Below, in pieces: positions 1-64,000 of a stretch of DNA of 64,000 nt. The notes beneath the pieces are model-generated. The model did no database searches and was not told the origin of the DNA. It was given only the letters and a program-made list of their open reading frames with translations. A program made the translations under genes and the position numbers. Numbering within the stretch: the first letter of the stretch is position 1; each line of letters opens with the position of its first letter. Source of the DNA: Rhodospirillaceae bacterium (GTDB lineage Bacteria; Pseudomonadota; Alphaproteobacteria; Bin65); contig JAPPLJ010000001.1 in the NCBI GenBank assembly GCA_028819475.1, positions 1 to 64,000 of the forward strand. The letters are read 5' to 3'.

Positions 1-831
1 CTGCACCGCGCGGGGACCGGACTTCGCGTCGGGCAGGCGGAGCTCGCCGGCGTCGAGATCGACGTCGGTCCAGCGCAGCGCCAGCACCTCGCCCTTGCGG
101 CAGCCGGTCAGCGTCAGCAGGCGGATCGCCGCCGCCGCCACGGGCGGGACGGTCCCGGCCTCCACGGTCTCGTCCAGCACCTGTCCCAACCGCGCGAACT
201 CGGCGTCGGTCAGGAAGCGTTCGCAGCCGCGCTCGGGATATTTCTCGATCGCCCGGCAGGGGTTGCAGCCCGCCGGCACCAGGCCCCAGCCCTCGCCCAG
301 ACGGTACATGTGCGAAAGCGTCTTGACCGCCCGGTTCGCCGTCACCGGGCGGTCGCTCAGCCCGCGGTGCAGCTCGACCGCGTGCCGGCGCTCCACCGTC
401 TCCACCGGCATCTTGCCGAGGGCGGGCAGGATGTGGCGGCGCAGCACGCCGCGGGTCTTGGCCTGTGTCCTCGGCTTGAGCCGCACCTCGACATGACCTT
501 CCAGATAGCGCGCCGCGAGGTCGGCCACGGTCGGACTCCCATTGGCCCTCGCCCGGGCCGCGAGCGGCAGCGGCACCGGGTCCTCGCCCGCCTTGATGCG
601 CGTCACGATCAGCGCCGCCCGTTGCCGCGCCTCGTCGGCATTCAGCACGCCGTGCCGGCCCACCGTCACCCGCTTCGGCCCCTCCGGCCCCCGCGCCTGG
701 GCGATATAGACCTTGCCGCCGGTCGGATAGACCCGGACCCCGAAGCCGGTCACGGTCCGGTCCCAGAACACCGTGTCGCGCTCGACCGTCATGGCGGCCA
801 CGGAGCGGTTGGAGATCGTCCTCTGTTGCAT
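1..831 (-). CDS. Tyrosine recombinase/integrase, partial (3' end beyond window)
   Basis: An open frame of 277 codons reads leftwards and runs off the window at base 1. The N-terminus contains FWDRTVTGFGVRVYPTGGK, the arm-DNA-binding (DUF4102-type) domain of P4-like integrases. A core-binding SAM-like domain follows (about residues 95-175). The catalytic domain begins with LLTLTGCRKGEVLALRW, which carries the first catalytic arginine. The second catalytic box (HxxR and Tyr) lies outside the window, so activity cannot be judged. The ATG at 829-831 follows a purine-rich GGGGAAGAG. It lies 11 bp after the stop of the neighbouring integrase, so the two are probably one transcript. The two proteins share domain order and many positions and look like diverged paralogues. 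Confidence 0.85.
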   Translation of the reverse strand, partial: MQQRTISNRSVAAMTVERDTVFWDRTVTGFGVRVYPTGGKVYIAQARGPEGPKRVTVGRHGVLNADEARQRAALIVTRIKAGEDPVPLPLAARARANGSPTVADLAARYLEGHVEVRLKPRTQAKTRGVLRRHILPALGKMPVETVERRHAVELHRGLSDRPVTANRAVKTLSHMYRLGEGWGLVPAGCNPCRAIEKYPERGCERFLTDAEFARLGQVLDETVEAGTVPPVAAAAIRLLTLTGCRKGEVLALRWTDVDLDAGELRLPDAKSGPRAVQ

Positions 832-842
832 CGCTCTTCCCC

Positions 843-2027
843 TCACGCCGCCTCGGCGTCGCCGGGCATGATCCAGGCGGCGATGCTGCCGCCGGTCCGG
901 GCGGCGGCCGCCTTCTCGGCGTCGCGCACCAGGTGGGCGTATTTTGCGGTGGTGCCGACCCTTGCATGGCCGAGCAGGCGCCCGATGACCGGCAGGCCCT
1001 CGCCCAGCGCCAGCGCCCGGCTGGCGTAGCTGTGCCGGCAGTCGTGAAGCCGCACGTCATGGAGCCCGGTCGCCGTCCTGACCTTCCGCCAGTGCCAGGA
1101 GAGGCAGGTGAGCCGGGTCTTCGGCTTCGCGTCCCGCAATACCCAGGGAACGCCGTCCTCCCGCTCGATGCCGTCCAGCACCGACAGCACCGGCCCGGTC
1201 AGCGGCACCATGCGCGGACCCGTCTTCGAATCGCGGAGCCGGATGACCCGCGCCGCGCGGTCGATGTCGTCCCATTGCAGGGTCAGGATCTCGTCCGAGC
1301 GGCAGCCGGTCAGCATCAAGAGGCGGATCGCCGCGATGGCCGAGGGCTGCATCGAGCCCTTTGCCTCGAAGCTCTTCAGCGCATCGCCGATGCGCCGGAA
1401 CTCGTCCGGCGTCAGGAAGCGCTCGCGGGGCGTGGCGCGGTAGTGGCGGACATGCCGGCACGGGTTGCGCCCGGGCGGGACCATCTCCCAGCTCTCGGCC
1501 AGCGAGAACATCTTCGAGAGCACCCAGATCGCCTGGTTGGCCGCCGCCGGCGTGCCCCGCAGCTCGTGGTGAAGATTGGCGGCGTCTTCCGGCGCGACAT
1601 CCTTCAGCGCCTTGCTCCCCAGCGCCGGCAGGATGTGGCAGTCGATGGACTTCCGGTAGTTCTCCGCCGTCGCCGGCTTGCAGCGCGCGGCGACATGATC
1701 CTTCAGGCAGAGCGCCGCCAGGTCGGCCACGGTGGGCTCGGGCTCAGGCTCCGGCGGCCTCGGGTCCTCGCCCCGCTTGATGCGGTCGATGGCCGCCGCC
1801 GCCTCGCGGCGATACTCCTCGACGGTCTTCTCACCCACCGGCCCCAGGGTGGCCCGCTTCAGGCCGGCCGGCCCCCGCGACTGGACGATGCAGAGCTTGC
1901 GCCCGGTGGCGTGGACCCTGACCCCGAAGCCGGCGAGGTCGCGATCCCAGAAGATCGCGTCCTTGCCGCCGGGCTTGAGTGCGTCCACACTCCGCTTGGT
2001 CAGCCTGAGGGTGCTCCGTTTCGGCAT
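843..2027 (-). CDS. Tyrosine recombinase/integrase (DUF4102 + phage integrase catalytic domain)
   Basis: A 394-residue site-specific recombinase. It has an arm-binding N-terminal domain (FWDRDLAGFGVRVHATGRK, residues ~27-45), a core-binding domain (~100-190) and a C-terminal catalytic domain. All expected catalytic positions are visible: Arg in MLTGCRSDEILTLQW, the HDCRHSYASRAL box (His-x-x-Arg), and GHARVGTTAKYAHL with its His and the nucleophilic Tyr. Length is normal for P4-type integrases, so the enzyme is probably functional. It is the first gene of a two-integrase leftward unit. A palindromic tandem repeat array lies directly upstream (2055-2430) and could hold its binding sites. No tRNA or att duplication was found in the window, so the extent of the element is unknown. 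Confidence 0.9.
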   Translation of the reverse strand: MPKRSTLRLTKRSVDALKPGGKDAIFWDRDLAGFGVRVHATGRKLCIVQSRGPAGLKRATLGPVGEKTVEEYRREAAAAIDRIKRGEDPRPPEPEPEPTVADLAALCLKDHVAARCKPATAENYRKSIDCHILPALGSKALKDVAPEDAANLHHELRGTPAAANQAIWVLSKMFSLAESWEMVPPGRNPCRHVRHYRATPRERFLTPDEFRRIGDALKSFEAKGSMQPSAIAAIRLLMLTGCRSDEILTLQWDDIDRAARVIRLRDSKTGPRMVPLTGPVLSVLDGIEREDGVPWVLRDAKPKTRLTCLSWHWRKVRTATGLHDVRLHDCRHSYASRALALGEGLPVIGRLLGHARVGTTAKYAHLVRDAEKAAAARTGGSIAAWIMPGDAEAA

Positions 2028-2054
2028 GGTGTTCTCCCCGAAGGCGTCGATCCG

Positions 2055-2167
2055 AAGGATGGCGAGGATGAGGAAGTCGATGGCAACTCCGGGCTCCGCC
2101 TATCCACCCCAACCGCCGCCGGCCTCTTCCTCCCCTTCCGTCACCGCGAGACCGAACGGGCGTTTTC
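2055..2167. repeat. Degenerate third copy of the 124-bp repeat
   Basis: This stretch follows the same order of short blocks as the two good copies to its right (a GATGGCAACTCCG block, a CCTTCCGTCAC block and a final GACCGAACG) but is diverged. Similarity was judged by eye. It lies immediately upstream of the complete integrase. Confidence 0.4.
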
Positions 2168-2177
2168 CGGGCCTCGT

Positions 2178-2301
2178 GAAAGCGTTCGTTCAAGGTGTGG
2201 CGATGATGAGGACGACGATGCCAACTGCACGTTCTACCGGACTTCGGCAGCCTTCGCTGTGTGCCATCGTCCCCTCCATCACTGCGTGACCGAACGCTTT
2301 C
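2178..2301. repeat. 124-bp palindrome-ended repeat, copy 1
   Basis: The unit begins GAAAGCGTTCGTTCA and ends TGACCGAACGCTTTC, which are near-perfect inverted repeats. Inside, gcgatgat and ccatcgtc blocks are partly complementary, so the unit can fold into one long imperfect hairpin. A second copy follows after 5 bp. Confidence 0.8.
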
Positions 2302-2306
2302 GGCCG

Positions 2307-2430
2307 GAAAGCGTTCGGTCAAAGGGTGACGATGGTAAGGACCACGATGCCAACTCCGCGTTCTGCCGAGCTTCGGCCAGCTTCGCTCTGTGCCATCGTC
2401 TCCTCCATCACTGCGTGACCGAACGCTTTC
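2307..2430. repeat. 124-bp palindrome-ended repeat, copy 2
   Basis: A direct copy of the preceding unit with a perfect 15-bp terminal inverted repeat, GAAAGCGTTCGGTCA / TGACCGAACGCTTTC. Inner complementary blocks (gacgatgg near 2328 and ccatcgtc near 2393) extend the hairpin. The end of copy 1 and the start of copy 2 also form a perfect 15-bp stem with a 5-bp loop (2287-2321). Possible roles are recombinase-binding sites, a structured RNA or a MITE-like unit. Confidence 0.85.
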
Positions 2431-2868
2431 TTCGGCCTCGTCGCGCTCGGTCCGGAATCGCCCGAATTTCAGTCATCAAACCGCATACGGACGGCATCAA
2501 GTCGGGGTCGATTGAAGGCGATATCTGGCGGCAAGTCAAGGGCCGCGAAACCGGAGAGGATGGAAAATCATCAACTATTACAACGCTGTATCATACCCTC
2601 GGCGTCCAGCGGCGGATGATGGCGGGGATTGGCCATGCTGTCGTGCGTGCCCGGAACAAATCCGGGGCGGAGTGGAGGAATCTCGTCGCCGCACGATGGC
2701 GCTTGTTCCCTGGGCCGAGCCGAGATCCCTCCGCTCGCTTGCGCTCGGTCGGGATGACGGGATGGAGAGTGCCGCACGCAAACGTGGCGCGCGCCTCTTG
2801 CCATCGTGGGCCGGCGCTGCTTCCATGCCGGCCACGCGCTGCGCCGCGGCAACCTGAAAGACTCCCCC
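2431..2868. other. Gene-free stretch
   Basis: No convincing gene is visible in these ~440 bases. The short frames here have the low-complexity Arg/Pro/Ala look of GC-rich shadow frames. The only recognisable element is a half copy of a dispersed palindromic repeat at 2724-2760. Confidence 0.6.
2724..2760. repeat. Half copy of dispersed palindromic repeat
   Basis: The segment running from GATCCCTCCGCTCGC to CGGTCGGGATGACGG is the reverse complement of the left arm of the element at 37644-37793. It is a member of a repeat family scattered through the intergenic spaces of this window. Confidence 0.7.
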
Positions 2869-3909
2869 ATGCCCCTCACCTGCGCACACCTCGTCGGCAG
2901 CCTGCCCTATCCGGACGCCGATACGACCTTCCGCGAGATCGCCGGCCGGCTCGGCGGGCATCTGAAGCGCATCCCGGACGGCGAGACCGGGGAGCGGGCG
3001 CGCTGGATCTTCTGGCAGCGCGCCAAGGTGGCGGAGCATCCGGCGATGGAGGTCGCCGCCGACGAGGACATGCAGCGCATCCACCAGTGGGACGGCAAGC
3101 TGATCCGCGAATGGGAGCTGTTCCGCTTCAAAGCCGGCGTCGATCCGGCAACGGTCGACTTCGACCCCGGCTACGCGCCCGAAGCCATCGCCTCCTACGC
3201 CCGCTTCACCGCCCTGCGCGAGGCCGGGACGCTGCCGACCGGCATGCGCTTCCAGGTCTGCCTGCCGACGCCGATGGCGATCGGCTACTGGTTCGTTTCG
3301 CCGGCGGCGCGGCCGGACTTCTTCGCCGCCTACGAGCGCGGCTTCAAGGCCGACCTGGCGAAGATCTGCGCCGCGATTCCCCACGGCGACCTGGCGATCC
3401 AGTGGGACGTCTGCCAAGAGGTGCTCGCCTGGGAAGGCTACTTCCCGAACCGGCCGGCGAGCTACAAGGACGACATCACGGGGATGCTCGCCCGCCTTGG
3501 CAACGCCGTGCCGGAAGCGGCGGAGCTCGGCTACCATCTGTGCTACGGCACGCCGAACGACGAGCATGTCGTGATGCCGGCCGACCTCGCCAACGCGGTC
3601 GAGATGACCCACGGCATCCTGGCCGGGCTCGACCGCTCCCTGCAGTTCGTCCACGTCCCGGCGCCCAAACACCGGGACGATGCGGCCTACTACGCACCGC
3701 TGGCGGACCTGCGCCTGCCGGCGGGCTGCGAGCTCTATCTCGGCATCATCCACCACGACGACCGCGACGGCGACCGGCGCCGCATCGCCGCCGCGACCGA
3801 AACCGTGGCCGATTTCGGCATCGCCACCGAATGCGGCTGGGGCCGCGGCGACCCGGCCCGCGCCCCCGGCCTGCTCGACAGCCACCGCATCGCCCTCGAA
3901 GGCGGGTGA
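2869..3909 (+). CDS. UROD/MetE-like superfamily protein, uncharacterised
   Basis: A protein of about 346 residues resembling the barrel of cobalamin-independent methionine synthase (MetE) and uroporphyrinogen decarboxylase relatives. It opens with HLVGSLPYPDADTTF, a glycine/proline-rich loop typical of this superfamily. A second recognisable segment is IQWDVCQEVLAW (about 180-191), and the C-terminus has ATECGWGRGD, like the MetE-type ECGFGR segment near the barrel end. It is far shorter than full MetE and is probably a stand-alone methyltransferase-like enzyme of unknown substrate. The ATG at 2869 was chosen because homology-like sequence begins directly after it; no strong ribosome-binding site is seen. 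It stands alone among repeats between the integrases and the DUF4328 gene. Confidence 0.7.
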   Translation: MPLTCAHLVGSLPYPDADTTFREIAGRLGGHLKRIPDGETGERARWIFWQRAKVAEHPAMEVAADEDMQRIHQWDGKLIREWELFRFKAGVDPATVDFDPGYAPEAIASYARFTALREAGTLPTGMRFQVCLPTPMAIGYWFVSPAARPDFFAAYERGFKADLAKICAAIPHGDLAIQWDVCQEVLAWEGYFPNRPASYKDDITGMLARLGNAVPEAAELGYHLCYGTPNDEHVVMPADLANAVEMTHGILAGLDRSLQFVHVPAPKHRDDAAYYAPLADLRLPAGCELYLGIIHHDDRDGDRRRIAAATETVADFGIATECGWGRGDPARAPGLLDSHRIALEGG

Positions 3910-4004
3910 ACGGGGCCGCCGAACGGATTGACCCCTACTGTGAAAAAAGGCGCGGAAATCCCCTCCTCCAAGGGGTTTCTACGCGAAGAGAGCTCTATCC
4001 GAAT

Positions 4005-4130
4005 CCCCCTCCCCTTGGGGGAGGGGCAAGGGGAGGGGTTGCCAGCCACAGCAGCGACGCGCCCGATTCTGGCACTACAACGGGAGGCCGCATACCCCTC
4101 CCCCTAACCCCCTCCCCCAAGGGGAGGGGG
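4005..4130. repeat. G/C-tract inverted repeats
   Basis: Two blocks, 4005-4038 and 4094-4130, are built from alternating CCCCTCCCC and GGGGAGGGG tracts. Each can form a hairpin, each is partly the inverse of the other, and either strand has the runs needed for a G-quadruplex. The block sits between two convergent genes, so a role in transcription termination is possible. Confidence 0.65.
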
Positions 4131-4185
4131 GATTCGATGTGCCGTACGCTCTGAAAAGTGCCTTTCGGCGAGGCGCTCCGAAAGA

Positions 4186-4890
4186 TCACGCGCGCCCGCG
4201 CGCAGCCTCCCTCTCCGCCCGGTCGGCCGCCGCTTTCGCGCTTTCGATGCCGTCGGTGATCCGGCGCACGAGCCACATCACGAGCGCGCCGGCAACCAGA
4301 AACATGACGTCCCCGGCGATATAGGCGATCAGCGCCTGCCGCAACGGTTCGAATCCTTCCTCGCTGCCGATCCGGCCGGCGCCGTAGCGGTCGGCGCCGT
4401 TCGCGAACAGGATCAGCAGCCACCAGACGATGACGGGGGCGCTACCGATCTGACCGAGCCGGCCAGCGGGACCGCCCGTCAGGGCGACGCGGTAAAGCTC
4501 CAGCATCACCCTCGGCACCTGGACCAGGTTGGCGATCGGAACGAACCACCAGCCTACCGCCCAGCCGGGCCGGAACTTCAGGTCCGCGAAGCCGAGGGCA
4601 TGGGCGTTCGCATTGGCGCGGTGGACCCAGACCAGGAATGCAACCGCAGTGACCGCGACGATGCCGAGCGTCGGAAAGAGAATCCTGTCGCCCAGTTCGA
4701 ACGCCGCCGCCATGTCCAGCACGGCCTCCCTGCTCCTTTCCTCGATCACGGCGTCGAGCAGAACGAGCAGGTGGATGTCATGGCCCAGGTCGACGGCCGC
4801 CGCGACGATTCCCAGAGCCAGAAGAATTGTGACCGCCTTGGCAATCGGATGCAGACCCTTGTAGCTGTGGGCTTGCCTCGGATCCTTCAT
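4186..4890 (-). CDS. DUF4328 family membrane protein, LexA box upstream
   Basis: A 234-residue integral membrane protein with roughly five hydrophobic segments (about 17-37, 75-95, 112-126, 152-170 and 190-213). The segment RANANAHALGFADLKF followed by GWAVGWWFVPIANLVQ is the hallmark of DUF4328 proteins, whose function is unknown. The C-terminal 25 residues are charged and helical (AKAAADRAEREAARG). The ATG follows a purine-rich AAGGGGA. A GTTC-N7-GTTC LexA box ends 30 bp upstream of the start and overlaps the spacer/-10 side of a promoter whose -35 is TTGACA, so SOS control is likely. DUF4328 is not a standard SOS gene. The region beyond carries TGAC decamer arrays. Confidence 0.8.
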   Translation of the reverse strand: MKDPRQAHSYKGLHPIAKAVTILLALGIVAAAVDLGHDIHLLVLLDAVIEERSREAVLDMAAAFELGDRILFPTLGIVAVTAVAFLVWVHRANANAHALGFADLKFRPGWAVGWWFVPIANLVQVPRVMLELYRVALTGGPAGRLGQIGSAPVIVWWLLILFANGADRYGAGRIGSEEGFEPLRQALIAYIAGDVMFLVAGALVMWLVRRITDGIESAKAAADRAEREAARGRA

Positions 4891-4920
4891 GGCCGGTCCC
4901 CTTGCATATATTCATGTATT

Positions 4921-4955
4921 GTTCTATGTTTGTTCTACATTTAACCGACTGTCAA
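4921..4955 (-). promoter_or_regulatory. LexA box (4921-4935) with TTGACA -35 element (4950-4955)
   Basis: GTTCTATGTTTGTTC matches the alphaproteobacterial LexA operator GTTC-N7-GTTC exactly. Read towards the DUF4328 gene it is GAACAAACATAGAAC. A leftward TTGACA lies at 4955-4950, so the operator covers the expected -10 region. It lies in a short AT-rich islet unlike the flanking DNA. The match is seen; LexA binding is inferred. Confidence 0.75.
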
Positions 4956-4994
4956 GCGGCCGGTGTCCGCGATTCAGCCTCCTTCCCGATGGGC

Positions 4995-5024
4995 CATGAC
5001 AGAGCATGACATTTCATGACACAT
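4995..5024. repeat. TGAC decamer array, 3 units
   Basis: Three consecutive units of consensus CATGACANNN with an exact 10-bp period, 60 bp beyond the LexA box. Further arrays of the same unit occur at 5171-5200 and 5304-5353, and at three places around 38.6-38.8 kb. Confidence 0.85.
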
Positions 5025-5049
5025 CCCGGACTCACTGCCACTCCTCCGT

Positions 5050-5149
5050 GCCACCCCGGACGGAGCGCAGCGGAGATCCGGGGCCCAAGGGCCACAGGCA
5101 AACATCTTTCGGATCATCCCTGGGCCCCGGATCAAGTCCGGGGCGGCAA
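5050..5149. repeat. Dispersed palindromic element
   Basis: The left arm CACCCCGGACGGAGCGCAGC...GGATCCGGGGCCC-type sequence and the right arm GGGCCCCGGATCAAGTCCGGGG form an imperfect inverted repeat around a ~25-bp centre. It is similar in style to the elements at 6653-6838 and is inserted between two TGAC decamer arrays. Confidence 0.65.
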
Positions 5150-5170
5150 TGGAAGGTGGAAATGCAGGAT

Positions 5171-5200
5171 CATGACAGACCATGACATTTCGTGACACAT
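5171..5200. repeat. TGAC decamer array, 3 units
   Basis: Three units in 10-bp register (CATGACAGAC, CATGACATTT, CGTGACACAT). The last two units nearly repeat the last two of the 4995-5024 array. Confidence 0.85.
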
Positions 5201-5247
5201 TTGGGGCTCGGAAGGACCATCGGCTCCTTTCGAACAGGAACGGCCAT

Positions 5248-5275
5248 GTAGGGAGGGTTTGAAACCCTCCCCTAC
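5248..5275. repeat. Palindromic hairpin repeat
   Basis: GTAGGGAGGGTTT is followed at once by its near-complement AAACCCTCCCCTAC with a one-base bulge. It could act as a bidirectional terminator-like hairpin, but no U-tract follows, so a dispersed repeat is the safer call. Confidence 0.6.
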
Positions 5276-5303
5276 GGATCGATGCGGCAGGGCGCGGGGG
5301 TGC

Positions 5304-5353
5304 CATGACGATTCATGACAGACCATGACGAAACATGACATTTCCTGACATGG
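5304..5353. repeat. TGAC decamer array, 5 units
   Basis: Five units in perfect 10-bp register (CATGACGATT, CATGACAGAC, CATGACGAAA, CATGACATTT, CCTGACATGG). This is the longest array in the window. It ends about 50 bp before the start of the FemAB-like gene. Confidence 0.85.
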
Positions 5354-5401
5354 CGCTGCGCAACGGCCGGACCGCGGCCGGGCCGCGCTGCCGGGCGCGC
5401 C

Positions 5402-6565
5402 ATGCCTGACGGCCCGGAAACCTTCGCCGTCCGCACCGTGGACGCCGTCGCCCGGGTCGACCGGGCGGTGTGGGACCGCTGCGCGGGCGCGGAAAACCCG
5501 TTCCTGTCGTGGGAATTCCTCAACGCCCTGGAGGAAAGCGGCTCGGTCGGGGCCGAGGCCGGCTGGCTGCCGCAGCATGCGGTGCTGGAGGATACGGCCG
5601 GGGCGGTGCTCGGCGTCGCGCCGATGTATCTGAAGAACCATTCACAGGGCGAATACGTCTTCGACTGGGGCTGGGCCGACGCCTACGAGCGGGCCGGCGG
5701 GCGCTACTATCCCAAGCTGATCGTCGCCGTGCCCTTCACCCCGGTGACCGGGCCGCGCCTGCTGGTGCCGCCGGGCCCGCGCCGGCGCGACCTGCAGCGC
5801 ACGATGGTCGACGCGCTGGTACGCATCGCCGGGCGCATCGGCGTCACCAACCTGCACATCACCTTCCCGAAGGAAGCGGAAGCGGATCTCGCCGAGAATC
5901 TTGGCCTGCTGCGCCGCCGCGCCTTCCAGTATCACTGGCACAACCGGGACTATCGCAGCTTCGACGAATTTCTGGGCGCGCTGGCCTCGCGCAAGCGCAA
6001 GACGATCCGCAAGGAACGCGCCGCCGTCGCCGCGGTCGGGATCGACGTGCGCGCGCTGACCGGCGGCGACCTGCGCAGCGAGCACTGGGACATTTTCCAC
6101 CGCTTCTACACCGATACCTACGACCGCAAGTGGGGCTATCCCTACCTCACCCGGCGGTTCTTCCGGCTGCTCCACGAGCGCATGCCGGACAAGGTGGCGC
6201 TGATCTGGGCAACGGCCGACGGCGCGCCGGTCGCCGGGGCGCTCAACTTCATCGGCGCCGACGCCCTTTTCGGCCGCAACTGGGGCTGCGCCGCCGACAT
6301 CCGGTTCCTGCATTTCGAGACCTGCTACTACCAGGCCATCGACTTCGCCATTTCACGGGGCCTGAACCGCGTCGAAGCGGGCACCCAGGGGCCGCACAAG
6401 GTCCAGCGCGGCTATCTGCCGGTCGAGACCTGGAGCGCCCACTGGATCGCCGACCGGGGCTTCCGCAACGCCGTCGAGGATTTCCTGAAGCGGGAAAGCG
6501 CGGCGATCCTGCACGAGATGCGGATCATGTCCCGCCACTCGCCCTACCGGCAGACGGACGGCTAA
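5402..6565 (+). CDS. GNAT/FemAB-like acyltransferase (DUF482 family)
   Basis: A 387-residue cytoplasmic protein. Segments typical of the DUF482 (peptidoglycan-biosynthesis-like, FemAB/GNAT fold) family are NPFLSWEFLNALEESGSVG near residue 32, YVFDWGWADAYERAGG (~86-101), YYPKLIVAVPFTPVTGPRLL, and the C-terminal GLNRVEAGTQGPHKVQRGYLP. Length is normal. The family is predicted to transfer an aminoacyl or acetyl group, but its substrate has not been established, so only the fold is assigned. The ATG lies just after the decamer array and has no clear ribosome-binding site. It is flanked on both sides by repeats. Confidence 0.8.
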   Translation: MPDGPETFAVRTVDAVARVDRAVWDRCAGAENPFLSWEFLNALEESGSVGAEAGWLPQHAVLEDTAGAVLGVAPMYLKNHSQGEYVFDWGWADAYERAGGRYYPKLIVAVPFTPVTGPRLLVPPGPRRRDLQRTMVDALVRIAGRIGVTNLHITFPKEAEADLAENLGLLRRRAFQYHWHNRDYRSFDEFLGALASRKRKTIRKERAAVAAVGIDVRALTGGDLRSEHWDIFHRFYTDTYDRKWGYPYLTRRFFRLLHERMPDKVALIWATADGAPVAGALNFIGADALFGRNWGCAADIRFLHFETCYYQAIDFAISRGLNRVEAGTQGPHKVQRGYLPVETWSAHWIADRGFRNAVEDFLKRESAAILHEMRIMSRHSPYRQTDG

Positions 6566-6652
6566 CCGGGATTTCTCGCCAGGAATGGGCGCATCCGCGG
6601 CTTGCGTCCAAGAAATTTCTTTCACACCAATCGGTTAGCGTAAAGACCTCAT

Positions 6653-6685
6653 GCCACCCCGGCCCCCGAGCCGGGGTCCAGAGTC
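6653..6685. repeat. Dispersed palindromic repeat, left arm
   Basis: CCACCCCGGCCCCCGAGCC followed by GGGGTCCAGAG is the inverse of the arm at 6806-6838. Together they bracket ~120 bp without a gene between two convergent genes. Confidence 0.65.
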
Positions 6686-6805
6686 GCACAACGAACGGTA
6701 GGTTCGGAGATTGGCGGTAAGGTTTTCGCAGCCCTGCATTCCAACCTGCGCAGCGCCGCGGATCGTTGCTTTCGCCCGGACCTGTATCTACCGCCTTGCC
6801 AGATA

Positions 6806-6838
6806 GCCCTGGGCCCCGGCTCGGGGGCCGGGGCGACA
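6806..6838. repeat. Dispersed palindromic repeat, right arm
   Basis: GGGCCCCGGCTCGGGGGCC followed by GGGGCGACA pairs with the arm at 6653-6685. It lies 20 bp beyond the clpA stop codon. No gene was seen between 6566 and 6858. Confidence 0.65.
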
Positions 6839-6858
6839 ATTCTTGTGAGAAATCCGGG

Positions 6859-9207
6859 TTAAGCGTCTTCGGGTTCGACCGCCGGTTCGCCGGAAGCGTC
6901 TGTCTCTTCGGACGCCGCTTTCTTCCCGCCTTTGCCCTTCTTGCGCCCGGCCGGGCTCTTGAGGGCCTTGAAATCCAGCTTGCCGTCCTTGAGCGAGACC
7001 AGCACCGAGCCGCCCTTGGCGAGTTCGCCGAACAGCAGCTCCTCGGAGAGCGGCTTCTTGAGATGCTCCTGGATCTGGCGGGCCAGCGGCCGGGCGCCCA
7101 TCTTGGGATCGTAGCCCTTCTCGGCCAGCCAGCCGCGCGCGTCGTCGTCCAGCTCGATGGTCACGCCGCGGTCGGCGAGCTGCTCCTCGAGCTGCATGAC
7201 GAACTTGTCGACGACACGGCGGACAATCTCCGGCGGCAGGCTGGCGAAGCCGATGGTCGCATCGAGCCGGTTGCGGAATTCCGGCGAGAACATGCGGTCG
7301 ATGGCTTCCTTGTCGTCGCCTTCGCGCACGGTGCGGCCGAAGCCGATCGCCGCCTTCGCCAGGTCCATGGCGCCGGCGTTGGTCGTCATGATCAGGATGA
7401 CGTTGCGGAAATCGATCTGCTTGCCGTTGTGATCGGTCAGCTTGCCGTGATCCATGATCTGCAACAGCACGTTGAACAGGTCGGGATGCGCCTTCTCGAT
7501 CTCGTCGAGCAGCAGCACGGCATAGGGATTCTGGTCGATGGCGTCGGTCAGCAGGCCGCCCTGGTCGAAGCCGACATAGCCGGGAGGCGCGCCGATCAGC
7601 CGGGAGACGCTGTGGCGCTCCATATATTCCGACATGTCGAAGCGGACCAGTTCGACGCCGAGCGTCATGGCGAGCTGGCGCGCGACCTCGGTCTTGCCGA
7701 CGCCGGTCGGGCCGGAGAACAGGTAGTTGCCGATCGGCTTCTCCGGTTCGCGCAGCCCGGCGCGCGCCAGCTTGATCGCCGCAACCAGCGCGTCGATGGC
7801 CTTGTCCTGACCGAACACCATGCGCTTGAGATCGCGCTCCAGGTTGCGCAGCGTCTCCTTGTCGTCGCGCGAGACGTTCTTGGGCGGAATCCGCGCGATC
7901 TTGGCGACGACATCCTCGATATCGCGCACCGTGATCGATTTCTTGCGCTTCGACGGCGCCACCAGATTCTGCGCGGCGCCGACCTCGTCGATCACGTCGA
8001 TCGCCTTGTCGGGCAGCTTGCGGTCATGGATGTAGCGGGCCGACAGGTCGACCGCCGCCGTCAGCGCGTCGCTCGTGTAGCGGACGCTGTGATGCTCCTC
8101 GTAATAGGGCTTCAGGCCGCGCAGGATCTTGATCGAATCCTTGAGCGACGGTTCGTGGATGTCGATCTTCTGGAAGCGGCGGACGAGGGCGCGGTCCTTC
8201 TCGAAATAGTTGCGGAATTCCTTGTAGGTGGTCGATCCGATGCAGCGCAGCGTGCCGCTCTGCAGGGCCGGCTTGAGCAGGTTGGAGGCGTCCATCGAGC
8301 CGCCGCTGGTGGCGCCGGCGCCGATCACCGTGTGGATTTCGTCGATGAACAGGACGGCGCCCGGCGTGCTCTCCAGCTCCTTCAGCACCGCCTTGAGCCG
8401 CTCCTCGAAGTCGCCGCGATAACGGGTGCCGGCAAGCAATGCGCCCATGTCGAGGGCGTAGATCGTCGATTCGCCCAGCACCTCCGGCACCTCGCCGTTG
8501 ACGATCCGGCGCGCCAGGCCTTCGGCGATCGCCGTCTTGCCGACGCCCGGATCGCCGACATAGAGCGGGTTGTTCTTGGTCCGCCGGCACAGGATCTGGA
8601 CGGTGCGCTCGACCTCGGCCTCGCGGCCGATCAGCGGGTCGATCCGGCCGTCCTCCGCCTTGGCGTTGAGATCGACGCAATAGGCGGCCAGCGCCTCCGT
8701 CCCCTGCTTGACGACCGATTCGCCGCCGGCGTCATCGTCCGCGCCTTCGGGCGTCCGCGCCGCGTCCTCGCCCGGCACCTTGGCGATGCCGTGGGAGATG
8801 TAGTTGACGGCATCGAAGCGCGTCATGTCCTGCTCCTGCAGGAAATACACCGCGTGGGACTCGCGCTCGGCGAACATGGCGACGATGACGTTGGCGCCGG
8901 TCACCTCTTCGCGGCCCGACGACTGGACATGAATCGCGGCGCGCTGGAGGACGCGCTGGAAGCCGGCCGTCGGCTTGGCGTCTTCGTCCCGGTCCGTGAC
9001 CAGGCCGGTCAGTTCGGTGTCGACATAGTCCGAGACGTCGGCGCGCAGCTTGTCGACGTCGACATTGCAGGCGCGCAGGACCGAGAGCGCGTCCTGATCC
9101 TCGACCAGGGACAGCAGGAGATGCTCCAGCGTCGCAAACTCGTGGCTCCGCTCATTGGCGAGCGCCAGCGCACGGTGGAGGCTACGTTCCAGATTTGACG
9201 ACAGCAT
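6859..9207 (-). CDS. clpA: ATP-dependent Clp protease ATP-binding subunit ClpA
   Basis: A 782-residue AAA+ unfoldase that feeds substrates to ClpP, with ClpS steering N-degron substrates to it. It has a double Clp N-domain (1-145), AAA module 1 with Walker [12 protein letters not shown] (218-228) and Walker [10 protein letters not shown], and AAA module 2 with [11 protein letters not shown] and [14 protein letters not shown]-terminal D2-small domain ends in a low-complexity tail rich in Lys, Gly and Glu (KKGKGGKK...EPAVEPEDA). Length is close to the family norm. The gene is 32 bp downstream of clpS on the same strand, the usual clpS-clpA operon. Confidence 0.97.
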
Positions 9208-9239
9208 CGCGCCTGTCCCTCAGCCCGTCCCTCAAGAGG

Positions 9240-9563
9240 TCATTCCTTTTCCAGGGTGCATTGCAGCGGATGCTGGTGCTTGCGCGCCAGTTCCATGGTC
9301 TGGTTCACCTTGGTTTCCGCGATTTCATAGGTGTAAACGCCGCAGACGCCGACGCCGCGCTGATGGACGTGAAGCATGATGCGGGTGGCCTCTTCCCGGC
9401 TCTTGCCGAAATAGCGCTCCAGCACATGGACGACGAATTCCATCGGCGTGTAGTCGTCGTTCAGCATCAGCACCTTGTAGAGCGCCGGCTTCTTCGTGCG
9501 CGTCTTCGACCGGACGATAACGCCGGTCTGACCGTCGTCGCCGTTACGATCCCTGTCACTCAT
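9240..9563 (-). CDS. clpS: ATP-dependent Clp protease adaptor ClpS
   Basis: A 107-residue adaptor that binds N-end-rule substrates and docks on the ClpA N-domain. The sequence has the classic [19 protein letters not shown] and a second half with [22 protein letters not shown], the fold that recognises hydrophobic N-terminal residues. The start at 9563 has no standard ribosome-binding site. Instead it is preceded by a chain of overlapping 5-codon frames (9560-9619), suggesting start by translational coupling or reinitiation. It is first in the operon with clpA. Confidence 0.96.
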
Positions 9564-9619
9564 TCAGGATCACTCATTCAGGATCACTCATATCGAGTCG
9601 CTCATTCCGGGTCGCTCAA
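9560..9619 (-). promoter_or_regulatory. Chain of overlapping mini-ORFs at the clpS start (14-bp tandem repeat)
   Basis: Reading leftwards, four consecutive frames of five codons plus stop each overlap the next by ATGA: 9619-9602 (TTG start, MSDPE), 9605-9588 (MSDSI), 9591-9574 (MSDPE) and 9577-9560 (MSDPE). The last stop overlaps the clpS ATG the same way. The DNA period is 14 bp and the repeat unit is a copy of the clpS start itself (ATGAGTGA...). Reinitiation or start-site multiplication is inferred. Confidence 0.7.
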
Positions 9620-9787
9620 TTCCGTCTCGTTCACGCCTGCTTCCCGGCGCCGGGTTTCCCTGTTGCCGCCGGCCGTCGCTCCGGCACTCTAAGGTAGGGA
9701 ATGATAGGGCAAAGCACAGTCTCCGGTGAAGATCGAATTTGATCCCGGGCGGCGGCGGGGCGCCGAATCCGGCCGGCAAAGGAATTT

Positions 9788-9816
9788 TTGACATCCGTTC
9801 AAGATACGTCTATGTT
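9788..9816 (+). promoter_or_regulatory. Sigma-70-type promoter for the penicillin-binding protein gene
   Basis: TTGACA (9788-9793), a 17-bp spacer, then TATGTT (9811-9816). The predicted transcript would start near 9823, giving a leader of about 247 nt before the ATG at 10070. No known riboswitch was recognised in the leader. Confidence 0.6.
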
Positions 9817-10069
9817 AGGATTTCTATCCGGTAGGCGACACAAGCCTGACGCAGGAACGGCCGACCGGTCGCGGCGGGATATTCCGCCGAAACCTGCGTA
9901 ATCGATGCGGAGTGCGGGGAGAGTAACCCTGCCGCGACGCTGCCAGGGGCGGCGGCCGGCAGACCGCGGACTGTTGCATGCGATCGGGAGCCGGAACAGC
10001 TTCATGGGTAAGACGGGCTTGACAGCCTCAATGCCGGCGTGCGGTCCGGATCCGCGCACCGGAGAGCGA

Positions 10070-11719
10070 ATGCGTTCTGCCGGGCGCGTTGCCGCAGCCA
10101 TCTGCCTTGCGGCCGGCCTTGCCGCGACAGCGGCGGTCGAACCGGCACGGGCCTACACGAAATCCTCGATCACGATCGATGCCCGCAGCGGCCTCGTGCT
10201 TCAGGCGCACAACGCGGACGCCAGCCACCCGCCCGCGTCGCTCAGCAAGCTGATGACGCTCTACCTGACCTTCGAAGCCATGTCGCGCGGCCGGTTCGGC
10301 TGGAATACGCGGGTGCGGATTTCCCGATACGCGGCGCGGAGGCAGCCGTCGAAGCTCTATCTGCGCACCGGGCAGCGCGTCCGGGTCCGCGACCTGGTCT
10401 ACGCGACGGCGATCAAATCGGCCAACGATGCCGCGGCGGCGCTGGCCGAGAAAATTGCCGGCAGCGAACGCCGGTTCGCCCGTCTCATGACGCAACGCGC
10501 GCGCCAGCTCGGCATGCGCCGCACCGTTTTCGGCACGGCCTCCGGCCTGCCCGCCCGCGGCCAGCGGACGACCGCGCGGGACATGGCGATCCTGGCCCGG
10601 TCCCTGGTCCACCACTATCCGCAATACGCAAAGGTCTTCTCGACCCGCTATTACCGGTTCGGCCGGCGCGGCTTCCGCAACACGAACCGGCTGCTTCAGT
10701 CCCATCCCCATGTCGAAGGAATGAAGACGGGCTACACCCGGCGCGCGCGCTACAATCTCGTGACCAGCGCCCGTAACGGGAACATCCATCTGATTACGGT
10801 CGTTCTGGGTGCGCGGACATCCAACCACCGCTACTGGAAGACCAAGCGCCTTCTCGCCGGCGGATGGCGCACGGCGCACAACACGACCTATCTGCGCAAG
10901 AGGCCGCGCGGCTACGTTCGCATCGCGATGCGCGGCAGCATCAAGGGCAAGCCGGCGGTCAGGACTGCACGCAAATCGGGCACGGCCAAACCGGGCGCCG
11001 CGCGCCGAAGCGGCCCGTCCCGGCAGGTCGCCGCGCTGCCGAAGAAACGCCCGGACAAGGCGCGGGTCGGCCTGTCGCTGACATCGTCGGCGGTGGCGGC
11101 GCCGCGCCCTGCCGCGGTCGCGCGGCCACCCCGCAGTTCAACGGTGCGCCGGCGCGTTGTTCATGGCGTCCAGGTCGGCGCGTACTACCGCCGGCATCAG
11201 GCGCGATCGGCGATCCGGCGGGCGAAACAGGCTCTGCCGCGCAGCTACCGGCGCCAGGCAAACGGCGCGATCGTCCGGTCGCGCGGACGCAAGCGCACCA
11301 TCTACCTCGCCCGGTTGATGGGCTTCGGCCTGCGCCAGGCGCAGCGCGCGTGCCGGACGGTGCATCGGCGCGGCATCGATTGCGTGCCGGTCTCCGTCAG
11401 GATAGCCGCCGCCAAACCCAAACCGAAGGCCGTCACCGCCCGCCGGAGCAAGTCCAAGTCGCGGTTCGGCATCCAGGTCGGCGCCTTTACCGAGTACCGG
11501 CGGGCTCGGCGCGGCCTCACCCAGGCGCAGAAGGTTCTGCCCAATCGCCTGGCCCGCGGAACCGGCGCCCATATCCAGGCCCGGCGCAACCGGTCGAACC
11601 GGGCGATCTACCGGGCCCGGATCACCGGCCTCTCCTTCAGCCAGGCCCGCGAAGCCTGCTCGATTCTCAAGCGGCGCAGCCTCAACTGCATGGCGTTCAA
11701 GCTTCCGGCGCGCGGCTGA
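10070..11719 (+). CDS. D-alanyl-D-alanine carboxypeptidase with two SPOR-like domains
   Basis: A 549-residue periplasmic enzyme that trims the terminal D-Ala from peptidoglycan stem peptides. A signal peptide (1-28, cleaved after PARA) precedes an S11 penicillin-binding domain with SLSK (57-60, nucleophile Ser57), SAN (117-119) and KTG (219-221). After a basic low-complexity linker come two repeats of about 80 residues, starting HGVQVGAYYRRHQA and RFGIQVGAFTEYRRA, that resemble SPOR domains, which bind denuded septal glycan. The protein is unusually rich in arginine. The ATG at 10070 is preceded by GGAGAG; upstream in-frame codons lack a signal peptide and are rejected. The 3' end overlaps the convergent next gene by 23 bp. 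Confidence 0.88.
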   Translation: MRSAGRVAAAICLAAGLAATAAVEPARAYTKSSITIDARSGLVLQAHNADASHPPASLSKLMTLYLTFEAMSRGRFGWNTRVRISRYAARRQPSKLYLRTGQRVRVRDLVYATAIKSANDAAAALAEKIAGSERRFARLMTQRARQLGMRRTVFGTASGLPARGQRTTARDMAILARSLVHHYPQYAKVFSTRYYRFGRRGFRNTNRLLQSHPHVEGMKTGYTRRARYNLVTSARNGNIHLITVVLGARTSNHRYWKTKRLLAGGWRTAHNTTYLRKRPRGYVRIAMRGSIKGKPAVRTARKSGTAKPGAARRSGPSRQVAALPKKRPDKARVGLSLTSSAVAAPRPAAVARPPRSSTVRRRVVHGVQVGAYYRRHQARSAIRRAKQALPRSYRRQANGAIVRSRGRKRTIYLARLMGFGLRQAQRACRTVHRRGIDCVPVSVRIAAAKPKPKAVTARRSKSKSRFGIQVGAFTEYRRARRGLTQAQKVLPNRLARGTGAHIQARRNRSNRAIYRARITGLSFSQAREACSILKRRSLNCMAFKLPARG

Positions 11720-12191
11720 GACGGCCGAGCCAGACCCGGCGGTACCGGCGGAGATCGGCCGGGGCAGCCGCCGCCATCGCCGCCGCCGCGGCGGCCAGAA
11801 ACCCCGGCTTCCAATGGCGTTGCCAGGCTTCGAAACGCCATGTGCCCGCTTCGACCGGCAGGGCCGCGCCGGCGATACAGACCCACGCCGCCGCGCTTCG
11901 GGCATCGGCGACCCCGAGCGGCTTCAGGGCGACGCTGTAAAGCGAGCCGTCATCTTCGAAAAAGCTGACCCGGGCGGCGGCATCGAGGGAAACCCCGCGC
12001 ACCAGCACGCCCGGCGTCACGGCGCCCGGCTGCGCCACGGCGGCCGGAAAGCGCCCGCGTTCGACCGGCGCGCAGCGATAGCCCTCCAGGGTCGCCGGTT
12101 CCGCCGCTCCGGCGGAGGCGTCCGGACCGAGCACAATCTGCCGGACTTCGGCGTCGCGCAGGGTGCCGTAGAAGAAGAAATCGACCGCCAC
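11697..12191 (-). CDS. Gamma-glutamylcyclotransferase-like (AIG2/GGCT) protein
   Basis: A 164-residue protein opening with FFFYGTLRD, the nucleotide-like loop of the GGCT/AIG2 fold. It also has PGVLVRGVSLDAAARVSFFEDDGSLY, where the acidic pair supplies the expected catalytic Glu region. The family cleaves gamma-glutamyl amides or cyclises them; the exact substrate is not predictable. It lies 7 bp downstream of ugd on the same strand and may be cotranscribed. Confidence 0.75.
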   Translation of the reverse strand: MAVDFFFYGTLRDAEVRQIVLGPDASAGAAEPATLEGYRCAPVERGRFPAAVAQPGAVTPGVLVRGVSLDAAARVSFFEDDGSLYSVALKPLGVADARSAAAWVCIAGAALPVEAGTWRFEAWQRHWKPGFLAAAAAAMAAAAPADLRRYRRVWLGRLSRAPEA

Positions 12192-12198
12192 GGCGCGC

Positions 12199-13521
12199 TC
12201 AACCGGTCATCGCCTCCAGCGGCCGGCCGATGGAGGCGTAGCGGAAGCCGGCCTCGGCCATTTCCCGCGGATGGTAGATATTACGGAAATCGACGAAGAC
12301 CGGCGCCTTCATCAGGGCCTTGACCCGGTCCAGATCGAGATTCCGGAACTGGTTCCATTCCGTGAGGATCACCACCGCATCGGCGTCGATCAGGGCGTCG
12401 TAGGCGTCGTCGCACCAGGTCACGTCCGGAAGCAGCGGGCCGGCCTCCGCCATACCCTCCGGATCGTAGGCGCGGAGGTTCGCGCCGGCGGCCTGCAGCA
12501 TGGGAACGATATCCAGGCTCGGGCTCTCCCGCATATCGTCGGTGTTCGGTTTGAAGGTGACGCCGAGTATCGCGACGGTCCGGCCCTTCACCTCGCCGCC
12601 GCAGGCGTCGATCACACGCTGCGCCATCGCGCGCTTGCGCGCGGCGTTGATGTCGGCCACCGCCTCGACAATGCGCAGCGGCGCCTCCCTGTCCCGGGCG
12701 GTTCTGATCAGGGCGAGCGAGTCCTTCGGAAAGCAGGATCCGCCGTAACCCGGGCCGGGATGGAGGAACTTCGGGCCGATCCGCCCGTCCAGCCCGATAC
12801 CGCGCGCGACCTGGTGGACGTCGGCGCCGACCTTTTCGCACAGGTCGGCGATTTCGTTGATGAAGGTGATCTTGGTCGCCAGGAACGCATTGGCCGCATA
12901 CTTGATCAATTCGGACGTTTCGCGGCGCGTGAACAGGATGGGGGTCTCGATCAGGTAGAGCGGCCGGTACAGTCTGCGCATGACATCGCGCGCGCGCAGG
13001 CTGCCGGTGCCGATCACGACCCGGTCGGGCCGCATGAAGTCGGCGATCGCCGAGCCTTCGCGCAGAAATTCCGGGTTGGACGCAACGTCGAACTCGGCAG
13101 CCGGATTGACCTCGCGGATGATCGCCTCGATCTCGCGGCCGGTGCCGACCGGCACCGTCGACTTGGTGACGACGACAGTATAGCCGCGGATCGCCCCGGC
13201 GATCTCCCGGGCGGCATCGTGGACATAGCTGAGGTCGGCGTGGCCGTCGCCGCGCCGCGACGGCGTCCCGACGGCAATGAAGACCGCCTCGGCCCCGGCG
13301 ACGGCTTCTTCGAGATCGGTCCCGAAACGCAGGCGGCCGGCTTCGACGTTGCGGGCGACCAGATCCTCCAGACCGGGTTCGTATATCGGCAGACCGCCGT
13401 TGCGCAGCGTTGCGATCCTGGAGGCGTCCTTGTCGATGCAGACGACATCGGTTCCGAACTCGGAAAAGCCCGCAGCGGAAACGAGGCCGACATAACCGGC
13501 TCCGATCATGGCGATTTTCAT
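12199..13521 (-). CDS. ugd: UDP-glucose 6-dehydrogenase
   Basis: A 440-residue NAD-dependent enzyme oxidising UDP-glucose to UDP-glucuronate for surface polysaccharides. It has an N-terminal Rossmann fold (IGAGYVGLVSAAGF, residues 5-18), the central dimerisation domain, and the catalytic cysteine in GYGGSCFPKDS (about residue 262). The C-terminal UDP-binding domain includes GVTFKPNTDDMRESPS. The ATG at 13521 overlaps the galU stop by 4 bp, so the two are translationally coupled. Longer upstream frames are shadows of galU. Confidence 0.95.
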   Translation of the reverse strand: MKIAMIGAGYVGLVSAAGFSEFGTDVVCIDKDASRIATLRNGGLPIYEPGLEDLVARNVEAGRLRFGTDLEEAVAGAEAVFIAVGTPSRRGDGHADLSYVHDAAREIAGAIRGYTVVVTKSTVPVGTGREIEAIIREVNPAAEFDVASNPEFLREGSAIADFMRPDRVVIGTGSLRARDVMRRLYRPLYLIETPILFTRRETSELIKYAANAFLATKITFINEIADLCEKVGADVHQVARGIGLDGRIGPKFLHPGPGYGGSCFPKDSLALIRTARDREAPLRIVEAVADINAARKRAMAQRVIDACGGEVKGRTVAILGVTFKPNTDDMRESPSLDIVPMLQAAGANLRAYDPEGMAEAGPLLPDVTWCDDAYDALIDADAVVILTEWNQFRNLDLDRVKALMKAPVFVDFRNIYHPREMAEAGFRYASIGRPLEAMTG

Positions 13522-14432
13522 TCGGCGCCTCCGATCCGGTTGCGGCGGCCGGCCGTCTCCAGCAAGGCCCGCAGCTTGTCGCCGATGCCGTCGAAATCCG
13601 GCCGGTCCAGCGCGAAGGCGACATTCGCCATCAGCCAGCCCTGACGGTCGCCGCAGTCGAAACGCACGCCCTCGAAACGGAAGCCCGAAACCGGCTGGCG
13701 GCCGATCAGGGCGGCGATGGCGTCGGTCAGCTGAATTTCGCCGCCCGCGCCCGGCACGACGCCGTCCAGCGCGGCGAAAATCTCGGGCTGTAAAATATAA
13801 CGGCCGACGACCGCCAGGGTCGACGGGGCCTCCGCCGGCGGCGGTTTTTCGACCAGTCCCCGGACATCCGCCAGTCCGCCCGGCACCATTTCTCCGGCGC
13901 CGACATCGAGAATGCCGTAGCGGTCCGTCCGGTCCGGCGGGATGGTTTCCGCCGCCAGCAGGTTGCCCCCGGTTTCGCGATAACGCCCGAACAATTGTGC
14001 AAGACACCCCGGTTCGGCCTGCACGAGGTCATCCGGCAGCAGCACGGCAAACGGTTCGTCGCCGACATGCTGCCGCGCGCACCGGACGGCATGGCCAAGC
14101 CCGAGCGGTTCCGGCTGGTTCGCAAACTCAAACTGAACGCCTTCCGGCACGATTGCGGCCAACCGGTCGCGTTCCGCGATCTTGCCCCGGGAATCCAGCG
14201 TTTTTTCGAGTTCGGTATCCGGGCGGTAGTGGCGCCTGAGCGCCGCGTCACGCCCCGAGGTAACGAAAATCATGCGGGTCACGCCCGCCTCCGCCGCCTC
14301 GGCCACGGCATAGTCGATCAGCGGCCGGTCGACGACCGGCAGCAATTCCTTGGGCACGGCCCTGGTCGCAGGGAGGAAGCGCGTTCCCAGGCCGGCAACG
14401 GGAAAGACGGCTTTGCGGATCGGTTTCGGCAT
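13518..14432 (-). CDS. galU: UTP-glucose-1-phosphate uridylyltransferase
   Basis: A 304-residue nucleotidyltransferase making UDP-glucose from UTP and glucose-1-phosphate, the substrate of the downstream Ugd. Key segments are AVFPVAGLGTRFLPATRAVPKE (residues ~8-29), the UTP-binding loop LLPDDLV and VEKPPP. Length is normal. The ATG at 14432 is the start at which family homology begins; an upstream in-frame extension to 14657 is rejected. About 160 bp upstream shows no gene. Confidence 0.95.
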   Translation of the reverse strand: MPKPIRKAVFPVAGLGTRFLPATRAVPKELLPVVDRPLIDYAVAEAAEAGVTRMIFVTSGRDAALRRHYRPDTELEKTLDSRGKIAERDRLAAIVPEGVQFEFANQPEPLGLGHAVRCARQHVGDEPFAVLLPDDLVQAEPGCLAQLFGRYRETGGNLLAAETIPPDRTDRYGILDVGAGEMVPGGLADVRGLVEKPPPAEAPSTLAVVGRYILQPEIFAALDGVVPGAGGEIQLTDAIAALIGRQPVSGFRFEGVRFDCGDRQGWLMANVAFALDRPDFDGIGDKLRALLETAGRRNRIGGAE

Positions 14433-14592
14433 GGGCGGGATCGGAGCTTGATTGCGGCTGCGCGGGTCCGGCCGGCCCGTAAGCGCGGGGAAGCGCGGCG
14501 TTTGCAGCACGAAACCCGTTGCGTGACCACGCGCCAAAATGCGCGCCCCCGCCGGTTCCGCAGCCGGTTTTGCCGCCGCCTCCGGTGCGCGG

Positions 14593-15267
14593 TCACTCGC
14601 CGAGCAGGACTTCCCTGGCCTGGTTGAGCTTGGCGGCCAGCCAGTCCGAACCGCCATGGTCCGGATGGTGCTTGCGCATCAGGTCGCGATGGGCCCGCCG
14701 GATATCGTCGTCGGTGGCGGTCTCGTCCAGACCCAGGACCGACAACGCCTCGGCCCGGTCCATGGGGCCGGAGGCGCCCTGGCCGGCGCGGTGGATATTG
14801 CGCCATTCCGGCCACATCCGGTCGAGATAGGCCTCGATGAGCCGGGCGGACTGGGCGTCGTCGCGGGCGCATTCGGCCAGCAGGACCATCAGGTCGTCCC
14901 GGTCGAGCGATTCGACCCGGGAACCGGCATAGCTGCCGGCGAGCACGTCGCCGGTGATGCCGCCGGTCGAGTGATCGAGCTGCAATTTGAGCCAGGGCGT
15001 TTCGACCTCGGAGACGCCCTTTTCCGGCTTCCTGAAATTCCACGGCATCGAGCCGCCCATCAGGTAAATGACCAGGGCAGCGCCGAGGCCGAGCACGCCC
15101 CACAGCAGTTTGCCGGTAAGCAGGCCGAACAGGCCGAAAAGCGCAGCGCAGGCGATGGCAATGCCGCGCAGCAGCCGGACGATCTGTCCGACGCTCGCCT
15201 GGGGCAGCGAGAACAGCAGAAGAATGGCCGCCGCGATCAGGGCGACGCCGAGCAGGAACCAGCCCAT
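14593..15267 (-). CDS. Membrane-anchored DnaJ-domain protein
   Basis: A 224-residue protein. Three hydrophobic segments lie in the first 70 residues (about 3-21, 32-50, 54-70), then a middle helical region. A C-terminal J-domain-like segment carries the HPD motif in RKHHPDHGGSDWLAAKLNQARE. The layout resembles TerB/DjlA- or Tim14-like anchored co-chaperones that would stimulate DnaK at the inner membrane. It starts immediately after the stop of the VWA-protein gene with no gap, so the two are probably one operon and may act together. Confidence 0.8.
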   Translation of the reverse strand: MGWFLLGVALIAAAILLLFSLPQASVGQIVRLLRGIAIACAALFGLFGLLTGKLLWGVLGLGAALVIYLMGGSMPWNFRKPEKGVSEVETPWLKLQLDHSTGGITGDVLAGSYAGSRVESLDRDDLMVLLAECARDDAQSARLIEAYLDRMWPEWRNIHRAGQGASGPMDRAEALSVLGLDETATDDDIRRAHRDLMRKHHPDHGGSDWLAAKLNQAREVLLGE

Positions 15268-15993
15268 CTATCCGCCGCTGCCGCCGATCTGACGGGTGAT
15301 CTGCAGCACCGGACCGCTGCGGCCGGCGGAATAGTCTTCCAGCGCCGGCCGCCCGCCTGCGGCATAGACGGCGACCGCGGCAAGCAGCTCGCGCAACTGT
15401 TTGGCGCTTCCGGCATCAAAGCGGCAGCAGGCGCCGCCCGTGAGGCGCGCGAATTGGCGGAAGGCGAGCGTCGCGTCCGGATTGTCCCCTTCCTGGAACA
15501 GGAACGCCTTGGTGCCCATCAGGCCGAGCCGGCCGGCCAGATCGCAGACCGGATCGATCGCTTCCTCGAAAGCGTCGCCGACGATGATGAGCGCACCGAC
15601 CGCCTGGGATTCGGCCTCCTTGATCGCGTGTCTGAACACCCGGCCGATCTGGGTCCGCCCGCCCAGGCAGCGCACCTTGACCATCCGGTCGACGAGGTCG
15701 CGGGACGAGGTCAGCCACTGCGTCGCCCGGCATTCGCCGATGCCGCGGTAGAAGACGAGCTGGACCTCCAGGCCGCCCAAAGAATCGGTTTCGGCAAACA
15801 TTTCCGCCTGGATGTCGCAGGCGATGTCCCAGGTCGGTTCGCGGCTCGCCGTGGCGTCCATGGCGAAGATCAGCCGGCCGCGTCCGGCGCCGGCGGCCGG
15901 CGTCTGCGCCATCGATTGCAGGAAGGCGTCAACTTCGCTGGCCGTTTGGGAATCGGGCAGCACCCGGCTGCGCGGCGTGACGGACTTTCCCAT
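15268..15993 (-). CDS. VWA-domain protein, uncharacterised
   Basis: A 241-residue cytoplasmic protein with a von Willebrand A-like fold. LIFAMDATASREPTW (about 42-56) is a MIDAS-like strand in which the usual DxSxS appears as DATAS. GGRTQIGRVFRHA and GALIIVGDAFEE follow, giving the other metal-site positions. Such proteins usually act as metal-dependent binding adaptors. No signal peptide is seen. It lies directly upstream of the J-domain protein. Confidence 0.75.
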   Translation of the reverse strand: MGKSVTPRSRVLPDSQTASEVDAFLQSMAQTPAAGAGRGRLIFAMDATASREPTWDIACDIQAEMFAETDSLGGLEVQLVFYRGIGECRATQWLTSSRDLVDRMVKVRCLGGRTQIGRVFRHAIKEAESQAVGALIIVGDAFEEAIDPVCDLAGRLGLMGTKAFLFQEGDNPDATLAFRQFARLTGGACCRFDAGSAKQLRELLAAVAVYAAGGRPALEDYSAGRSGPVLQITRQIGGSGG

Positions 15994-16092
15994 GATCGAT
16001 CCGCTGATCTGCTGCGTTTCGTAGATAGGAGTCGGCCAATCCCGCGTCCAGTCTCGCCGCCCGATTGCGGGATCCCGCCCCGCGCCCCCCGG

Positions 16093-16389
16093 CTAGTAGC
16101 GCTGCCGCCGGACCAGACGCAGCACGACAATCAGCAACACGGCGCCGAGAAAGGCGGCAAACAGGTGTCCGATCGGCAGCGGGCCGATCTGGTACCCCTC
16201 GATGCGAATGTCGAACTGGCGGAACAGCACGATGCCGATGAAGGAGCCGGCCACGCCGACGATCATCGTGCCGACGATGCTCAGGGCCCGGACGCGCAAC
16301 AGGGCGGCGGCGAGCCAGCCCGCGAACCCGCCGACAATAACGATGACCAGAATCTGGTCGACACTGCCGATCAAACGCACCATCTCCAA
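16093..16389 (-). CDS. GlsB/YeaQ/YmgE-type small membrane protein
   Basis: A 98-residue, very hydrophobic protein with three membrane segments (about 12-31, 37-56, 70-93). The glycine-rich GTMIVGVAGSFIGIVLF is typical of the transglycosylase-associated/YeaQ stress protein family. Function is unproven; the family is often induced by stress. It stands alone between the VWA gene and the divergent dehydrogenase. Confidence 0.8.
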   Translation of the reverse strand: MEMVRLIGSVDQILVIVIVGGFAGWLAAALLRVRALSIVGTMIVGVAGSFIGIVLFRQFDIRIEGYQIGPLPIGHLFAAFLGAVLLIVVLRLVRRQRY

Positions 16390-16547
16390 GGCATGAGAAG
16401 CAGCACCGTGGCGAAAAGGACCCGTTTCCGGCGCCGGACCGGCCCGCCGCCGGTTCGGGAACGGCGGCTAGCATGGCCGGACCGACATGGCTACAGGGCA
16501 CCGCGCCGCCGGACATTTTTGGCGCGGAAGCCCGTTCGACCCGACCG

Positions 16548-17576
16548 ATGACCCTGTTCGATCACCCCGAATTTTCCGGCCATGAGCAGGTGGTTTTCAG
16601 CCACGACGATGCGACCGGCCTGCGCGCGATCATCGCGATCCACAACACCAACCGCGGCCCGGCGCTCGGCGGCTGCAGGATGTGGCCCTACGCCGACGAA
16701 ACGGCGGCGCTCGAAGACGCGCTGCGCCTGTCGCGCGGCATGACCTACAAGGCGGCGATGGCCGGTCTCGACCTCGGGGGCGGCAAGGCCGTGATCATCG
16801 GCGATGCCAAGACGGACAAGACGCCGGCGTTGATGAAGGCGTTTGGCCGGGCGGTCGACCGCCTGAGCCGGCGCTACATTACCGCCGAGGATGTCGGCAC
16901 GACGGTAGCCGATATGGATGCGATCAAGACCGTGACCGACCATGTCGTCGGCGTGACCGGCGGCGCCGGCGATCCGTCCAATTCGACCGCGCACGGCGTC
17001 TGTATCGGCATTCTGTCGGCTGTGCGCCACAAGCTGGGCCGGGACACGCTCGACGGACTGCACGTCGCCGTCCAGGGCGTCGGACATGTCGGGCGCTTCC
17101 TGTGCGACTACCTGCACAAGGCCGGCGCCCGGCTCTCGGTTACGGATATCGACCGGGCCGCGCTGGAGCGGGCGGAACGCGATTTCGGCGCCGCCGTCGT
17201 CGGCCCGGACGAGATCTTCGGGCTCGATTGCGACCTGTTCGCCCCCTGTGCCCTCGGCGCCGTCGTCAACGACGCCACCCTGCCCCGCCTCAAATGCCCG
17301 ATCGTCGCCGGATCGGCCAACAATGTGCTGGACGCAGCGAGGCACGGCGCCGCCCTGCGCCGCGCCGGCATCCTCTACGCGCCGGATTATGTCATCAACG
17401 CCGGCGGCCTGATCGACGTCGCGCGCTTTGCGCTGGGTTTCGATATCGAAGCGGCGCGGGCCAGGCTGCACCGGATCGACGGGACGCTGACGGAAATCTT
17501 CGCCCGCGCCGACGCCGAAGACCGGCCGACCGCGGATGTCGCGGACGCGATCGCCGAAGAACGCTTCATCCGGTAG
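16548..17576 (+). CDS. Leu/Phe/Val dehydrogenase (Glu/Leu/Phe/Val family)
   Basis: A 342-residue NAD-dependent amino-acid dehydrogenase. NRGPALGGCRMWPYADE, MTYKAAMAGLDLGGGKAVI (two catalytic lysines) and VAVQGVGHVGRFLCDYLH (Rossmann loop near 180) match leucine dehydrogenase-like proteins. It would deaminate branched-chain amino acids to 2-keto acids, the first step of the pathway completed by the liu genes 1.5 kb away. Preference for Leu over Val or Phe cannot be fixed from sequence. The start at 16548 fits the conserved N-terminus (MTLFDHPEF). Confidence 0.88.
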   Translation: MTLFDHPEFSGHEQVVFSHDDATGLRAIIAIHNTNRGPALGGCRMWPYADETAALEDALRLSRGMTYKAAMAGLDLGGGKAVIIGDAKTDKTPALMKAFGRAVDRLSRRYITAEDVGTTVADMDAIKTVTDHVVGVTGGAGDPSNSTAHGVCIGILSAVRHKLGRDTLDGLHVAVQGVGHVGRFLCDYLHKAGARLSVTDIDRAALERAERDFGAAVVGPDEIFGLDCDLFAPCALGAVVNDATLPRLKCPIVAGSANNVLDAARHGAALRRAGILYAPDYVINAGGLIDVARFALGFDIEAARARLHRIDGTLTEIFARADAEDRPTADVADAIAEERFIR

Positions 17577-17598
17577 CGTCCCGGCCGGCCCGGCCCGG

Positions 17599-18015
17599 CT
17601 ACAGCAGGCCCAGGTGGCGCAATTCGGCGGCCATTTCGCGCGGCGGCTCTTCCGGCACGGCGCCGGCCGGCGCATCCGGCGGGGCGTTCATGTCTTCGAG
17701 ATACCGCCAGCCCTGGTGCGGCCGGCGCGGTTGCAACTCGGTCCGGATCAATTCCGGATCGAGATGGATGCGGCAGAACCGGCCCCGTTCCGGGCTGGCG
17801 CGCCGTTCCAGCCGGACGATCCGCTGGCGCACGCGGACGAAGCCCTTGACGACCCAGTAGATCGAGCCGCCGTCGAGGATTTCCTCGGCCCGGCGCGGAT
17901 GGTGGCGCGTTTCGTGAAACAGCGCGCCGGTGCGCGCAAGGCGGGTCGCCTGCCAGCGCGCCAGGGTTTCGACCGAGGCCGACCCGACGCTCAGCTTGAG
18001 CAGGTGAAGCGCCAT
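17599..18015 (-). CDS. DUF1489 family protein
   Basis: A 138-residue soluble protein of the alphaproteobacterial DUF1489 family (MALHLLKLSVGSAS...IYWVVKGFVRVRQRI...CRIHLDPELIRTE). Function is unknown. The end of the preceding gene (18023) lies 7 bp upstream of the ATG at 18015, so it is probably the last gene of the liu transcript. A longer in-frame start at 18075 overlaps the HMG-CoA lyase gene and is rejected. Confidence 0.8.
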   Translation of the reverse strand: MALHLLKLSVGSASVETLARWQATRLARTGALFHETRHHPRRAEEILDGGSIYWVVKGFVRVRQRIVRLERRASPERGRFCRIHLDPELIRTELQPRRPHQGWRYLEDMNAPPDAPAGAVPEEPPREMAAELRHLGLL

Positions 18016-18022
18016 GCTCCGG

Positions 18023-18946
18023 TCAGGCGGCTTTGCGGCCGGCGAAGGCCTGGGCGACCCGCGAGGCCGGCGCACGGCCGAGCCAGCCGGTGATGAAGGC
18101 GCCCGTTTCGGCCACAGCGTCGAGATCGACCCCGGTTTCCATGCCGAGGCCGTCGAGCATGTAGATCAGGTCTTCGGTCGCCAGATTGCCCGCCGCGCCC
18201 GGGGCATAGGGACAGCCGCCAAGCCCGGATACCGAGGCATCGACCGTCCGGACGCCGCGGTCCAGGCAGGCCAGCGTGTTGGCCAGGGCCTGGCCGTAGG
18301 TATCGTGGAAATGGATGCCGATGTCCGTGAGCGGAACGGCCTCGGCGACCCGGTCGATCAGGGCTGCCGCCTTCGACGGCGTGCCGACGCCGATCGTGTC
18401 GCCGAGCGCAACCCGGTAACAGCCCATCCCGTAGAGCCGGCCGCACAGATCGGCGACGATACCGGGATCGACCGCGCCCTCGTAAGGGCAGCCGAGGACG
18501 GTCGAAACATAGCCCTGGACCCTGACACCCGCCTCCGCAGCGGCGGCGCAGACCGGCCGGAAGCGCTCCAGGCTCTCTGCGATGGTGCAGTTGGTGTTGC
18601 GCTGCGAGAAGGTCTCGGAAGCCGCCGCGAACACGCCGACTTCGGTGACGCCGACGGCGGTTGCGCGCTCGAAACCCTTCATGTTCGGCGTCAGGGCCGG
18701 ATAGGTCACGCCCGCGCGCCGGTCGATCCGGCGGAAGACCTCTTCGGAATCCGCCATCTGCGGCACCCATTTCGGCGAGACGAAGGCGCCGGACTCGACG
18801 GCCGGCAGGCCGGCGGCGGCCAGGCGCTCGATCAGGTCGACCTTGATATCGGCGGGCACCGTCCGGGGCTCGTTTTGCAGCCCGTCGCGCGCGCCGACTT
18901 CCTGAACCCGGACATAGCGGTCTCCGCGCCCGTTCTCAGAACCCAT
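18023..18946 (-). CDS. liuE: Hydroxymethylglutaryl-CoA lyase
   Basis: A 307-residue TIM-barrel enzyme splitting HMG-CoA into acetyl-CoA and acetoacetate, the last step of leucine catabolism. The N-terminus VQEVGARDGLQNEP holds the catalytic Arg-Asp pair. IGIHFHDTYGQALAN carries the metal-binding histidines, and SGLGGCPYAPGAAGN the catalytic cysteine loop. It starts 3 bp after the carboxylase alpha gene and is cotranscribed with it. Confidence 0.93.
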   Translation of the reverse strand: MGSENGRGDRYVRVQEVGARDGLQNEPRTVPADIKVDLIERLAAAGLPAVESGAFVSPKWVPQMADSEEVFRRIDRRAGVTYPALTPNMKGFERATAVGVTEVGVFAAASETFSQRNTNCTIAESLERFRPVCAAAAEAGVRVQGYVSTVLGCPYEGAVDPGIVADLCGRLYGMGCYRVALGDTIGVGTPSKAAALIDRVAEAVPLTDIGIHFHDTYGQALANTLACLDRGVRTVDASVSGLGGCPYAPGAAGNLATEDLIYMLDGLGMETGVDLDAVAETGAFITGWLGRAPASRVAQAFAGRKAA

Positions 18947-18949
18947 CGC

Positions 18950-20950
<2,001 letters not shown>

Positions 20951-20963
20951 GCGGCGGCCGCCC

Positions 20964-21767
20964 TCAGTCCCGGGCCTGCCAGGCCGGCTTCCGCTTCTCC
21001 AGGAAGGCGCCCGCCCCTTCCCTGCCCTCGTCGCTTGCGCGGATATCGGCGATCAGGCGCGAGGTCCAGTCGATCAGGTCCCCATCGATCTCCCGGTCGC
21101 TGACCCGGAAAATCAGGTCCTTGCTCACCGCTTGCGACTTCGGCCCGCCGAGCAGCAGCAGGTCGACGAATTCCTGCCCCGCCGCCTCCAGCGCGTCCGG
21201 TTCGGCGACCGCGTGGACGAGGCCGATCTCCTCAGCGCGCGCGGCGTCGAAGACCTCGGCGGTCAGGAAATAGCGCCGCGCATGGCTCTGGCCGATCCTG
21301 CGCACGACATAGGGGCTGATGGTCGCCGGCGTCAGGCCGAGCCGCACCTCCGAAAGCGAGAATTTCGCCGCCGAACTGGCGATCGCGATGTCGCAACAGG
21401 CGACGAGGCCGAGGCCGCCGCCGAAAGCGTGGCCGTTGACCAAGCCGATGACCGGCCGGGGCAGTGTGTTCAGCCGGTTGAGCATCCGGCCGAGCCGGCC
21501 GCTGTCGGCGTAGGTCTCCTCGACCGAATAGCCGGCCGTCTCGCGCATCCAGGCGAGATCCGCCCCGGCGCAGAAGCCCTTGCCCTTTCCGGTCAGAATC
21601 ACCGCCCGCACCGACTCGTCCGCGCCGACCGTCTCCACCGCTTCGGTAAGGTCGCGGATGAAGGCCGCGTTCATCGCGTTGCGGACCTCGGGCCGGTTCA
21701 GCACGATCCGCGCGACGCCGCGGCCGTCGATTTCGGCGAGGACGGTCCTGGGGCGGTCTTCGTCCAT
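20964..21767 (-). CDS. liuC: Methylglutaconyl-CoA hydratase / enoyl-CoA hydratase family
   Basis: A 267-residue crotonase-fold enzyme. LTGKGKGFCAGADLAWMRE (oxyanion-hole strand) and GLVNGHAFGGGLGLVACCDIA are diagnostic, and VRLGLTPATISPYVVRRIG follows. The position between the carboxylase and the block boundary supports the methylglutaconyl-CoA hydratase role; family membership alone would allow other enoyl-CoA hydratases. It is the first gene of the left part of the divided liu cluster. A weak leftward TATAAG at 21809-21814 could be its -10 element. Confidence 0.85.
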   Translation of the reverse strand: MDEDRPRTVLAEIDGRGVARIVLNRPEVRNAMNAAFIRDLTEAVETVGADESVRAVILTGKGKGFCAGADLAWMRETAGYSVEETYADSGRLGRMLNRLNTLPRPVIGLVNGHAFGGGLGLVACCDIAIASSAAKFSLSEVRLGLTPATISPYVVRRIGQSHARRYFLTAEVFDAARAEEIGLVHAVAEPDALEAAGQEFVDLLLLGGPKSQAVSKDLIFRVSDREIDGDLIDWTSRLIADIRASDEGREGAGAFLEKRKPAWQARD

Positions 21768-22017
21768 TCCTGTCTCCGGGTTCCGGCATCCGCCAGTTAA
21801 CGTGCAGGCTTATACACCAAAGCCGCAAGGACGGACCAATCGGCTTGCGGCGCGTATTCGGCCCACCCGGTCATTTAGACCGCAGCGACCCCGGGTGATT
21901 CCGACGTGGGTCCAGCCCGACGCCTTGTAGAGCATGCCGGTGATCTGTGCCGAACGGCATAGGAACGGGCGGGTGTACGGGGCCGTCCGGGGCGACCGGA
22001 TTTTCCCCTTGGCCGCA

Positions 22018-23340
22018 TCAGAATCCGACGAGAACTTTTGGCAGGTAGGTTGCCGCTTCGGGCACCAGCGCCACGATCAGCAACACGATCGCCTCGAGCA
22101 CCACAAATGGCGCGACGCCGCGATACATGTCGCGGTAGGTCATTTCCGGCGGGGCGATGGTGCGCAGATAGAAGACCGCCGGCGCCATCGGCGGCGTCAG
22201 ATAGGCCGTCTGGATGACGATCACCACCATCACCGCGAACCAGATGCCGTCTACCCCGGCGGCCTTGAGCTGCGGCAGGAAGATCGGCAGGCAGATCAGC
22301 ACGACGGTGATCCAGTCGAGCACGAAGCCCAGCAGGAAGACGATGAACAGGAACAGCGCCACCATCTGGGCCGGGCTGAGCTGCAGGTCGTCGACCAGCC
22401 CGCCGACCAGCGTCGAGCCACCGATGACGATGAAGACGCTGGAGAACATGTTGCCGCCGACGACGATCATCATCACCATGGCGGTGACGGTGAGCGTCTT
22501 GCGCAGGCTCGCCCGCAGCAGGTCGAAGCTGAATTCCCGGTAGGCGAGCGTCAGCAGGACGGCGCCGACCGAGCCGACCGCCGCCGCCTCGGTCGGCGAG
22601 GCGATGCCGGCCAGGATCGCACCCAGCACGGCGGCGACCAGCACGACGGCCGGGGCCAGGCCCGACACGGTGATCGCCAGTTTCTCGCGCAGCGGCAGCG
22701 CATAGCTCTCGGGCGGCGCCCGCGGCGCGTCCTGCGGACGCAAGGCGGCGCGAACGAAGATGTACAGGATGAACAGCACCACCATCAGCCCGCCGGGAAC
22801 GATGATCCCGGCGAACAGTTCGCCGATCGAAAGCTCGGCGAGCGAGGCGTAGATGATGACGACGATCGACGGCGGGATGATCGTGCCGAGCGAGCCGCCG
22901 GCGCAGATGGTGCCGGAAATCAGCCCCTTGTTGTAACCCAGCTTCATCATGGCCGGGATCGCCATCATGCCGATCACGGCCTCGACCGCGCCGATGATCC
23001 CGGTGGCGGCGGCGAAGACGGCGCTCATCGCGATGGTGGCAATGGCGAGCCCGCCCGGCAGGAAGCCGAGCCAGATCTGCATGACGCGGAACAGCCGCTC
23101 GGCGATCGCGGAGCGCTCCAGCATCGCGCCCATGAAGATGAACAGGGGGACGGCGGCCAGCATCGAGGCGGTCGAAATCCCGAGCAGCCGGTCGAAGAAG
23201 ATCGAGCCGATCGCTTCCCCGAAGGTGCCGATGCCGAACAGCAGGGCGACCGCCGCCAGGCTGAACGAGACCGGCATGCCCAGGAAGATGAAGAGGAACA
23301 GCGCCGGGAACATCAGCGCTGCGGTCAGGCCTCCGCTCAT
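22018..23340 (-). CDS. dctM: TRAP transporter large permease (DctM-type)
   Basis: A 440-residue protein with about 12 membrane helices from the N-terminus (LMFPALFLFIFLGMPVSFS). It forms the sodium-driven translocation subunit of a tripartite ATP-independent periplasmic transporter. GGSLGTIIPPSIVVIIYASL and GIASPTEAAAVGSVGA are classic DctM signatures. It is 46 bp downstream of dctQ and third in the leftward dctP-Q-M operon. No gene was seen in the 250 bp between it and liuC. Confidence 0.93.
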   Translation of the reverse strand: MSGGLTAALMFPALFLFIFLGMPVSFSLAAVALLFGIGTFGEAIGSIFFDRLLGISTASMLAAVPLFIFMGAMLERSAIAERLFRVMQIWLGFLPGGLAIATIAMSAVFAAATGIIGAVEAVIGMMAIPAMMKLGYNKGLISGTICAGGSLGTIIPPSIVVIIYASLAELSIGELFAGIIVPGGLMVVLFILYIFVRAALRPQDAPRAPPESYALPLREKLAITVSGLAPAVVLVAAVLGAILAGIASPTEAAAVGSVGAVLLTLAYREFSFDLLRASLRKTLTVTAMVMMIVVGGNMFSSVFIVIGGSTLVGGLVDDLQLSPAQMVALFLFIVFLLGFVLDWITVVLICLPIFLPQLKAAGVDGIWFAVMVVIVIQTAYLTPPMAPAVFYLRTIAPPEMTYRDMYRGVAPFVVLEAIVLLIVALVPEAATYLPKVLVGF

Positions 23341-23386
23341 CCGCCCCTCGCCGGGCCCGATGCCGTCCCAGATGCAGTCATGGGAA

Positions 23387-23923
23387 TCAATGGGCCTCGG
23401 ACCGGTCCGGCCGGCGCACCCGGTCGGGCGCCCGGATGCCGATGCCGTGGCGGACCGCTTCGGCGACGGCCTGCAGGCAGAAGCAGACCAGCCCCAGCGC
23501 GATCCCGGCGTAGAAGGGCCAGATGACCGGGGCCCAGGGGCTCACCGGCTCCAGTTCGCCGGTCAGGAAGGCGATCGCGGCGTTCCTCGTCGCGATATAC
23601 GCCAGGACGGTAAAGATCGGCAGGATGAAACCGATATAGAAGACGAGATTGAGCCCGTGCTGGATCCGCACCGGCAGCCGCGAGGACAGGAAATCGATCC
23701 GGACGTGAAGGTTCTTCGACAGGGCCAGCCCGGCGCCGAGCAGGAAGATCGTGCCGTTCAGCATGTAGGAGATGTCGTAGGACCAGACCGTCGGCGCGTG
23801 AAAGGCGTAGCGCGCGACCACCTCGTAGAACATCGCCGCCACGAGCAGGGCGATCATCGCCATGGCCAGGCCGCCGACCAGCCTGGAAAAGCCGTCGATA
23901 GCGCGGAGCAACCGGTTCAGCAT
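23387..23923 (-). CDS. dctQ: TRAP transporter small permease (DctQ-type)
   Basis: A 178-residue protein with four membrane helices (about 16-36, 50-70, 92-110, 130-150), the small membrane subunit that pairs with DctM. YDISYMLNGTIFLLGAGLALSKNLHVRIDFL is split in the sequence by a hydrophobic helix, as in the family. It is separated from dctP by 79 bp that contain a strong hairpin. Confidence 0.88.
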   Translation of the reverse strand: MLNRLLRAIDGFSRLVGGLAMAMIALLVAAMFYEVVARYAFHAPTVWSYDISYMLNGTIFLLGAGLALSKNLHVRIDFLSSRLPVRIQHGLNLVFYIGFILPIFTVLAYIATRNAAIAFLTGELEPVSPWAPVIWPFYAGIALGLVCFCLQAVAEAVRHGIGIRAPDRVRRPDRSEAH

Positions 23924-23939
23924 GGCGTCCTGAAATACA

Positions 23940-23970
23940 GAAAGCGGCGCCCCGGCCAGGCGCCGCTTTC
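23940..23970 (-). terminator. Hairpin between dctP and dctQ (attenuator-like)
   Basis: GAAAGCGGCGCC and GGCGCCGCTTTC form a perfect 12-bp stem around a 7-base loop, 32 bp after the dctP stop. No run of T follows in the leftward sense, so partial termination or protection of the dctP mRNA end is likelier than full termination. Extra binding protein over permease is usual for TRAP systems. Confidence 0.6.
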
Positions 23971-24002
23971 CGCAATCGGCGATTGTCCGAAGTCGGCGAA
24001 GG

Positions 24003-25070
24003 TTACTTCACTTCCCAGATCCGCGTGAAGGCGTTCTTCGCCCAGGTATCCTGGTAGGCTTTGTAAGACGCCCAGATTTCGGACATCCACGGCTTGCCCG
24101 CCGCCTTCGTCTCGGCAACCTTCTTTTCGATCCAGGCGCGGCCGGCGGACTGGATTTCGCTGACCAGCGCCGCTTCCATCTGGACGATCTCGTTCTTGCC
24201 CGACCGGTATTCCTTCATCGCTTTCTGGTCGGTGTCGCCCAGGCCGAGATAGGTGTTGAGCACCGTCATCTTGGCGGCTTCCTTGATCGCCATCTGGAGG
24301 TCTTTCGGCACCTTGTCGAAGGTGTCGGCCTTCAGGAACATCTCGGTCATCGTGCCGGGCTGGTGGACGCCGGGCAGAATGATGTATTTGGCGACCTTGT
24401 GATAGCCGAGCGCGAGGTTGCCGCCCGGCCCGGCATATTCGACGCCGTCGATCGCCTTGCGCTGCAGCATGCCGAAGATTTCCCCGAACGGCGTGACCGT
24501 CGGCGCGCCGTTGAAGGTCTCCTTCAGGATGGCCGCCCAGGCGCCGGTCGTGCGGTGCTTGTAGCCGGCGAGATCCTTGCGCGTGCGCACGGGCTTGTGC
24601 GAATGGGCGAAGATTTCCGTGGTACCCTGGCCGGAATAGAAGCCCGCCAGGCCCATATGCTTGCGGCGGAAATCCTCATACATCTTCTGGCCGCCGCCGT
24701 TGAAGAACCAGTGCATGAACGGCTCGGGGCCCATGCCGCCGGGGAAACCGGAGAACAGGGCGTTGGTCGGATCCTTGTTGACCAGGAAACCGGCATAGCT
24801 CCAGCCCATGTCGACCGTGCCGTTCTGGACCGCGTCGTAGACCTTGAACGGGTGGGCGAGCACGCCGGCGCCGTAGGGCGTGATTTCGACCTTGCCGCCG
24901 GTGTAGAGCTTGACGCGTTCCGTGAAGCCTTCGACGAACAGCTTGAAGACATAGCTGTTCTTCGGCGCAATGGTCGCCATTTTCCACTTGAAGTCGGCCG
25001 CGCCTGCCGTGCCGGCGCTGGCGACCGTTATCGCGGCCGCGACAAGCAGCCATTTTCCGAACCGAGTCAT
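24003..25070 (-). CDS. dctP: TRAP transporter substrate-binding protein (DctP-type)
   Basis: A 355-residue periplasmic protein. The signal peptide (1-24, ending TAGAA) is followed by FKWKMATIAPKNSYVFKLF. Later segments GGKVEITPYGAGVLAHPFKVYDAVQNGTVDMGWSYAGF and the arginine-containing HRTTGAWAAI region are typical of DctP, where an arginine binds the ligand carboxylate. The ligand is probably a carboxylate or keto acid but is not identifiable. The ATG at 25070 follows GAGGAGAGAACAGGA; the longer frame to 25337 is rejected. A TGGTATGCAA operator-like site lies 67 bp upstream. Confidence 0.92.
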   Translation of the reverse strand: MTRFGKWLLVAAAITVASAGTAGAADFKWKMATIAPKNSYVFKLFVEGFTERVKLYTGGKVEITPYGAGVLAHPFKVYDAVQNGTVDMGWSYAGFLVNKDPTNALFSGFPGGMGPEPFMHWFFNGGGQKMYEDFRRKHMGLAGFYSGQGTTEIFAHSHKPVRTRKDLAGYKHRTTGAWAAILKETFNGAPTVTPFGEIFGMLQRKAIDGVEYAGPGGNLALGYHKVAKYIILPGVHQPGTMTEMFLKADTFDKVPKDLQMAIKEAAKMTVLNTYLGLGDTDQKAMKEYRSGKNEIVQMEAALVSEIQSAGRAWIEKKVAETKAAGKPWMSEIWASYKAYQDTWAKNAFTRIWEVK

Positions 25071-25136
25071 TCCTGTTCTCTCCTCTACGTCGTCTGACCG
25101 CGCGTTGCCGGCGCACCGCGTTCGATGGCCATGGGC

Positions 25137-25152
25137 CATATGGTATGCAATT
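25137..25152. promoter_or_regulatory. GntR-type operator, site A (TRAP operon)
   Basis: The core TGGTATGCAA (reverse TTGCATACCA) sits upstream of dctP. It is one of four near-identical sites in the block and the most degenerate. Confidence 0.55.
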
Positions 25153-25279
25153 CGGGCGATGCTGCGCAATGCGCCATTTCCGTGCGCCGGCGCTAGATTC
25201 CGCAATAATCGCGGGAATTCGGCCTCTGCGGACCTCCCGAGCCGGTCCGGCAACGGCACCCGCTGTTGGCGACCCGGCA

Positions 25280-25295
25280 TTTCGTATACCATCCG
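25280..25295. promoter_or_regulatory. GntR-type operator, site B (VOC-amidase operon)
   Basis: TTTCGTATACCATCCG lies 42 bp before the start of the rightward VOC-amidase pair. It shares GTATACCAT with sites C and D and GTATACCATCCG with site D. Confidence 0.65.
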
Positions 25296-25336
25296 TGCCG
25301 ATCCGCCCTGCGAACAGAAACGAAAGTCCGCCCGCA

Positions 25337-26191
25337 ATGATCCCCGGACTGGACCATATCGGCATCGTCGGCGCCGACCTCGAGGCGATGGAAGCGGCTT
25401 ACGCCCGGCTCGGTTTCACGGTGGCGCCGCGTTGCGAACTGGTGGCGCTCGCCGAGGACGGCAGCGCGACGCCGCTCGGCCAGGTCAACAGCCATCTGGT
25501 GTTCGGCCGGACCTATGTCGAATTGACCGCGGTCGAAGGCGATCTCGAGACCCACCATCTGCGCGACGCCATTGCACGCTACTACGGCTTCCACATCGTC
25601 GTGCTGACGGCGGACGATGCGGACGCGGCCCGCAGCCGGCTCACCGAAAGCGGAATCGACGCGCCGCCGACGGCGCTGGCCGGCCGCGAGGTGCGCTATC
25701 CGGGCGGGCGCGGCATGGCCGGCTTCCGCTGGTTCCGGGTGCCGGATGCCGACCTGCCCGAAGCCTTCGTCTGCTATGTCGAACAGCTGACCCCGGACCT
25801 GGTGTTCGACGCGTCGCTGAACGATCACCCCAACGGCGCGCGGGAATTGCAGGACATCCTGATTTGCGCGGACGATCCGGCCGCGGCCGCCGCCCGCTTC
25901 GCCAGGGCTTCCGGCGCGGCCGTTTCCGGGGCGCCGGACGGGCCGGGCGTCGACCTGGCGGTCGGCCGGGCGCGTTTCCTCGACACCGAGGCGCTGCAGC
26001 GGGTCTTTCCCGGCGTCATGCCGCCGGCTTTGCCCTGGGCCGCCGGCTTTACCGTAAGCTGCCCGGATTTCGCGGCGACCCAGCGCTTCTTTCGCGATTC
26101 GGACCTGCCCTGGCACGGCGGCGCCGACCGGCTGTGGCTCGCACCGGACCATGCCTGCGGCGCCATCGTCGCCTTCGCCCCGCCGGAATGA
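25337..26191 (+). CDS. VOC/glyoxalase-like domain protein
   Basis: A 284-residue protein with two halves of vicinal-oxygen-chelate type. The first starts GLDHIGIVGADLEAMEAAYARLGFTV (residues 4-29), and a second betaalpha-betabetabeta-like unit is near 180-280 (DILICADDPAAAAARF...FTVSCPDFAATQRFF). It resembles Glyoxalase_3/PF13468-type proteins, some acting as dioxygenases or epimerases. Metal ligands and substrate cannot be fixed. The gene is translationally coupled to the amidase: its TGA overlaps the amidase ATG. Confidence 0.75.
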   Translation: MIPGLDHIGIVGADLEAMEAAYARLGFTVAPRCELVALAEDGSATPLGQVNSHLVFGRTYVELTAVEGDLETHHLRDAIARYYGFHIVVLTADDADAARSRLTESGIDAPPTALAGREVRYPGGRGMAGFRWFRVPDADLPEAFVCYVEQLTPDLVFDASLNDHPNGARELQDILICADDPAAAAARFARASGAAVSGAPDGPGVDLAVGRARFLDTEALQRVFPGVMPPALPWAAGFTVSCPDFAATQRFFRDSDLPWHGGADRLWLAPDHACGAIVAFAPPE

Positions 26192-27474
26192 TGCAGCCCT
26201 GGGAACTGACCGCGGCTGCGGCGGCGGACGCGATCGCCGCCGGAAACCTGACCAGCGAAGCGCTGGTGCGCGCCTGCCTCGACCGGATCGCCGAACGGGA
26301 AGCGACGGTGCAGGCCTGGGCCTGGCTCGACCCGGACGCCGCCATCGCCGAGGCGCGCCGGCGCGACGCCGAACCGCCCCGCGGCCCGCTGCACGGCGTG
26401 CCCGTCGGCATCAAGGACATGATCGACACCGGCGACATGCCGACGGAGTACAACTCGCCGCTCTATCCGGGCCACCGGCCGGCGCGGGACGCCGCCTGCG
26501 TCTCCATCCTGCGCAGCGCGGGGCTGGTCGTGCTGGGCAAGGTGGCGACGGTCGAATTCGCCTCGCTCGGCCGCACCGCGCCGACGCGCAATCCGCTCGA
26601 TCCGGGGCACACCCCCGGCGGCTCGTCGAGCGGGTCGGGCGCGGCGGTGGGCGCCGGCATGGCGCCGCTGGCGCTCGGCACCCAGACCGGCGGATCGGTG
26701 ATCCGGCCGGCCTCGTTCTGCGGCGTGTTCGGGATGAAGCCGAGTTACGGCCTCATCGGCACCGAGGGCATCAAGGTCTACGCCCAGTCGCTCGACACCA
26801 TCGGCTACATGGCCCGGTCGGCGGAAGACCTGACGCGGCTGTCGCTCGTGCTCGGGGTCGTGGAGGAAATGCCTGAGCCGGCCGCGCTGCCGGCGCTGCG
26901 CATCGGCGTCTGCCGGACGCCGCACCGGGCCGAGGCGGCGCCGGAAACCCGGGAAGCGATCGACCGGGCCGCCAATCGCCTTGCCGAGGCCGGCGCGGCG
27001 ATCGAGGCCGTGGCCGATCCGCCCGCCTTCGACGGCCTGACCGAGGCCCAGGACCGGATCATGCACTGGGAGGGCCGCGGCGCCTATCGCGCGGAATATC
27101 TCGCGCAGCCGGCGCTCCTGCATCCGGCCTTCCGTGACGAGGTGGAAAACGCCAAGGGCCGGACGATTCCGCAGATCAACGAAGCCTACGACCGCATGGC
27201 CGTTGCGCGCATCGAGTTCGCCGCGGCGTTCGCGGGCTATGACGCCTGGCTGACGCCGGCGGTCATCGGCGAGGCGCCGGCCGGGCTCGAATCGACCGGG
27301 GAGGCCCTGTTCAACCGGATGTGGACCGCGCTGCACGGCCCCTGCATCACGATCCCGGCCCATCGCGGCCCGAACGGCCTGCCGGTCGGGGTGCAGATCG
27401 TCTCGCCGCGACTCAGCGACGCCGGCCTGCTCGCGGTTGCCGAAGCGATATCGCCCGTTCTGGCGGACCGATAG
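26188..27474 (+). CDS. Amidase (amidase signature family)
   Basis: A 428-residue hydrolase of the amidase signature family, splitting carboxamides into acid and ammonia. The catalytic lysine is in VPVGIKDMIDT (~75-85), the cis-serine in TPGGSSSGSGAAVGAG (~148-163), and the nucleophilic serine in GTQTGGSVIRPA (~170-181). All three are intact. The ATG at 26188 overlaps the VOC gene stop (ATGA); a second ATG at 26191 is equally possible. Substrate is unknown. Co-regulation with TRAP, MmgE/PrpD and hydantoinase genes suggests a step in breakdown of an imported amide- or imide-containing compound. Confidence 0.9.
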   Translation: MMQPWELTAAAAADAIAAGNLTSEALVRACLDRIAEREATVQAWAWLDPDAAIAEARRRDAEPPRGPLHGVPVGIKDMIDTGDMPTEYNSPLYPGHRPARDAACVSILRSAGLVVLGKVATVEFASLGRTAPTRNPLDPGHTPGGSSSGSGAAVGAGMAPLALGTQTGGSVIRPASFCGVFGMKPSYGLIGTEGIKVYAQSLDTIGYMARSAEDLTRLSLVLGVVEEMPEPAALPALRIGVCRTPHRAEAAPETREAIDRAANRLAEAGAAIEAVADPPAFDGLTEAQDRIMHWEGRGAYRAEYLAQPALLHPAFRDEVENAKGRTIPQINEAYDRMAVARIEFAAAFAGYDAWLTPAVIGEAPAGLESTGEALFNRMWTALHGPCITIPAHRGPNGLPVGVQIVSPRLSDAGLLAVAEAISPVLADR

Positions 27475-27480
27475 CTGCGT

Positions 27481-28845
27481 TCAACCGCGCGACGTCACCA
27501 CCGGCAGGGCGTCGCAGGACGGCAGATTCGCAATGTCGTGCAGCAGGCCGAACAGGGCCGCCGCCGCCGCGGGCTCCAGTTGCCGCGACGCGCAGTCCAT
27601 GAACTTGGCCTTCAGCTCGTCCGTCGTCATCGGGTTCTCGGCATGGCCGCGCCAGCGGGTCACTTCCCGGCTCGATACCGTGCTGCCGTCCTTGAGGTCG
27701 AGATGGACGATGTCGGCCCGCGCGCCGGAGGCGTAGACCGGATCGTCGTCCGGGCCGATCACCGGCTCGACGCGCGCCATCAAGGCCTGGACGTCCGGCC
27801 GCTGCACGAACGAATCCTCCAGCTGGTCGAAGCCGAGGGCGCCGGCGATCAGGCCGGCGGCGGCCGTGAACTCGGCGCTGAATTTCGCCTCCAGCCCGGT
27901 TTGCGGCTTGCGGAACGGCATCACCCGGGCATGACGTTCGCTCAGGCAGTAGCGGATCCGCTCGATCTGGCCGACGTCGATCCCGGTCTCGTGCAGCTGG
28001 ATCGCGCAATCCGCACCGCGCTGGGCGGCGCCGACGATCGGGTAGCGCTTGACGTTCAGCCGTTCCGCGACGATGCCCCAGTCCCGGCCGAGCCGGTCGG
28101 CCGGGCGGGTCACGTCGGCGTCCCGCTCCGGCGACAGGCCGAGCAGATAGCCGTCTTCGCCGTCCAGCGCATGGGGACCGGCCTCGACCCCGGCCATCGC
28201 CAGCCGCACCGCCGACAGGCCGGCCTGGGCCGCGCGGCCGCCCTGATAGGGTTTGGCCATGGTGCCGAAATTCGCCATCACGCCGCCGCCATGGGCGACG
28301 CACAGGCCGATCGCGTTGCGCACCGTGTCGCCGTCCAGCCCGTGCAGGCTGGCCGCCGCGGCCGCCGCGCCGAAGGCGCCGAACACCGCCGTCGGGTGCC
28401 AGCCGCGGTCGTACAGGTGCCCCGGCTCGCGCTTCATGATCTCGCGCCAGACCTCGTAGCCGACGACATAGGCGCGGACCATGCCGGCGCCGGTTGCGCC
28501 GACATGCTCGCCCTCCGCGAGGATCGCCGGCACCAGCACCGCGCTGACATGGTTGGAATAGGCATAGTCGTCGTAATCGAGGGCGTGGGCGGTCGCCGCG
28601 CCGACCAGCGCGGCGTCAGGCGCGCCCGCCCGTCGCCCGCCCAGCGCAACCCGCGCCTCCGGGTTGCCGCCGCGCGCCGCGACTGCCGCCGAAAGCGTTG
28701 AAAATACCGGTTCCGAGAGGCCGGCAATCATCACCCCGACCGTGTCGCAGAAACCGGTGCGCACCACGTCCTCGGCTCCGTCCGGCAGGGTGTGGGCGTC
28801 CGCATCGGCAATGAATGAGACCAGACTCTCGGTTAGCGCGCCCAC
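27481..28845 (-). CDS. MmgE/PrpD family protein
   Basis: A 454-residue protein of the MmgE/PrpD family, which includes 2-methylcitrate dehydratase, cis-aconitate decarboxylase and iminodisuccinate epimerase. Diagnostic parts are GTAxx-like AHALDYDDYAYSNHVSAVLVPA, DRGWHPTAVFGAFGAAAAAA and MAKPYQGGRAAQAG. The exact reaction cannot be given. I chose the GTG at 28845 because AAAGGAGG lies 5-12 bp upstream; the next ATG, at 28932, lies beyond operator C and overlaps the divergent gntR start. It is convergent with the amidase gene (6 bp gap). Confidence 0.85.
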   Translation of the reverse strand: MGALTESLVSFIADADAHTLPDGAEDVVRTGFCDTVGVMIAGLSEPVFSTLSAAVAARGGNPEARVALGGRRAGAPDAALVGAATAHALDYDDYAYSNHVSAVLVPAILAEGEHVGATGAGMVRAYVVGYEVWREIMKREPGHLYDRGWHPTAVFGAFGAAAAAASLHGLDGDTVRNAIGLCVAHGGGVMANFGTMAKPYQGGRAAQAGLSAVRLAMAGVEAGPHALDGEDGYLLGLSPERDADVTRPADRLGRDWGIVAERLNVKRYPIVGAAQRGADCAIQLHETGIDVGQIERIRYCLSERHARVMPFRKPQTGLEAKFSAEFTAAAGLIAGALGFDQLEDSFVQRPDVQALMARVEPVIGPDDDPVYASGARADIVHLDLKDGSTVSSREVTRWRGHAENPMTTDELKAKFMDCASRQLEPAAAAALFGLLHDIANLPSCDALPVVTSRG

Positions 28846-28870
28846 CTCGCCTCCTTTATTCGCGGAACCA

Positions 28871-28887
28871 TGTTGTATACCATTTGG
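28871..28887. promoter_or_regulatory. GntR-type operator, site C (MmgE/PrpD - gntR intergenic)
   Basis: TGTTGTATACCATTTGG lies in the 77 bp between the two divergent genes, so it could control both and give autoregulation of the GntR gene. Confidence 0.7.
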
Positions 28888-28922
28888 CGACGATAGCCGG
28901 AAAACCGGTGCCTGAACATCGA

Positions 28923-29594
28923 ATGACAGCAACCGAAGACACCTCGACAGCGCATCAGAAGGCGTATGAACGGATTCACGAGCTGATCCTGACCGGCAGG
29001 ATCGCGCCGGGAGAGCGCCTGCGCGAACGCAATCTCGGCGCTCTGCTGGGACTCAGCCGCACGCCGGTGCGCGAGGCTTTGCGGCGCCTCAGCTCGGAAG
29101 GCACCGTCCGGTTCGAACCCAACCGCGGGGTCTATGTCGAGGAAATCGACCGGGGCGAACTGCTGGAAATTTTCGATATCGGCGCGGCGCTGGAAAGCCG
29201 CTGCGCCCGGCTGGCGGCGCGCAAGATCGGCGGCGAAGCGCTCGATGTGCTCCAGGACTGCCTCGACGGCATGACAGGGCTGGCCGCCCGGTCGGAGCGC
29301 AATCCGGGCCCGGACTATGTCAAGCTGGACAAGCGCTTCCACTCGACGATCGTGGCGGCGACCGGCAACCGGAAGCTCCAGGCGCTGGTCGAGCATGTCG
29401 TCAGCCTGCCGGTATTGTCCTCCGCCTTCCGCCAGTACGGGCCGGAGGACTTCCGGCGCAGCGTCCGCCAGCATGGCGAAATCCTCGAAGCCATCCGGTC
29501 GGGCGACGAAGCCTGGGCGGAGGTCGCCATGCGCAACCACATCCTGACCGGACGGAACGCCGTCGTGAAACAGGACGCAACGGCCGGGGACTGA
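28923..29594 (+). CDS. GntR family transcriptional regulator (FCD/FadR subfamily)
   Basis: A 223-residue regulator. Its winged helix-turn-helix (about 10-75) contains AYERIHELILTGRIAPGERLRE and LSRTPVREALRRLSSEGTV. The C-terminal FCD ligand domain (80-215) contains LDKRFHSTIVAATGN and a later RRSVRQHGEILEAIRSGD, whose Asp/His positions usually bind a metal and a carboxylate effector. It is divergent from the MmgE/PrpD gene over operator C. The four TGGTATACCA-like sites in this block match the usual TGGT-N2-ACCA operator of this subfamily, so it probably controls the whole island and itself. Confidence 0.9.
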   Translation: MTATEDTSTAHQKAYERIHELILTGRIAPGERLRERNLGALLGLSRTPVREALRRLSSEGTVRFEPNRGVYVEEIDRGELLEIFDIGAALESRCARLAARKIGGEALDVLQDCLDGMTGLAARSERNPGPDYVKLDKRFHSTIVAATGNRKLQALVEHVVSLPVLSSAFRQYGPEDFRRSVRQHGEILEAIRSGDEAWAEVAMRNHILTGRNAVVKQDATAGD

Positions 29595-29662
29595 GACCGG
29601 CGATGTCCGGGGACGGCCGGCGCGGCGCGCGCGAATGCTTTGACCTGAAAGGCGAAGCCCCT

Positions 29663-29680
29663 ATTCTGGTATACCATCCG
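29663..29680. promoter_or_regulatory. GntR-type operator, site D (hydantoinase operon)
   Basis: ATTCTGGTATACCATCCG contains the perfect palindrome TGGTATACCA and sits 48 bp before the hyuA start. It is the best of the four sites. Confidence 0.7.
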
Positions 29681-29727
29681 GCTGCGGCGGCGCTTGCCGC
29701 GGCGGCGCGAACCCGACCGGAGGCGGC

Positions 29728-31830
29728 GTGTACCAGATCGGCATCGATGTCGGCGGCACCTTTACCGATTTCGTCCTGCACAACGACGAAACCGGCGAAA
29801 CGTCGATCCACAAACTGCCGTCGACGCCCGACGACCCGTCCCGCGCCGCCGTCGCCGGAATCGAGGCCCTGAGCGCGCGGGAGGGGTTCGATCCGGCGCA
29901 CCTGAACCGGGTGGTCCACGGCACGACCATCGCGACCAACATCATCCTGCAGCGCACCGGCGCCCGGGTCGGGCTGATCACGACCGAGGGGTTCCGGGAT
30001 ATTCTGCATATCGGGCGCAAGAAGCGGCCACTCAATTTTTCGAACTACCAGGACGTACCGCGCCAGACCGCGCCGCTGGTGCCGCGCCGGCTCCGGCTTA
30101 CCGTTCCCGAGCGGATTCGCGCGCCGGACGGCGCGGTCGAAATCCCGCTCGATGAGGAGGCGGCGCGGCGCGCCCTGCGCACGCTCGCCGGGGAGGGGGT
30201 CGATGCGATCGCGGTCGCCTTCCTGTTCGCCTTCCTCAATCCCGATCACGAGAACCGCGTCCGCGAACTGGCGGAGGAGGAGTGCCCGGACGTCTTCGTC
30301 ACCTGCAGCCACGAGGTCTCGCCGCTCCACCGCGAATACGAGCGGTTTTCGACCACGGCGCTGAACGCCTATGTCGGGCCGGCGACAGCGACCTACACCG
30401 CCCGCTTCAGCGAAGCGCTGAACGGTCTTGGCATCCGGTCCGATCTTCGCCTGATGACGTCGGCGGGCGGCGTCATCGGTTCGCGCATCGCCGCGCAACG
30501 ACCGGTCGCGCTGCTCGCCTCGGGGCCGGTCGGCGCGCTGATCGAGGGCATCGCGATCGGCCGGTCGATCGGCCATCCCGGCGTCATTACGCTCGATGTC
30601 GGCGGCACGTCCGCCGACGTCGGGGTCGCGCGCGACGGGGCGATGCATCTGAAGCATGTGCTCGACACCCGGATCGGCGATTACGACGCCATGGTGCCGA
30701 TGGTCGACGTCAACAGCATCGGCGCGGGCGGCGGCTCCATCGCTTTCGTCGACGAGGCCGGCATGTTCCAGGTCGGCCCGCGCAGCGCCGGCGCGCTGCC
30801 CGGACCGGCCTGCTACGGCCACGGCGGCGCGGAGCCGACGGTGACGGACGCCCTGGTCTGCCTCGGCTGGTTCCGCCCGGAAACCCTCGAAAGCTCGGGC
30901 ATCGCCATCGACCCGGCGCTGGCCGAGCGCGCGGTCCGAGGCACGATCGCGGAGCCGCTCGGCCTTTCCCTCGAAGATGCGGCGCTGGGCATCTACCGGA
31001 TCGCCTGCCGGCACATGATCGACGCGATCCGGCTGGGCAGTGTTTCCAAGGGCTACGATCCGCGCGATTTCGTGCTGGTCGCGTTCGGCGGGGCCGGCGC
31101 CGCCTTCGCCGCCGAGATCGCCCGCGAGCTCGGCATTCCCAGGGCGGTCGTCCCGCCTCACCCCGGCGTCGGCGCCGCCGCCGGCCTGCTCAGCACCGAT
31201 ATCCGCTACGACTATATGACGAGTCACTGGGCGGACCTTGCGGACGCCGACCTGACGGCCGTTGCGGACAAATACCGCACGATGGCCGCCCAGGCGCGCC
31301 GGGAACTGGCCAGGGACGGTTTCGCGGACGAGGCGGTGACCGTCGCCTTCCACGCCGATTGCCGCTACCGGGGCCAGGGCTACGAACTCGGCGTCGAGGC
31401 GCCGGCCGACTTCGGGAACGGCTGGAAAGGCACCGTGGCCGAAGCCTTTCATCACGCGCATGAGCGCCACTATCTGCGCCGTTTCGCCGAGGCACCGGTA
31501 CAGCTGGTCAACCTGCGGGCGACCGGGATCGGCCGGGTTCCGGCGACCGGAAACGGCAATTCCCCCAGCAGCGCGCCCTTGAACACCGGGGCAAGCGACG
31601 GGGCCGTTGCCGAAGCCGCCCGGATCGCGACCCGGGCGGCGGTCTTCCCCGCCGGCGACGGCTGGGTCCGGGCAGAGGCCGCCGTCTACCGGCGCGAAGG
31701 GCTGGCGCCCGGTGCCGTGCTGGAGGGCCCGGCCATCGTCGAGCAGGAAGACACCACCATCGTCGTACCGCCTAAATACCGCGCAATTCCGGACGCGCAC
31801 GGCCATCTGACGATCGAGGAAGGGCGCTGA
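29728..31830 (+). CDS. hyuA: Hydantoinase/oxoprolinase subunit A
   Basis: A 700-residue subunit of ATP-dependent hydantoinase/5-oxoprolinase-type amidohydrolases. An actin-like N-terminal domain has YQIGIDVGGTFTDFVL (2-17), HGTTIATNIILQRTGARVGLITTEGF and, in the middle, TLDVGGTSADVGVARDG and VNSIGAGGGSIAFVDEAG. Length is normal. The GTG start follows GGAGG. The subunit needs HyuB, encoded 2 bp downstream. Possible substrates are 5-oxoproline, N-methylhydantoin or related lactams; acetone carboxylase-like enzymes share the fold, but no gamma subunit is present. Confidence 0.9.
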   Translation: MYQIGIDVGGTFTDFVLHNDETGETSIHKLPSTPDDPSRAAVAGIEALSAREGFDPAHLNRVVHGTTIATNIILQRTGARVGLITTEGFRDILHIGRKKRPLNFSNYQDVPRQTAPLVPRRLRLTVPERIRAPDGAVEIPLDEEAARRALRTLAGEGVDAIAVAFLFAFLNPDHENRVRELAEEECPDVFVTCSHEVSPLHREYERFSTTALNAYVGPATATYTARFSEALNGLGIRSDLRLMTSAGGVIGSRIAAQRPVALLASGPVGALIEGIAIGRSIGHPGVITLDVGGTSADVGVARDGAMHLKHVLDTRIGDYDAMVPMVDVNSIGAGGGSIAFVDEAGMFQVGPRSAGALPGPACYGHGGAEPTVTDALVCLGWFRPETLESSGIAIDPALAERAVRGTIAEPLGLSLEDAALGIYRIACRHMIDAIRLGSVSKGYDPRDFVLVAFGGAGAAFAAEIARELGIPRAVVPPHPGVGAAAGLLSTDIRYDYMTSHWADLADADLTAVADKYRTMAAQARRELARDGFADEAVTVAFHADCRYRGQGYELGVEAPADFGNGWKGTVAEAFHHAHERHYLRRFAEAPVQLVNLRATGIGRVPATGNGNSPSSAPLNTGASDGAVAEAARIATRAAVFPAGDGWVRAEAAVYRREGLAPGAVLEGPAIVEQEDTTIVVPPKYRAIPDAHGHLTIEEGR

Positions 31831-31832
31831 CC

Positions 31833-33710
31833 GTGGACGCCAAGTCGCCGGCCGAACGGCCCGATCTCGAATCCCTGCGCCGCGAGGCGGCGAGCACGGC
31901 CGCCCCGCCGCCGGCCGGGCGCTACTGGCAACCGGCCGCGGTCGATCCCGTGCTGCTCCAGGTCATAGGCGGCGCCCTGAAGACGACAGCATCGGAAATG
32001 GCGGAACTGCTGTTCCGCATGGCCTATTCGTCGATCATGCGCGAATCCCAGGATATCGGCGCCGGCATTCTCGACCGCTTCGGCCGCCAGCTCTGCGAAA
32101 GCGATTCGACGCCGATGCATTGCGGCTCGCTGCCGGCCTATGTCAGGGGCATCGAGAGGAAGCATGCCGGCAGCTACCGGCCGGGCGACATCATCCTGCA
32201 CAACCACCCCTATTTCGGCGCGTCCCACGCGCCGGATTACGGCGTCCTGATCCCGATCTTTTTCCAGGATATCCACGTCGGCTTCGCCGGCTGCACGGGC
32301 CACATGGTCGATATCGGCGGCGCCCATCCGGGATTTTCGGTCGACGTGCCGGATGTCTACGCCGAGGGCAAGCTGATCAACGCCGCCAAGATCTACCGCG
32401 AGGGCGAACGCAACGACGCGCTCTGGGACCACATCATCGAGAATGTCCGCACGCCGGAGGCCAATGCCGGCGATATCGAGGCGATGATCGCCTGCTGCCG
32501 CCTCGGCGTCCGGCGCTTTACCGAACTGCTCGAACGCTACGGCCTCGATACCGTGATGAGCGCCTGCGAGTCCTGGCTCGACTATGCCGAGACGCGCATG
32601 CGGCGGCGGATCCGCGACATTCCCGACGGCGTCTACGAAGCGCCGGGCGGCTGGCTGGAGGACGACGGCAAGAATTTCGGCGTGCCGCTGCCCATTGCGA
32701 CCCGGGTCGTCGTCGACGGCGAAGACATCTACGTCGATCTTTCCGGCTCGTCGCCGGAGGTCGAGACGGGCTTCAACTGCCCCTTCGAAGGCAGCGTGCT
32801 CCCGACGGTCAATTTCGCCATCCGGACGCTGCTGCTCGACGAGGCCGGCGACGGGGCGGACGTGCCGCAGAACGACGGCATCTTCCGGCCCGTAAAGGTC
32901 TATGCGCCGGAGGGCAGCATCTTCAATCCGCGCTTCCCGCGCGGCTGCGAGGCCCGCTTCGCCCAGATCAACCGCATTCCCGACCAGATCCTCCAGGCCT
33001 TCGCCGCCGCCATGCCGACCCGGGTGACGGCCGGCAACTCGGCCAGCGTCAGCGCCATCGCCTATGCCGGCGGCAGGCTCGACGACCCGTCGCAATACTG
33101 GGTGCTGATCGAGGTCAACGAGGGGTCCTACGGCGCGCGCTGGGGCAAGGACGGCATCGACGCCATCGACAATCTGATGGCCAACACGCGCAACAACCCG
33201 ATCGAGGAGATGGAGCTGAGCGCGCCGGTGGTCTGTGAGCGCTATGAGCTGCGGGGCGAGGCGCCTGCGGCCGGCCGCTGGCGCGGCGGCCTCGGCTCGG
33301 TGAAACGCTGGCGCTTCCTGGCGCCGACTTCGATCGGATCGACCGGCGATCACCGCTCCGGCGATCCGCCCTGCGGCCTGTTCGGCGGCGCGGACGGGCG
33401 GCCAGGCGCCATGATTCACAACCCGGGCGGCGCCGACGAAGCCGATCTGCCGGCCAAGGTCAGCGGCTACCGGCTGGGCGCCGGCGACACGCTGGAGATC
33501 GTCGGCATCTGCGGCGCCGGAATGGGCGATCCGCTGGAACGCGATCCGGCCACAGTGGCGGACGATGTCGCCAACGGGCTGGTCGATTGCGCCGAAGCCG
33601 GAGCGATCTACGGCGTTGCTGTCGGCGCAGACGGAACCCTGGACCGGCCGGCCACCGAACGCCTCCGCCGGCAGCGGCGCAGCGCTTCCGACGAAACCGC
33701 AGAAACCTGA
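31833..33710 (+). CDS. hyuB: Hydantoinase/oxoprolinase subunit B
   Basis: A 625-residue partner of HyuA. VDPVLLQVIGGALKTTASEMAELL is near the N-terminus (~37-60), and HCGSLPAYVRGI, GDIILHNHPYFGASHAPDYGVLIP and GCTGHMVDIGGAHPG follow. These are the conserved His/Asp-rich blocks of the HyuB family. Start is GTG at 31833, 2 bp after the hyuA stop, with AGGAAGGG upstream. The C-terminal ~30 residues are low-complexity. It completes a probable two-subunit ring-opening enzyme. Confidence 0.9.
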   Translation: MDAKSPAERPDLESLRREAASTAAPPPAGRYWQPAAVDPVLLQVIGGALKTTASEMAELLFRMAYSSIMRESQDIGAGILDRFGRQLCESDSTPMHCGSLPAYVRGIERKHAGSYRPGDIILHNHPYFGASHAPDYGVLIPIFFQDIHVGFAGCTGHMVDIGGAHPGFSVDVPDVYAEGKLINAAKIYREGERNDALWDHIIENVRTPEANAGDIEAMIACCRLGVRRFTELLERYGLDTVMSACESWLDYAETRMRRRIRDIPDGVYEAPGGWLEDDGKNFGVPLPIATRVVVDGEDIYVDLSGSSPEVETGFNCPFEGSVLPTVNFAIRTLLLDEAGDGADVPQNDGIFRPVKVYAPEGSIFNPRFPRGCEARFAQINRIPDQILQAFAAAMPTRVTAGNSASVSAIAYAGGRLDDPSQYWVLIEVNEGSYGARWGKDGIDAIDNLMANTRNNPIEEMELSAPVVCERYELRGEAPAAGRWRGGLGSVKRWRFLAPTSIGSTGDHRSGDPPCGLFGGADGRPGAMIHNPGGADEADLPAKVSGYRLGAGDTLEIVGICGAGMGDPLERDPATVADDVANGLVDCAEAGAIYGVAVGADGTLDRPATERLRRQRRSASDETAET

Positions 33711-33814
33711 GTCCCGCTGGGCGCCTGCCCGCCGGCAACGCCATGATGCGGGATGCAGTTGTGCCGGAGCCGAAGACCGCCGAACTGCGTATGGCTCAAC
33801 TCCTCGCCGGCGGG

Positions 33815-33975
33815 CGGGGTGGCGCTCCCGCAGCGACAGAGCCCGCACCCGGCGCCAGTCCAGGCCGGCGAACAGGGCCTCGAACTGGGCATGGTCCAGG
33901 TGCATTATGCCGTCGCGCACCGCCGGCGTCGCGGCGTCGAGGCGGACCGTTACCCTGTCCAGAACCACGTCCAGG
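33815..33975 (-). pseudogene. IS66 TnpB-like C-terminal remnant
   Basis: Reading leftwards, one frame gives VRDGIMHLDHAQFEALFAG followed by LDWRRVRA. This resembles the C-terminal end of IS66 accessory protein TnpB (alternating hydrophobic segment, then GLDWRRVRA). No intact IS66 gene or terminal repeats are visible. The rest of 33711-34173 holds no gene I can support. The call rests on a short match from memory. Confidence 0.45.
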
Positions 33976-34173
33976 CGCGCGCCGGTCGGACCGGGGTCGC
34001 GGGGGCTCCGCTCGCCAGACCGATGCGAGTTCGCCCGGATTCCCGAACGGAGTGCCTCGAGGCCGCTTGCCCGGCGATCCCGTGTTGCGCTAGGTGCGTT
34101 GCACGGCGCCGGACGGCGGGCCGGATGCTCGCGCCCGAGGGACGCGCTGAAGATTCGCCGAGGGGTGCATCGC

Positions 34174-35187
34174 ATGGCCGGAACGCGCCACCCGGAAGAG
34201 GTCGGTCTCGTGCCGACGATCGACATCGGCCCGTTCACTGCCGGGGAGGCGCGCGCACGGGCGGGAGTCGTCGGCGCGGTTCGCGCCGCCTGCGAAGACA
34301 TCGGCTTCTTCGTGATGACCGGTCATGGCTTCCCCGAGGAGCTGGCGACGCGGATCTACGATGCATCGCGGGCGTTCTTCGACTTGCCGGCCGAGGAGAA
34401 GAGCGCGGTCGGCGAGACCGGCCCGGTCCTGGGCGGACTGATGCATTTCGCGTTCGGCGAGGAAGCGCTGGCGGCGACCCTCGGCAAGGCGGCCATTGGG
34501 GATCTCAAGGAGACGCTGGACTACGGCCCCGGCTTCTTCGGCGACCGGTGGCCCTCCGACCCGCCGGACCTGGAACCCTCCTGGCGCGCGTACTACGAGG
34601 CGATGTCGGGCCTTGCGGCAACGGTGAGGCGTATCTTCGCCGCCGCACTCGGGCTGGACCCGGACTACTTCGAGGACAGGTTCCAGGGCCACCTCTCCTC
34701 GTTGCGGGTTATCGACTACCCGGAGCCCCTGGCGCCGCCGGCGCCGGGGCAGCTGCGCGCCGGCGCACATTCGGATTACGGCGTGCTGACGATCCTTCGC
34801 ACCGAAGACGCACCCGGCGGTCTTCAGGTGCGGACGCGCGACGGACTCTGGAACGGCGTGCCGCACATCCCCGGTGCGTTCGTGGTCAACATCGGCGACG
34901 CCATGATGCGCTGGACCAACGACCGCTGGATCTCCACCCAGCACCGCGTGGTGAACCCGCCTCCGGTTCCCGGCCAGCCGACCCGGCGCCAGTCGATCGC
35001 CTACTTCCACAACCTGCCGCGCGACACCGTGATCGAGTGCCTGCCGCCATTTCGCGAGGCGGGCGTTGCGCCAAGGTATCCGCCGATCACCTACGGCGAG
35101 TACGCCGAACTCCGTTACCGCCAGGCCCACGGGGACGACAAGCAATTGAAGCAGCCGGGTGCGATACAGGATGCGAGCGTCGGGTGA
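34174..35187 (+). CDS. 2-oxoglutarate/Fe(II) oxygenase, isopenicillin N synthase-like
   Basis: A 337-residue non-haem iron oxygenase. An N-terminal DIOX_N domain (VPTIDIGPFTAGEA...DIGFFVMTGHGF, residues 13-50) is followed by the jelly-roll core. HSDYGVLTIL supplies the first His and Asp iron ligands, TQHRVVNP the second His, and RRQSIAYF the RxS that binds 2-oxoglutarate. All expected ligands are present. The substrate is unknown. It lies in the island but has no visible GTATACCAT site of its own, and 460 bp of remnant DNA separates it from hyuB, so its link to the regulon is uncertain. Confidence 0.88.
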   Translation: MAGTRHPEEVGLVPTIDIGPFTAGEARARAGVVGAVRAACEDIGFFVMTGHGFPEELATRIYDASRAFFDLPAEEKSAVGETGPVLGGLMHFAFGEEALAATLGKAAIGDLKETLDYGPGFFGDRWPSDPPDLEPSWRAYYEAMSGLAATVRRIFAAALGLDPDYFEDRFQGHLSSLRVIDYPEPLAPPAPGQLRAGAHSDYGVLTILRTEDAPGGLQVRTRDGLWNGVPHIPGAFVVNIGDAMMRWTNDRWISTQHRVVNPPPVPGQPTRRQSIAYFHNLPRDTVIECLPPFREAGVAPRYPPITYGEYAELRYRQAHGDDKQLKQPGAIQDASVG

Positions 35188-35284
35188 AGGCCTCAGCATG
35201 CGCAGCGCCATGGCGCCGTCGGTTGGCCTTGCTGCGGCGCTTCACGGGCCGCGGCCGGTTAGGCGACGGCGGCGGCCCTGCCGC

Positions 35285-35352
35285 CTCGCCGATCATCGGC
35301 AGCCCCTCGCCGACCGGCAGGCCGCCGCTGGCATAGGAGTGGCGCAGGGATG
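35285..35352 (-). pseudogene. Tyrosine recombinase fragment
   Basis: Leftward translation gives LRHSYASGGLPVGEGLPMIGE. This matches the catalytic HDCRHSYASRALALGEGLPVIG stretch of the integrase at 843-2027 at most positions. The catalytic RH is kept but sequence on both sides is unrelated, so this is a ~22-codon scrap. It marks past integrase-bearing DNA at the right edge of the catabolic block. Confidence 0.65.
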
Positions 35353-35378
35353 GTCGAGCCCGAACGGGGAAGTCCCGG

Positions 35379-35633
35379 TTACGGAATCAGTTTGATGGCG
35401 GCGACGATCAATCCGCCGATGACGGCGGTCCAACTCAACGTCCACACTTTGACACTGGCGATTTCGGCTCTGAGATCGGCCTTTGTGATGTCCAGATCGG
35501 TCTTTGCAGCCAGCTCGCCACGCCCCGCTTCCGCCGCAGCGTGCAATTGCGCCGCAGCCGCCTTGGCCTGCTTCGGCGTGAATCCGGCAGTCTCAAGCGC
35601 CGTGGCGGCGGTCAGGGTATCGAAAATCGCCAT
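35379..35633 (-). CDS. Small coiled-coil membrane-anchored protein (DUF1640-like)
   Basis: An 84-residue protein. FDTLTAATALETAGFTPKQAKAAAAQLHAAAE forms an amphipathic helical start, ELAAKTDLDITKADLRAEIASVK a coiled coil, and WTAVIGGLIVAAIKLIP a C-terminal membrane helix. The pattern matches CCDC90/DUF1640-type proteins, found in phages and bacteria and of unknown function. The ATG at 35633 is the first start of the frame that is not a shadow of liuB. Confidence 0.7.
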   Translation of the reverse strand: MAIFDTLTAATALETAGFTPKQAKAAAAQLHAAAEAGRGELAAKTDLDITKADLRAEIASVKVWTLSWTAVIGGLIVAAIKLIP

Positions 35634-35755
35634 CCGCAAGATATAGAACCAGCGGGAACGAAGCCGCAGCACTTTTCGGTTCCGGCCTGGTGCGGCTGCC
35701 GGCGGTTCGCGAGAGACCGCCGGCGCCATACGACCTTGCCTGCCGGACCCGCGCC

Positions 35756-37363
35756 CTACATCCGGAACACGCCGAAGCGCGTGTCTTCGACCGGCGCGTT
35801 CAGGGCGGCGGAGAGCGCCAGCGCCAGCGTCATCCGCGTATCGGCCGGATCGATCACCCCGTCGTCCCAGAGCCGCGCCGAGGCGTAATAGGGATGGCCC
35901 TGGCGCTCGTACTGTTCGCGGATCGGCGCCTTGAAGGCGTCCTCCTCCTCGTCGGTCCAGGCGCCGCCGCCGGCCTCGATGGCGTCGCGCCGGATGGTCG
36001 AGAGCACGCTCGCCGCCTGCTCGCCGCCCATGATCGAGATGCGCCCGTTCGGCCACATCCAGAGGAACCGGGGCGAATAGGCCCGGCCGCACATGCCGTA
36101 ATTGCCTGCGCCGTAGCTGCCGCCGACGATCAGGGTGAATTTCGGCACCTTCGTCGTCGCGACCGCGGTCACCATCTTGGCGCCGTCCTTGGCGATTCCG
36201 CCGGCCTCGTATTTCTTTCCGACCATGAAGCCGGCGATATTCTGCAGGAAAATCAGGGGGATGCCGCGCTGGCTGCACAGTTCGATGAAATGCGCGGCCT
36301 TCAACGCCTCCTCGGAATAGAGGATACCGTTGTTGGCGACGATACCGGCCGGATAGCCCCAGATCCGGGCGAAACCGCAGACCAGCTGCGTGCCGTAGAG
36401 CTGCTTGAATTCGTCGAGGTCGCTGCCGTCGACGATCCGGGCGATGACCTCGCGTATCTCGTAGGGTTTCTTCACGTCGTCCGGGATCAGGCCATACAGC
36501 TCCTCAGGATCGTAGAGCGGCTCGGCGGGCGCGCCGAGCGTCGTCGTCAGCGGCTTGGGCATGTTCAGGTCGGCCACGATGCGCCGCGCCATGGCGAGCG
36601 CATGATGGTCGTCGAGCGCGTAATAGTCGGTGACGCCGGAGGTCCGGGAATGGACGTCGGCGCCGCCCAGCTCCTCGGCGCTGACGACCTCGCCGGTCGC
36701 CGCCTTGACCAGCGGCGGCCCGCCGAGAAAGATCGTGCCCTGCTCCTTCACGATGATGGCCTGGTCCGACATTGCCGGCTGGTACGCGCCGCCCGCGGTG
36801 CAGGAGCCCATGACCACCGCGATCTGCGGGATGCCGAGCGCCGACATGTTGGCCTGGTTGTAGAAGATGCGCCCGAAATGGTCGCGGTCGGGAAAGACCT
36901 CGTCCTGGGTCGGCAGGTTGCCGCCGCCGGAATCGACCAGATAGAGGCAGGGCAGCCGGTTCTGGATCGCGATCTCCTGGGCCCGGACATGCTTCTTGAC
37001 CGTGATCGGGTGATAGCTGCCGCCCTTCACCGTGGCGTCGTTGCAGACGATGACGCATTCCCGGCCCGAGACCCGGCCGATCCCGGTGACGATCCCGGCC
37101 GACGGCACGTCGCCGCCATACATGCCGTGGGCGGCGAGCTGGCTGAATTCCAGAAACGGCGAGCCGGGATCGGTCAGGGTGCGCACCCGGTCCCGCGGCA
37201 GGAGCTTGCCGCGCGCCAGGTGGCGCTCGCGGGCGCGCTCCGGCCCGCCCCGCTTGACCGCGGCCACGGTCTCGCGCAGGTCGGCGACCAGCGCCCGGTT
37301 GTGCGCGTCGTTCGCGCGGAACTGCGCGGTTCGGGTGTTGAGGTTGGAACGGATAACCGCCAC
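35756..37363 (-). CDS. liuB: Methylcrotonyl-CoA carboxylase, carboxyltransferase beta subunit
   Basis: A 535-residue carboxyltransferase that moves CO2 from biotin to 3-methylcrotonyl-CoA. Two crotonase-like halves are seen: N-terminal with [16 protein letters not shown] and [19 protein letters not shown], and C-terminal with [21 protein letters not shown] and [34 protein letters not shown] is typical of MCC beta rather than propionyl-CoA carboxylase. It is stranded between the island and the SOS-boxed gene, 15 kb from its alpha subunit, but on the same strand. Confidence 0.92.
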
Positions 37364-37440
37364 GGCGCCGGCCCGGCCAGAAGAAGACGGCCCGTTTTAG
37401 AACAGCTCCCCCGCCGGCGGTAGCGGCGAATGCGGACGAT

Positions 37441-37492
37441 CCTTCAAGACGGGCCTTCAAGACGGGCCTTCGAGACGGGCCTTCGAGACGGG
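37441..37492. repeat. 13-bp tandem repeat, 4 copies
   Basis: Four head-to-tail copies of CCTTC(A/G)AGACGGG with a 13-bp period. The related CTTCGAGAC sequence recurs in the repeat cluster at 41533-41700. The rest of 37364-37643 shows CGTCATCCCGGCC-like repeat scraps and no gene. Confidence 0.75.
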
Positions 37493-37643
37493 CGTTTCGC
37501 CGTCACCCGCCCTTCTTTCACCGTCGTCCCGACCCAAACGTCCCCAACCCATTGTCCCGGCCGGCCGTCCCCCTCATCGTCATCCCGACCGAAGCGGCCG
37601 TCGCCGCCCTTCCCAACCCGTCATCCCGGCCGGGCTCCCCTCC

Positions 37644-37793
37644 CCGTCATCCCGACCGAGCGGAGCGAGCGGAGGGATCCCGGCTCGAACTCAACGAACG
37701 GAACCCCGAGGTCTGCGACGGGATTCCTCCCCTTCGACTTCGCTCAGGGCAGGCTACTACGCGGACTGGCGTCCGCTCCGGTCGGAATGACGG
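37644..37793. repeat. 150-bp palindromic MITE-like element, left copy
   Basis: It starts CCGTCATCCCGACCGAGCGG and ends CGGTCGGAATGACGG, imperfect terminal inverted repeats. CCCCTTCGACTTCGCTCAGG is internal. A related element in the same orientation lies at 38861-39013, so the pair brackets the terminase-like gene. Confidence 0.75.
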
Positions 37794-37820
37794 ATGGGGT
37801 TTGTCGGGGCAGAGGAAAAA

Positions 37821-37850
37821 TTGTTGATTATCATGTTTTTTTCCTATATC
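37821..37850 (+). promoter_or_regulatory. Promoter of the terminase-like gene
   Basis: TTGTTG (37821-37826) and TATATC (37845-37850) with an 18-bp T-rich spacer, in a markedly AT-rich islet. The transcription start would fall at the LexA box. Confidence 0.55.
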
Positions 37851-37858
37851 TTCAAAAG

Positions 37859-37873
37859 GAACATTTATCGAAC
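37859..37873 (+). promoter_or_regulatory. LexA box of the terminase-like gene
   Basis: GAACATTTATCGAAC is an exact match to the alphaproteobacterial LexA operator GAAC-N7-GAAC. It is 9 bp after the predicted -10 and 15 bp before the ATG, a position suited to repression. It shares orientation and six further bases with the site upstream of the DUF4328 gene. Confidence 0.78.
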
Positions 37874-37888
37874 ATAAGGAAGCCCGCC

Positions 37889-38830
37889 ATGTCCCGGCCC
37901 TTGTCCGACAACCCGGCCGAAACCGCGCCGAAGTCTCCGCCCGCGCCGCCCCCTGCGCCGCCCCTCACCCTGCGCCATGAGGAGTTCTGCCGCCACTATG
38001 CCGCGACCGGCAACGCCGCCGGGGCGGCGCGGGATGCCGGCTATGCCGCGGGCTCGGCGCGTCAGACCGGGCACGACCTGCTGGAGCGGCCGGCGGTGGC
38101 CGCACGGGTGCGCGCCATCCGGCAGGCCTGGCGGGCGGTCGAACGCGAAGAGGCGCAGATCCTGCTCGGCCGGCTCGAGCAGGCCTGGGACGCGGCGGTC
38201 GAGAAGGGCTCGGCGTCGCTCATGCTTAGGGTCATCAGGTTGCAGGCCGAACTGTCCGGCCTCGACCGGCGCAGCGCCCAGCGGCGCGCCGGCCTGTGGC
38301 CCCTGCCCGGAGAGGAGGCGGGAGAGCAGGCGGGAGAACCGGCGGAAGAGAGGCCGGTTGACGGGGCCGAAGGCCCCATCGCCGAGGCGGTGCGCCGGGG
38401 CCGGCACCGGACCGAGCGGGCCCTCGCCGCCCACCGGGCGAGCCGCAGGGCGCTGGAGCGGCACACGGATTTCGACGAGGCGGCCTGGCTGGCGACGGCC
38501 CAGCGCCTGCACGCCACCGTCGAGGAGCGCCGGCCCCGCACTCCGGTTCGGATGGACCGCAGGCCGGCGCCCGCGATGACGAATCCTGACAATTCCTTAC
38601 ACGGGGCCGTACACGGGGCCGCGGACGCGCCGATGCCGGACAGCGCACCGGGCGGCCCGCCCCCGACAAATCCTGACATATCCTTACACCGGGCCGGCCT
38701 GCTGCCGGCGGCGGCGGAGGACCGCGCCCGCGGGCCGGCCGGCGTACCCGTCGCGCCCGACAGGCCGTTCTTCCCGTTCTTCACTGACGCGGACAGGGAC
38801 CGGACCATGACGGAACATGACGAATCCTGA
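37889..38830 (+). CDS. Terminase small subunit-like (HTH) protein, SOS-boxed
   Basis: A 313-residue protein, mostly uncharacterised. Residues ~30-80 (LTLRHEEFCRHYAATGNAAG, then ARDAGYAAGSARQTGHDLLERPAV) closely follow the DNA-binding N-terminus of phage terminase small subunits. A helical middle (residues 80-215) is rich in Arg/Glu/Ala. The last ~100 residues are proline-rich and include two similar peptides, TNPDNSLHG and TNPDISLHR, that are translations of TGAC decamers in the DNA. No large terminase or other phage gene is adjacent. AAGGA precedes the ATG at 37889. The promoter carries a LexA box, and both flanks carry a palindromic element in direct orientation. A small mobile or satellite-like unit is possible, but the function is unknown. 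Confidence 0.75.
   Translation: MSRPLSDNPAETAPKSPPAPPPAPPLTLRHEEFCRHYAATGNAAGAARDAGYAAGSARQTGHDLLERPAVAARVRAIRQAWRAVEREEAQILLGRLEQAWDAAVEKGSASLMLRVIRLQAELSGLDRRSAQRRAGLWPLPGEEAGEQAGEPAEERPVDGAEGPIAEAVRRGRHRTERALAAHRASRRALERHTDFDEAAWLATAQRLHATVEERRPRTPVRMDRRPAPAMTNPDNSLHGAVHGAADAPMPDSAPGGPPPTNPDISLHRAGLLPAAAEDRARGPAGVPVAPDRPFFPFFTDADRDRTMTEHDES
38577..38600. repeat. TGAC decamer array inside the terminase-like gene, 3 units
   Basis: TGAC at 38577 and 38587 and TTAC at 38597 in exact 10-bp steps (unit like TCCTGACAAT). It encodes MTNPDNSLH. Confidence 0.7.
38664..38687. repeat. TGAC decamer array inside the terminase-like gene, 3 units
   Basis: CGAC, TGAC and TTAC at 38664, 38674 and 38684, a second in-frame copy of the preceding array encoding TNPDISLH. 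Confidence 0.7.
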
Positions 38831-38841
38831 CATATCCTGAC
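38808..38841. repeat. TGAC decamer array at the 3' end of the terminase-like gene, 4 units
   Basis: TGAC at 38808, 38818, 38828 and 38838. The gene's TGA stop (38828-38830) is itself part of the third unit, so the array runs across the end of the gene. Confidence 0.8.
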
Positions 38842-38860
38842 ACCCGCACGACTCTCTCCC

Positions 38861-39013
38861 CCGTCATTTCGACCGAACGAAGTGAGTGGAGAAATCTTTC
38901 CGGTTCAGCGCTTCGGACGTTGCACCGCGCCGGAACGATATCTCCGCTCCGCCCCGGCCCCTTCGAATTCGCTCAGGGCAGGCTCCGGGCCGGGGCTCCG
39001 GTCGATATGACGG
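38861..39013. repeat. 150-bp palindromic MITE-like element, right copy
   Basis: CCGTCATTTCGACCGAACGA at the left and CGGTCGATATGACGG at the right, with CCCCTTCGAATTCGCTCAGG inside. It matches the left copy in order and orientation but is diverged. No gene lies between 38842 and 39048. Confidence 0.75.
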
Positions 39014-39048
39014 AGCAGGGAACGGAGGGCGGGGCGCACAGCACCCCC

Positions 39049-40269
39049 TTACGCCTTCGCGGCGGCCTCGCGCTGGGACAGCATCATGAGCCAGACGGTG
39101 GCGGCGAGCACGATCAGCAGCAGCGGCAACGTGCCGATCGCCAGGTTCTGCCAGCCGTAAAGCTGCAGGGTCACGCCGGAGAAGAAGGTCGCCGTGGCGA
39201 CGAAGCCGAACACCAGGAATTCGTTGAGCGCCTGGGTCTTGGCGCGCTCGGCGAGCGTGTAGGTCTCGGTCAGCAGGGTCGTCGCGCCGGTGTAGAGGAA
39301 GTTCCAGCCGACGCCGAGCAGCAGCAGCGCGACCAGGAAATTCTCGAACGCGATGTCGGCCATCGCGATGGCGAGGCAGGCGACGTTGAGCAGCCCGCCG
39401 GCCAGCATGATGCGCTGGGGGCCGTAGCGCTTGATGAGATGGCCGGTGAAGAAGGCGGGGACATACATGCCCAGCACGTGCCACTGGATGACATGGGTCG
39501 CCTCGCCGAAGGTCAGGCCGCACATCTCCATCGCCTTGGGCGTCACCGACATCAGCAGCACCATGACGCCGTAGCCGATCACGCCGCCGGCGACGGCGAG
39601 CATGAATTTCGGCTGGCGGGCGATCTCGGCGAGCGGCCGGCCGCCGCGCAGGGCCATTCTGGGCGGCCGGGGGATCTGCACGGTGAGCAGGATCAGCATG
39701 ATCGTCGCCTGGATGCAGACGACGCCGACATAGGCTCCGGCGTAGGTCACCGGCGCCAGCCAGTCGACCGAATAGCGCGCCAGGGTCGGGCCGACGATCG
39801 CCGCGACAACGCCGCCGGCCAGGACCAGCGAAATCGCCCGGCTGCGGAACGAATCCGGCACCACTTCCGCCGCCGCGAAGCGGTAGTACCACTGGAAGCC
39901 GGTGGCGAAGCCGACCACCAGGCTGGCGACGCAGAACAGGGCAAAGCTGCCCTCGTAGACCGCCAGCAGGGACAGGCCGGCGCCGATCGTCATGGCGGTC
40001 ACGGCCAGCAGGAAGCCGTTGCGCCGGCCGATCCGCGCCATGATGAAGGACGCGGGAATGGTAAAGAAGGCCGAGGCGTACCACTGGATCGCGATGGGCA
40101 GCGCGAGCAGCGCCTTGTTCTCCGCCAGGCTGGCCCCGACCAGCGCCGACACCGTGATCAGCAGCATCATCGACGTGCTGGTCAGCGCCCAGCAGACGAA
40201 CAGCAGGGCGATGTTGCGCTTATAATGCGGAAAGTCGGCGGCGCCGGAAGCGGCGGGCGGTGCGGACAA
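39049..40269 (-). CDS. MFS transporter
   Basis: A 406-residue inner-membrane protein with 12 hydrophobic segments. The cytoplasmic loop between helices 2 and 3 (MARIGRRNG, ~78-86) carries the major facilitator signature, and its counterpart in the second half is GHLIKRYGPQR. AGGVVAAIVGPTLARYSVDW in helix 5 is typical. The substrate is not predictable. It sits between the SOS-boxed gene and the acyl-CoA dehydrogenase, same strand as the latter. Confidence 0.85.
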   Translation of the reverse strand: MSAPPAASGAADFPHYKRNIALLFVCWALTSTSMMLLITVSALVGASLAENKALLALPIAIQWYASAFFTIPASFIMARIGRRNGFLLAVTAMTIGAGLSLLAVYEGSFALFCVASLVVGFATGFQWYYRFAAAEVVPDSFRSRAISLVLAGGVVAAIVGPTLARYSVDWLAPVTYAGAYVGVVCIQATIMLILLTVQIPRPPRMALRGGRPLAEIARQPKFMLAVAGGVIGYGVMVLLMSVTPKAMEMCGLTFGEATHVIQWHVLGMYVPAFFTGHLIKRYGPQRIMLAGGLLNVACLAIAMADIAFENFLVALLLLGVGWNFLYTGATTLLTETYTLAERAKTQALNEFLVFGFVATATFFSGVTLQLYGWQNLAIGTLPLLLIVLAATVWLMMLSQREAAAKA

Positions 40270-40364
40270 GGCGCGCTCCGGACGGAAACGGGGACCGGCC
40301 TCGCTCTAACATGGACGGCCCGGCCGCGCCATGCGGCCCGCGCAACCGGGCTGTGCTCTTTCGA

Positions 40365-41498
40365 CTACTCCGCCGCGATCGCCCGGCTGATGATCATCTT
40401 CTGGACGTCGCTGGTGCCTTCGTAGATCTTGCAGACCCGGACGTCGCGCCAGATGCGCTCGACCGGGAAATCCTGCAGATAGCCGTAGCCGCCGTGGACC
40501 TGGATGGCGTCGGAGCAGACACGTTCTGCCATTTCGCTGGCGAACAGCTTGGCCATGGCGGCTTCCTTGAGGCAGGGCCGGCCGGCGTCCTTCAGCCGCG
40601 CCACGTTGAGCGCCATCTGGTGCGCCGCCTCGATCTGCGTCGCCATGTCGGCGAGGCGGAAGGCGACCGCCTGATGCTCGACGATCGGCTTGCCGAACGA
40701 GACCCGCTCCCTGGCATAGGCGACGGCGTGCTCATAGGCCGCCCGGGCCATGCCGGTCGCCTGCGCCGCGACGCCGATGCGGCCGGCCTCCAGGTTGGCG
40801 AGCGCGATCCGGTAGCCCTCGCCCTCCTGTCCGACCAGCAGGTCCGGCGTCGCCTCCATGTCCTCGAGGATCAGTGCGCAGGTGTCGGACGAGCGCTGGC
40901 CGAGCTTCTCCTCCTTGCGCACGACCTTGTAGCCCGGCGTGTCGGTTGGCACGATGAAGGCGCTGATGCCGCGCTTGCCGGCCGCCGGATCGGTGACGGC
41001 GAACATCAGGTTGATATCGGCCGTCGCGCCCGAACTGATGAACTGCTTGGCGCCGTTCAGGACGTATTTGTTGCCCCGCTTCTCGGCGCGGGTCTTGAGG
41101 TTCGAGGCGTCGGAGCCGGCCTGGGGCTCGGTGAGCGAGAAGGCCGCGTTGATCTCGCCGCGGGCCAGCGGCTTCAGGAAGCGCTCCTTCTGCTCGGTCG
41201 AGCCGTAGCCGAAGAGCGCGGCGGCGACCGGCGAATTGTTGACGCTCATGACGGTCGAGACGCCGCCGTCGCCGCCCGCGATCTCCTCCATTGCCAGAAC
41301 GTAGGCGACCGTATCGGCGCCCGCCCCGCCCCACTCCTCCGGGATCGTCATGCCCATGAAGCCGAGCGCGCCCATCTCGGCGAGCAATCCGCGCGGCGTC
41401 TCGCCGGTGCGGTCGCGCTCGGCCGCCGTCGGCGCCAGCCGCTCCTGCGCGAACTGCCGGGCGGTGTCCCGGATCATGATCTGGTCGTCGGTCAGCAT
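40365..41498 (-). CDS. Acyl-CoA dehydrogenase, short-chain type
   Basis: A 377-residue FAD enzyme making 2-enoyl-CoA and passing electrons to ETF. INAAFSLTEPQAGSDASNLKT is split by the flavin loop typical of the family. RVSFGKPIVEHQAVAFRLADM, IQVHGGYGYLQDFPVERIWRD and the C-terminal VCKIYEGTSDVQKMIISRAI are complete. The catalytic Glu is in the IYEGTSDVQ segment, the butyryl-CoA dehydrogenase position. Isovaleryl-CoA dehydrogenases keep theirs earlier in the chain, so this gene is probably not the missing liuA despite its position near liuB. It may act on other short or branched acyl-CoAs. Confidence 0.9.
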   Translation of the reverse strand: MLTDDQIMIRDTARQFAQERLAPTAAERDRTGETPRGLLAEMGALGFMGMTIPEEWGGAGADTVAYVLAMEEIAGGDGGVSTVMSVNNSPVAAALFGYGSTEQKERFLKPLARGEINAAFSLTEPQAGSDASNLKTRAEKRGNKYVLNGAKQFISSGATADINLMFAVTDPAAGKRGISAFIVPTDTPGYKVVRKEEKLGQRSSDTCALILEDMEATPDLLVGQEGEGYRIALANLEAGRIGVAAQATGMARAAYEHAVAYARERVSFGKPIVEHQAVAFRLADMATQIEAAHQMALNVARLKDAGRPCLKEAAMAKLFASEMAERVCSDAIQVHGGYGYLQDFPVERIWRDVRVCKIYEGTSDVQKMIISRAIAAE

Positions 41499-41583
41499 GG
41501 TCGGCTTCGATATCGGTTCATTGGGGCGGCCGTCCTTCGAGACGAGGCTTCAAGATGCGGTCCTGCGAACCGCTCCTCAGCCT

Positions 41584-41638
41584 CTCCTCAGGATGAAGAG
41601 ACTTGATAGTTCACTATACTCAACTTCATCCTGAGGAG
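41584..41638. repeat. Dispersed hairpin repeat (CTCAGGATGA family)
   Basis: CTCCTCAGGATGAAG (41584-41598) and CTTCATCCTGAGGAG (41624-41638) form a perfect 15-bp stem around a 25-bp AT-rich loop. Outer sequences with CTTCGAGAC / GTCTCGAAG extend the symmetry to about 41533-41690. It lies between two genes on the same strand. Confidence 0.8.
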
Positions 41639-41695
41639 GGCGTTGAGGAGGCGCGAAGCGCCGTCTCGAAACGCCCGTCTCGAAGGACGCGCGCC

Positions 41696-42385
41696 CTACC
41701 ACGGAATCCGGCTGCCGTCGTGGTTGATGAAGCTGCCGGTGTCGCGAAGGCCGACTCCGTCGATCACCTTCATCAGCCCGTCGACGCTCTCCTTCACCGA
41801 TAGAGCGGCCGACGGCCCGCCCATATCGGTCTGTACCCAACCCGGATGGACGACGATCGCCGTGACGCCGCGGCCCTTCAGGTCGTTCGCCAGGACCTTC
41901 ACCGCCATGTTCAGCGCCGCCTTGGAGGCGCGATACGAATAGTTGCCGCCGCTCGCCTCGCTGACCGAGCCCATGCGGCTGGAGATGTTGACGATCAGCT
42001 TGCGCTCCGAACGCGCCACGTTGCCGGCCAGCGCCTGCATCACCCGCACCGGCGCCACGGTGTTGACCCGCAGCGTCTCCTCCAGATCGGCGACCTCGAG
42101 CGTATCGAAGGTTTCGCCCCGGCCCAGCAGGATGCCGGCATTGTTGATCAGGATGTCGATCGGCGTATCGCCCAGCAGGTCGGCCAGCGCCCCGACATGG
42201 GCATCCGAAGTGACATCGCAGGTGTGGATCGTCGCCGACGCGCCCAGCGCGCGCAGTGCGTCGGCCTTGGCGAGATCGCGCACCGTTGCGTGGATGTGGG
42301 CGCCGGAGGCGGCGAAGCGGCGGGCGAATTCCAGGCCGATGCCGCGGCCCGCGCCGGTAATCAGGACGTTGTTCATGGGGTTCAT
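41696..42385 (-). CDS. Short-chain dehydrogenase/reductase
   Basis: A 229-residue NAD(P)-dependent oxidoreductase. NVLITGAGRGIGLEFARRF (TGxxxGxG, residues 6-24), LINNAGILLG and the catalytic YSYRASKAALN (YxxxK) with the upstream Ser in NISSRMGS are all present. The TGA of the Rid-family gene overlaps the ATG at 42385 by ATGA, so the two are translationally coupled; an ATG at 42376 is also possible. Substrate unknown. Confidence 0.88.
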   Translation of the reverse strand: MNPMNNVLITGAGRGIGLEFARRFAASGAHIHATVRDLAKADALRALGASATIHTCDVTSDAHVGALADLLGDTPIDILINNAGILLGRGETFDTLEVADLEETLRVNTVAPVRVMQALAGNVARSERKLIVNISSRMGSVSEASGGNYSYRASKAALNMAVKVLANDLKGRGVTAIVVHPGWVQTDMGGPSAALSVKESVDGLMKVIDGVGLRDTGSFINHDGSRIPW

Positions 42386-42768
42386 GGGGCGGTCCTCTTC
42401 CGGACGGTCACTTCGATCTCGATTTTCATGCGCGGGTCGACCAGCCCGGCGATCACGGCGGTCGCGGCCGGGCGCACCGTATCGAACCACCGGTGCATGA
42501 CCGGCTGCAGGGCCGGCAGGTCGGCGGCATCGGTCAGCGTGTACTGCACCCGCACGGTATCTTCGATCGAGGCGCCGGCCTCGTTCAGGATACGCTCGAT
42601 GGTGCGGAAGGCCTGCTCGGCCTGCGCCGCCGCATCGTCGGGCATCTCGCCGGTTTCGTAGTCCATGCCGGTCGTGCCAGCGACGAATACCCAGTCCCCG
42701 TCCACCAGGGCGCGGGAAAAGGCGTAGTCGGCTTCCAGACGGGAGCCGGAGGAGATCGTTCTGCGCAT
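42382..42768 (-). CDS. Rid (YjgF/YER057c/UK114) family protein lacking the RidA arginine
   Basis: A 128-residue trimeric-fold protein. VFVAGTTGMDYETGEMPDDAAAQAEQAFRTIERIL is broken into typical Rid strands. By alignment to the C-terminal KIEIE strand, the position of the imine-hydrolysing Arg (Arg105 in enteric RidA) is an Ala in RPAATAVIAG, so it should not be called RidA; it fits the other Rid subfamilies. It is coupled to the SDR gene by an ATGA overlap. Confidence 0.82.
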   Translation of the reverse strand: MRRTISSGSRLEADYAFSRALVDGDWVFVAGTTGMDYETGEMPDDAAAQAEQAFRTIERILNEAGASIEDTVRVQYTLTDAADLPALQPVMHRWFDTVRPAATAVIAGLVDPRMKIEIEVTVRKRTAP

Positions 42769-42818
42769 GGCGGTTCCTTAGCGGCGAACGGGAGCGGGGG
42801 AAATGGGCAAATTCCCGA

Positions 42819-45017
42819 TTACCTTATATCGGCCACGGCGCGCCCGCGCGCCAACCGGATTTGACGCGTCTGCATGGGCGGGCGGCTGACCCAGGGCCGG
42901 TCGCCGCGCACGTCCCGGTCGGTGCGGATCGTCACCCGCCCCGCCGAAATGCCGATTGCGTAGCTGCCGTTGCGCATCAGCGTCCGCCGGTCGATTGCCC
43001 ATGGGACCGTGGGACACCGTCGCCGGACATCGAAGTCCGCCACGATCATGAAGGCGCGCCGGCAGTCCTCCGCCAAAGCCGCCGGGTCGGCCGGGAAGGC
43101 GATCAACCTGCCATCCAGCCGGTAGATGCAGCCAAGCGGGTCGCAGCGTACCCGGCTCAACCGGTCGCTGTGCCAGAACCGCGGCCGGCGCTGCGCCTCG
43201 CCCTCGCGCCAGACCCGGGCGATGAAACGGCCGCGCCGCGCCGAAGACACGGCGAGCGCCCCGTCGGCGGTGCGGGTCGCGACGAGCTGCACCTCCGGCG
43301 AGACCAGGATATCGGGCGGGGCGACGGTGAGGCTGCTGGCGAGGCCGGCCGCAATGGCGGCAACGCCGGCGAACCGCCAGCGACGCTGCCAGATCGTAAG
43401 CCAGAGGCCGCCGGCGACGATCAGCGCCATGCCCCAGGCCAGCGGCGCCGGCGCCAGCGCCAGCGCGCCGGGCAGGCCGGCAACGCCGTGGGCGACCCAC
43501 AGCATCAGGTCGATGCCCCGGGCCATCAGCCAGAGCGGCCCGGCTTCCAGCCCGAACGGCATGGCGAACAGGGCCAGCAGCCCCATCGGCAGGACGAAGA
43601 AGGAAACGATCGGCACCGCGGCCAGGTTGGCGGCCAGGCCATACATCGCCAGCCGGTGGAAATGGAACAGGGCGAACGGCCCGGTCGCCGCGCCGGCGAT
43701 CAGGCTGGCCGCACCGATGCCGACCAGGGCGCGCACAGGCCGCGGCAGCCGCGGCGTCCGGTTTCTCATCCGCCAGATCGACCAGGCCTCGTAAGCCGCG
43801 ACCAGCGCAACCACCGCGGCGAAGGACATCTGGAAACTGGGCGTGGGCAGGCTCTCCGGCGACAGCAGAAGCAGGACCGTCGCCGCCGCCGCCACAAGCC
43901 GCATCGAAATTGCGACCCGGCCGACCAGGACGCCCGCCATCACCACCGCCAGCATCAGGAAAGCGCGCTGGGTCGGAATCGTCGCGCCGGTCAGCAGCAG
44001 GTAGCCCGCCGCGACCGCCAGCGCGCCGATCGCGGCAATCTTTCGCGTCGGCCAGCGCAGAGCCGCGCCGGGAACCAGCGCCAGACCGAACCACAGGGCG
44101 AAGAAGGCGATGCCGGCGATCATGCCGATATGCAATCCGGAAATCGCCAGCAGATGCGCCAGGCCGGCGTTGCGGATCGCCGTCATCGTTTCGGGCGAAA
44201 TGCCGCCGCGATGCCCGGTCAGCAGGGCGGCCGCCACCGCGCCGGCATCGCCGGACAGAACCGCCCCGATACGCCGCATCGCGGTATCCCGCAGACGCTC
44301 GATCCGCGAATCGAGCCATCCGGTGCGGGCTTCCCGGACCGCAACGGGCGCCGTGACCGCAAAACCGCTGGCGCCTATGCGCTCAAAATAGGCCCGGCGC
44401 TGGAAATCCGCCGCGCCGGGGGCGACCGGCGGCCGGACCGGCAGCAGGACGGCGCGCAGCATGACGGTCCGGCCGGGCCGCAGGCCGGTCCAGCCGAGGC
44501 GAACCGTGAGGCGAACCCGCTCCGGCGTTTCGGCCGCGGCAAGCCTGCCGATCGCGAGATCGTCCAGCACCGCGCGCGCACCGTGGCGGAGCGGATCGAC
44601 GGCGACCACCCGGCCGGTAACGGTCACCGGACCGATCTTGCGGCTGATCGCCGGCGCCTCGACGCTCCAGGTCCGCACCGCGGCGGCTGCGTAGCCGATC
44701 GCGCAGAGGAGAAGCAGGAAAGCCGGGAATCTCAGGAGTTCCCGGCGCCATCCCGCCCCAAGCACAACGGCCGCAATTGCCGGCAGGGCGAGCGCCATCG
44801 ACAAGGCCGGTTCGGCCGTCCCGGAGAAGTAGAGAAAAACGCCGAGGCCGACGGCGGCCGGAGACCAGAGCAGCCAGCGTTCCCGTTCGTCGGACAGTCG
44901 CGCCGCCAGCCCGCCGGCAAACAGCCCTGCCGCACGGCCGAACACGCCGCCCGCATCCTCCGGCAGGCAGCGCCGCATCCTTGCCATCTGGCCGATCCAG
45001 CCGGGGATCGGGCGCAC
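42819..45017 (-). CDS. comEC: ComEC/Rec2-type DNA uptake channel protein
   Basis: A protein of up to 732 residues. An N-terminal hydrophobic and DUF4131-like region (about 40-230) is followed by the competence domain with LAHLLAISGLHIGMIAGIAF (~285-304), TGATIPTQRAFLM and PSFQMSFAAV. Ten or more membrane helices are seen. The C-terminal third is soluble-looking and lacks an obvious metal site of the beta-lactamase-like kind. ComEC carries single-stranded DNA across the inner membrane during transformation. The GTG at 45017 overlaps its own purine-rich box, so the ATG at 44987 is a good alternative. Confidence 0.88.
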   Translation of the reverse strand: MRPIPGWIGQMARMRRCLPEDAGGVFGRAAGLFAGGLAARLSDERERWLLWSPAAVGLGVFLYFSGTAEPALSMALALPAIAAVVLGAGWRRELLRFPAFLLLLCAIGYAAAAVRTWSVEAPAISRKIGPVTVTGRVVAVDPLRHGARAVLDDLAIGRLAAAETPERVRLTVRLGWTGLRPGRTVMLRAVLLPVRPPVAPGAADFQRRAYFERIGASGFAVTAPVAVREARTGWLDSRIERLRDTAMRRIGAVLSGDAGAVAAALLTGHRGGISPETMTAIRNAGLAHLLAISGLHIGMIAGIAFFALWFGLALVPGAALRWPTRKIAAIGALAVAAGYLLLTGATIPTQRAFLMLAVVMAGVLVGRVAISMRLVAAAATVLLLLSPESLPTPSFQMSFAAVVALVAAYEAWSIWRMRNRTPRLPRPVRALVGIGAASLIAGAATGPFALFHFHRLAMYGLAANLAAVPIVSFFVLPMGLLALFAMPFGLEAGPLWLMARGIDLMLWVAHGVAGLPGALALAPAPLAWGMALIVAGGLWLTIWQRRWRFAGVAAIAAGLASSLTVAPPDILVSPEVQLVATRTADGALAVSSARRGRFIARVWREGEAQRRPRFWHSDRLSRVRCDPLGCIYRLDGRLIAFPADPAALAEDCRRAFMIVADFDVRRRCPTVPWAIDRRTLMRNGSYAIGISAGRVTIRTDRDVRGDRPWVSRPPMQTRQIRLARGRAVADIR

Positions 45018-45168
45018 TCCTCTGAACGTCTATTCTTCTTGTTTTCCGGGTGCGTGCATGGCGACAGCGGCTGTGCTATGGCACCCACCCGTCCGGCCCG
45101 CTTCCACGCCTCTGCCCGTACGACGCGCGGCGCTCCGGCCGTAGCCGCGAAATCTACATGAAGCGCCG

Positions 45169-46581
45169 ATGACTGTCGTTACCCGTTTTGCCCCCTCGCC
45201 GACGGGATTTCTCCATATTGGCGGCGCCCGGACCGCCCTGTTCAACCGGCTTTACGCGCGGCGGCAGGGCGGGCAATTCCTGCTGCGCATCGAAGACACC
45301 GACCGCGCGCGCTCGACCGACGCTGCCAAACGGGCCATCCTGGACGGCCTGCGCTGGCTCGGCCTGGAATGGGACGGCGCGCCGGCCTACCAGTCGGACC
45401 GCCTCGAACGGCACGCCGCAGTGGCGCAAGAACTGCTCGATGCGGGCGGGGCCTATCGCTGCTATTGCAGCCCGGACGAACTGGCCGCGATGCGGGAGGC
45501 GGCGCGCAAACGCGGCAGCGGGCGGCTCTATGACGGCACCTGGCGCGACCGCGATCCGGCGGAGGCGCCGGAGGGTGTCGCGCCGGTGGTGCGCCTGAGA
45601 GCGCCGCTGGACGGCGAGACCGTCATCGACGACGCGGTCCAGGGCCGGGTGACGGTGCGCAACGACCAGCTCGACGACATGGTCCTGCTGCGCGCGGACG
45701 GCACGCCGACCTACATGCTGTCCGTCGTCGTCGACGACCATGACATGGCTATCACCCATATCGTGCGCGGCGACGATCACCTGACCAACGCATTCCGCCA
45801 GGCGCTGATCTACCGGGCCATGGGCTGGGATATTCCGGCCTTCGCGCATATTCCGCTCATCCACGGGCCGGACGGCGCCAAACTGTCCAAGCGGCACGGC
45901 GCGCTGGGCATCGAGGCCTATCGCGACATGGGCTTTCCGCCGGAAGCCATGTGCAACTATCTCGCCCGGCTCGGCTGGAGCCATGGCGACGACGAGATCT
46001 TCTCCATGGCGCAGGCGGCGGACTGGTTCGATCTCAAGGATGTCGGCAGGTCCCCGGCCCGCTTCGATCTCGCAAAGCTGACCAGCCTCAGCGCCCACTA
46101 CATTCGGGAGACGGCTGACGGCCCGCTCGCCGACGCGCTCGAACCCTTGGTCGCCGGGCTGCTCGGCGCGCCGCTTTCGCAGACGGAGCGCACCCGGCTG
46201 CGCGCCGGCCTGTCCGGGCTGAAACCGCGGGCGAAGACGCTGGCCGACCTCGCGGAGTCCGCCCTGTTCTACTGCCGGCCGCGGCCTCTGGAGCCGGACG
46301 CCAAGGCGGCGAAACTGCTGGACGATGCCGGCAAGGCCCGGCTGGCGCTCGGCCGGGCGGCGCTCGCCGGGCTGGACGACTGGTCCGCGGCAAGTGCCGA
46401 AGCGGCCATCCGCGCCGCCGCCGAATCCGCCGGAGAAAAACTGGGCAGCCTCGCCCAGCCCTTGCGCGCGGCGCTCACCGGCAGCACGGTCTCGCCGGGA
46501 ATTTTCGAGGTTCTGGATGTGCTCGGCCGTGCGGAGAGCCTCGGCCGGATCGACGACGGTCTCGGGCGGACCGCCGGTTGA
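45169..46581 (+). CDS. gltX: Glutamyl-tRNA synthetase
   Basis: A 470-residue class I aminoacyl-tRNA synthetase charging tRNA-Glu. [19 protein letters not shown] (5-23) carries the HIGH-type motif, IEDTDRARS follows, and [11 protein letters not shown] (about 238-248) is the KMSKS-type loop. Length is normal. It is divergent from comEC over 150 bp and followed by gltA on the same strand. Confidence 0.96.
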
Positions 46582-46765
46582 ACCGCGCCGTCGCCGTCCC
46601 GGCGGTTCCCTGCCCGACGTTGCATTTGCCCAACCGGGCCCGACGGCCTATTTTCCGCTTGATGCTGCGCTGCACCACGGCCCTGTCCGCGCCCTGCGCA
46701 CGGACATGCGGAACGCCGGTCGGGGCAGCATCGGGAACGACCGCGAACCCTATGCCGGGAACACC

Positions 46766-48091
46766 ATGAACGATATGTCCGAGACCGCCGGCGGCGCTAC
46801 CACGCAGTCCCTTACCGTGACCGACAATGCGACCGGACAGACGCTTGAGCTGCCGGTGCGCCAGGGAACGGAAGGCCCGCGGGTCGCAGACATCCGCCGT
46901 CTTTACAGCGATATGGGCATATTCACTTACGATCCGGGCTTCACCGCCACCGGCAGTTGCGAATCCAAGATCACCTTTATCGACGGCGACGAGGGCGTGC
47001 TGCTGCACCGCGGCTACGCCATCGAGGAACTGGCCGAGCACAGCGATTTCCTCGAGGTCTGTTTCCTGCTGCTCTACGGCCATCTGCCGGACAAGGCGGA
47101 AAAGGAGGATTTCGAACAGACCATCTCCATGCACACGATGGTCCACGAACAGATGCGGACCTTTTTCAGCGGCTTCCGCCGCGACGCGCATCCCATGGCG
47201 ATCATGGTCGGCGTTGTCGGCGCCATGTCCGCCTTCTATCACGACAGCACCGACATCGACGATCCGTACCAGCGCATGGTCGCGTCGCACCGGCTGATCG
47301 CCAAGATTCCGACCATCGCGGCCATGGCCTACAAATACTCGATCGGCCAGCCCTTCATGTATCCGCGCAACGAACTGCGCTACGCGGAAAACTTCCTGCA
47401 CATGACCTTCAACGTGCCGTGCGAGGACAGGCCGGTTTCGCCGGTGCTCGCCCGCGCGATGGACCGCATCTTCATCCTGCACGCCGATCACGAACAGAAC
47501 GCCTCGACCTCGACCGTCCGCCTCGCCGGTTCTTCGGGCGCCAACCCGTTCGCCTGCATCGCCGCGGGCATTGCGTCCCTGTGGGGCCCGGCCCATGGCG
47601 GCGCGAACGAGGCGGTGCTGAACATGCTGCGGGAGATCGGCAGCAAGGACCGTATCCCGGAGTTTCTGAAACGGGCCCGGGACAGGGACGACCCGTTCCG
47701 CCTGATGGGCTTCGGCCACCGGGTCTACAAGAATTACGATCCGCGCGCCGCGGTCCTCAAGCAATCCACCGATTCGGTGCTGGACGAACTGGGCGTGCGC
47801 AACGAGCCGCTGCTGGAACTGGCTTTGGAACTGGAGCGGATCGCCGGGGAAGACGAGTATTTCCAGCAACGCAAGCTGTTCCCGAACGTCGATTTCTATT
47901 CCGGCATCCTGCTGCAGGCGATGGGCTTCCCGACCTCGATGTTCACCGTGCTGTTCGCGCTCGCCCGCACGGTCGGCTGGATCGCCCAGTGGAAGGAAAT
48001 GATCGAGGACCCGGTCCAGAAGATCGGCCGCCCGCGCCAGCTCTACACCGGCGAAGCCCGCCGGCCCTTCGTGCCGCTGGACGAACGGTAG
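46766..48091 (+). CDS. gltA: Citrate synthase (type II)
   Basis: A 441-residue enzyme condensing acetyl-CoA and oxaloacetate. [26 protein letters not shown] is broken by the hinge; catalytic His lie in [14 protein letters not shown] (about residue 276) and [14 protein letters not shown] (about 317), and the Asp in VDFYSGI. The N-terminal beta-region ([13 protein letters not shown]) is that of hexameric, NADH-sensitive Gram-negative enzymes. The ATG at 46766 fits the conserved start; one at 46775 is possible. Confidence 0.96.
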
Positions 48092-48194
48092 GCCGACGCA
48101 GCGCGCCGCCGCCGCCGCAACGGGTCCGGGCAGTTCGGAAGCCGGCTCCGCATTTGCCGAAACCGCCGCCTGACGCAGGCGCATCGCTAATTCG

Positions 48195-48222
48195 TTGACG
48201 GTCTTCCAACGGGGTTTAGGAT
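48195..48222 (+). promoter_or_regulatory. Promoter of the adenine deaminase-ABC operon
   Basis: TTGACG (48195-48200), 16 bp, TAGGAT (48217-48222). It would start transcription near 48229, which favours the ATG at 48261 over that at 48237. Confidence 0.45.
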
Positions 48223-48260
48223 CGTCCCTGCCCTGTATGGACAAATTCGGTCGCAGCGAA

Positions 48261-50063
48261 ATGAAGCGGCGAGACCTTATCGGTGTCGCGTTGGGTGTTG
48301 ACCCCCCTGACCTGGTCATCCGGTCGGCGACGCTGGTCAATGTGATCAGCCGCGAGCTTCATCCCGCGGACATCGTGGTCAAGGGCAGCCGAATCGCGGC
48401 CGTCCTCGACCCCGGCGGCACTTACGACAGAAGCGTGCATGTCATCGAGGCCGAAGGCCGGTTTGCGGCGCCAGGCTTCATCGATCCGCACGTCCATATC
48501 GAAAGTTCCATGATCACCGTGGCTGAATACGCCCGCGCCGTGATTCCGCGCGGCACCACGATGGTCGCAGCGGATCCGCACGAAATCGGCAACGTGCTGG
48601 GGCTTCCCGGGATGAAAGCCCTGTTCGAAGAAGCGAGCGCGGCGCCTCTGCGGGTCAGGTTGCGGGTGCCCGGACGAATCCCTGCGGTGCCGGCATGGAT
48701 GGAGACCTCCAACGGCGAGCTGAGCGTCGCCGACACCCGCGCCATGTTCGACTGGCCGGAGGCCCTGTGCCTCGCCGGGGACATCAATCCGAATCTGGTC
48801 CTGCGGCAGGACCGGGAACAGCTCGAAAAATTCGAACTGGCCGATGAATTGGGCGTCACGATCTCCGGCCAGTCGCCGGGCTTGAGCGGGCGGGCGCTGT
48901 CGGCGTTCGTGGCCGCCGGCCCCGAAGACTCGCACGTTGCGAGTTCGGTCGACGAAATTGTGGAAAATACCCGCGTCGGGATGCGGTCGGTCCTCGCGTT
49001 GCGGCCGGCCCGAAGGCTCGATGCTGCGCATATGGCGGAACTGGCCCGGCGCGTGGCCGAGGAAAGGCTGGACACCAGGCTGTTCCAGCTTTGCACCGAC
49101 GACATTCACGCCCACGATCTGCTCCACGAAGGTCATCTGGACCACCGCCTGCGGGTCGTGATCGAAGCCGGATTCGATCCGGTCGAGGCCTTTCAGTTCG
49201 CCACCCTGAACGTTGCGCAGGGCCTTCGCGTCGACCGGGACTATGGCAGCATCGGTCCCGGCAAGGTCGCCGATATCGTTCTCCTCGACGACCTTCGGGC
49301 GGTTTCCGTCGCGGCCACGATCATTGCCGGCCGGATCGTCTATGCCGATGGAGAATATCGCGGGGCCGGCGAAAGCCCGCGCTACCCCGATTGGACAAAA
49401 TCGACGATCCGCTATGCAAAGCCGCTGACGGCCGCCGATCTTTCGCTGCGGCCGCCGGGCAACGCCGATTCGGCGATGGTCCGTTGCATCGCGTCGCCCA
49501 CCGGCAAGGGCAGGAAAACGGCGAGGGAGGTCGAGCTTCCGGTCGAAGACGGGATCATCGTTCCCGCGCCCGAATGCGGCATCAACGCGCTCGCCGTCGT
49601 CGAGCGGCACAAGGCGAGCGGCGAAATCGGGCGCGGCTTCGCGACCAGCCTCAAGCTCCGGCGCGGCGCCATCGCCTGTTCGGTCAACCACGATGCGCAT
49701 AATGTGATGCTGCTCGGCGCCAACCACCGCGACATGGCGCTGGCCGGAAACCGCCTTGCGGAAATCGGCGGCGGATACGTTCTGGCCTGCGACGGCGAGG
49801 TCGTCGCCGAACTCGCGCTGCCCATCGCCGGGCTCATGTCGGAAGCGAGCATCGAGGAGGTGGCGTCGGACCTGAGGTCGCTCGAGGAGGCGCTGGGCGA
49901 TGTCCTTGGCGCGGACCTGGGCGACAAGGCGCTGATCAACATGAATTTTCTCTCGCTGCCAAATATTCCGGACTACGGCTTCACCAACAAGGGGCTCGTC
50001 GCTTCGGACCAGCGCATGCAGCTTGTCGAGACAGTCATCGAAGAAGGAGGGACAGTGACATGA
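48261..50063 (+). CDS. ade: Adenine deaminase
   Basis: A ~600-residue amidohydrolase turning adenine into hypoxanthine and ammonia. The metal site is in APGFIDPHVHIESSMIT (~70-86) and PRGTTMVAADPHEIGNVLG. QLCTDDIHAHDLLHEGHLDH corresponds to the FCTDD-type motif of bacterial Ade proteins. The C-terminal adenine-deaminase domain is present (GLMSEASIEEV...KGLVASDQRMQLVE). Start at 48261 gives the usual RRDLIGVALG opening. The gene's TGA overlaps the start of the following ABC binding-protein gene by ATGA, tying deaminase and transporter together. Confidence 0.88.
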   Translation: MKRRDLIGVALGVDPPDLVIRSATLVNVISRELHPADIVVKGSRIAAVLDPGGTYDRSVHVIEAEGRFAAPGFIDPHVHIESSMITVAEYARAVIPRGTTMVAADPHEIGNVLGLPGMKALFEEASAAPLRVRLRVPGRIPAVPAWMETSNGELSVADTRAMFDWPEALCLAGDINPNLVLRQDREQLEKFELADELGVTISGQSPGLSGRALSAFVAAGPEDSHVASSVDEIVENTRVGMRSVLALRPARRLDAAHMAELARRVAEERLDTRLFQLCTDDIHAHDLLHEGHLDHRLRVVIEAGFDPVEAFQFATLNVAQGLRVDRDYGSIGPGKVADIVLLDDLRAVSVAATIIAGRIVYADGEYRGAGESPRYPDWTKSTIRYAKPLTAADLSLRPPGNADSAMVRCIASPTGKGRKTAREVELPVEDGIIVPAPECGINALAVVERHKASGEIGRGFATSLKLRRGAIACSVNHDAHNVMLLGANHRDMALAGNRLAEIGGGYVLACDGEVVAELALPIAGLMSEASIEEVASDLRSLEEALGDVLGADLGDKALINMNFLSLPNIPDYGFTNKGLVASDQRMQLVETVIEEGGTVT

Positions 50064-51046
50064 AACCGCTAGCGATATTGAAAATGGGCTTCGTTGCCGC
50101 TGCGATTACGGCTTCAGCGGCATCCCCGTCATCTGCCGCCGACAGCGTCAAGGTGATGTTCGACTGGATTCCCGGCGGCTGGCACGCCGCCTGGTACGCC
50201 GGCAAAGTGAACGGCTGCTTCGGCGACCGGAAGCTGGAGGTCTCGTTGCAGCGCGGTTCGGGCGGCGTCGATACCGTCGCGAAGGTCGCGTCCGGGCTCG
50301 CGGACGTCGGCATGGCCGATCTCGGAACGGTGATGATCGGCGCGCACAAGAACAAGGCCGGCGTGAAAGCGATCTTTCCCGTCTATATGGACAACCCGTT
50401 CGGCATCCTGTCGCTGAAAACCACCAAAATCGCCTCGTTGAAGGATCTCGAAGGGCTGAAGCTGGCGGCCGGTCCGGGCGATTCCAACATCCAGATGTTG
50501 CCGTACGCGATGCAACTCGCCGGGGCGGACTTCAAGAAAGTGAAGGCTGAGCGGGCCGATTTCTCGGCGCTGCTCGGGCTGCTTCTGCGGGAAAAGGTCG
50601 AGGCGTTCACCACGTTTCTGACGACCGCACAAATTCTGAAAGCCGTTTCCAAGAGCGCCGGCAAGGAGGTTGCGTTCTACCACTACGGCAGGGATTTGAA
50701 GATCTACGGCTCGGTCATCTTCGCGACCGACACGTTCCTCAAGGAGCGCCCGGCGGTGGCGAAACGGCTGATGGCCGGCATGAAATGCGCCTACGAGGCC
50801 GCCCGCGCCAATCCCGACGCGGCGGCGGATGCGCTGCTTGCCGCGTTTCCGTCGAAAAAGCGAGGCGCGGAACTCGCCAGCATCCGGGGCGGCATCATCC
50901 TGACCTTCGGAGCCGGGACCTACAAGACGCACGGTTTCGAATGGGACATGGACAAAGTCGCCAGGACGTTCCAGCTGGCGCTGACCGCGCAGGGCGAAAA
51001 GGTGGAAGGCGCTGCCGGCGCCGCCTACGTGCACAAGTTCAAATGA
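50060..51046 (+). CDS. ABC transporter substrate-binding protein (NMT1/THI5-like)
   Basis: A 328-residue periplasmic protein. A signal peptide (1-26, ending PSSAA) is followed by VKVMFDWIPGGWHAAWYAGK, the pattern of NMT1/THI5 proteins that bind pyrimidine-like or aromatic heterocycles. DTVAKVASGLADVGMADLGTV and the glycine-rich GLKLAAGPGDSNIQ are further family features. Coupling with adenine deaminase makes adenine or a related purine or aminopyrimidine the likely ligand; thiamine precursors are an alternative. Confidence 0.82.
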   Translation: MKPLAILKMGFVAAAITASAASPSSAADSVKVMFDWIPGGWHAAWYAGKVNGCFGDRKLEVSLQRGSGGVDTVAKVASGLADVGMADLGTVMIGAHKNKAGVKAIFPVYMDNPFGILSLKTTKIASLKDLEGLKLAAGPGDSNIQMLPYAMQLAGADFKKVKAERADFSALLGLLLREKVEAFTTFLTTAQILKAVSKSAGKEVAFYHYGRDLKIYGSVIFATDTFLKERPAVAKRLMAGMKCAYEAARANPDAAADALLAAFPSKKRGAELASIRGGIILTFGAGTYKTHGFEWDMDKVARTFQLALTAQGEKVEGAAGAAYVHKFK

Positions 51047-51080
51047 TCCGTGCCGGCTTCAGTGACTTCGGACATCCGGG

Positions 51081-51875
51081 ATGACGGCGAGTGTCGACCG
51101 GGCGCACGTCGTCGTTTCCGAAGTCGCGAAAGAATTCGAAACGGGGGCCACGGAACCATTCGTGGCCCTCGACAATATCGACCTGACGATCGATCAGGGA
51201 GAATTCGTCCTCCTGCTGGGCCCGTCGGGCTGCGGAAAGTCCACGCTTCTGCGCCTGATTGCCGGCCTCGACGCGTCGACCCGGGGTGACATCCGCGTCA
51301 GCGGAGACCCGATCGCCGCCGGGTTCGAGCGGATCGGGATGGTCTTTCAGCAGCCCACGCTCCTGCCGTGGCTGTCGATACTCGAAAACGTCGTCTACCC
51401 GGCACGGGTGCGCTCGCAACGACTGGCACGGGAAAAACGGGGCGAAGCCCTGCGCCTGCTGGACATGGTCGGCTTGTCGCGGGTCGCCGACCAGCCGCCG
51501 AGCAGCCTGTCCGGCGGGATGCAGCAGCGCGCCGCAATCTGCCGCTCGCTGATCCTCGATCCGGAAATCCTGGTCATGGACGAGCCGTTCAGCGCGCTCG
51601 ATGCCATGACGCGCGAGGAATTGCAGTTCGAACTGCTCCGTATCCACGCCGACAGCGGCAAGACGATCATCTTCGTAACGCATTCCATTCCCGAGGCCGT
51701 CCTGATGTCGTCGAAGATCGTCGTCATGGCGACCTCGCCGGGAAGAATCGCCGAGACACTCGAAACCGGCATGCCGCATCCGCGCACCCTCGAATCGCTC
51801 CGGCTCGACAGGGCTCGGGAGCTCGATGGCCGGATTCGGCAGCTGATCTACGGACGGGACCGGGGACAGGAATGA
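51081..51875 (+). CDS. ABC transporter ATP-binding protein
   Basis: A 264-residue ATPase of the nitrate/sulfonate/taurine (SsuB/TauB) type. It has Walker A LLGPSGCGKSTLLRLIAG (~43-60), the Q-loop MVFQQPTLLPWLS, the signature SLSGGMQQRAAICRSL, Walker B LVMDEPFSALD and switch His in FVTHSIPEA. It is 34 bp after the binding-protein gene and overlaps the permease start (ATGA). Confidence 0.93.
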   Translation: MTASVDRAHVVVSEVAKEFETGATEPFVALDNIDLTIDQGEFVLLLGPSGCGKSTLLRLIAGLDASTRGDIRVSGDPIAAGFERIGMVFQQPTLLPWLSILENVVYPARVRSQRLAREKRGEALRLLDMVGLSRVADQPPSSLSGGMQQRAAICRSLILDPEILVMDEPFSALDAMTREELQFELLRIHADSGKTIIFVTHSIPEAVLMSSKIVVMATSPGRIAETLETGMPHPRTLESLRLDRARELDGRIRQLIYGRDRGQE

Positions 51876-52633
51876 AACTGCGCCTGATCCTGTTGCCGAC
51901 CGCAAGCCTCGCCGCGATGCTGGCATTGTGGGAACTTGCGGTGTTCGCCTTGGAGATTCCCGCCTATCTCCTGCCGGCGCCCAGCCGCGTCTGGTCGGCT
52001 GCAGTCGATATCGCGGCGGTCCTGCCGCGTCACATCATGGCGACGCTCGTGACCGTTCTCTCGGGATTTGCGCTATCTACGGCCATATCGATACCCTTGG
52101 GGGTCGTCCTTTCGATCAACAAGACCGTTTCCGAGGCGCTTTATCCGCTGCTGGTTTTTGCCAATGCCGTGCCGGTGATCGCGGTCGCGCCGATCATTGT
52201 CGTCATGTTCGGAACCGGCTTGGAATCGCGCCTGGTAATCACCTTGATGGTCTGTTTCTTCCCCATCATGGTCGCCACCGCGACCGGCATTCTCGACACC
52301 CCGAAGGAATTTCTCGACCTCAGCAAATCGACGGGTGCGTCGTTCGGGACGGAACTTCTCACCATTCGCATGCCGCACGCTGCGCCCTTCATATTCAGTG
52401 GTCTCAAGATCGGAATTACCCTGTCCGTGATCGGCGCCGTCGTCGGCGAATTCATTACCTCGCAAAAGGGTCTCGGATTTCTGATCGTGTCCGCCACCAC
52501 CAATTTCGATCTGGCTCAGGCAATCGCGTCGGTCGTGGCGCTGGCGCTGATGAGCGTGGTGCTCTACCAGATCGTTCAACAGGTGCAGAAATTCTGGTTG
52601 CCGTGGTCGATCAAGTCCGAGTCGATGACCTGA
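51872..52633 (+). CDS. ABC transporter permease
   Basis: A 253-residue membrane protein with six helices, the first at 5-27 (LPTASLAAMLALWELAVFAL). The EAA-like loop near residues 148-170 (EFLDLSKSTGASFGTELLTI, then RMPHAAP) contacts the ATPase. It belongs to the SsuC/TauC/NMT1-associated type. It completes the importer ade-SBP-ATPase-permease, last in the operon. Confidence 0.92.
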   Translation: MKLRLILLPTASLAAMLALWELAVFALEIPAYLLPAPSRVWSAAVDIAAVLPRHIMATLVTVLSGFALSTAISIPLGVVLSINKTVSEALYPLLVFANAVPVIAVAPIIVVMFGTGLESRLVITLMVCFFPIMVATATGILDTPKEFLDLSKSTGASFGTELLTIRMPHAAPFIFSGLKIGITLSVIGAVVGEFITSQKGLGFLIVSATTNFDLAQAIASVVALALMSVVLYQIVQQVQKFWLPWSIKSESMT

Positions 52634-52717
52634 TCCGGACGCCCGCGAATTCCGGATTCCAGGTCAGGAATACCGACATTCGGCAGGGCCGCGCCCGTTT
52701 CGAAGGTTCCCGCGCCT

Positions 52718-53122
52718 CTACGTTTCGATCAGTTCGACCCTGTAACCGTCCGGGTCTTCGATGAAGGCGATGACCATGGCGCTGTGCTTCATCGGGCCCG
52801 GCGGACGCAGGACGGTGATACCGGCGGCTTCCAGCTTTGCGCAGGTTCCGTGGATATCCGGCACGCCCAGCGCGATATGGCCATAGCCGGTCCCGATTTC
52901 GTAGGGCTCTTCCCGGTCCCAGTTGTGCGTCAACTCCAGCACGGTGTTGCCGGCCTGGTCGCCGTAGCCGACAAAGGCGAGCGTGAACCGGCCGCCCGGG
53001 AAGTCCCGCTTGCGCAGGAGCGACATGCCGAGATGTCCGGTGTAGAACGCGATGGACTCTTCCAGGTCCCGCACCCGCAGCATGGTGTGCAGCATGCGGA
53101 AAGCGGGCCTTCCGTCATTCAT
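52718..53122 (-). CDS. gloA: Lactoylglutathione lyase (glyoxalase I)
   Basis: A 134-residue metalloenzyme converting the methylglyoxal-glutathione adduct to S-lactoylglutathione. MLHTMLRVRDLEESIAFYTGHLGMSLL supplies the first metal His, ELTHNWD a Glu, YGHIALGVPDI the second His, and EDPDGYRVELIE the last Glu; all four are present. Nickel use is usual for this form. Its ATG at 53122 overlaps the lpxB stop (8 bp), so it closes the lpx operon. Confidence 0.92.
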   Translation of the reverse strand: MNDGRPAFRMLHTMLRVRDLEESIAFYTGHLGMSLLRKRDFPGGRFTLAFVGYGDQAGNTVLELTHNWDREEPYEIGTGYGHIALGVPDIHGTCAKLEAAGITVLRPPGPMKHSAMVIAFIEDPDGYRVELIET

Positions 53123-54317
53123 CGCGCTTCTTTTCCCGGATGATGTTCAGGACCGTTTCGGCGGCCAGGTCGCTGGGCTTGCGGCCGGGCACCGACAGCG
53201 TTTCGGCGACAGCACGAATACGCTCCGCCTGGGCGCGGCGCAACGCCGGATCGCGCAACAGCGGCGCCAGCGCGTCGGCGACCGGTTCCGGCCGGCACCG
53301 CTCCAGCAGGCATTCCGGCATGATCTCCTCGCCGGCGGCGACGTTGACCGCCGATACATACGGCGTGTTGACGAGGAAACCCGCGATCCGCCCTTCGAGC
53401 CGGGGCAGCTTGTAGGTCACCACGGCCGGCGTGCCGGCGAGCGCCAGTTCGACCGTAACGGTGCCGGAGGCCGCCAGCGCCGCGTCGGCCGCAGCCAGGG
53501 CGAGGTATCTCGTATCGTCGGCGGGTAGCGGGAATAGCGGTACGGGCCAGTCCGCCGTCAGGGCCGACGCCAGTTCCCGAACCGATGCCACCGTAGGCAT
53601 CAGGCAAACCGGCGCCAGGCCCTGGCTCTTGAGGCGCTGGATCGCGGCGCGGTACAGCGGCAATTGCCGGCCGACCTCCTTGCGCCGGCTGCCGGGCAGC
53701 AGACACAGCAACGGCCGTCCGCCCTCGCCTGCGAAGCGATCCCGGAACCGGGCTACGGCGGCGGCATCGGGCGGATCCGGCTCGGCGGCGGGATGGCCGA
53801 CAAACGTGACCGGCAAACCATGCGGTTCGAACCACGGCGCTTCGAACGGGAATATCGTCAGCAGATGCGTCAGGCGCCGCGCGATCACACGGGCCCGCCC
53901 CGGGCGCCACGCCCATACCGTCGGCGCCACATAATGCACCAGCGTCTCGCCGCGCCGCGCGAGGCGCCGCCCCATATGGCCGGACAGGGCCTGGGCGTCG
54001 ATCGTGACGACGCAATCGGGCCGGCGGCGGGCGATGTCGCGCTCAAGCTGCTTCATGTGCCCGAGAATGCTGCGCAGGCGCGGCACATAGTCGAGGCCCA
54101 TGACCGAGAACAGATCGATGGAAAACAGGCTCTCGAGACCGGCCGCGGCCATTGCCGGACCGCCGATCCCGCCGAAATCGACCTCGCCCCCTGTCCGACG
54201 CTGCAGCGCCCGGATCAGGTGCCCCCCGATCTGGTCGCCGGACGGTTCGCCCACGATGAAGTAGACGAACGGGCGGCGGCTGCCGGATCGGCCGGAATCA
54301 GACGGTGTGCCCGGCAT
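53115..54317 (-). CDS. lpxB: Lipid-A-disaccharide synthase
   Basis: A 400-residue glycosyltransferase joining UDP-2,3-diacylglucosamine and lipid X on the inner membrane in lipid A assembly. VYFIVGEPSGDQIGGHLIRAL (near residue 15), VHYVAPTVWAWRPGRA, LLCLLPGSRRKEV and ALAASGTVTVELALAGTPAVV (donor site) are characteristic. The ATG at 54317 lies inside the end of lpxI (20 bp overlap). The longer frame to 54647 is a shadow of lpxI. Confidence 0.95.
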   Translation of the reverse strand: MPGTPSDSGRSGSRRPFVYFIVGEPSGDQIGGHLIRALQRRTGGEVDFGGIGGPAMAAAGLESLFSIDLFSVMGLDYVPRLRSILGHMKQLERDIARRRPDCVVTIDAQALSGHMGRRLARRGETLVHYVAPTVWAWRPGRARVIARRLTHLLTIFPFEAPWFEPHGLPVTFVGHPAAEPDPPDAAAVARFRDRFAGEGGRPLLCLLPGSRRKEVGRQLPLYRAAIQRLKSQGLAPVCLMPTVASVRELASALTADWPVPLFPLPADDTRYLALAAADAALAASGTVTVELALAGTPAVVTYKLPRLEGRIAGFLVNTPYVSAVNVAAGEEIMPECLLERCRPEPVADALAPLLRDPALRRAQAERIRAVAETLSVPGRKPSDLAAETVLNIIREKKRDE

Positions 54318-55158
54318 CCGTTCCGTTGCCATCCAGATCCAGACCGACCAGGAAGAGGCCGGCCTTGTCCGCTGACGCGATAACGGCATCCCGGTTGACC
54401 AGAAGCGTCGCGCCCGCCTCGACTGCAATGCCGCGCAGGCCGGCCGCCGCCGCCTTTTCCACTGTCGCAGCGCCGATCGTCGGCAGATCGATGCGCCGGT
54501 CCTGACCGGTTTTCCGCAGCTTGACCAGGACACCGCCCGGTCCGCTGCGCTTGAGGGCTGCGCAGCGTTCGAGCAGGGCATCCGTGCCTTCGATGGCCTC
54601 CACGCCCAGGACCAGGGATTGCTGTACGACAACGGCCTGGCCGACATCCAGTTTGCCGAGGGACCGGGCGATGCCGACCCCGTGTGCGATATCGCGTTGC
54701 GCCTCTCGATCCGGCCGCGCGCGGCTCAGGTTACCGGACGGCGCCAGCAGGCCGGTTACGATATCCTGGATGGCAACCACCCTGAAACCGAAGCGTTCCA
54801 GCTCCCCGGCGACCGCGCGGAGCAATCCGTCGTCGCCCAGCGACTTGACCGCGACGCGCGCCAGGAATGCCGCCGCCTTGGCATCCGGCCGGATTTCCCT
54901 GAGAGCCGGGCGGCGAACCCGACCGACCATGACGATGTCCCTGATGCCCAGCTCGCGCGCCCGGTTTTCAAAGCGCCCGGCGGCGCCGATCCGTATAACC
55001 TCGTGCGGCGCGGCGAAAACGGCAGGATGGTCGGCGTGCCCCTTCAGCGCAAAGACGAAATAGGGCCGGTCCGCCTCTTCGCAGGCTTCAATGGCCAGCG
55101 CAGGGATTTCGCCGCCGCCGGCGATGATGGCGAGCGTTCCGGCCGCCGTCTCAGCCAC
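54298..55158 (-). CDS. lpxI: UDP-2,3-diacylglucosamine pyrophosphatase LpxI
   Basis: A 286-residue enzyme (DUF1009 family) making lipid X, the alphaproteobacterial replacement for LpxH. TLAIIAGGGEIPALAIEAC (near residue 6), DDGLLRAV, GKLDVGQAVVVQQSLVLGVEAIEGTDALL and the metal-binding RIDLPTIGAATVE are present. GTG at 55158 overlaps the lpxA stop and gives the usual length; the next in-frame ATG upstream lies well inside lpxA. Confidence 0.92.
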   Translation of the reverse strand: MAETAAGTLAIIAGGGEIPALAIEACEEADRPYFVFALKGHADHPAVFAAPHEVIRIGAAGRFENRARELGIRDIVMVGRVRRPALREIRPDAKAAAFLARVAVKSLGDDGLLRAVAGELERFGFRVVAIQDIVTGLLAPSGNLSRARPDREAQRDIAHGVGIARSLGKLDVGQAVVVQQSLVLGVEAIEGTDALLERCAALKRSGPGGVLVKLRKTGQDRRIDLPTIGAATVEKAAAAGLRGIAVEAGATLLVNRDAVIASADKAGLFLVGLDLDGNGTDAGHTV

Positions 55159-55948
55159 TGGTCGCCGGCGGCTGGCAGATCGGCCGTGCCGGATCGGCAC
55201 GGATGAAATCGACGATTTCCCGAACCGCAGCGCTGCCGTTGAACATTTCGGCGACATCGTTGGTGCGCTCGGTCAGCGTGCCTTCGGCGGCGAACAGCAA
55301 TCTGTAGGCGCGGCGCAACTCGTGGATCTGGTCGCGCGTATAGCCGCGGCGGCGCAAACCGATAAGGTTCAGGCCCGAAAGGCCCTCGCGCACGCCGATC
55401 ACCAGGCCGTAGGGAATGATATCGGCTTCGGAGGCCGACATCCCGCCCATCATGGCATGCCGGCCAACCCTGGCGAACTGCTGGATCGCCGAGTTGCCGC
55501 CGAGAATGGCGTAGTCGCCGATGGTGACGTGTCCTCCCATTACGGCATTGTTCGCCAGGATCACGTTGTCGCCTATGGTGCAATCGTGCGCGACATGGGT
55601 GTTCACCATGAAGAGGCAGTTGTCGCCGACCGTCGTGACGCCATGGCCCTTCGCCGTTCCTGTATGCAGCGTGGCGTGTTCGCGAATCACGGTGTTCCTG
55701 CCGACCACGAGGCGGGTCGGTTCGCCTCGATAACTTACGTCCTGAGGCGGCAAACCCACACAGGCATGCGGGTAGATGATCGTGCCGGCGCCGACGCTGG
55801 TATGGCCTTCGACCACGGCGTGCTGCATCACCGTGCAACCGTCCGCGAGAACGACATGGGCTCCGATCGTGGCGTAGGGACCTATGCGAACGGCGTCCCC
55901 CAGTGTGGCCGATCGATCGACAATGGCGGTCGGGTGAATTCCTGACAT
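55151..55948 (-). CDS. lpxA: UDP-N-acetylglucosamine O-acyltransferase
   Basis: A 265-residue left-handed beta-helix enzyme beginning lipid A synthesis. Hexapeptide repeats run from residue 3 (HPTAIVDRSATLGDAVRIG) to about 190. The catalytic His is in VNTHVAHDC (near 120) and the C-terminal helical domain is intact. The ATG at 55948 is typical (MSGIHPTAIV). It lies 14 bp after fabZ. Confidence 0.95.
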   Translation of the reverse strand: MSGIHPTAIVDRSATLGDAVRIGPYATIGAHVVLADGCTVMQHAVVEGHTSVGAGTIIYPHACVGLPPQDVSYRGEPTRLVVGRNTVIREHATLHTGTAKGHGVTTVGDNCLFMVNTHVAHDCTIGDNVILANNAVMGGHVTIGDYAILGGNSAIQQFARVGRHAMMGGMSASEADIIPYGLVIGVREGLSGLNLIGLRRRGYTRDQIHELRRAYRLLFAAEGTLTERTNDVAEMFNGSAAVREIVDFIRADPARPICQPPATSG

Positions 55949-55962
55949 GCCGGCGCCGCCAC

Positions 55963-56433
55963 TCAACTCACTTTATCGACGATCATGGCGGTGTAGGTCG
56001 CTTCGGCGACCACTTCGCCGTCGACCCTGCACACGCCGTCGAACTTCCAGACCAGCTTCCGCGCATGGCGCTTGACCACCTGGATGCGCATCCGGTCGCC
56101 GGGACGGACCGGCTTTCTGAAGCGCGCATTCTCGATCGACATGAAATAGACCAGCTTGCCTTCCATTTCCGGCCCCAGCGTTTCGATGACCAGGATCCCG
56201 GCGGTCTGCGCCATCGCCTCGATCACCAACACGCCCGGCATTACGGGAGAGCCTGGAAAATGCCCCTGGAAGTACGGCTCGTTGACCGACACATTCTTGA
56301 TCCCGACCGCGCTTTCGCCGCGGACCACATCTTCCATCCGGTCAACCATCAGGAACGGATAGCGGTGCGGCAGCACCTCCAGGATGCGCTGTATGTCCAG
56401 GGTCGAGGGAGGCGTTTCGTCGGACACTGTCAT
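55963..56433 (-). CDS. fabZ: 3-hydroxyacyl-ACP dehydratase FabZ
   Basis: A 156-residue hot-dog-fold enzyme dehydrating 3-hydroxyacyl-ACP in fatty acid synthesis. LPHRYPFLMVDR (19-30) and FQGHFPGSPVMPGVLVIEAMAQ (about 55-76) carry the active His and Glu. It directly precedes lpxA, but lpxD, which normally sits upstream of fabZ, is absent: the next gene is skp. Confidence 0.96.
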   Translation of the reverse strand: MTVSDETPPSTLDIQRILEVLPHRYPFLMVDRMEDVVRGESAVGIKNVSVNEPYFQGHFPGSPVMPGVLVIEAMAQTAGILVIETLGPEMEGKLVYFMSIENARFRKPVRPGDRMRIQVVKRHARKLVWKFDGVCRVDGEVVAEATYTAMIVDKVS

Positions 56434-56501
56434 TTACCGGTTCGCCGCGACCGCCATGCGAACCATTCAGATCGCGGACGCTTGCCGAAGAGCGGCGGCG
56501 G

Positions 56502-57110
56502 TTATTGTTTCTTCTTCGCCTTTTCGCGCCGCTTTTTCACTTCTTTCCTGGCATTGCCGACCGGGTCCTTGAAGTTCAGGGCCAGTTTCGGCAGGCGCTT
56601 GTTCAGGCGGGCGACGACCTTTTCCGTGATGTTGAATTGCGGGGTGGCGTGAATGAGCGCGACCTGGTTCAGAATCAGCGTCAGGCCGTCCTCGACCGCC
56701 ATTGCCTTCACCACCAGAACCACTTCCTGCCGGAATTTGGCAAACGCCTGCTGGAAGGCCTGACCCAATGCATCGTTCCGCGCCCGGCTCTGGCGCCGCA
56801 GCTTCACCAGTTCGGCTTGAAGCGCGCGAACACGCCGCTCATACTCCCCGCGCGACATTTCCTTGTCCTTGCGCAACCGGTCGTATTCCGCCTGCATTTC
56901 CTTTTCGGTGGATTCGAAATTCTTGTTGTACTTGGTGCGCAATGCCTCCAGCGCTTTCCGGATGCCGATCATCGCGCGCGAATCGCGCTGCACCTGTTGC
57001 ACATCGACAATTCCGATTCTGATCGCTGGCGCCTTCGTCTGCGCCTGCGATGCGGAAACGGTGCCCAAGGCGATCGCCGCGGCCAAACTCAGCAATCCGC
57101 AAACTTTCAT
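56502..57110 (-). CDS. skp: Periplasmic chaperone Skp/OmpH-like
   Basis: A 202-residue protein. The signal peptide (1-23, ending SASQA) is followed by the typical IRIGIVDVQQVQRDSRAM and a long amphipathic coiled coil (about 55-125) with basic and acidic heptads, then a short folded end. It delivers unfolded outer membrane proteins to BamA. The C-terminus is a Lys/Arg-rich tail (KKRREKAKKKQ). It starts 3 bp after bamA. Confidence 0.9.
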   Translation of the reverse strand: MKVCGLLSLAAAIALGTVSASQAQTKAPAIRIGIVDVQQVQRDSRAMIGIRKALEALRTKYNKNFESTEKEMQAEYDRLRKDKEMSRGEYERRVRALQAELVKLRRQSRARNDALGQAFQQAFAKFRQEVVLVVKAMAVEDGLTLILNQVALIHATPQFNITEKVVARLNKRLPKLALNFKDPVGNARKEVKKRREKAKKKQ

Positions 57111-57113
57111 GAT

Positions 57114-59411
57114 CTAGAACCTGGTTCCGAAGCGGAAGTTGAACAGGCGGGCGCGATCATGGGGTTGACGCGCCAGCGGAAAACCGAAGTCGAACCGGAG
57201 CGGCCCGAGCGGCGAACGCCAGGAAAGGCCGGCGCCTGCGGAAACACGCGGTGTCCCGTTGTCGATCAGATTCGACCCACTCGCGTCGATGCCGAAAGCG
57301 CTGCCGGTATCGGTGAACAACCGCCCCTTGATACCCAGTTCCTTCGGCAAGCCGAGCGGAAAACTCAATTCGGCGGTCAGCAGCCAGTAGTTATTGCCAC
57401 CCAGCGAATCGCTGGTCGCCCTATCGCGCGGGCCGACTCCCCCGTATTCAAAGCCGCGGAGCGTATCGCCTCCAAGGAAAAAGCGTTCGCCCAGCTTGAC
57501 GTCCTGACCGATCCCGCCGACATGGCCCGCCTCGCCGAGCAACGCCAGCACCAGGCCCGGTGTCAACGATTGCCAATAGCCGGCCTCGGCCGTGAGTTTG
57601 TAGAAACTCTCCGATCCTCCGAGACCGGCGATCGTCGTACCGCCGCCCAGAACGAAGCCGTCCGTCGCTTCGAAGCGGTTGTCGCGGGTATCCCAAACGA
57701 TGTTGGTGCCGACAGCCGACTTCGTCGAAGCGCCCGTGTCGTTTCGAAGGAATTCGGAGCGTTCCTCCGCAACATCTGTCACTCGACGGTTCGTCAGTTC
57801 GTAGAACGCCCCCTGGCGGACGTCTTCAGCCAGCGGAAAACCGAACCGGACCCGGCCGCCCAGCCGTTCTATCTGGAAATCCGAAGATTCCGAGAAACTG
57901 CTCTGAAATCCGCGTTTGGTCCGGAACAGGTCCACGCCGAAGGAAACGTCGCGCCCCAGGAAATGCTTATCGGTAAAGCTGGCGTCGATCTGCGAAGCTC
58001 TCAGAGACAGTTGGCCCGACAAGCGCACATCGTAGCCTCGTCCGAGAAAATTGGATTCCTGTATGCCGATATTGCCCAGCGGTCCGTCACGCGTGGAAAA
58101 TCCGCCGCCCAGCGACAGCTGGCCTGTAGCGCGTTCGACGACGACAATGACCAGGCGTACCCTGTCCGGTGTCGTGCCTTCCCTCCGCTCGATATTGACG
58201 GATTCGAAATAGCCGGTGTTGACCAAACGCCGCCGCGACTGGCTGATCTTGGTCGTATTGAACGCGTCGCCTTCGGAAACGAGGATCTCTCGCCGAACCA
58301 CCGAATCCCGGGTCCGGACATTCCCCAGAATCTCGATCCGCTCGATAAATATCCGCTGCCCTCTGTCGATCGTGAAGGTAACGTCTGCCGTCGCTTTGTC
58401 GCGGTTCAGCTTGACCTGCGGGTTCACCCTGGCAAACGCATAGCCGTGAGTGCCTGCAACATTGGTAAGGGCAACGACCGAACGATCGATTTTCCCGGCG
58501 TCATACCGATCGCCGGTTTGCGCCTTGACGGCGGCAGTCAGCGCTTTCGATTCGATCCGCGGGAGCCGGGAATCCACCACCAGCTTGCCGAACCGGTAGC
58601 GAGGACCTTCGCTGACAGTTATGGTGATAAAGAAACCTTCCCGGTCAGGAGCCAGTTCGGCGACCGCAGATAAAACCTGAAATTCGGCGAAACCGCGCTC
58701 CAAATAGTATCGACGCAGAAGTTCCTTGTCCGCCTCAAGCTTTCCGGGGTCGTAAATGTCCGAGCGGCCGAGAAAACGCCAGAATGCCGTTTCCTTGGTG
58801 ACAATCGCATCGCGCAGCGACCCGTCGGAATAGTTTCTGTTACCGATAAAGGTGATCCGACGGACCAGGGTCTTGGCCCCTTCCTCGATCTCGAATACGA
58901 CGTCGACGCGGTTCTGTGAGCGCGCAATGACCTTCGGCGTTATGGTTGCCGCATACCGGCCCGCGGCCCGATAGGCGACCAGCATATTCCGGATCGCTTC
59001 TTCGACCCTGGCGCGGGAATAGACGCTGCGCGGGCTGATGTTGGCGGCAGCGTTCAGATCCTCATTGTCGAGCTTGGAGTTACCCTCGAAAGCCACCCGG
59101 TTGACAATCGGGCTTTCGACAACGCGGACGACGAGGTCCGGGCCGCGGCGGCGGATCGACACATCGCGGAACAGGCCGCTCGCGAATAACGATTTCAGCG
59201 AGGCATCGATCTTTGCACTATCGAACGGTTCGCCGCGCTTGATCGTCAGATAGCCGGCCACCGACTGGGGATCGATGCGCCGCGTCCCCTCGACAATTAT
59301 GTTCCGGATCGTTCCGCCGCGCGCCTGGGCGGTTGCAGGGCTGACGGCCGTCGCTTGTGCGATTCCGGCAAGCAGCGCTACGCCCAGTAGCAACACCGTC
59401 AATATTCGCAC
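57114..59411 (-). CDS. bamA: Outer membrane protein assembly factor BamA
   Basis: A 765-residue Omp85 protein. The signal peptide (1-30) is followed by five POTRA domains (about 35-400; first starts IRNIIVEGTRRIDPQSV) and a beta-barrel ending in a C-terminal aromatic residue (FRFGTRF). The barrel loop GGDTLRGFEYGGVGPR holds the RGF motif of the surface loop 6. GTG at 59411 is preceded by GAAAGGAT; the longer in-frame ATG at 59525 lies within rseP and is rejected. Confidence 0.95.
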   Translation of the reverse strand: MRILTVLLLGVALLAGIAQATAVSPATAQARGGTIRNIIVEGTRRIDPQSVAGYLTIKRGEPFDSAKIDASLKSLFASGLFRDVSIRRRGPDLVVRVVESPIVNRVAFEGNSKLDNEDLNAAANISPRSVYSRARVEEAIRNMLVAYRAAGRYAATITPKVIARSQNRVDVVFEIEEGAKTLVRRITFIGNRNYSDGSLRDAIVTKETAFWRFLGRSDIYDPGKLEADKELLRRYYLERGFAEFQVLSAVAELAPDREGFFITITVSEGPRYRFGKLVVDSRLPRIESKALTAAVKAQTGDRYDAGKIDRSVVALTNVAGTHGYAFARVNPQVKLNRDKATADVTFTIDRGQRIFIERIEILGNVRTRDSVVRREILVSEGDAFNTTKISQSRRRLVNTGYFESVNIERREGTTPDRVRLVIVVVERATGQLSLGGGFSTRDGPLGNIGIQESNFLGRGYDVRLSGQLSLRASQIDASFTDKHFLGRDVSFGVDLFRTKRGFQSSFSESSDFQIERLGGRVRFGFPLAEDVRQGAFYELTNRRVTDVAEERSEFLRNDTGASTKSAVGTNIVWDTRDNRFEATDGFVLGGGTTIAGLGGSESFYKLTAEAGYWQSLTPGLVLALLGEAGHVGGIGQDVKLGERFFLGGDTLRGFEYGGVGPRDRATSDSLGGNNYWLLTAELSFPLGLPKELGIKGRLFTDTGSAFGIDASGSNLIDNGTPRVSAGAGLSWRSPLGPLRFDFGFPLARQPHDRARLFNFRFGTRF

Positions 59412-59482
59412 GCCAGATCCTTTCAGCCACAAGTCAACGCGACCGCCGATTCCATCGCCGGCGATCGCACTACTCGACAGGA

Positions 59483-60874
59483 TTACGAACCGTGCGCTCC
59501 GAACAGTCGGAGCAGATCGTTCCACGTAACGACGACCATGAGCCCTAATACCAAAGCCATGCCTATTCGGAAACCAAATTCCTGAGCCTTCTCGCCCAAT
59601 GGTTTACCGCGAATTGCTTCGATCCCGTAATACAGAAGATGGCCGCCGTCGAGCATCGGCACCGGCAGAAGATTGATCAGGCACAGGGAAAGCGAAATCG
59701 CCGCCATGAACCAGACGAATGCATAAATTCCGATCTGCGCCATGTCGCCGGACATTTCTGCGATGCGCAGCGGACCGCCGATATCCCTGAGCTCCCGCTT
59801 GCCGGCGAACATCTGCCCGATGGCCGTGGCGGATATGACAGTCAGCGACCAGGTCTCGCCCACGGCCGCCCAGAGCGCGGCAAGCGGACCGTGACGTTTC
59901 ATCGGCGGCGGCGCGACCCCGATTCCGATCCGCCCGACCGTCCGCGCGACGCCGGCACCGTCCCTGTACGAATAAACTTTCGGCACGACCGTCAGACCGA
60001 GGGAACGGCCGTCGCGCAGAATCCGCAATCTCAGCCGCTTTTCCGGCCCGGCCATCACGACTGTGCGGACTTCCTGGAAGGTCGATACCGGCCGCCCGTC
60101 GATTGCGACGATCCGGTCACCGTTCATAAGCCCGGCCTCGGCGGCGGCCGAATTCTCCAGAACCCGCCCGACGACCGGCGCGACCATCCGCACGGCGCCG
60201 AGCACACCGTAGACCTCGGTATTGCCGTGCTTGTCACGCACGGTGCGCGGTTCCGGCGTCAGCCGGAACGCGCGCTCGGCGTTGTCGCGCCTGACGACAA
60301 TCCGAAGTGCCTGTCCGGGGTGCAACAGAGCGACCTGTTCGACCTCTTCGAAACGATCGATGTTCCGGCCGGCGAATTGCACGATCGTGTCGCCGGTGCG
60401 CAGGCCGGCGCTTTCGGCGGCTCCGCCGGGAATCACCGCTCCCACGACGGCGGGTGTATGGCGCTGGCCGGCGGTCATGAACAGCAGCGCGAGGATCAGG
60501 ACCGCAAACAGATAGTTGACGGCAGGGCCGGCGAACACGATGGCTGCGCGCTGCCCCACGCTCTTGTGGTAGAAGCTCACCTTGCGCTGTTCGGGCGTGA
60601 GCCGCTGCACCGCCTCGCCCGGCCGGCTGGCCGCATCGGCGTCGCCGAACATCTTGACGTAGCCGCCGAGCGGGATCGCGCAGAATTTCCAGCGCGTGCC
60701 CCACCGGTCGTCCCGGCCGAACAGTTCGGGGCCGAAGCCGATCGAGAAAATCTCGACACGCACGCCGTTGCGGCGCGCTACAGAATAGTGCCCCATTTCG
60801 TGCACGAAGACGAGCAGCGTGAAGAGAACCAGGAACGGAAGAATGTAGTTCCAGAGGACGGAGATGAATTCCAT
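59483..60874 (-). CDS. rseP: Regulator of sigma-E protease RseP (site-2 metalloprotease)
   Basis: A 463-residue inner-membrane zinc protease cleaving membrane anti-sigma factors and signal peptides. VFVHEMGHYSVARRNGV (about 22-38) is the HExxH-type site; the third ligand is Asp in LLPVPMLDGGHLL (about 405). Two PDZ regions lie between (PGGAAESAGLRTGD and NSAAAEAGLMNGD). It is slightly longer than average. The gene lies upstream of bamA, the normal order. Confidence 0.93.
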   Translation of the reverse strand: MEFISVLWNYILPFLVLFTLLVFVHEMGHYSVARRNGVRVEIFSIGFGPELFGRDDRWGTRWKFCAIPLGGYVKMFGDADAASRPGEAVQRLTPEQRKVSFYHKSVGQRAAIVFAGPAVNYLFAVLILALLFMTAGQRHTPAVVGAVIPGGAAESAGLRTGDTIVQFAGRNIDRFEEVEQVALLHPGQALRIVVRRDNAERAFRLTPEPRTVRDKHGNTEVYGVLGAVRMVAPVVGRVLENSAAAEAGLMNGDRIVAIDGRPVSTFQEVRTVVMAGPEKRLRLRILRDGRSLGLTVVPKVYSYRDGAGVARTVGRIGIGVAPPPMKRHGPLAALWAAVGETWSLTVISATAIGQMFAGKRELRDIGGPLRIAEMSGDMAQIGIYAFVWFMAAISLSLCLINLLPVPMLDGGHLLYYGIEAIRGKPLGEKAQEFGFRIGMALVLGLMVVVTWNDLLRLFGAHGS

Positions 60875-61067
60875 CGGTCTTCAGTCCGGTGCAGCAAGCC
60901 GAGCGGTGGCGCCGCTCATGGTCCGGATCGGATATAGGCGCGGCCGTACCGAATTCTCCGCTCGGCATGTCGCGTCGCGCAATAGCCGGGAGCTCCTTGC
61001 CGATACGCCCGGCCCTCTCGGAATCTGGTCCTCGCAATAGCGGAATTCGAGCCCGCTCACTGCCCGC

Positions 61068-62291
61068 TCACTGGATCGTCAACGCGCGTGCGACCCGCCG
61101 GGCGGCCCGGTCGAGATCAAGAACATCCTCGATCGACCCGATCGGGTGCTGGGGCCCGCGCGCCAGGGTCTCCTCGACAACCGCGGCAATGTCGAGGAAA
61201 GGGATCCTTCCGTCGAGAAACGCTGCGACCGCAACCTCGTTGGCGGCGTTAAGCACGGCGGGCGCGGCGCCGCCGGCATCGAGCGCGCCAAACGCCAGCC
61301 TGAGAGCCGGAAAGCGCACGAAATCCGGTCCTTCGAACGTGAGCGTCCCGGTCTCCGTCAGGTCCAGCCGGGCGGACGGCGCCACCATCCGTTCCGGCCA
61401 GGCCAGGGTGTAGGCGATCGGGGTGCGCATGTCGGGCGTCCCCATCTGGGCGAGCGTCGACCCGTCGACATAATCGACCATGGAATGGACGACCGATTCG
61501 GGATGCACCACAACGGCGATCCGGTCTTTTTCGACGGGAAACAGGTGCCACGCCTCGATAATTTCCAGGCCCTTGTTCATCAACGTGGCCGAATCGACGG
61601 AAATCTTGGCGCCCATGTCCCAGTTCGGGTGGGCGACGGCCTCGGCCGGCGTCGCCGCGGCCATTCGTTCGCGCGACCAGTTCAGGAACGGGCCGCCCGA
61701 CGCCGTCAGGACGATGCGCGCCACCCGCTCGGGCTGGTCGAAATCGAACACCTGAAAGATGGCATTATGCTCGGAATCGACCGGCAGCAGCGTCGCGCCG
61801 CAGCGCTCCACTTCCGCCTGGACGAAATCCCCGGCACAGACCAGGCTCTCCTTGTTGGCCAACGCAACGACCGTCCCTTGCCGCACCGCACGCAGCGTCG
61901 GCTCGAGGCCGGCGGCGCCGACAATGCCGGCCATCACCCAGTCGGCCGGGCGGCTGGCGGCGTCTGCAACTGCCTCCGGCCCGGCAGCCGCCTCGACGCC
62001 GGTTCCGGCAAGCCCTTCCTTCAACGCGCCGTAGAGCGCCGGGTCCCCGATTGCGGCCAGACGCGCGCCGGTTTCCCGCGCCTGCTCGATCAGGAGCGCG
62101 ACGTTGCGATGGGCGGTCAGCGCCTCGACCGCAAACCGGTCGGGCTCGCGAGCAACCAAATCGAGCGTGCTTCGGCCGATCGAGCCGGTCGCGCCAAGGA
62201 TCGTGAGGCGCCGGGGCGGCGCATCGGCGGCGGATTCCGTACGGATCCGCCCGGATCGCCGCGCCGCCGGATCGGGTCCGCCTAGAGCCAT
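61068..62291 (-). CDS. dxr: 1-deoxy-D-xylulose 5-phosphate reductoisomerase
   Basis: A 407-residue NADPH enzyme of the non-mevalonate isoprenoid pathway. LTILGATGSIGRSTLDLV (near residue 29) binds NADPH; LLPVDSEHNAIFQ, TASGGPFLNWSRE and KISVDSATLMNKGLEIIEAWHLF cover the metal and substrate sites. The N-terminal ~25 residues are non-conserved. The ATG at 62291 overlaps the cdsA stop. No gene was seen in the 193 bp to rseP. Confidence 0.95.
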   Translation of the reverse strand: MALGGPDPAARRSGRIRTESAADAPPRRLTILGATGSIGRSTLDLVAREPDRFAVEALTAHRNVALLIEQARETGARLAAIGDPALYGALKEGLAGTGVEAAAGPEAVADAASRPADWVMAGIVGAAGLEPTLRAVRQGTVVALANKESLVCAGDFVQAEVERCGATLLPVDSEHNAIFQVFDFDQPERVARIVLTASGGPFLNWSRERMAAATPAEAVAHPNWDMGAKISVDSATLMNKGLEIIEAWHLFPVEKDRIAVVVHPESVVHSMVDYVDGSTLAQMGTPDMRTPIAYTLAWPERMVAPSARLDLTETGTLTFEGPDFVRFPALRLAFGALDAGGAAPAVLNAANEVAVAAFLDGRIPFLDIAAVVEETLARGPQHPIGSIEDVLDLDRAARRVARALTIQ

Positions 62292-63163
62292 GGCGTTTCC
62301 ACGCCGCCACGCAGCGACGCCAGCACCGCGACCAGGATCATAACGGGAACGACGCCGTCGACCCTGTCGAGCAACCCGCCGTGCCCCGGGACCGATTTTC
62401 CGGAATCCTTGGCGCCGTAGCGGCGCTTCAACACCGATTCGAACAGGTCGCCGCCCTGCGCCACCAGGCTCACGACCAGGGCGGCGGCGACATGGAAGCC
62501 TGCCGCTGGACGGTCGGCGGCGAGGGCGAACAGCAGCCCGGCAACGGCGGCAAACGCCAGTCCGCCGAAGAAGCCCGACCAGGTCTTGTTCGGACTCAAC
62601 CGGGGCGCAAGCCTGCTGCCGCCGACGGCCCGGCCGGTCAGGAATGCGCCAATATCGGTCAACGCAACAACCCAGAAGATCCAGGCGACGGCCCATGCGC
62701 CGTCCCGGTACATGTCGAACAGGGCGATTGCACCCCAGGCTGCGCCGCCGACATAGAGCACGCCGGCGCCGAGCCACACCGCATCCGACATGCGGTCCGT
62801 ACGGGCCAAAACTGCTATCGCAGGCGCTCCGAGGATCAGAACCAGCGATGCCTCGCCGGACATGGCGAACGAGGCCAGCCCGACGATAGCGAGGCAAACG
62901 GCAATCAACGCATAGCCGCCGCCCGCAACCCTGCCCCGGCTGCACAGCGCCGCCCACTCCCAGGCCATCAACCCCGCGGCGCCGAAAATCAACAGGTGGA
63001 AAAACGGCCAGCCGAAATACAGGCTGCCGGCCACGAGAGCCGTCAGGACTGTCGCGGACAGCAATCTGATCAGAATTTTGCCCGATCCATCCGCCGCGCC
63101 CGCCGTTGCCGGGGAAGCGATGGCCGGCTCCGGCGCGATTGTCCGGTCAGCCGACCGCGCCAA
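62282..63163 (-). CDS. cdsA: Phosphatidate cytidylyltransferase
   Basis: A 293-residue membrane enzyme making CDP-diacylglycerol for phospholipid synthesis. It has about eight membrane helices. The C-terminal signature SxLKRRxxxKDxxxxxPGHGGxLDRxD is fully present (SVLKRRYGAKDSGKSVPGHG, then GLLDRVDG). No ATG is available, so I used a TTG at 63163 overlapping the uppS stop; the true start could be another rare codon downstream. Confidence 0.9.
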   Translation of the reverse strand: MARSADRTIAPEPAIASPATAGAADGSGKILIRLLSATVLTALVAGSLYFGWPFFHLLIFGAAGLMAWEWAALCSRGRVAGGGYALIAVCLAIVGLASFAMSGEASLVLILGAPAIAVLARTDRMSDAVWLGAGVLYVGGAAWGAIALFDMYRDGAWAVAWIFWVVALTDIGAFLTGRAVGGSRLAPRLSPNKTWSGFFGGLAFAAVAGLLFALAADRPAAGFHVAAALVVSLVAQGGDLFESVLKRRYGAKDSGKSVPGHGGLLDRVDGVVPVMILVAVLASLRGGVETPWL

Positions 63164-63878
63164 AACGGCGCTCCCGCTGACAATATTCCGAGACCGCGGC
63201 GCGCAGGGTCTCGGCGTCGAAATCCGGCCACAGACATTTCGTGAAGACCAGTTCGGCATAGGCCGACTGCCACAGCAGGAAGTTGCTCAGCCTTTGCTCG
63301 CCGCTGGTTCGTATGACCAGGTCGGGATCCGGGATATCGCCGGTCAGCAGGTGGCGGGAAAATTCCTCCTGCCCGATCGCATCGGGATCGAGATCACCCT
63401 GCGCTGCCCTTGCGGCCATCCGCCGTGCCGCGGCCAGAATTTCGTCCCGGCCGCCGTAGCTGAGAGCGATGACCAGCGTGAAGACCGTATTGCCGGCCGT
63501 GCGCCGCTCGGCATGGTCGATCTGTGCGATGATATCGGCCGGCAGCCTCGGCCTGTCGCCGATGAAGCGGAGTCGGACGCCCTGTTCGTGCAACTCGGCG
63601 ATTTCGCTATGCAGATAATACCGCAGCAGTTCCATCAGCTCCCGGACTTCCGAGGCCGGGCGGTTCCAGTTCTCGGAAGAAAAACCGTAGAGCGTCAGAT
63701 AGCGTATGCCGTCCGCAATCGCGGCCTTGACGGTCCGGCGCACGGCCTCCACGCCGCGTCGGTGGCCGGCAGTGCGCGGCAGGCCGCGCGCCTTCGCCCA
63801 CCGGCCGTTGCCATCCATGATGATCGCAATGTGGCGCGGCGGGGTCTGTACGATCGCGCAGGGTGAAACGGCATCCAT
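63147..63878 (-). CDS. uppS: Undecaprenyl diphosphate synthase
   Basis: A 243-residue cis-prenyltransferase making the carrier lipid for peptidoglycan and O-antigen. HIAIIMDGNGRWAKARGLPR (16-35) has catalytic Asp22, LTLYGFSSENWNRP and the C-terminal DPDLVIRTSGEQRLSNFLLWQSAYAELVF is in two conserved parts. Length is normal; ATG at 63878. Confidence 0.96.
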   Translation of the reverse strand: MDAVSPCAIVQTPPRHIAIIMDGNGRWAKARGLPRTAGHRRGVEAVRRTVKAAIADGIRYLTLYGFSSENWNRPASEVRELMELLRYYLHSEIAELHEQGVRLRFIGDRPRLPADIIAQIDHAERRTAGNTVFTLVIALSYGGRDEILAAARRMAARAAQGDLDPDAIGQEEFSRHLLTGDIPDPDLVIRTSGEQRLSNFLLWQSAYAELVFTKCLWPDFDAETLRAAVSEYCQRERRFGAVG

Positions 63879-63890
63879 CTCCGGATGACT

Positions 63891-64000
63891 CTAGACCTGC
63901 ATGATCTCGCCACGCTTCTGGGCGAGCAACATGTCGATATCCTCGATATGCGCGTCGGTGGCCTTCTGGATATCGTCGGCCCGGGCGCGATGTTCGTCCT
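63891..64000 (-). CDS. frr: Ribosome recycling factor, partial (5' end beyond window)
   Basis: The last 35 codons read DEHRARADDIQKATDAH, then IEDIDMLLAQKRGEIMQV and stop. This is the characteristic end of ribosome recycling factor (hinge helix and final LLAQKxxEIMQV). It lies 12 bp upstream of uppS, the usual alphaproteobacterial order pyrH-frr-uppS. Confidence 0.93.
   Translation of the reverse strand, partial: DEHRARADDIQKATDAHIEDIDMLLAQKRGEIMQV

Follow-up and report, generated by a model that had tools for sequence, protein, structure and literature searches.

We describe a chromosomal gene encoding a 313-aa protein that resembles the small terminase subunit (TerS) of phages, together with arrays of TGAC-type decamers located in and at the end of this gene and at many other places in the genome. 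The protein and the arrays likely constitute a cognate, SOS-controlled pair, a reading to which we assign a probability of about 75%, and the sequence comparisons suggest that the protein very probably binds the scattered decamer repeats. A literature search found no earlier description of a pairing of a TerS-like protein with dispersed repeats, and the array sequences were not found in the papers searched. An earlier note on this DNA had proposed a stand-alone LexA-boxed DNA-binding protein with its own repeats; the recurrence of these elements in related genomes supports this proposal, in which the binding itself is putative. The way in which TerS proteins read DNA is an open question, and the natural protein-site pairs presented here address its specificity. 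If the pairing is true, it means that the part of a viral packaging motor that recognises DNA can persist on chromosomes as a dispersed system under DNA-damage control. Transduction, phage defence or genome rearrangement in uncultured bacteria might then be affected.

A TerS-like gene behind a LexA-type operator

The gene is located in the window, i.e. the whole 64 kb stretch of DNA that was analysed, between genes for a carboxyltransferase and an MFS transporter. No phage genes lie beside it, as the earlier note had observed. The features of this locus, read from the sequence unless another basis is given, are as follows:

37443..39045 (no strand), variable unit that spans the gene with its arrays and a pair of REP-like hairpins; orthologous place empty in G005 and almost empty in G004
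37645..37793 (no strand), left REP-like hairpin (CCGTCATCCCGACCG ... CGGTCGGAATGACGG)
37821..37850 (+), promoter-like sequence with a -35-like TTGTTG (37821-37826) and a -10-like TATATC (37845-37850); sequence and conserved upstream stretch
37859..37873 (+), LexA box GAACATTTATCGAAC; found at an unchanged distance in every same-clade copy that has upstream DNA
37889..38830 (+), TerS-like protein, 313 aa, ATG at 37889; Terminase_2 and phrog_51 matches, dN/dS about 0.28
37964..38272 (+), HTH and helical-hairpin core domain; profile match, AF2 model with pLDDT 88, PDB matches to SF6 TerS
38861..39013 (no strand), right REP-like hairpin (CCGTCATTTCGACCG ... CGGTCGATATGACGG)

The matches to phage TerS families and to Terminase_2 cover the N-terminal third of the protein, with residues 26-96 matching Terminase_2 (Pfam PF03592, E 1.3e-10) and phrog_51 TerS being matched at 1.2e-12. 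A profile search of the PDB returned SF6 TerS (2cmp, 3zqp, 4zc3) at E 2e-9. The alignment-based AlphaFold2 model of residues 18-140 (pLDDT 88) exhibits the three helices of an HTH, one long helix and one returning helix. Foldseek ranked SF6 TerS first and the TerS of NV1 and PaP3 lower, with weak E-values (best 0.12) and a probability near 1 for the HTH part. The N-terminal HTH and the helical core of the PF03592 small terminases are present in both sequence and predicted fold, the latter being closest to SF6 TerS, which bears out the resemblance of the N-terminal segment to phage small terminases noticed in the earlier note. The recognition helix reads SARQTGHDLL. The dN/dS of about 0.28 applies to the TerS-like domain, between copies, and a C-terminal module found in sister copies is missing from the window copy. 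No match to the protein was obtained with NCBIfam or with a defence library, and a domain search of the protein revealed no transposase domain. The HTH and helical-hairpin core is shared with SPP1/SF6-type small terminases, but here no large terminase or structural genes are found nearby, and a LexA operator is present.

This operator is an exact GAAC-N7-GAAC, 15 bp 5' of the ATG as the earlier note had stated, and it lies directly downstream of the likely -10. Three such boxes are observed in the window versus 1.7 expected, so that a single box is unremarkable by chance; what gives it weight is that relatives carry it at the same position. Every same-clade copy with upstream DNA, in five genomes and in further MAG records, has it at about this distance, i.e. 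as a clade-specific promoter box conserved in orthologues, which is the mark of a LexA (SOS) regulon. Some of the more distant copies have it as well (GAACGCCAGCGGAAC in JAJECZ, GTTCTTGAAATGTTC in G010, GAACATAATGCGAAC in G104 and GTTCATGGATTGTTC in G355), and GAACATNNNNNGAACA is also found 5' of ssb, of an SRAP gene and of dprA in the source genome. As the alphaproteobacterial LexA box was published as GTTC-N7-GTTC (PMC3323433), of which GAAC-N7-GAAC is the opposite-strand reading, the predicted LexA control of the TerS-like gene is well supported, and its induction by DNA damage would be expected. At dprA, the LexA-type box (GAACATACAACGAACA) is located shortly 5' of the start codon (L108 1501-1539). 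Another stretch at TerS-like gene promoters, TTCCTATAT, is conserved throughout the family, including promoters at which no LexA box is seen (L066, L077, L084 and the copies of the genus).

The 1.6 kb segment carrying the gene is variable. It is missing in G005, where its flanks adjoin (C144, 4346/4353), and in G004 the flanks nearly adjoin (C50, 19992/20032). The orthologous place is filled in G000 and G001, and contigs break there in G002 and G003. The REP-like hairpins have matches at many places in the carriers and hardly any in the congener G006. A tandem duplicate of a 129-bp unit, 87% alike, was also listed at 2178-2430 of the window in the tandem repeat table.

Phased decamer arrays in the window and in the source genome

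The arrays of the window and a box associated with them are the following, again read from the sequence unless otherwise stated:

4921..4935 (-), GTTC-N7-GTTC box next to the arrays at 5 kb, oriented towards a minus-strand gene
4997..5349 (+), array-only locus with TGAC arrays at 4997-5020, 5173-5196 and 5306-5349 and hairpin spacers
38577..38600 (+), in-gene array 1, TGACGAATCC TGACAATTCC TTAC (TGAC..TGAC..TTAC)
38664..38687 (+), in-gene array 2, CGACAAATCC TGACATATCC TTAC (CGAC..TGAC..TTAC)
38808..38841 (+), terminal array of four TGAC boxes, with the stop TGA (38828-38830) inside the third; sequence and recurrence in relatives

The last three correspond to the arrays of 10-bp period that the earlier note had described within the 3' part of the gene and over its end. 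The two repeat loci that it named, the gene itself and the 5 kb locus, are both genuine, but their number was too low: there are about 25 decamer loci in the source genome, most of them without a TerS gene, and 4 TerS-like copies. The left half of the 5 kb locus, arrays included, is present at the corresponding place in G004 (L328).

In the window, TGAC-N6-TGAC occurs 12 times on the plus strand and 0 times on the minus strand, versus 0.33 (maximum 2) after first-order Markov shuffling. Genome-wide, TGACNNATCCTGACA with at most one mismatch has 70 sites and its reversed control 0. The spacing of TGAC boxes is strictly phased, with 106 pairs at 10 bp, 50 at 20 bp and 13 at 30 bp (0, 1 and 8 on the reverse strand), and the usual decamer site is asymmetric, 5'-CATGACGAATCATGACATTTC[A/C]TGACA. 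At the orthologous loci of G001 and G004, which were picked by decamer hits, a choice with the same effect on cores as on linkers, identity reaches 346/353 positions in the TGAC cores versus 316/352 in the linkers (p 3e-6); identity in the near flanks of the arrays is 88% or 81%. No strand-composition bias was observed at the arrays, and a replication-polar motif of the KOPS/Chi type was dropped for this reason.

Many TerS-like copies end on a TGAC box, whose TGA serves as their stop codon. As any frame entering a three-box array meets a TGA, this register alone is no proof of a link. Within the in-gene arrays, two boxes are kept and the third is altered (TTAC, GTAC or TTGC) exactly where its TGA would be in-frame, which indicates that the boxes and the reading frame are both kept. 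This pattern also bears on the idea that the arrays function in translation, as translated micro-ORFs (MTNHDIS-stop) or as universal stops, and not as protein-binding sites. A three-box array does offer a TGA to each of the three frames and is overlapped by ATG starts, yet the in-gene arrays avoid the stop while keeping their other boxes, and the decamer of a second genus, described below, contains no TGA. Ribosome-binding-like sequence is weakly in excess (35/133 versus 19-20 at control offsets), for which the micro-ORFs were set aside, and we regard this whole reading as highly improbable.

Joint occurrence and covariation of protein and decamer

TGACGAATCATGACATTTC, with at most two mismatches, was found 45 times in the source genome, and five congeners have 26-47 occurrences each. 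It has no occurrence in the congener G006 or in any of the 54 genomes searched outside the genus, and the reversed controls also gave 0. TerS-like genes give 3-8 matches per carrier in the genus and none in G006; in other words, five congeners possess both protein and decamer and the sixth possesses neither. In G372, from a different family, 93 decamer hits accompany 8 TerS-like matches; G355 (outside the genus, one contig) has 12 TerS-like copies and 15 decamer hits. Whether GAAC-N7-GAAC and the 10-bp arrays recur with the protein had been raised in the earlier note, and in related genomes they do; other MAGs and another family likewise have the operator and an array at the stop codon. These genomes are mostly MAGs, with many loci at contig ends and heuristic gene calls beside the arrays. 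Among named records, the close relatives come from alphaproteobacterial MAGs, mostly Rhodospirillaceae and several from sponges by name, and no phage or plasmid context was seen around them.

The recognition helix and the site vary together. A TGAC array is found at the stop codon in 25/34 copies with an ARQ recognition helix and in 1/42 of the others (Fisher 1.4e-11, with related copies counted and uncorrected for relatedness). Within G355 alone, the corresponding figures are 4/5 ARQ copies and 0/7 other copies. In a sister genus, g3 (G008 and G010), TerS-like genes carry another decamer, AAAGCCAANN, in arrays at their 3' ends, and this decamer is dispersed in both genomes (72 and 31 sites, respectively) and absent from the six other genomes searched. 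Arrays are lacking in some TerS-like clades, namely the C25 type, G104 and the AKQRG copies of G355. The C25-type subfamily (L012, L076, L083, L259, L274), with approximately one copy per genome and 46% identity, has the same recognition-helix motif and neither a LexA box nor an array at the stop codon.

These observations are difficult to reconcile with arrays that are independent REP/IS-like repeats, lying in or near the gene by chance and functionally unlinked to the protein. The alternation of arrays with REP-like hairpins, the IS elements that have hit them and the absence of the gene at most array loci could be understood in this way. The joint presence or absence of protein and decamer, the second matching pair in another genus, the covariation of helix and site and the avoidance of in-frame stops inside the gene could hardly be, and chance association appears improbable. 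Among known systems, RAYT (TnpA-REP) and REP/REPIN likewise combine a multi-copy protein gene with cognate dispersed intergenic repeats, lineage-specific pairing and flanking hairpins. In contrast to these, no HUH tyrosine transposase gene lies beside the repeats and the TerS-like protein has no detected transposase domain; the boxes are direct and phased, not palindromic, and the promoters are of the SOS type.

Array-only loci

The array-only loci consist of short arrays (2-5 boxes) interleaved with REP-like hairpins, and orthologues differ in how many units they have. A same-strand GAAC-N7-GAAC is present at most 450 bp upstream in 27/54 of these loci (counted in three genomes where the upstream DNA sufficed, each orthologue separately), versus 2 boxes in the other orientation, 0 downstream and a background of 3 in 205,517 positions. 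TTGAC lies just upstream of the box in 23/27 of the boxed loci, and most of these boxes share one sequence, GAACATTATATGAACA. In the genome, thirteen SOS-like promoters with an identical GAACATTATATGAACA were noticed (L094, L096, L098, L101, L105, L106). Several are followed by a AAAAAACACGGTATATAGACCGGTCTGTTTT stretch with a AGACCGGTCT palindrome and have no decamer array; these form a separate repeated regulatory element.

The genes beside the arrays are unrelated metabolic genes, and an SOS regulon of array-neighbour genes was dropped on these grounds. A known-RNA search near the arrays returned tRNAs and one PYLIS_3 hit only. The latter (Rfam, pyrrolysine insertion element, L026 1777-1876) falls in a frame that is open and without TAG, and an MttB-family gene adjoins the array locus there (L026 1379-2950, minus strand).

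The protein could be part of a domesticated system, in which an SOS-induced TerS-like oligomer would bind the arrays to the benefit of the cell, for example as a transcription roadblock behind SOS promoters, as a DNA bridge or as a decoy that disarms incoming phage terminases. The stronger conservation of cores than of linkers at orthologous loci, the dN/dS of 0.28, the SOS-type promoters directed into arrays and the sharing of most array loci among close species are consistent with such a role. It accords poorly with the metabolic neighbours, the lack of a defence-library match, the variation in array number and hairpin units between orthologues and the congener devoid of both partners, and we consider it doubtful.

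A more tentative proposal, for which we have somewhat less than even confidence, is that of a new kind of dispersed element, comprising an SOS-switched orphan TerS and lineage-specific arrays, with coevolving helix and decamer. Its autonomous units (with the gene) and non-autonomous units (SOS promoter and array) would multiply over chromosomes. At L282, a shortened TerS runs straight into an array; this copy and the window copy, with its missing C-terminal module, may be deletion products marking the passage from gene units to array-only units. As most array loci are common to close species, recent mobility is shown for few. One array locus of G004 (L321) combines the left flank of one G000 array locus with the right flank of another (L016, L019), which suggests a rearrangement between arrays.

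Integron-like cassettes between arrays were dropped from consideration, since the two largest differences between orthologues were, by eye, IS1595-like and IS110-like insertions. The IS1595-like element splits an array, with TCATGACA on both sides in what looks like an 8-bp target duplication, and the IS110-like element lies between arrays (L024 3324-5001 and L035 2976-4624); neither IS is present at the same place in G001.

Proposed mechanism and relation to phage packaging

We favour, as reasonably probable, an SOS-controlled orphan TerS with cognate pac-like arrays, existing as gene copies and array-only derivatives. LexA would repress the TerS-like genes and many array-only loci through the GAAC-N7-GAAC boxes observed there, and DNA damage should lift this repression. 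The TerS-like protein would oligomerise and place successive HTHs on TGAC boxes 10 bp apart, one per helical turn, an arrangement close to the nucleosome (wrapping) model of TerS-DNA contact reviewed in PMC9611059. Its sites would comprise the arrays inside or across the 3' end of the gene, as for pac in the terS gene of P22, and about 25 further ones. Gene copies and array-only copies would be the autonomous and non-autonomous members of one dispersed family, whose copy number, insertion polymorphism and truncated gene-to-array forms are observed. This would amount to the action of a TerS at pac-like sites without a known resident motor. Our best guess is that bound arrays serve as packaging or recruitment sites once a phage brings a compatible large terminase; hitchhiking in phage particles, a decoy and a chromosomal role are all guesses at the biological output. 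Known TerS proteins mostly bind weakly in vitro and without clear specificity (PMC9611059). Here, the helix and the strictly 10-bp-phased site change together, which makes both the specificity code and the proposed wrapping mode directly testable.

A packaging role is attractive because LexA controls operon I of SaPIs, with its gene for a TerS homologue (PMC11442139), and because the P22 pac site lies inside terS (PMC9611059). In a minimal packaging satellite or gene-transfer module, the SOS-induced TerS would redirect the large terminase of a phage, either infecting or induced, to the chromosomal arrays, and array-adjacent host DNA would be packaged and transferred, as SaPI TerS does for SaPI DNA. 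The TerS fold and the arrays inside the terS-like gene fit this scheme. It is weakened by the scattering of arrays over the chromosome, where they do not mark one island, by the lack of close relatives in phages or viral contigs, and by a search for the Terminase_6N family of large terminases, which found none in G000-G008, including seven genomes of the genus. We therefore regard this scheme as unlikely; the likelihoods given for it and for the domesticated or decoy system concern the output and overlap with the cognate pairing.

Recognition repeats in or at its own gene are shared with P22, but the TerS-like gene is surrounded by metabolic genes, without partner large terminase or packaging genes, and its many chromosomal copies and many dispersed, strictly phased 10-bp sites set it apart from SPP1/SF6-type terminases and their pac. 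SaPIs and PICIs also possess a LexA-controlled small terminase outside a complete phage, whereas the 1.6 kb variable segment contains a single gene and no island, integrase, regulators, capsid-remodelling or replication genes. The Rhodobacter capsulatus GTA likewise involves an alphaproteobacterial chromosomal small terminase, and has its own structural cluster and particles with mostly random host DNA; here, sequence-specific arrays would be expected to be used. A GTA reading gained no support from the Terminase_6N search. A phage origin was sought in databases: tblastn against 50,697 phage records gave no match to the TerS-like protein, and viral contigs gave four remote HTH/TerS matches only. 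The satellite or GTA-like part suggested by the earlier note is thus not substantiated.

A near-identical phased array (TGTCACGAAATGTCACGATGCGTCAC) is present on the opposite strand in two viral contigs (L192 4140-4460 and L193 5800-6118), inside an O-like phage replication gene encoding VTKCHDAS repeats. These contigs were dropped as phage relatives because of this location and strand. Their array, perhaps composed of origin iterons, is probably unrelated to the chromosomal arrays and resembles them by coincidence.
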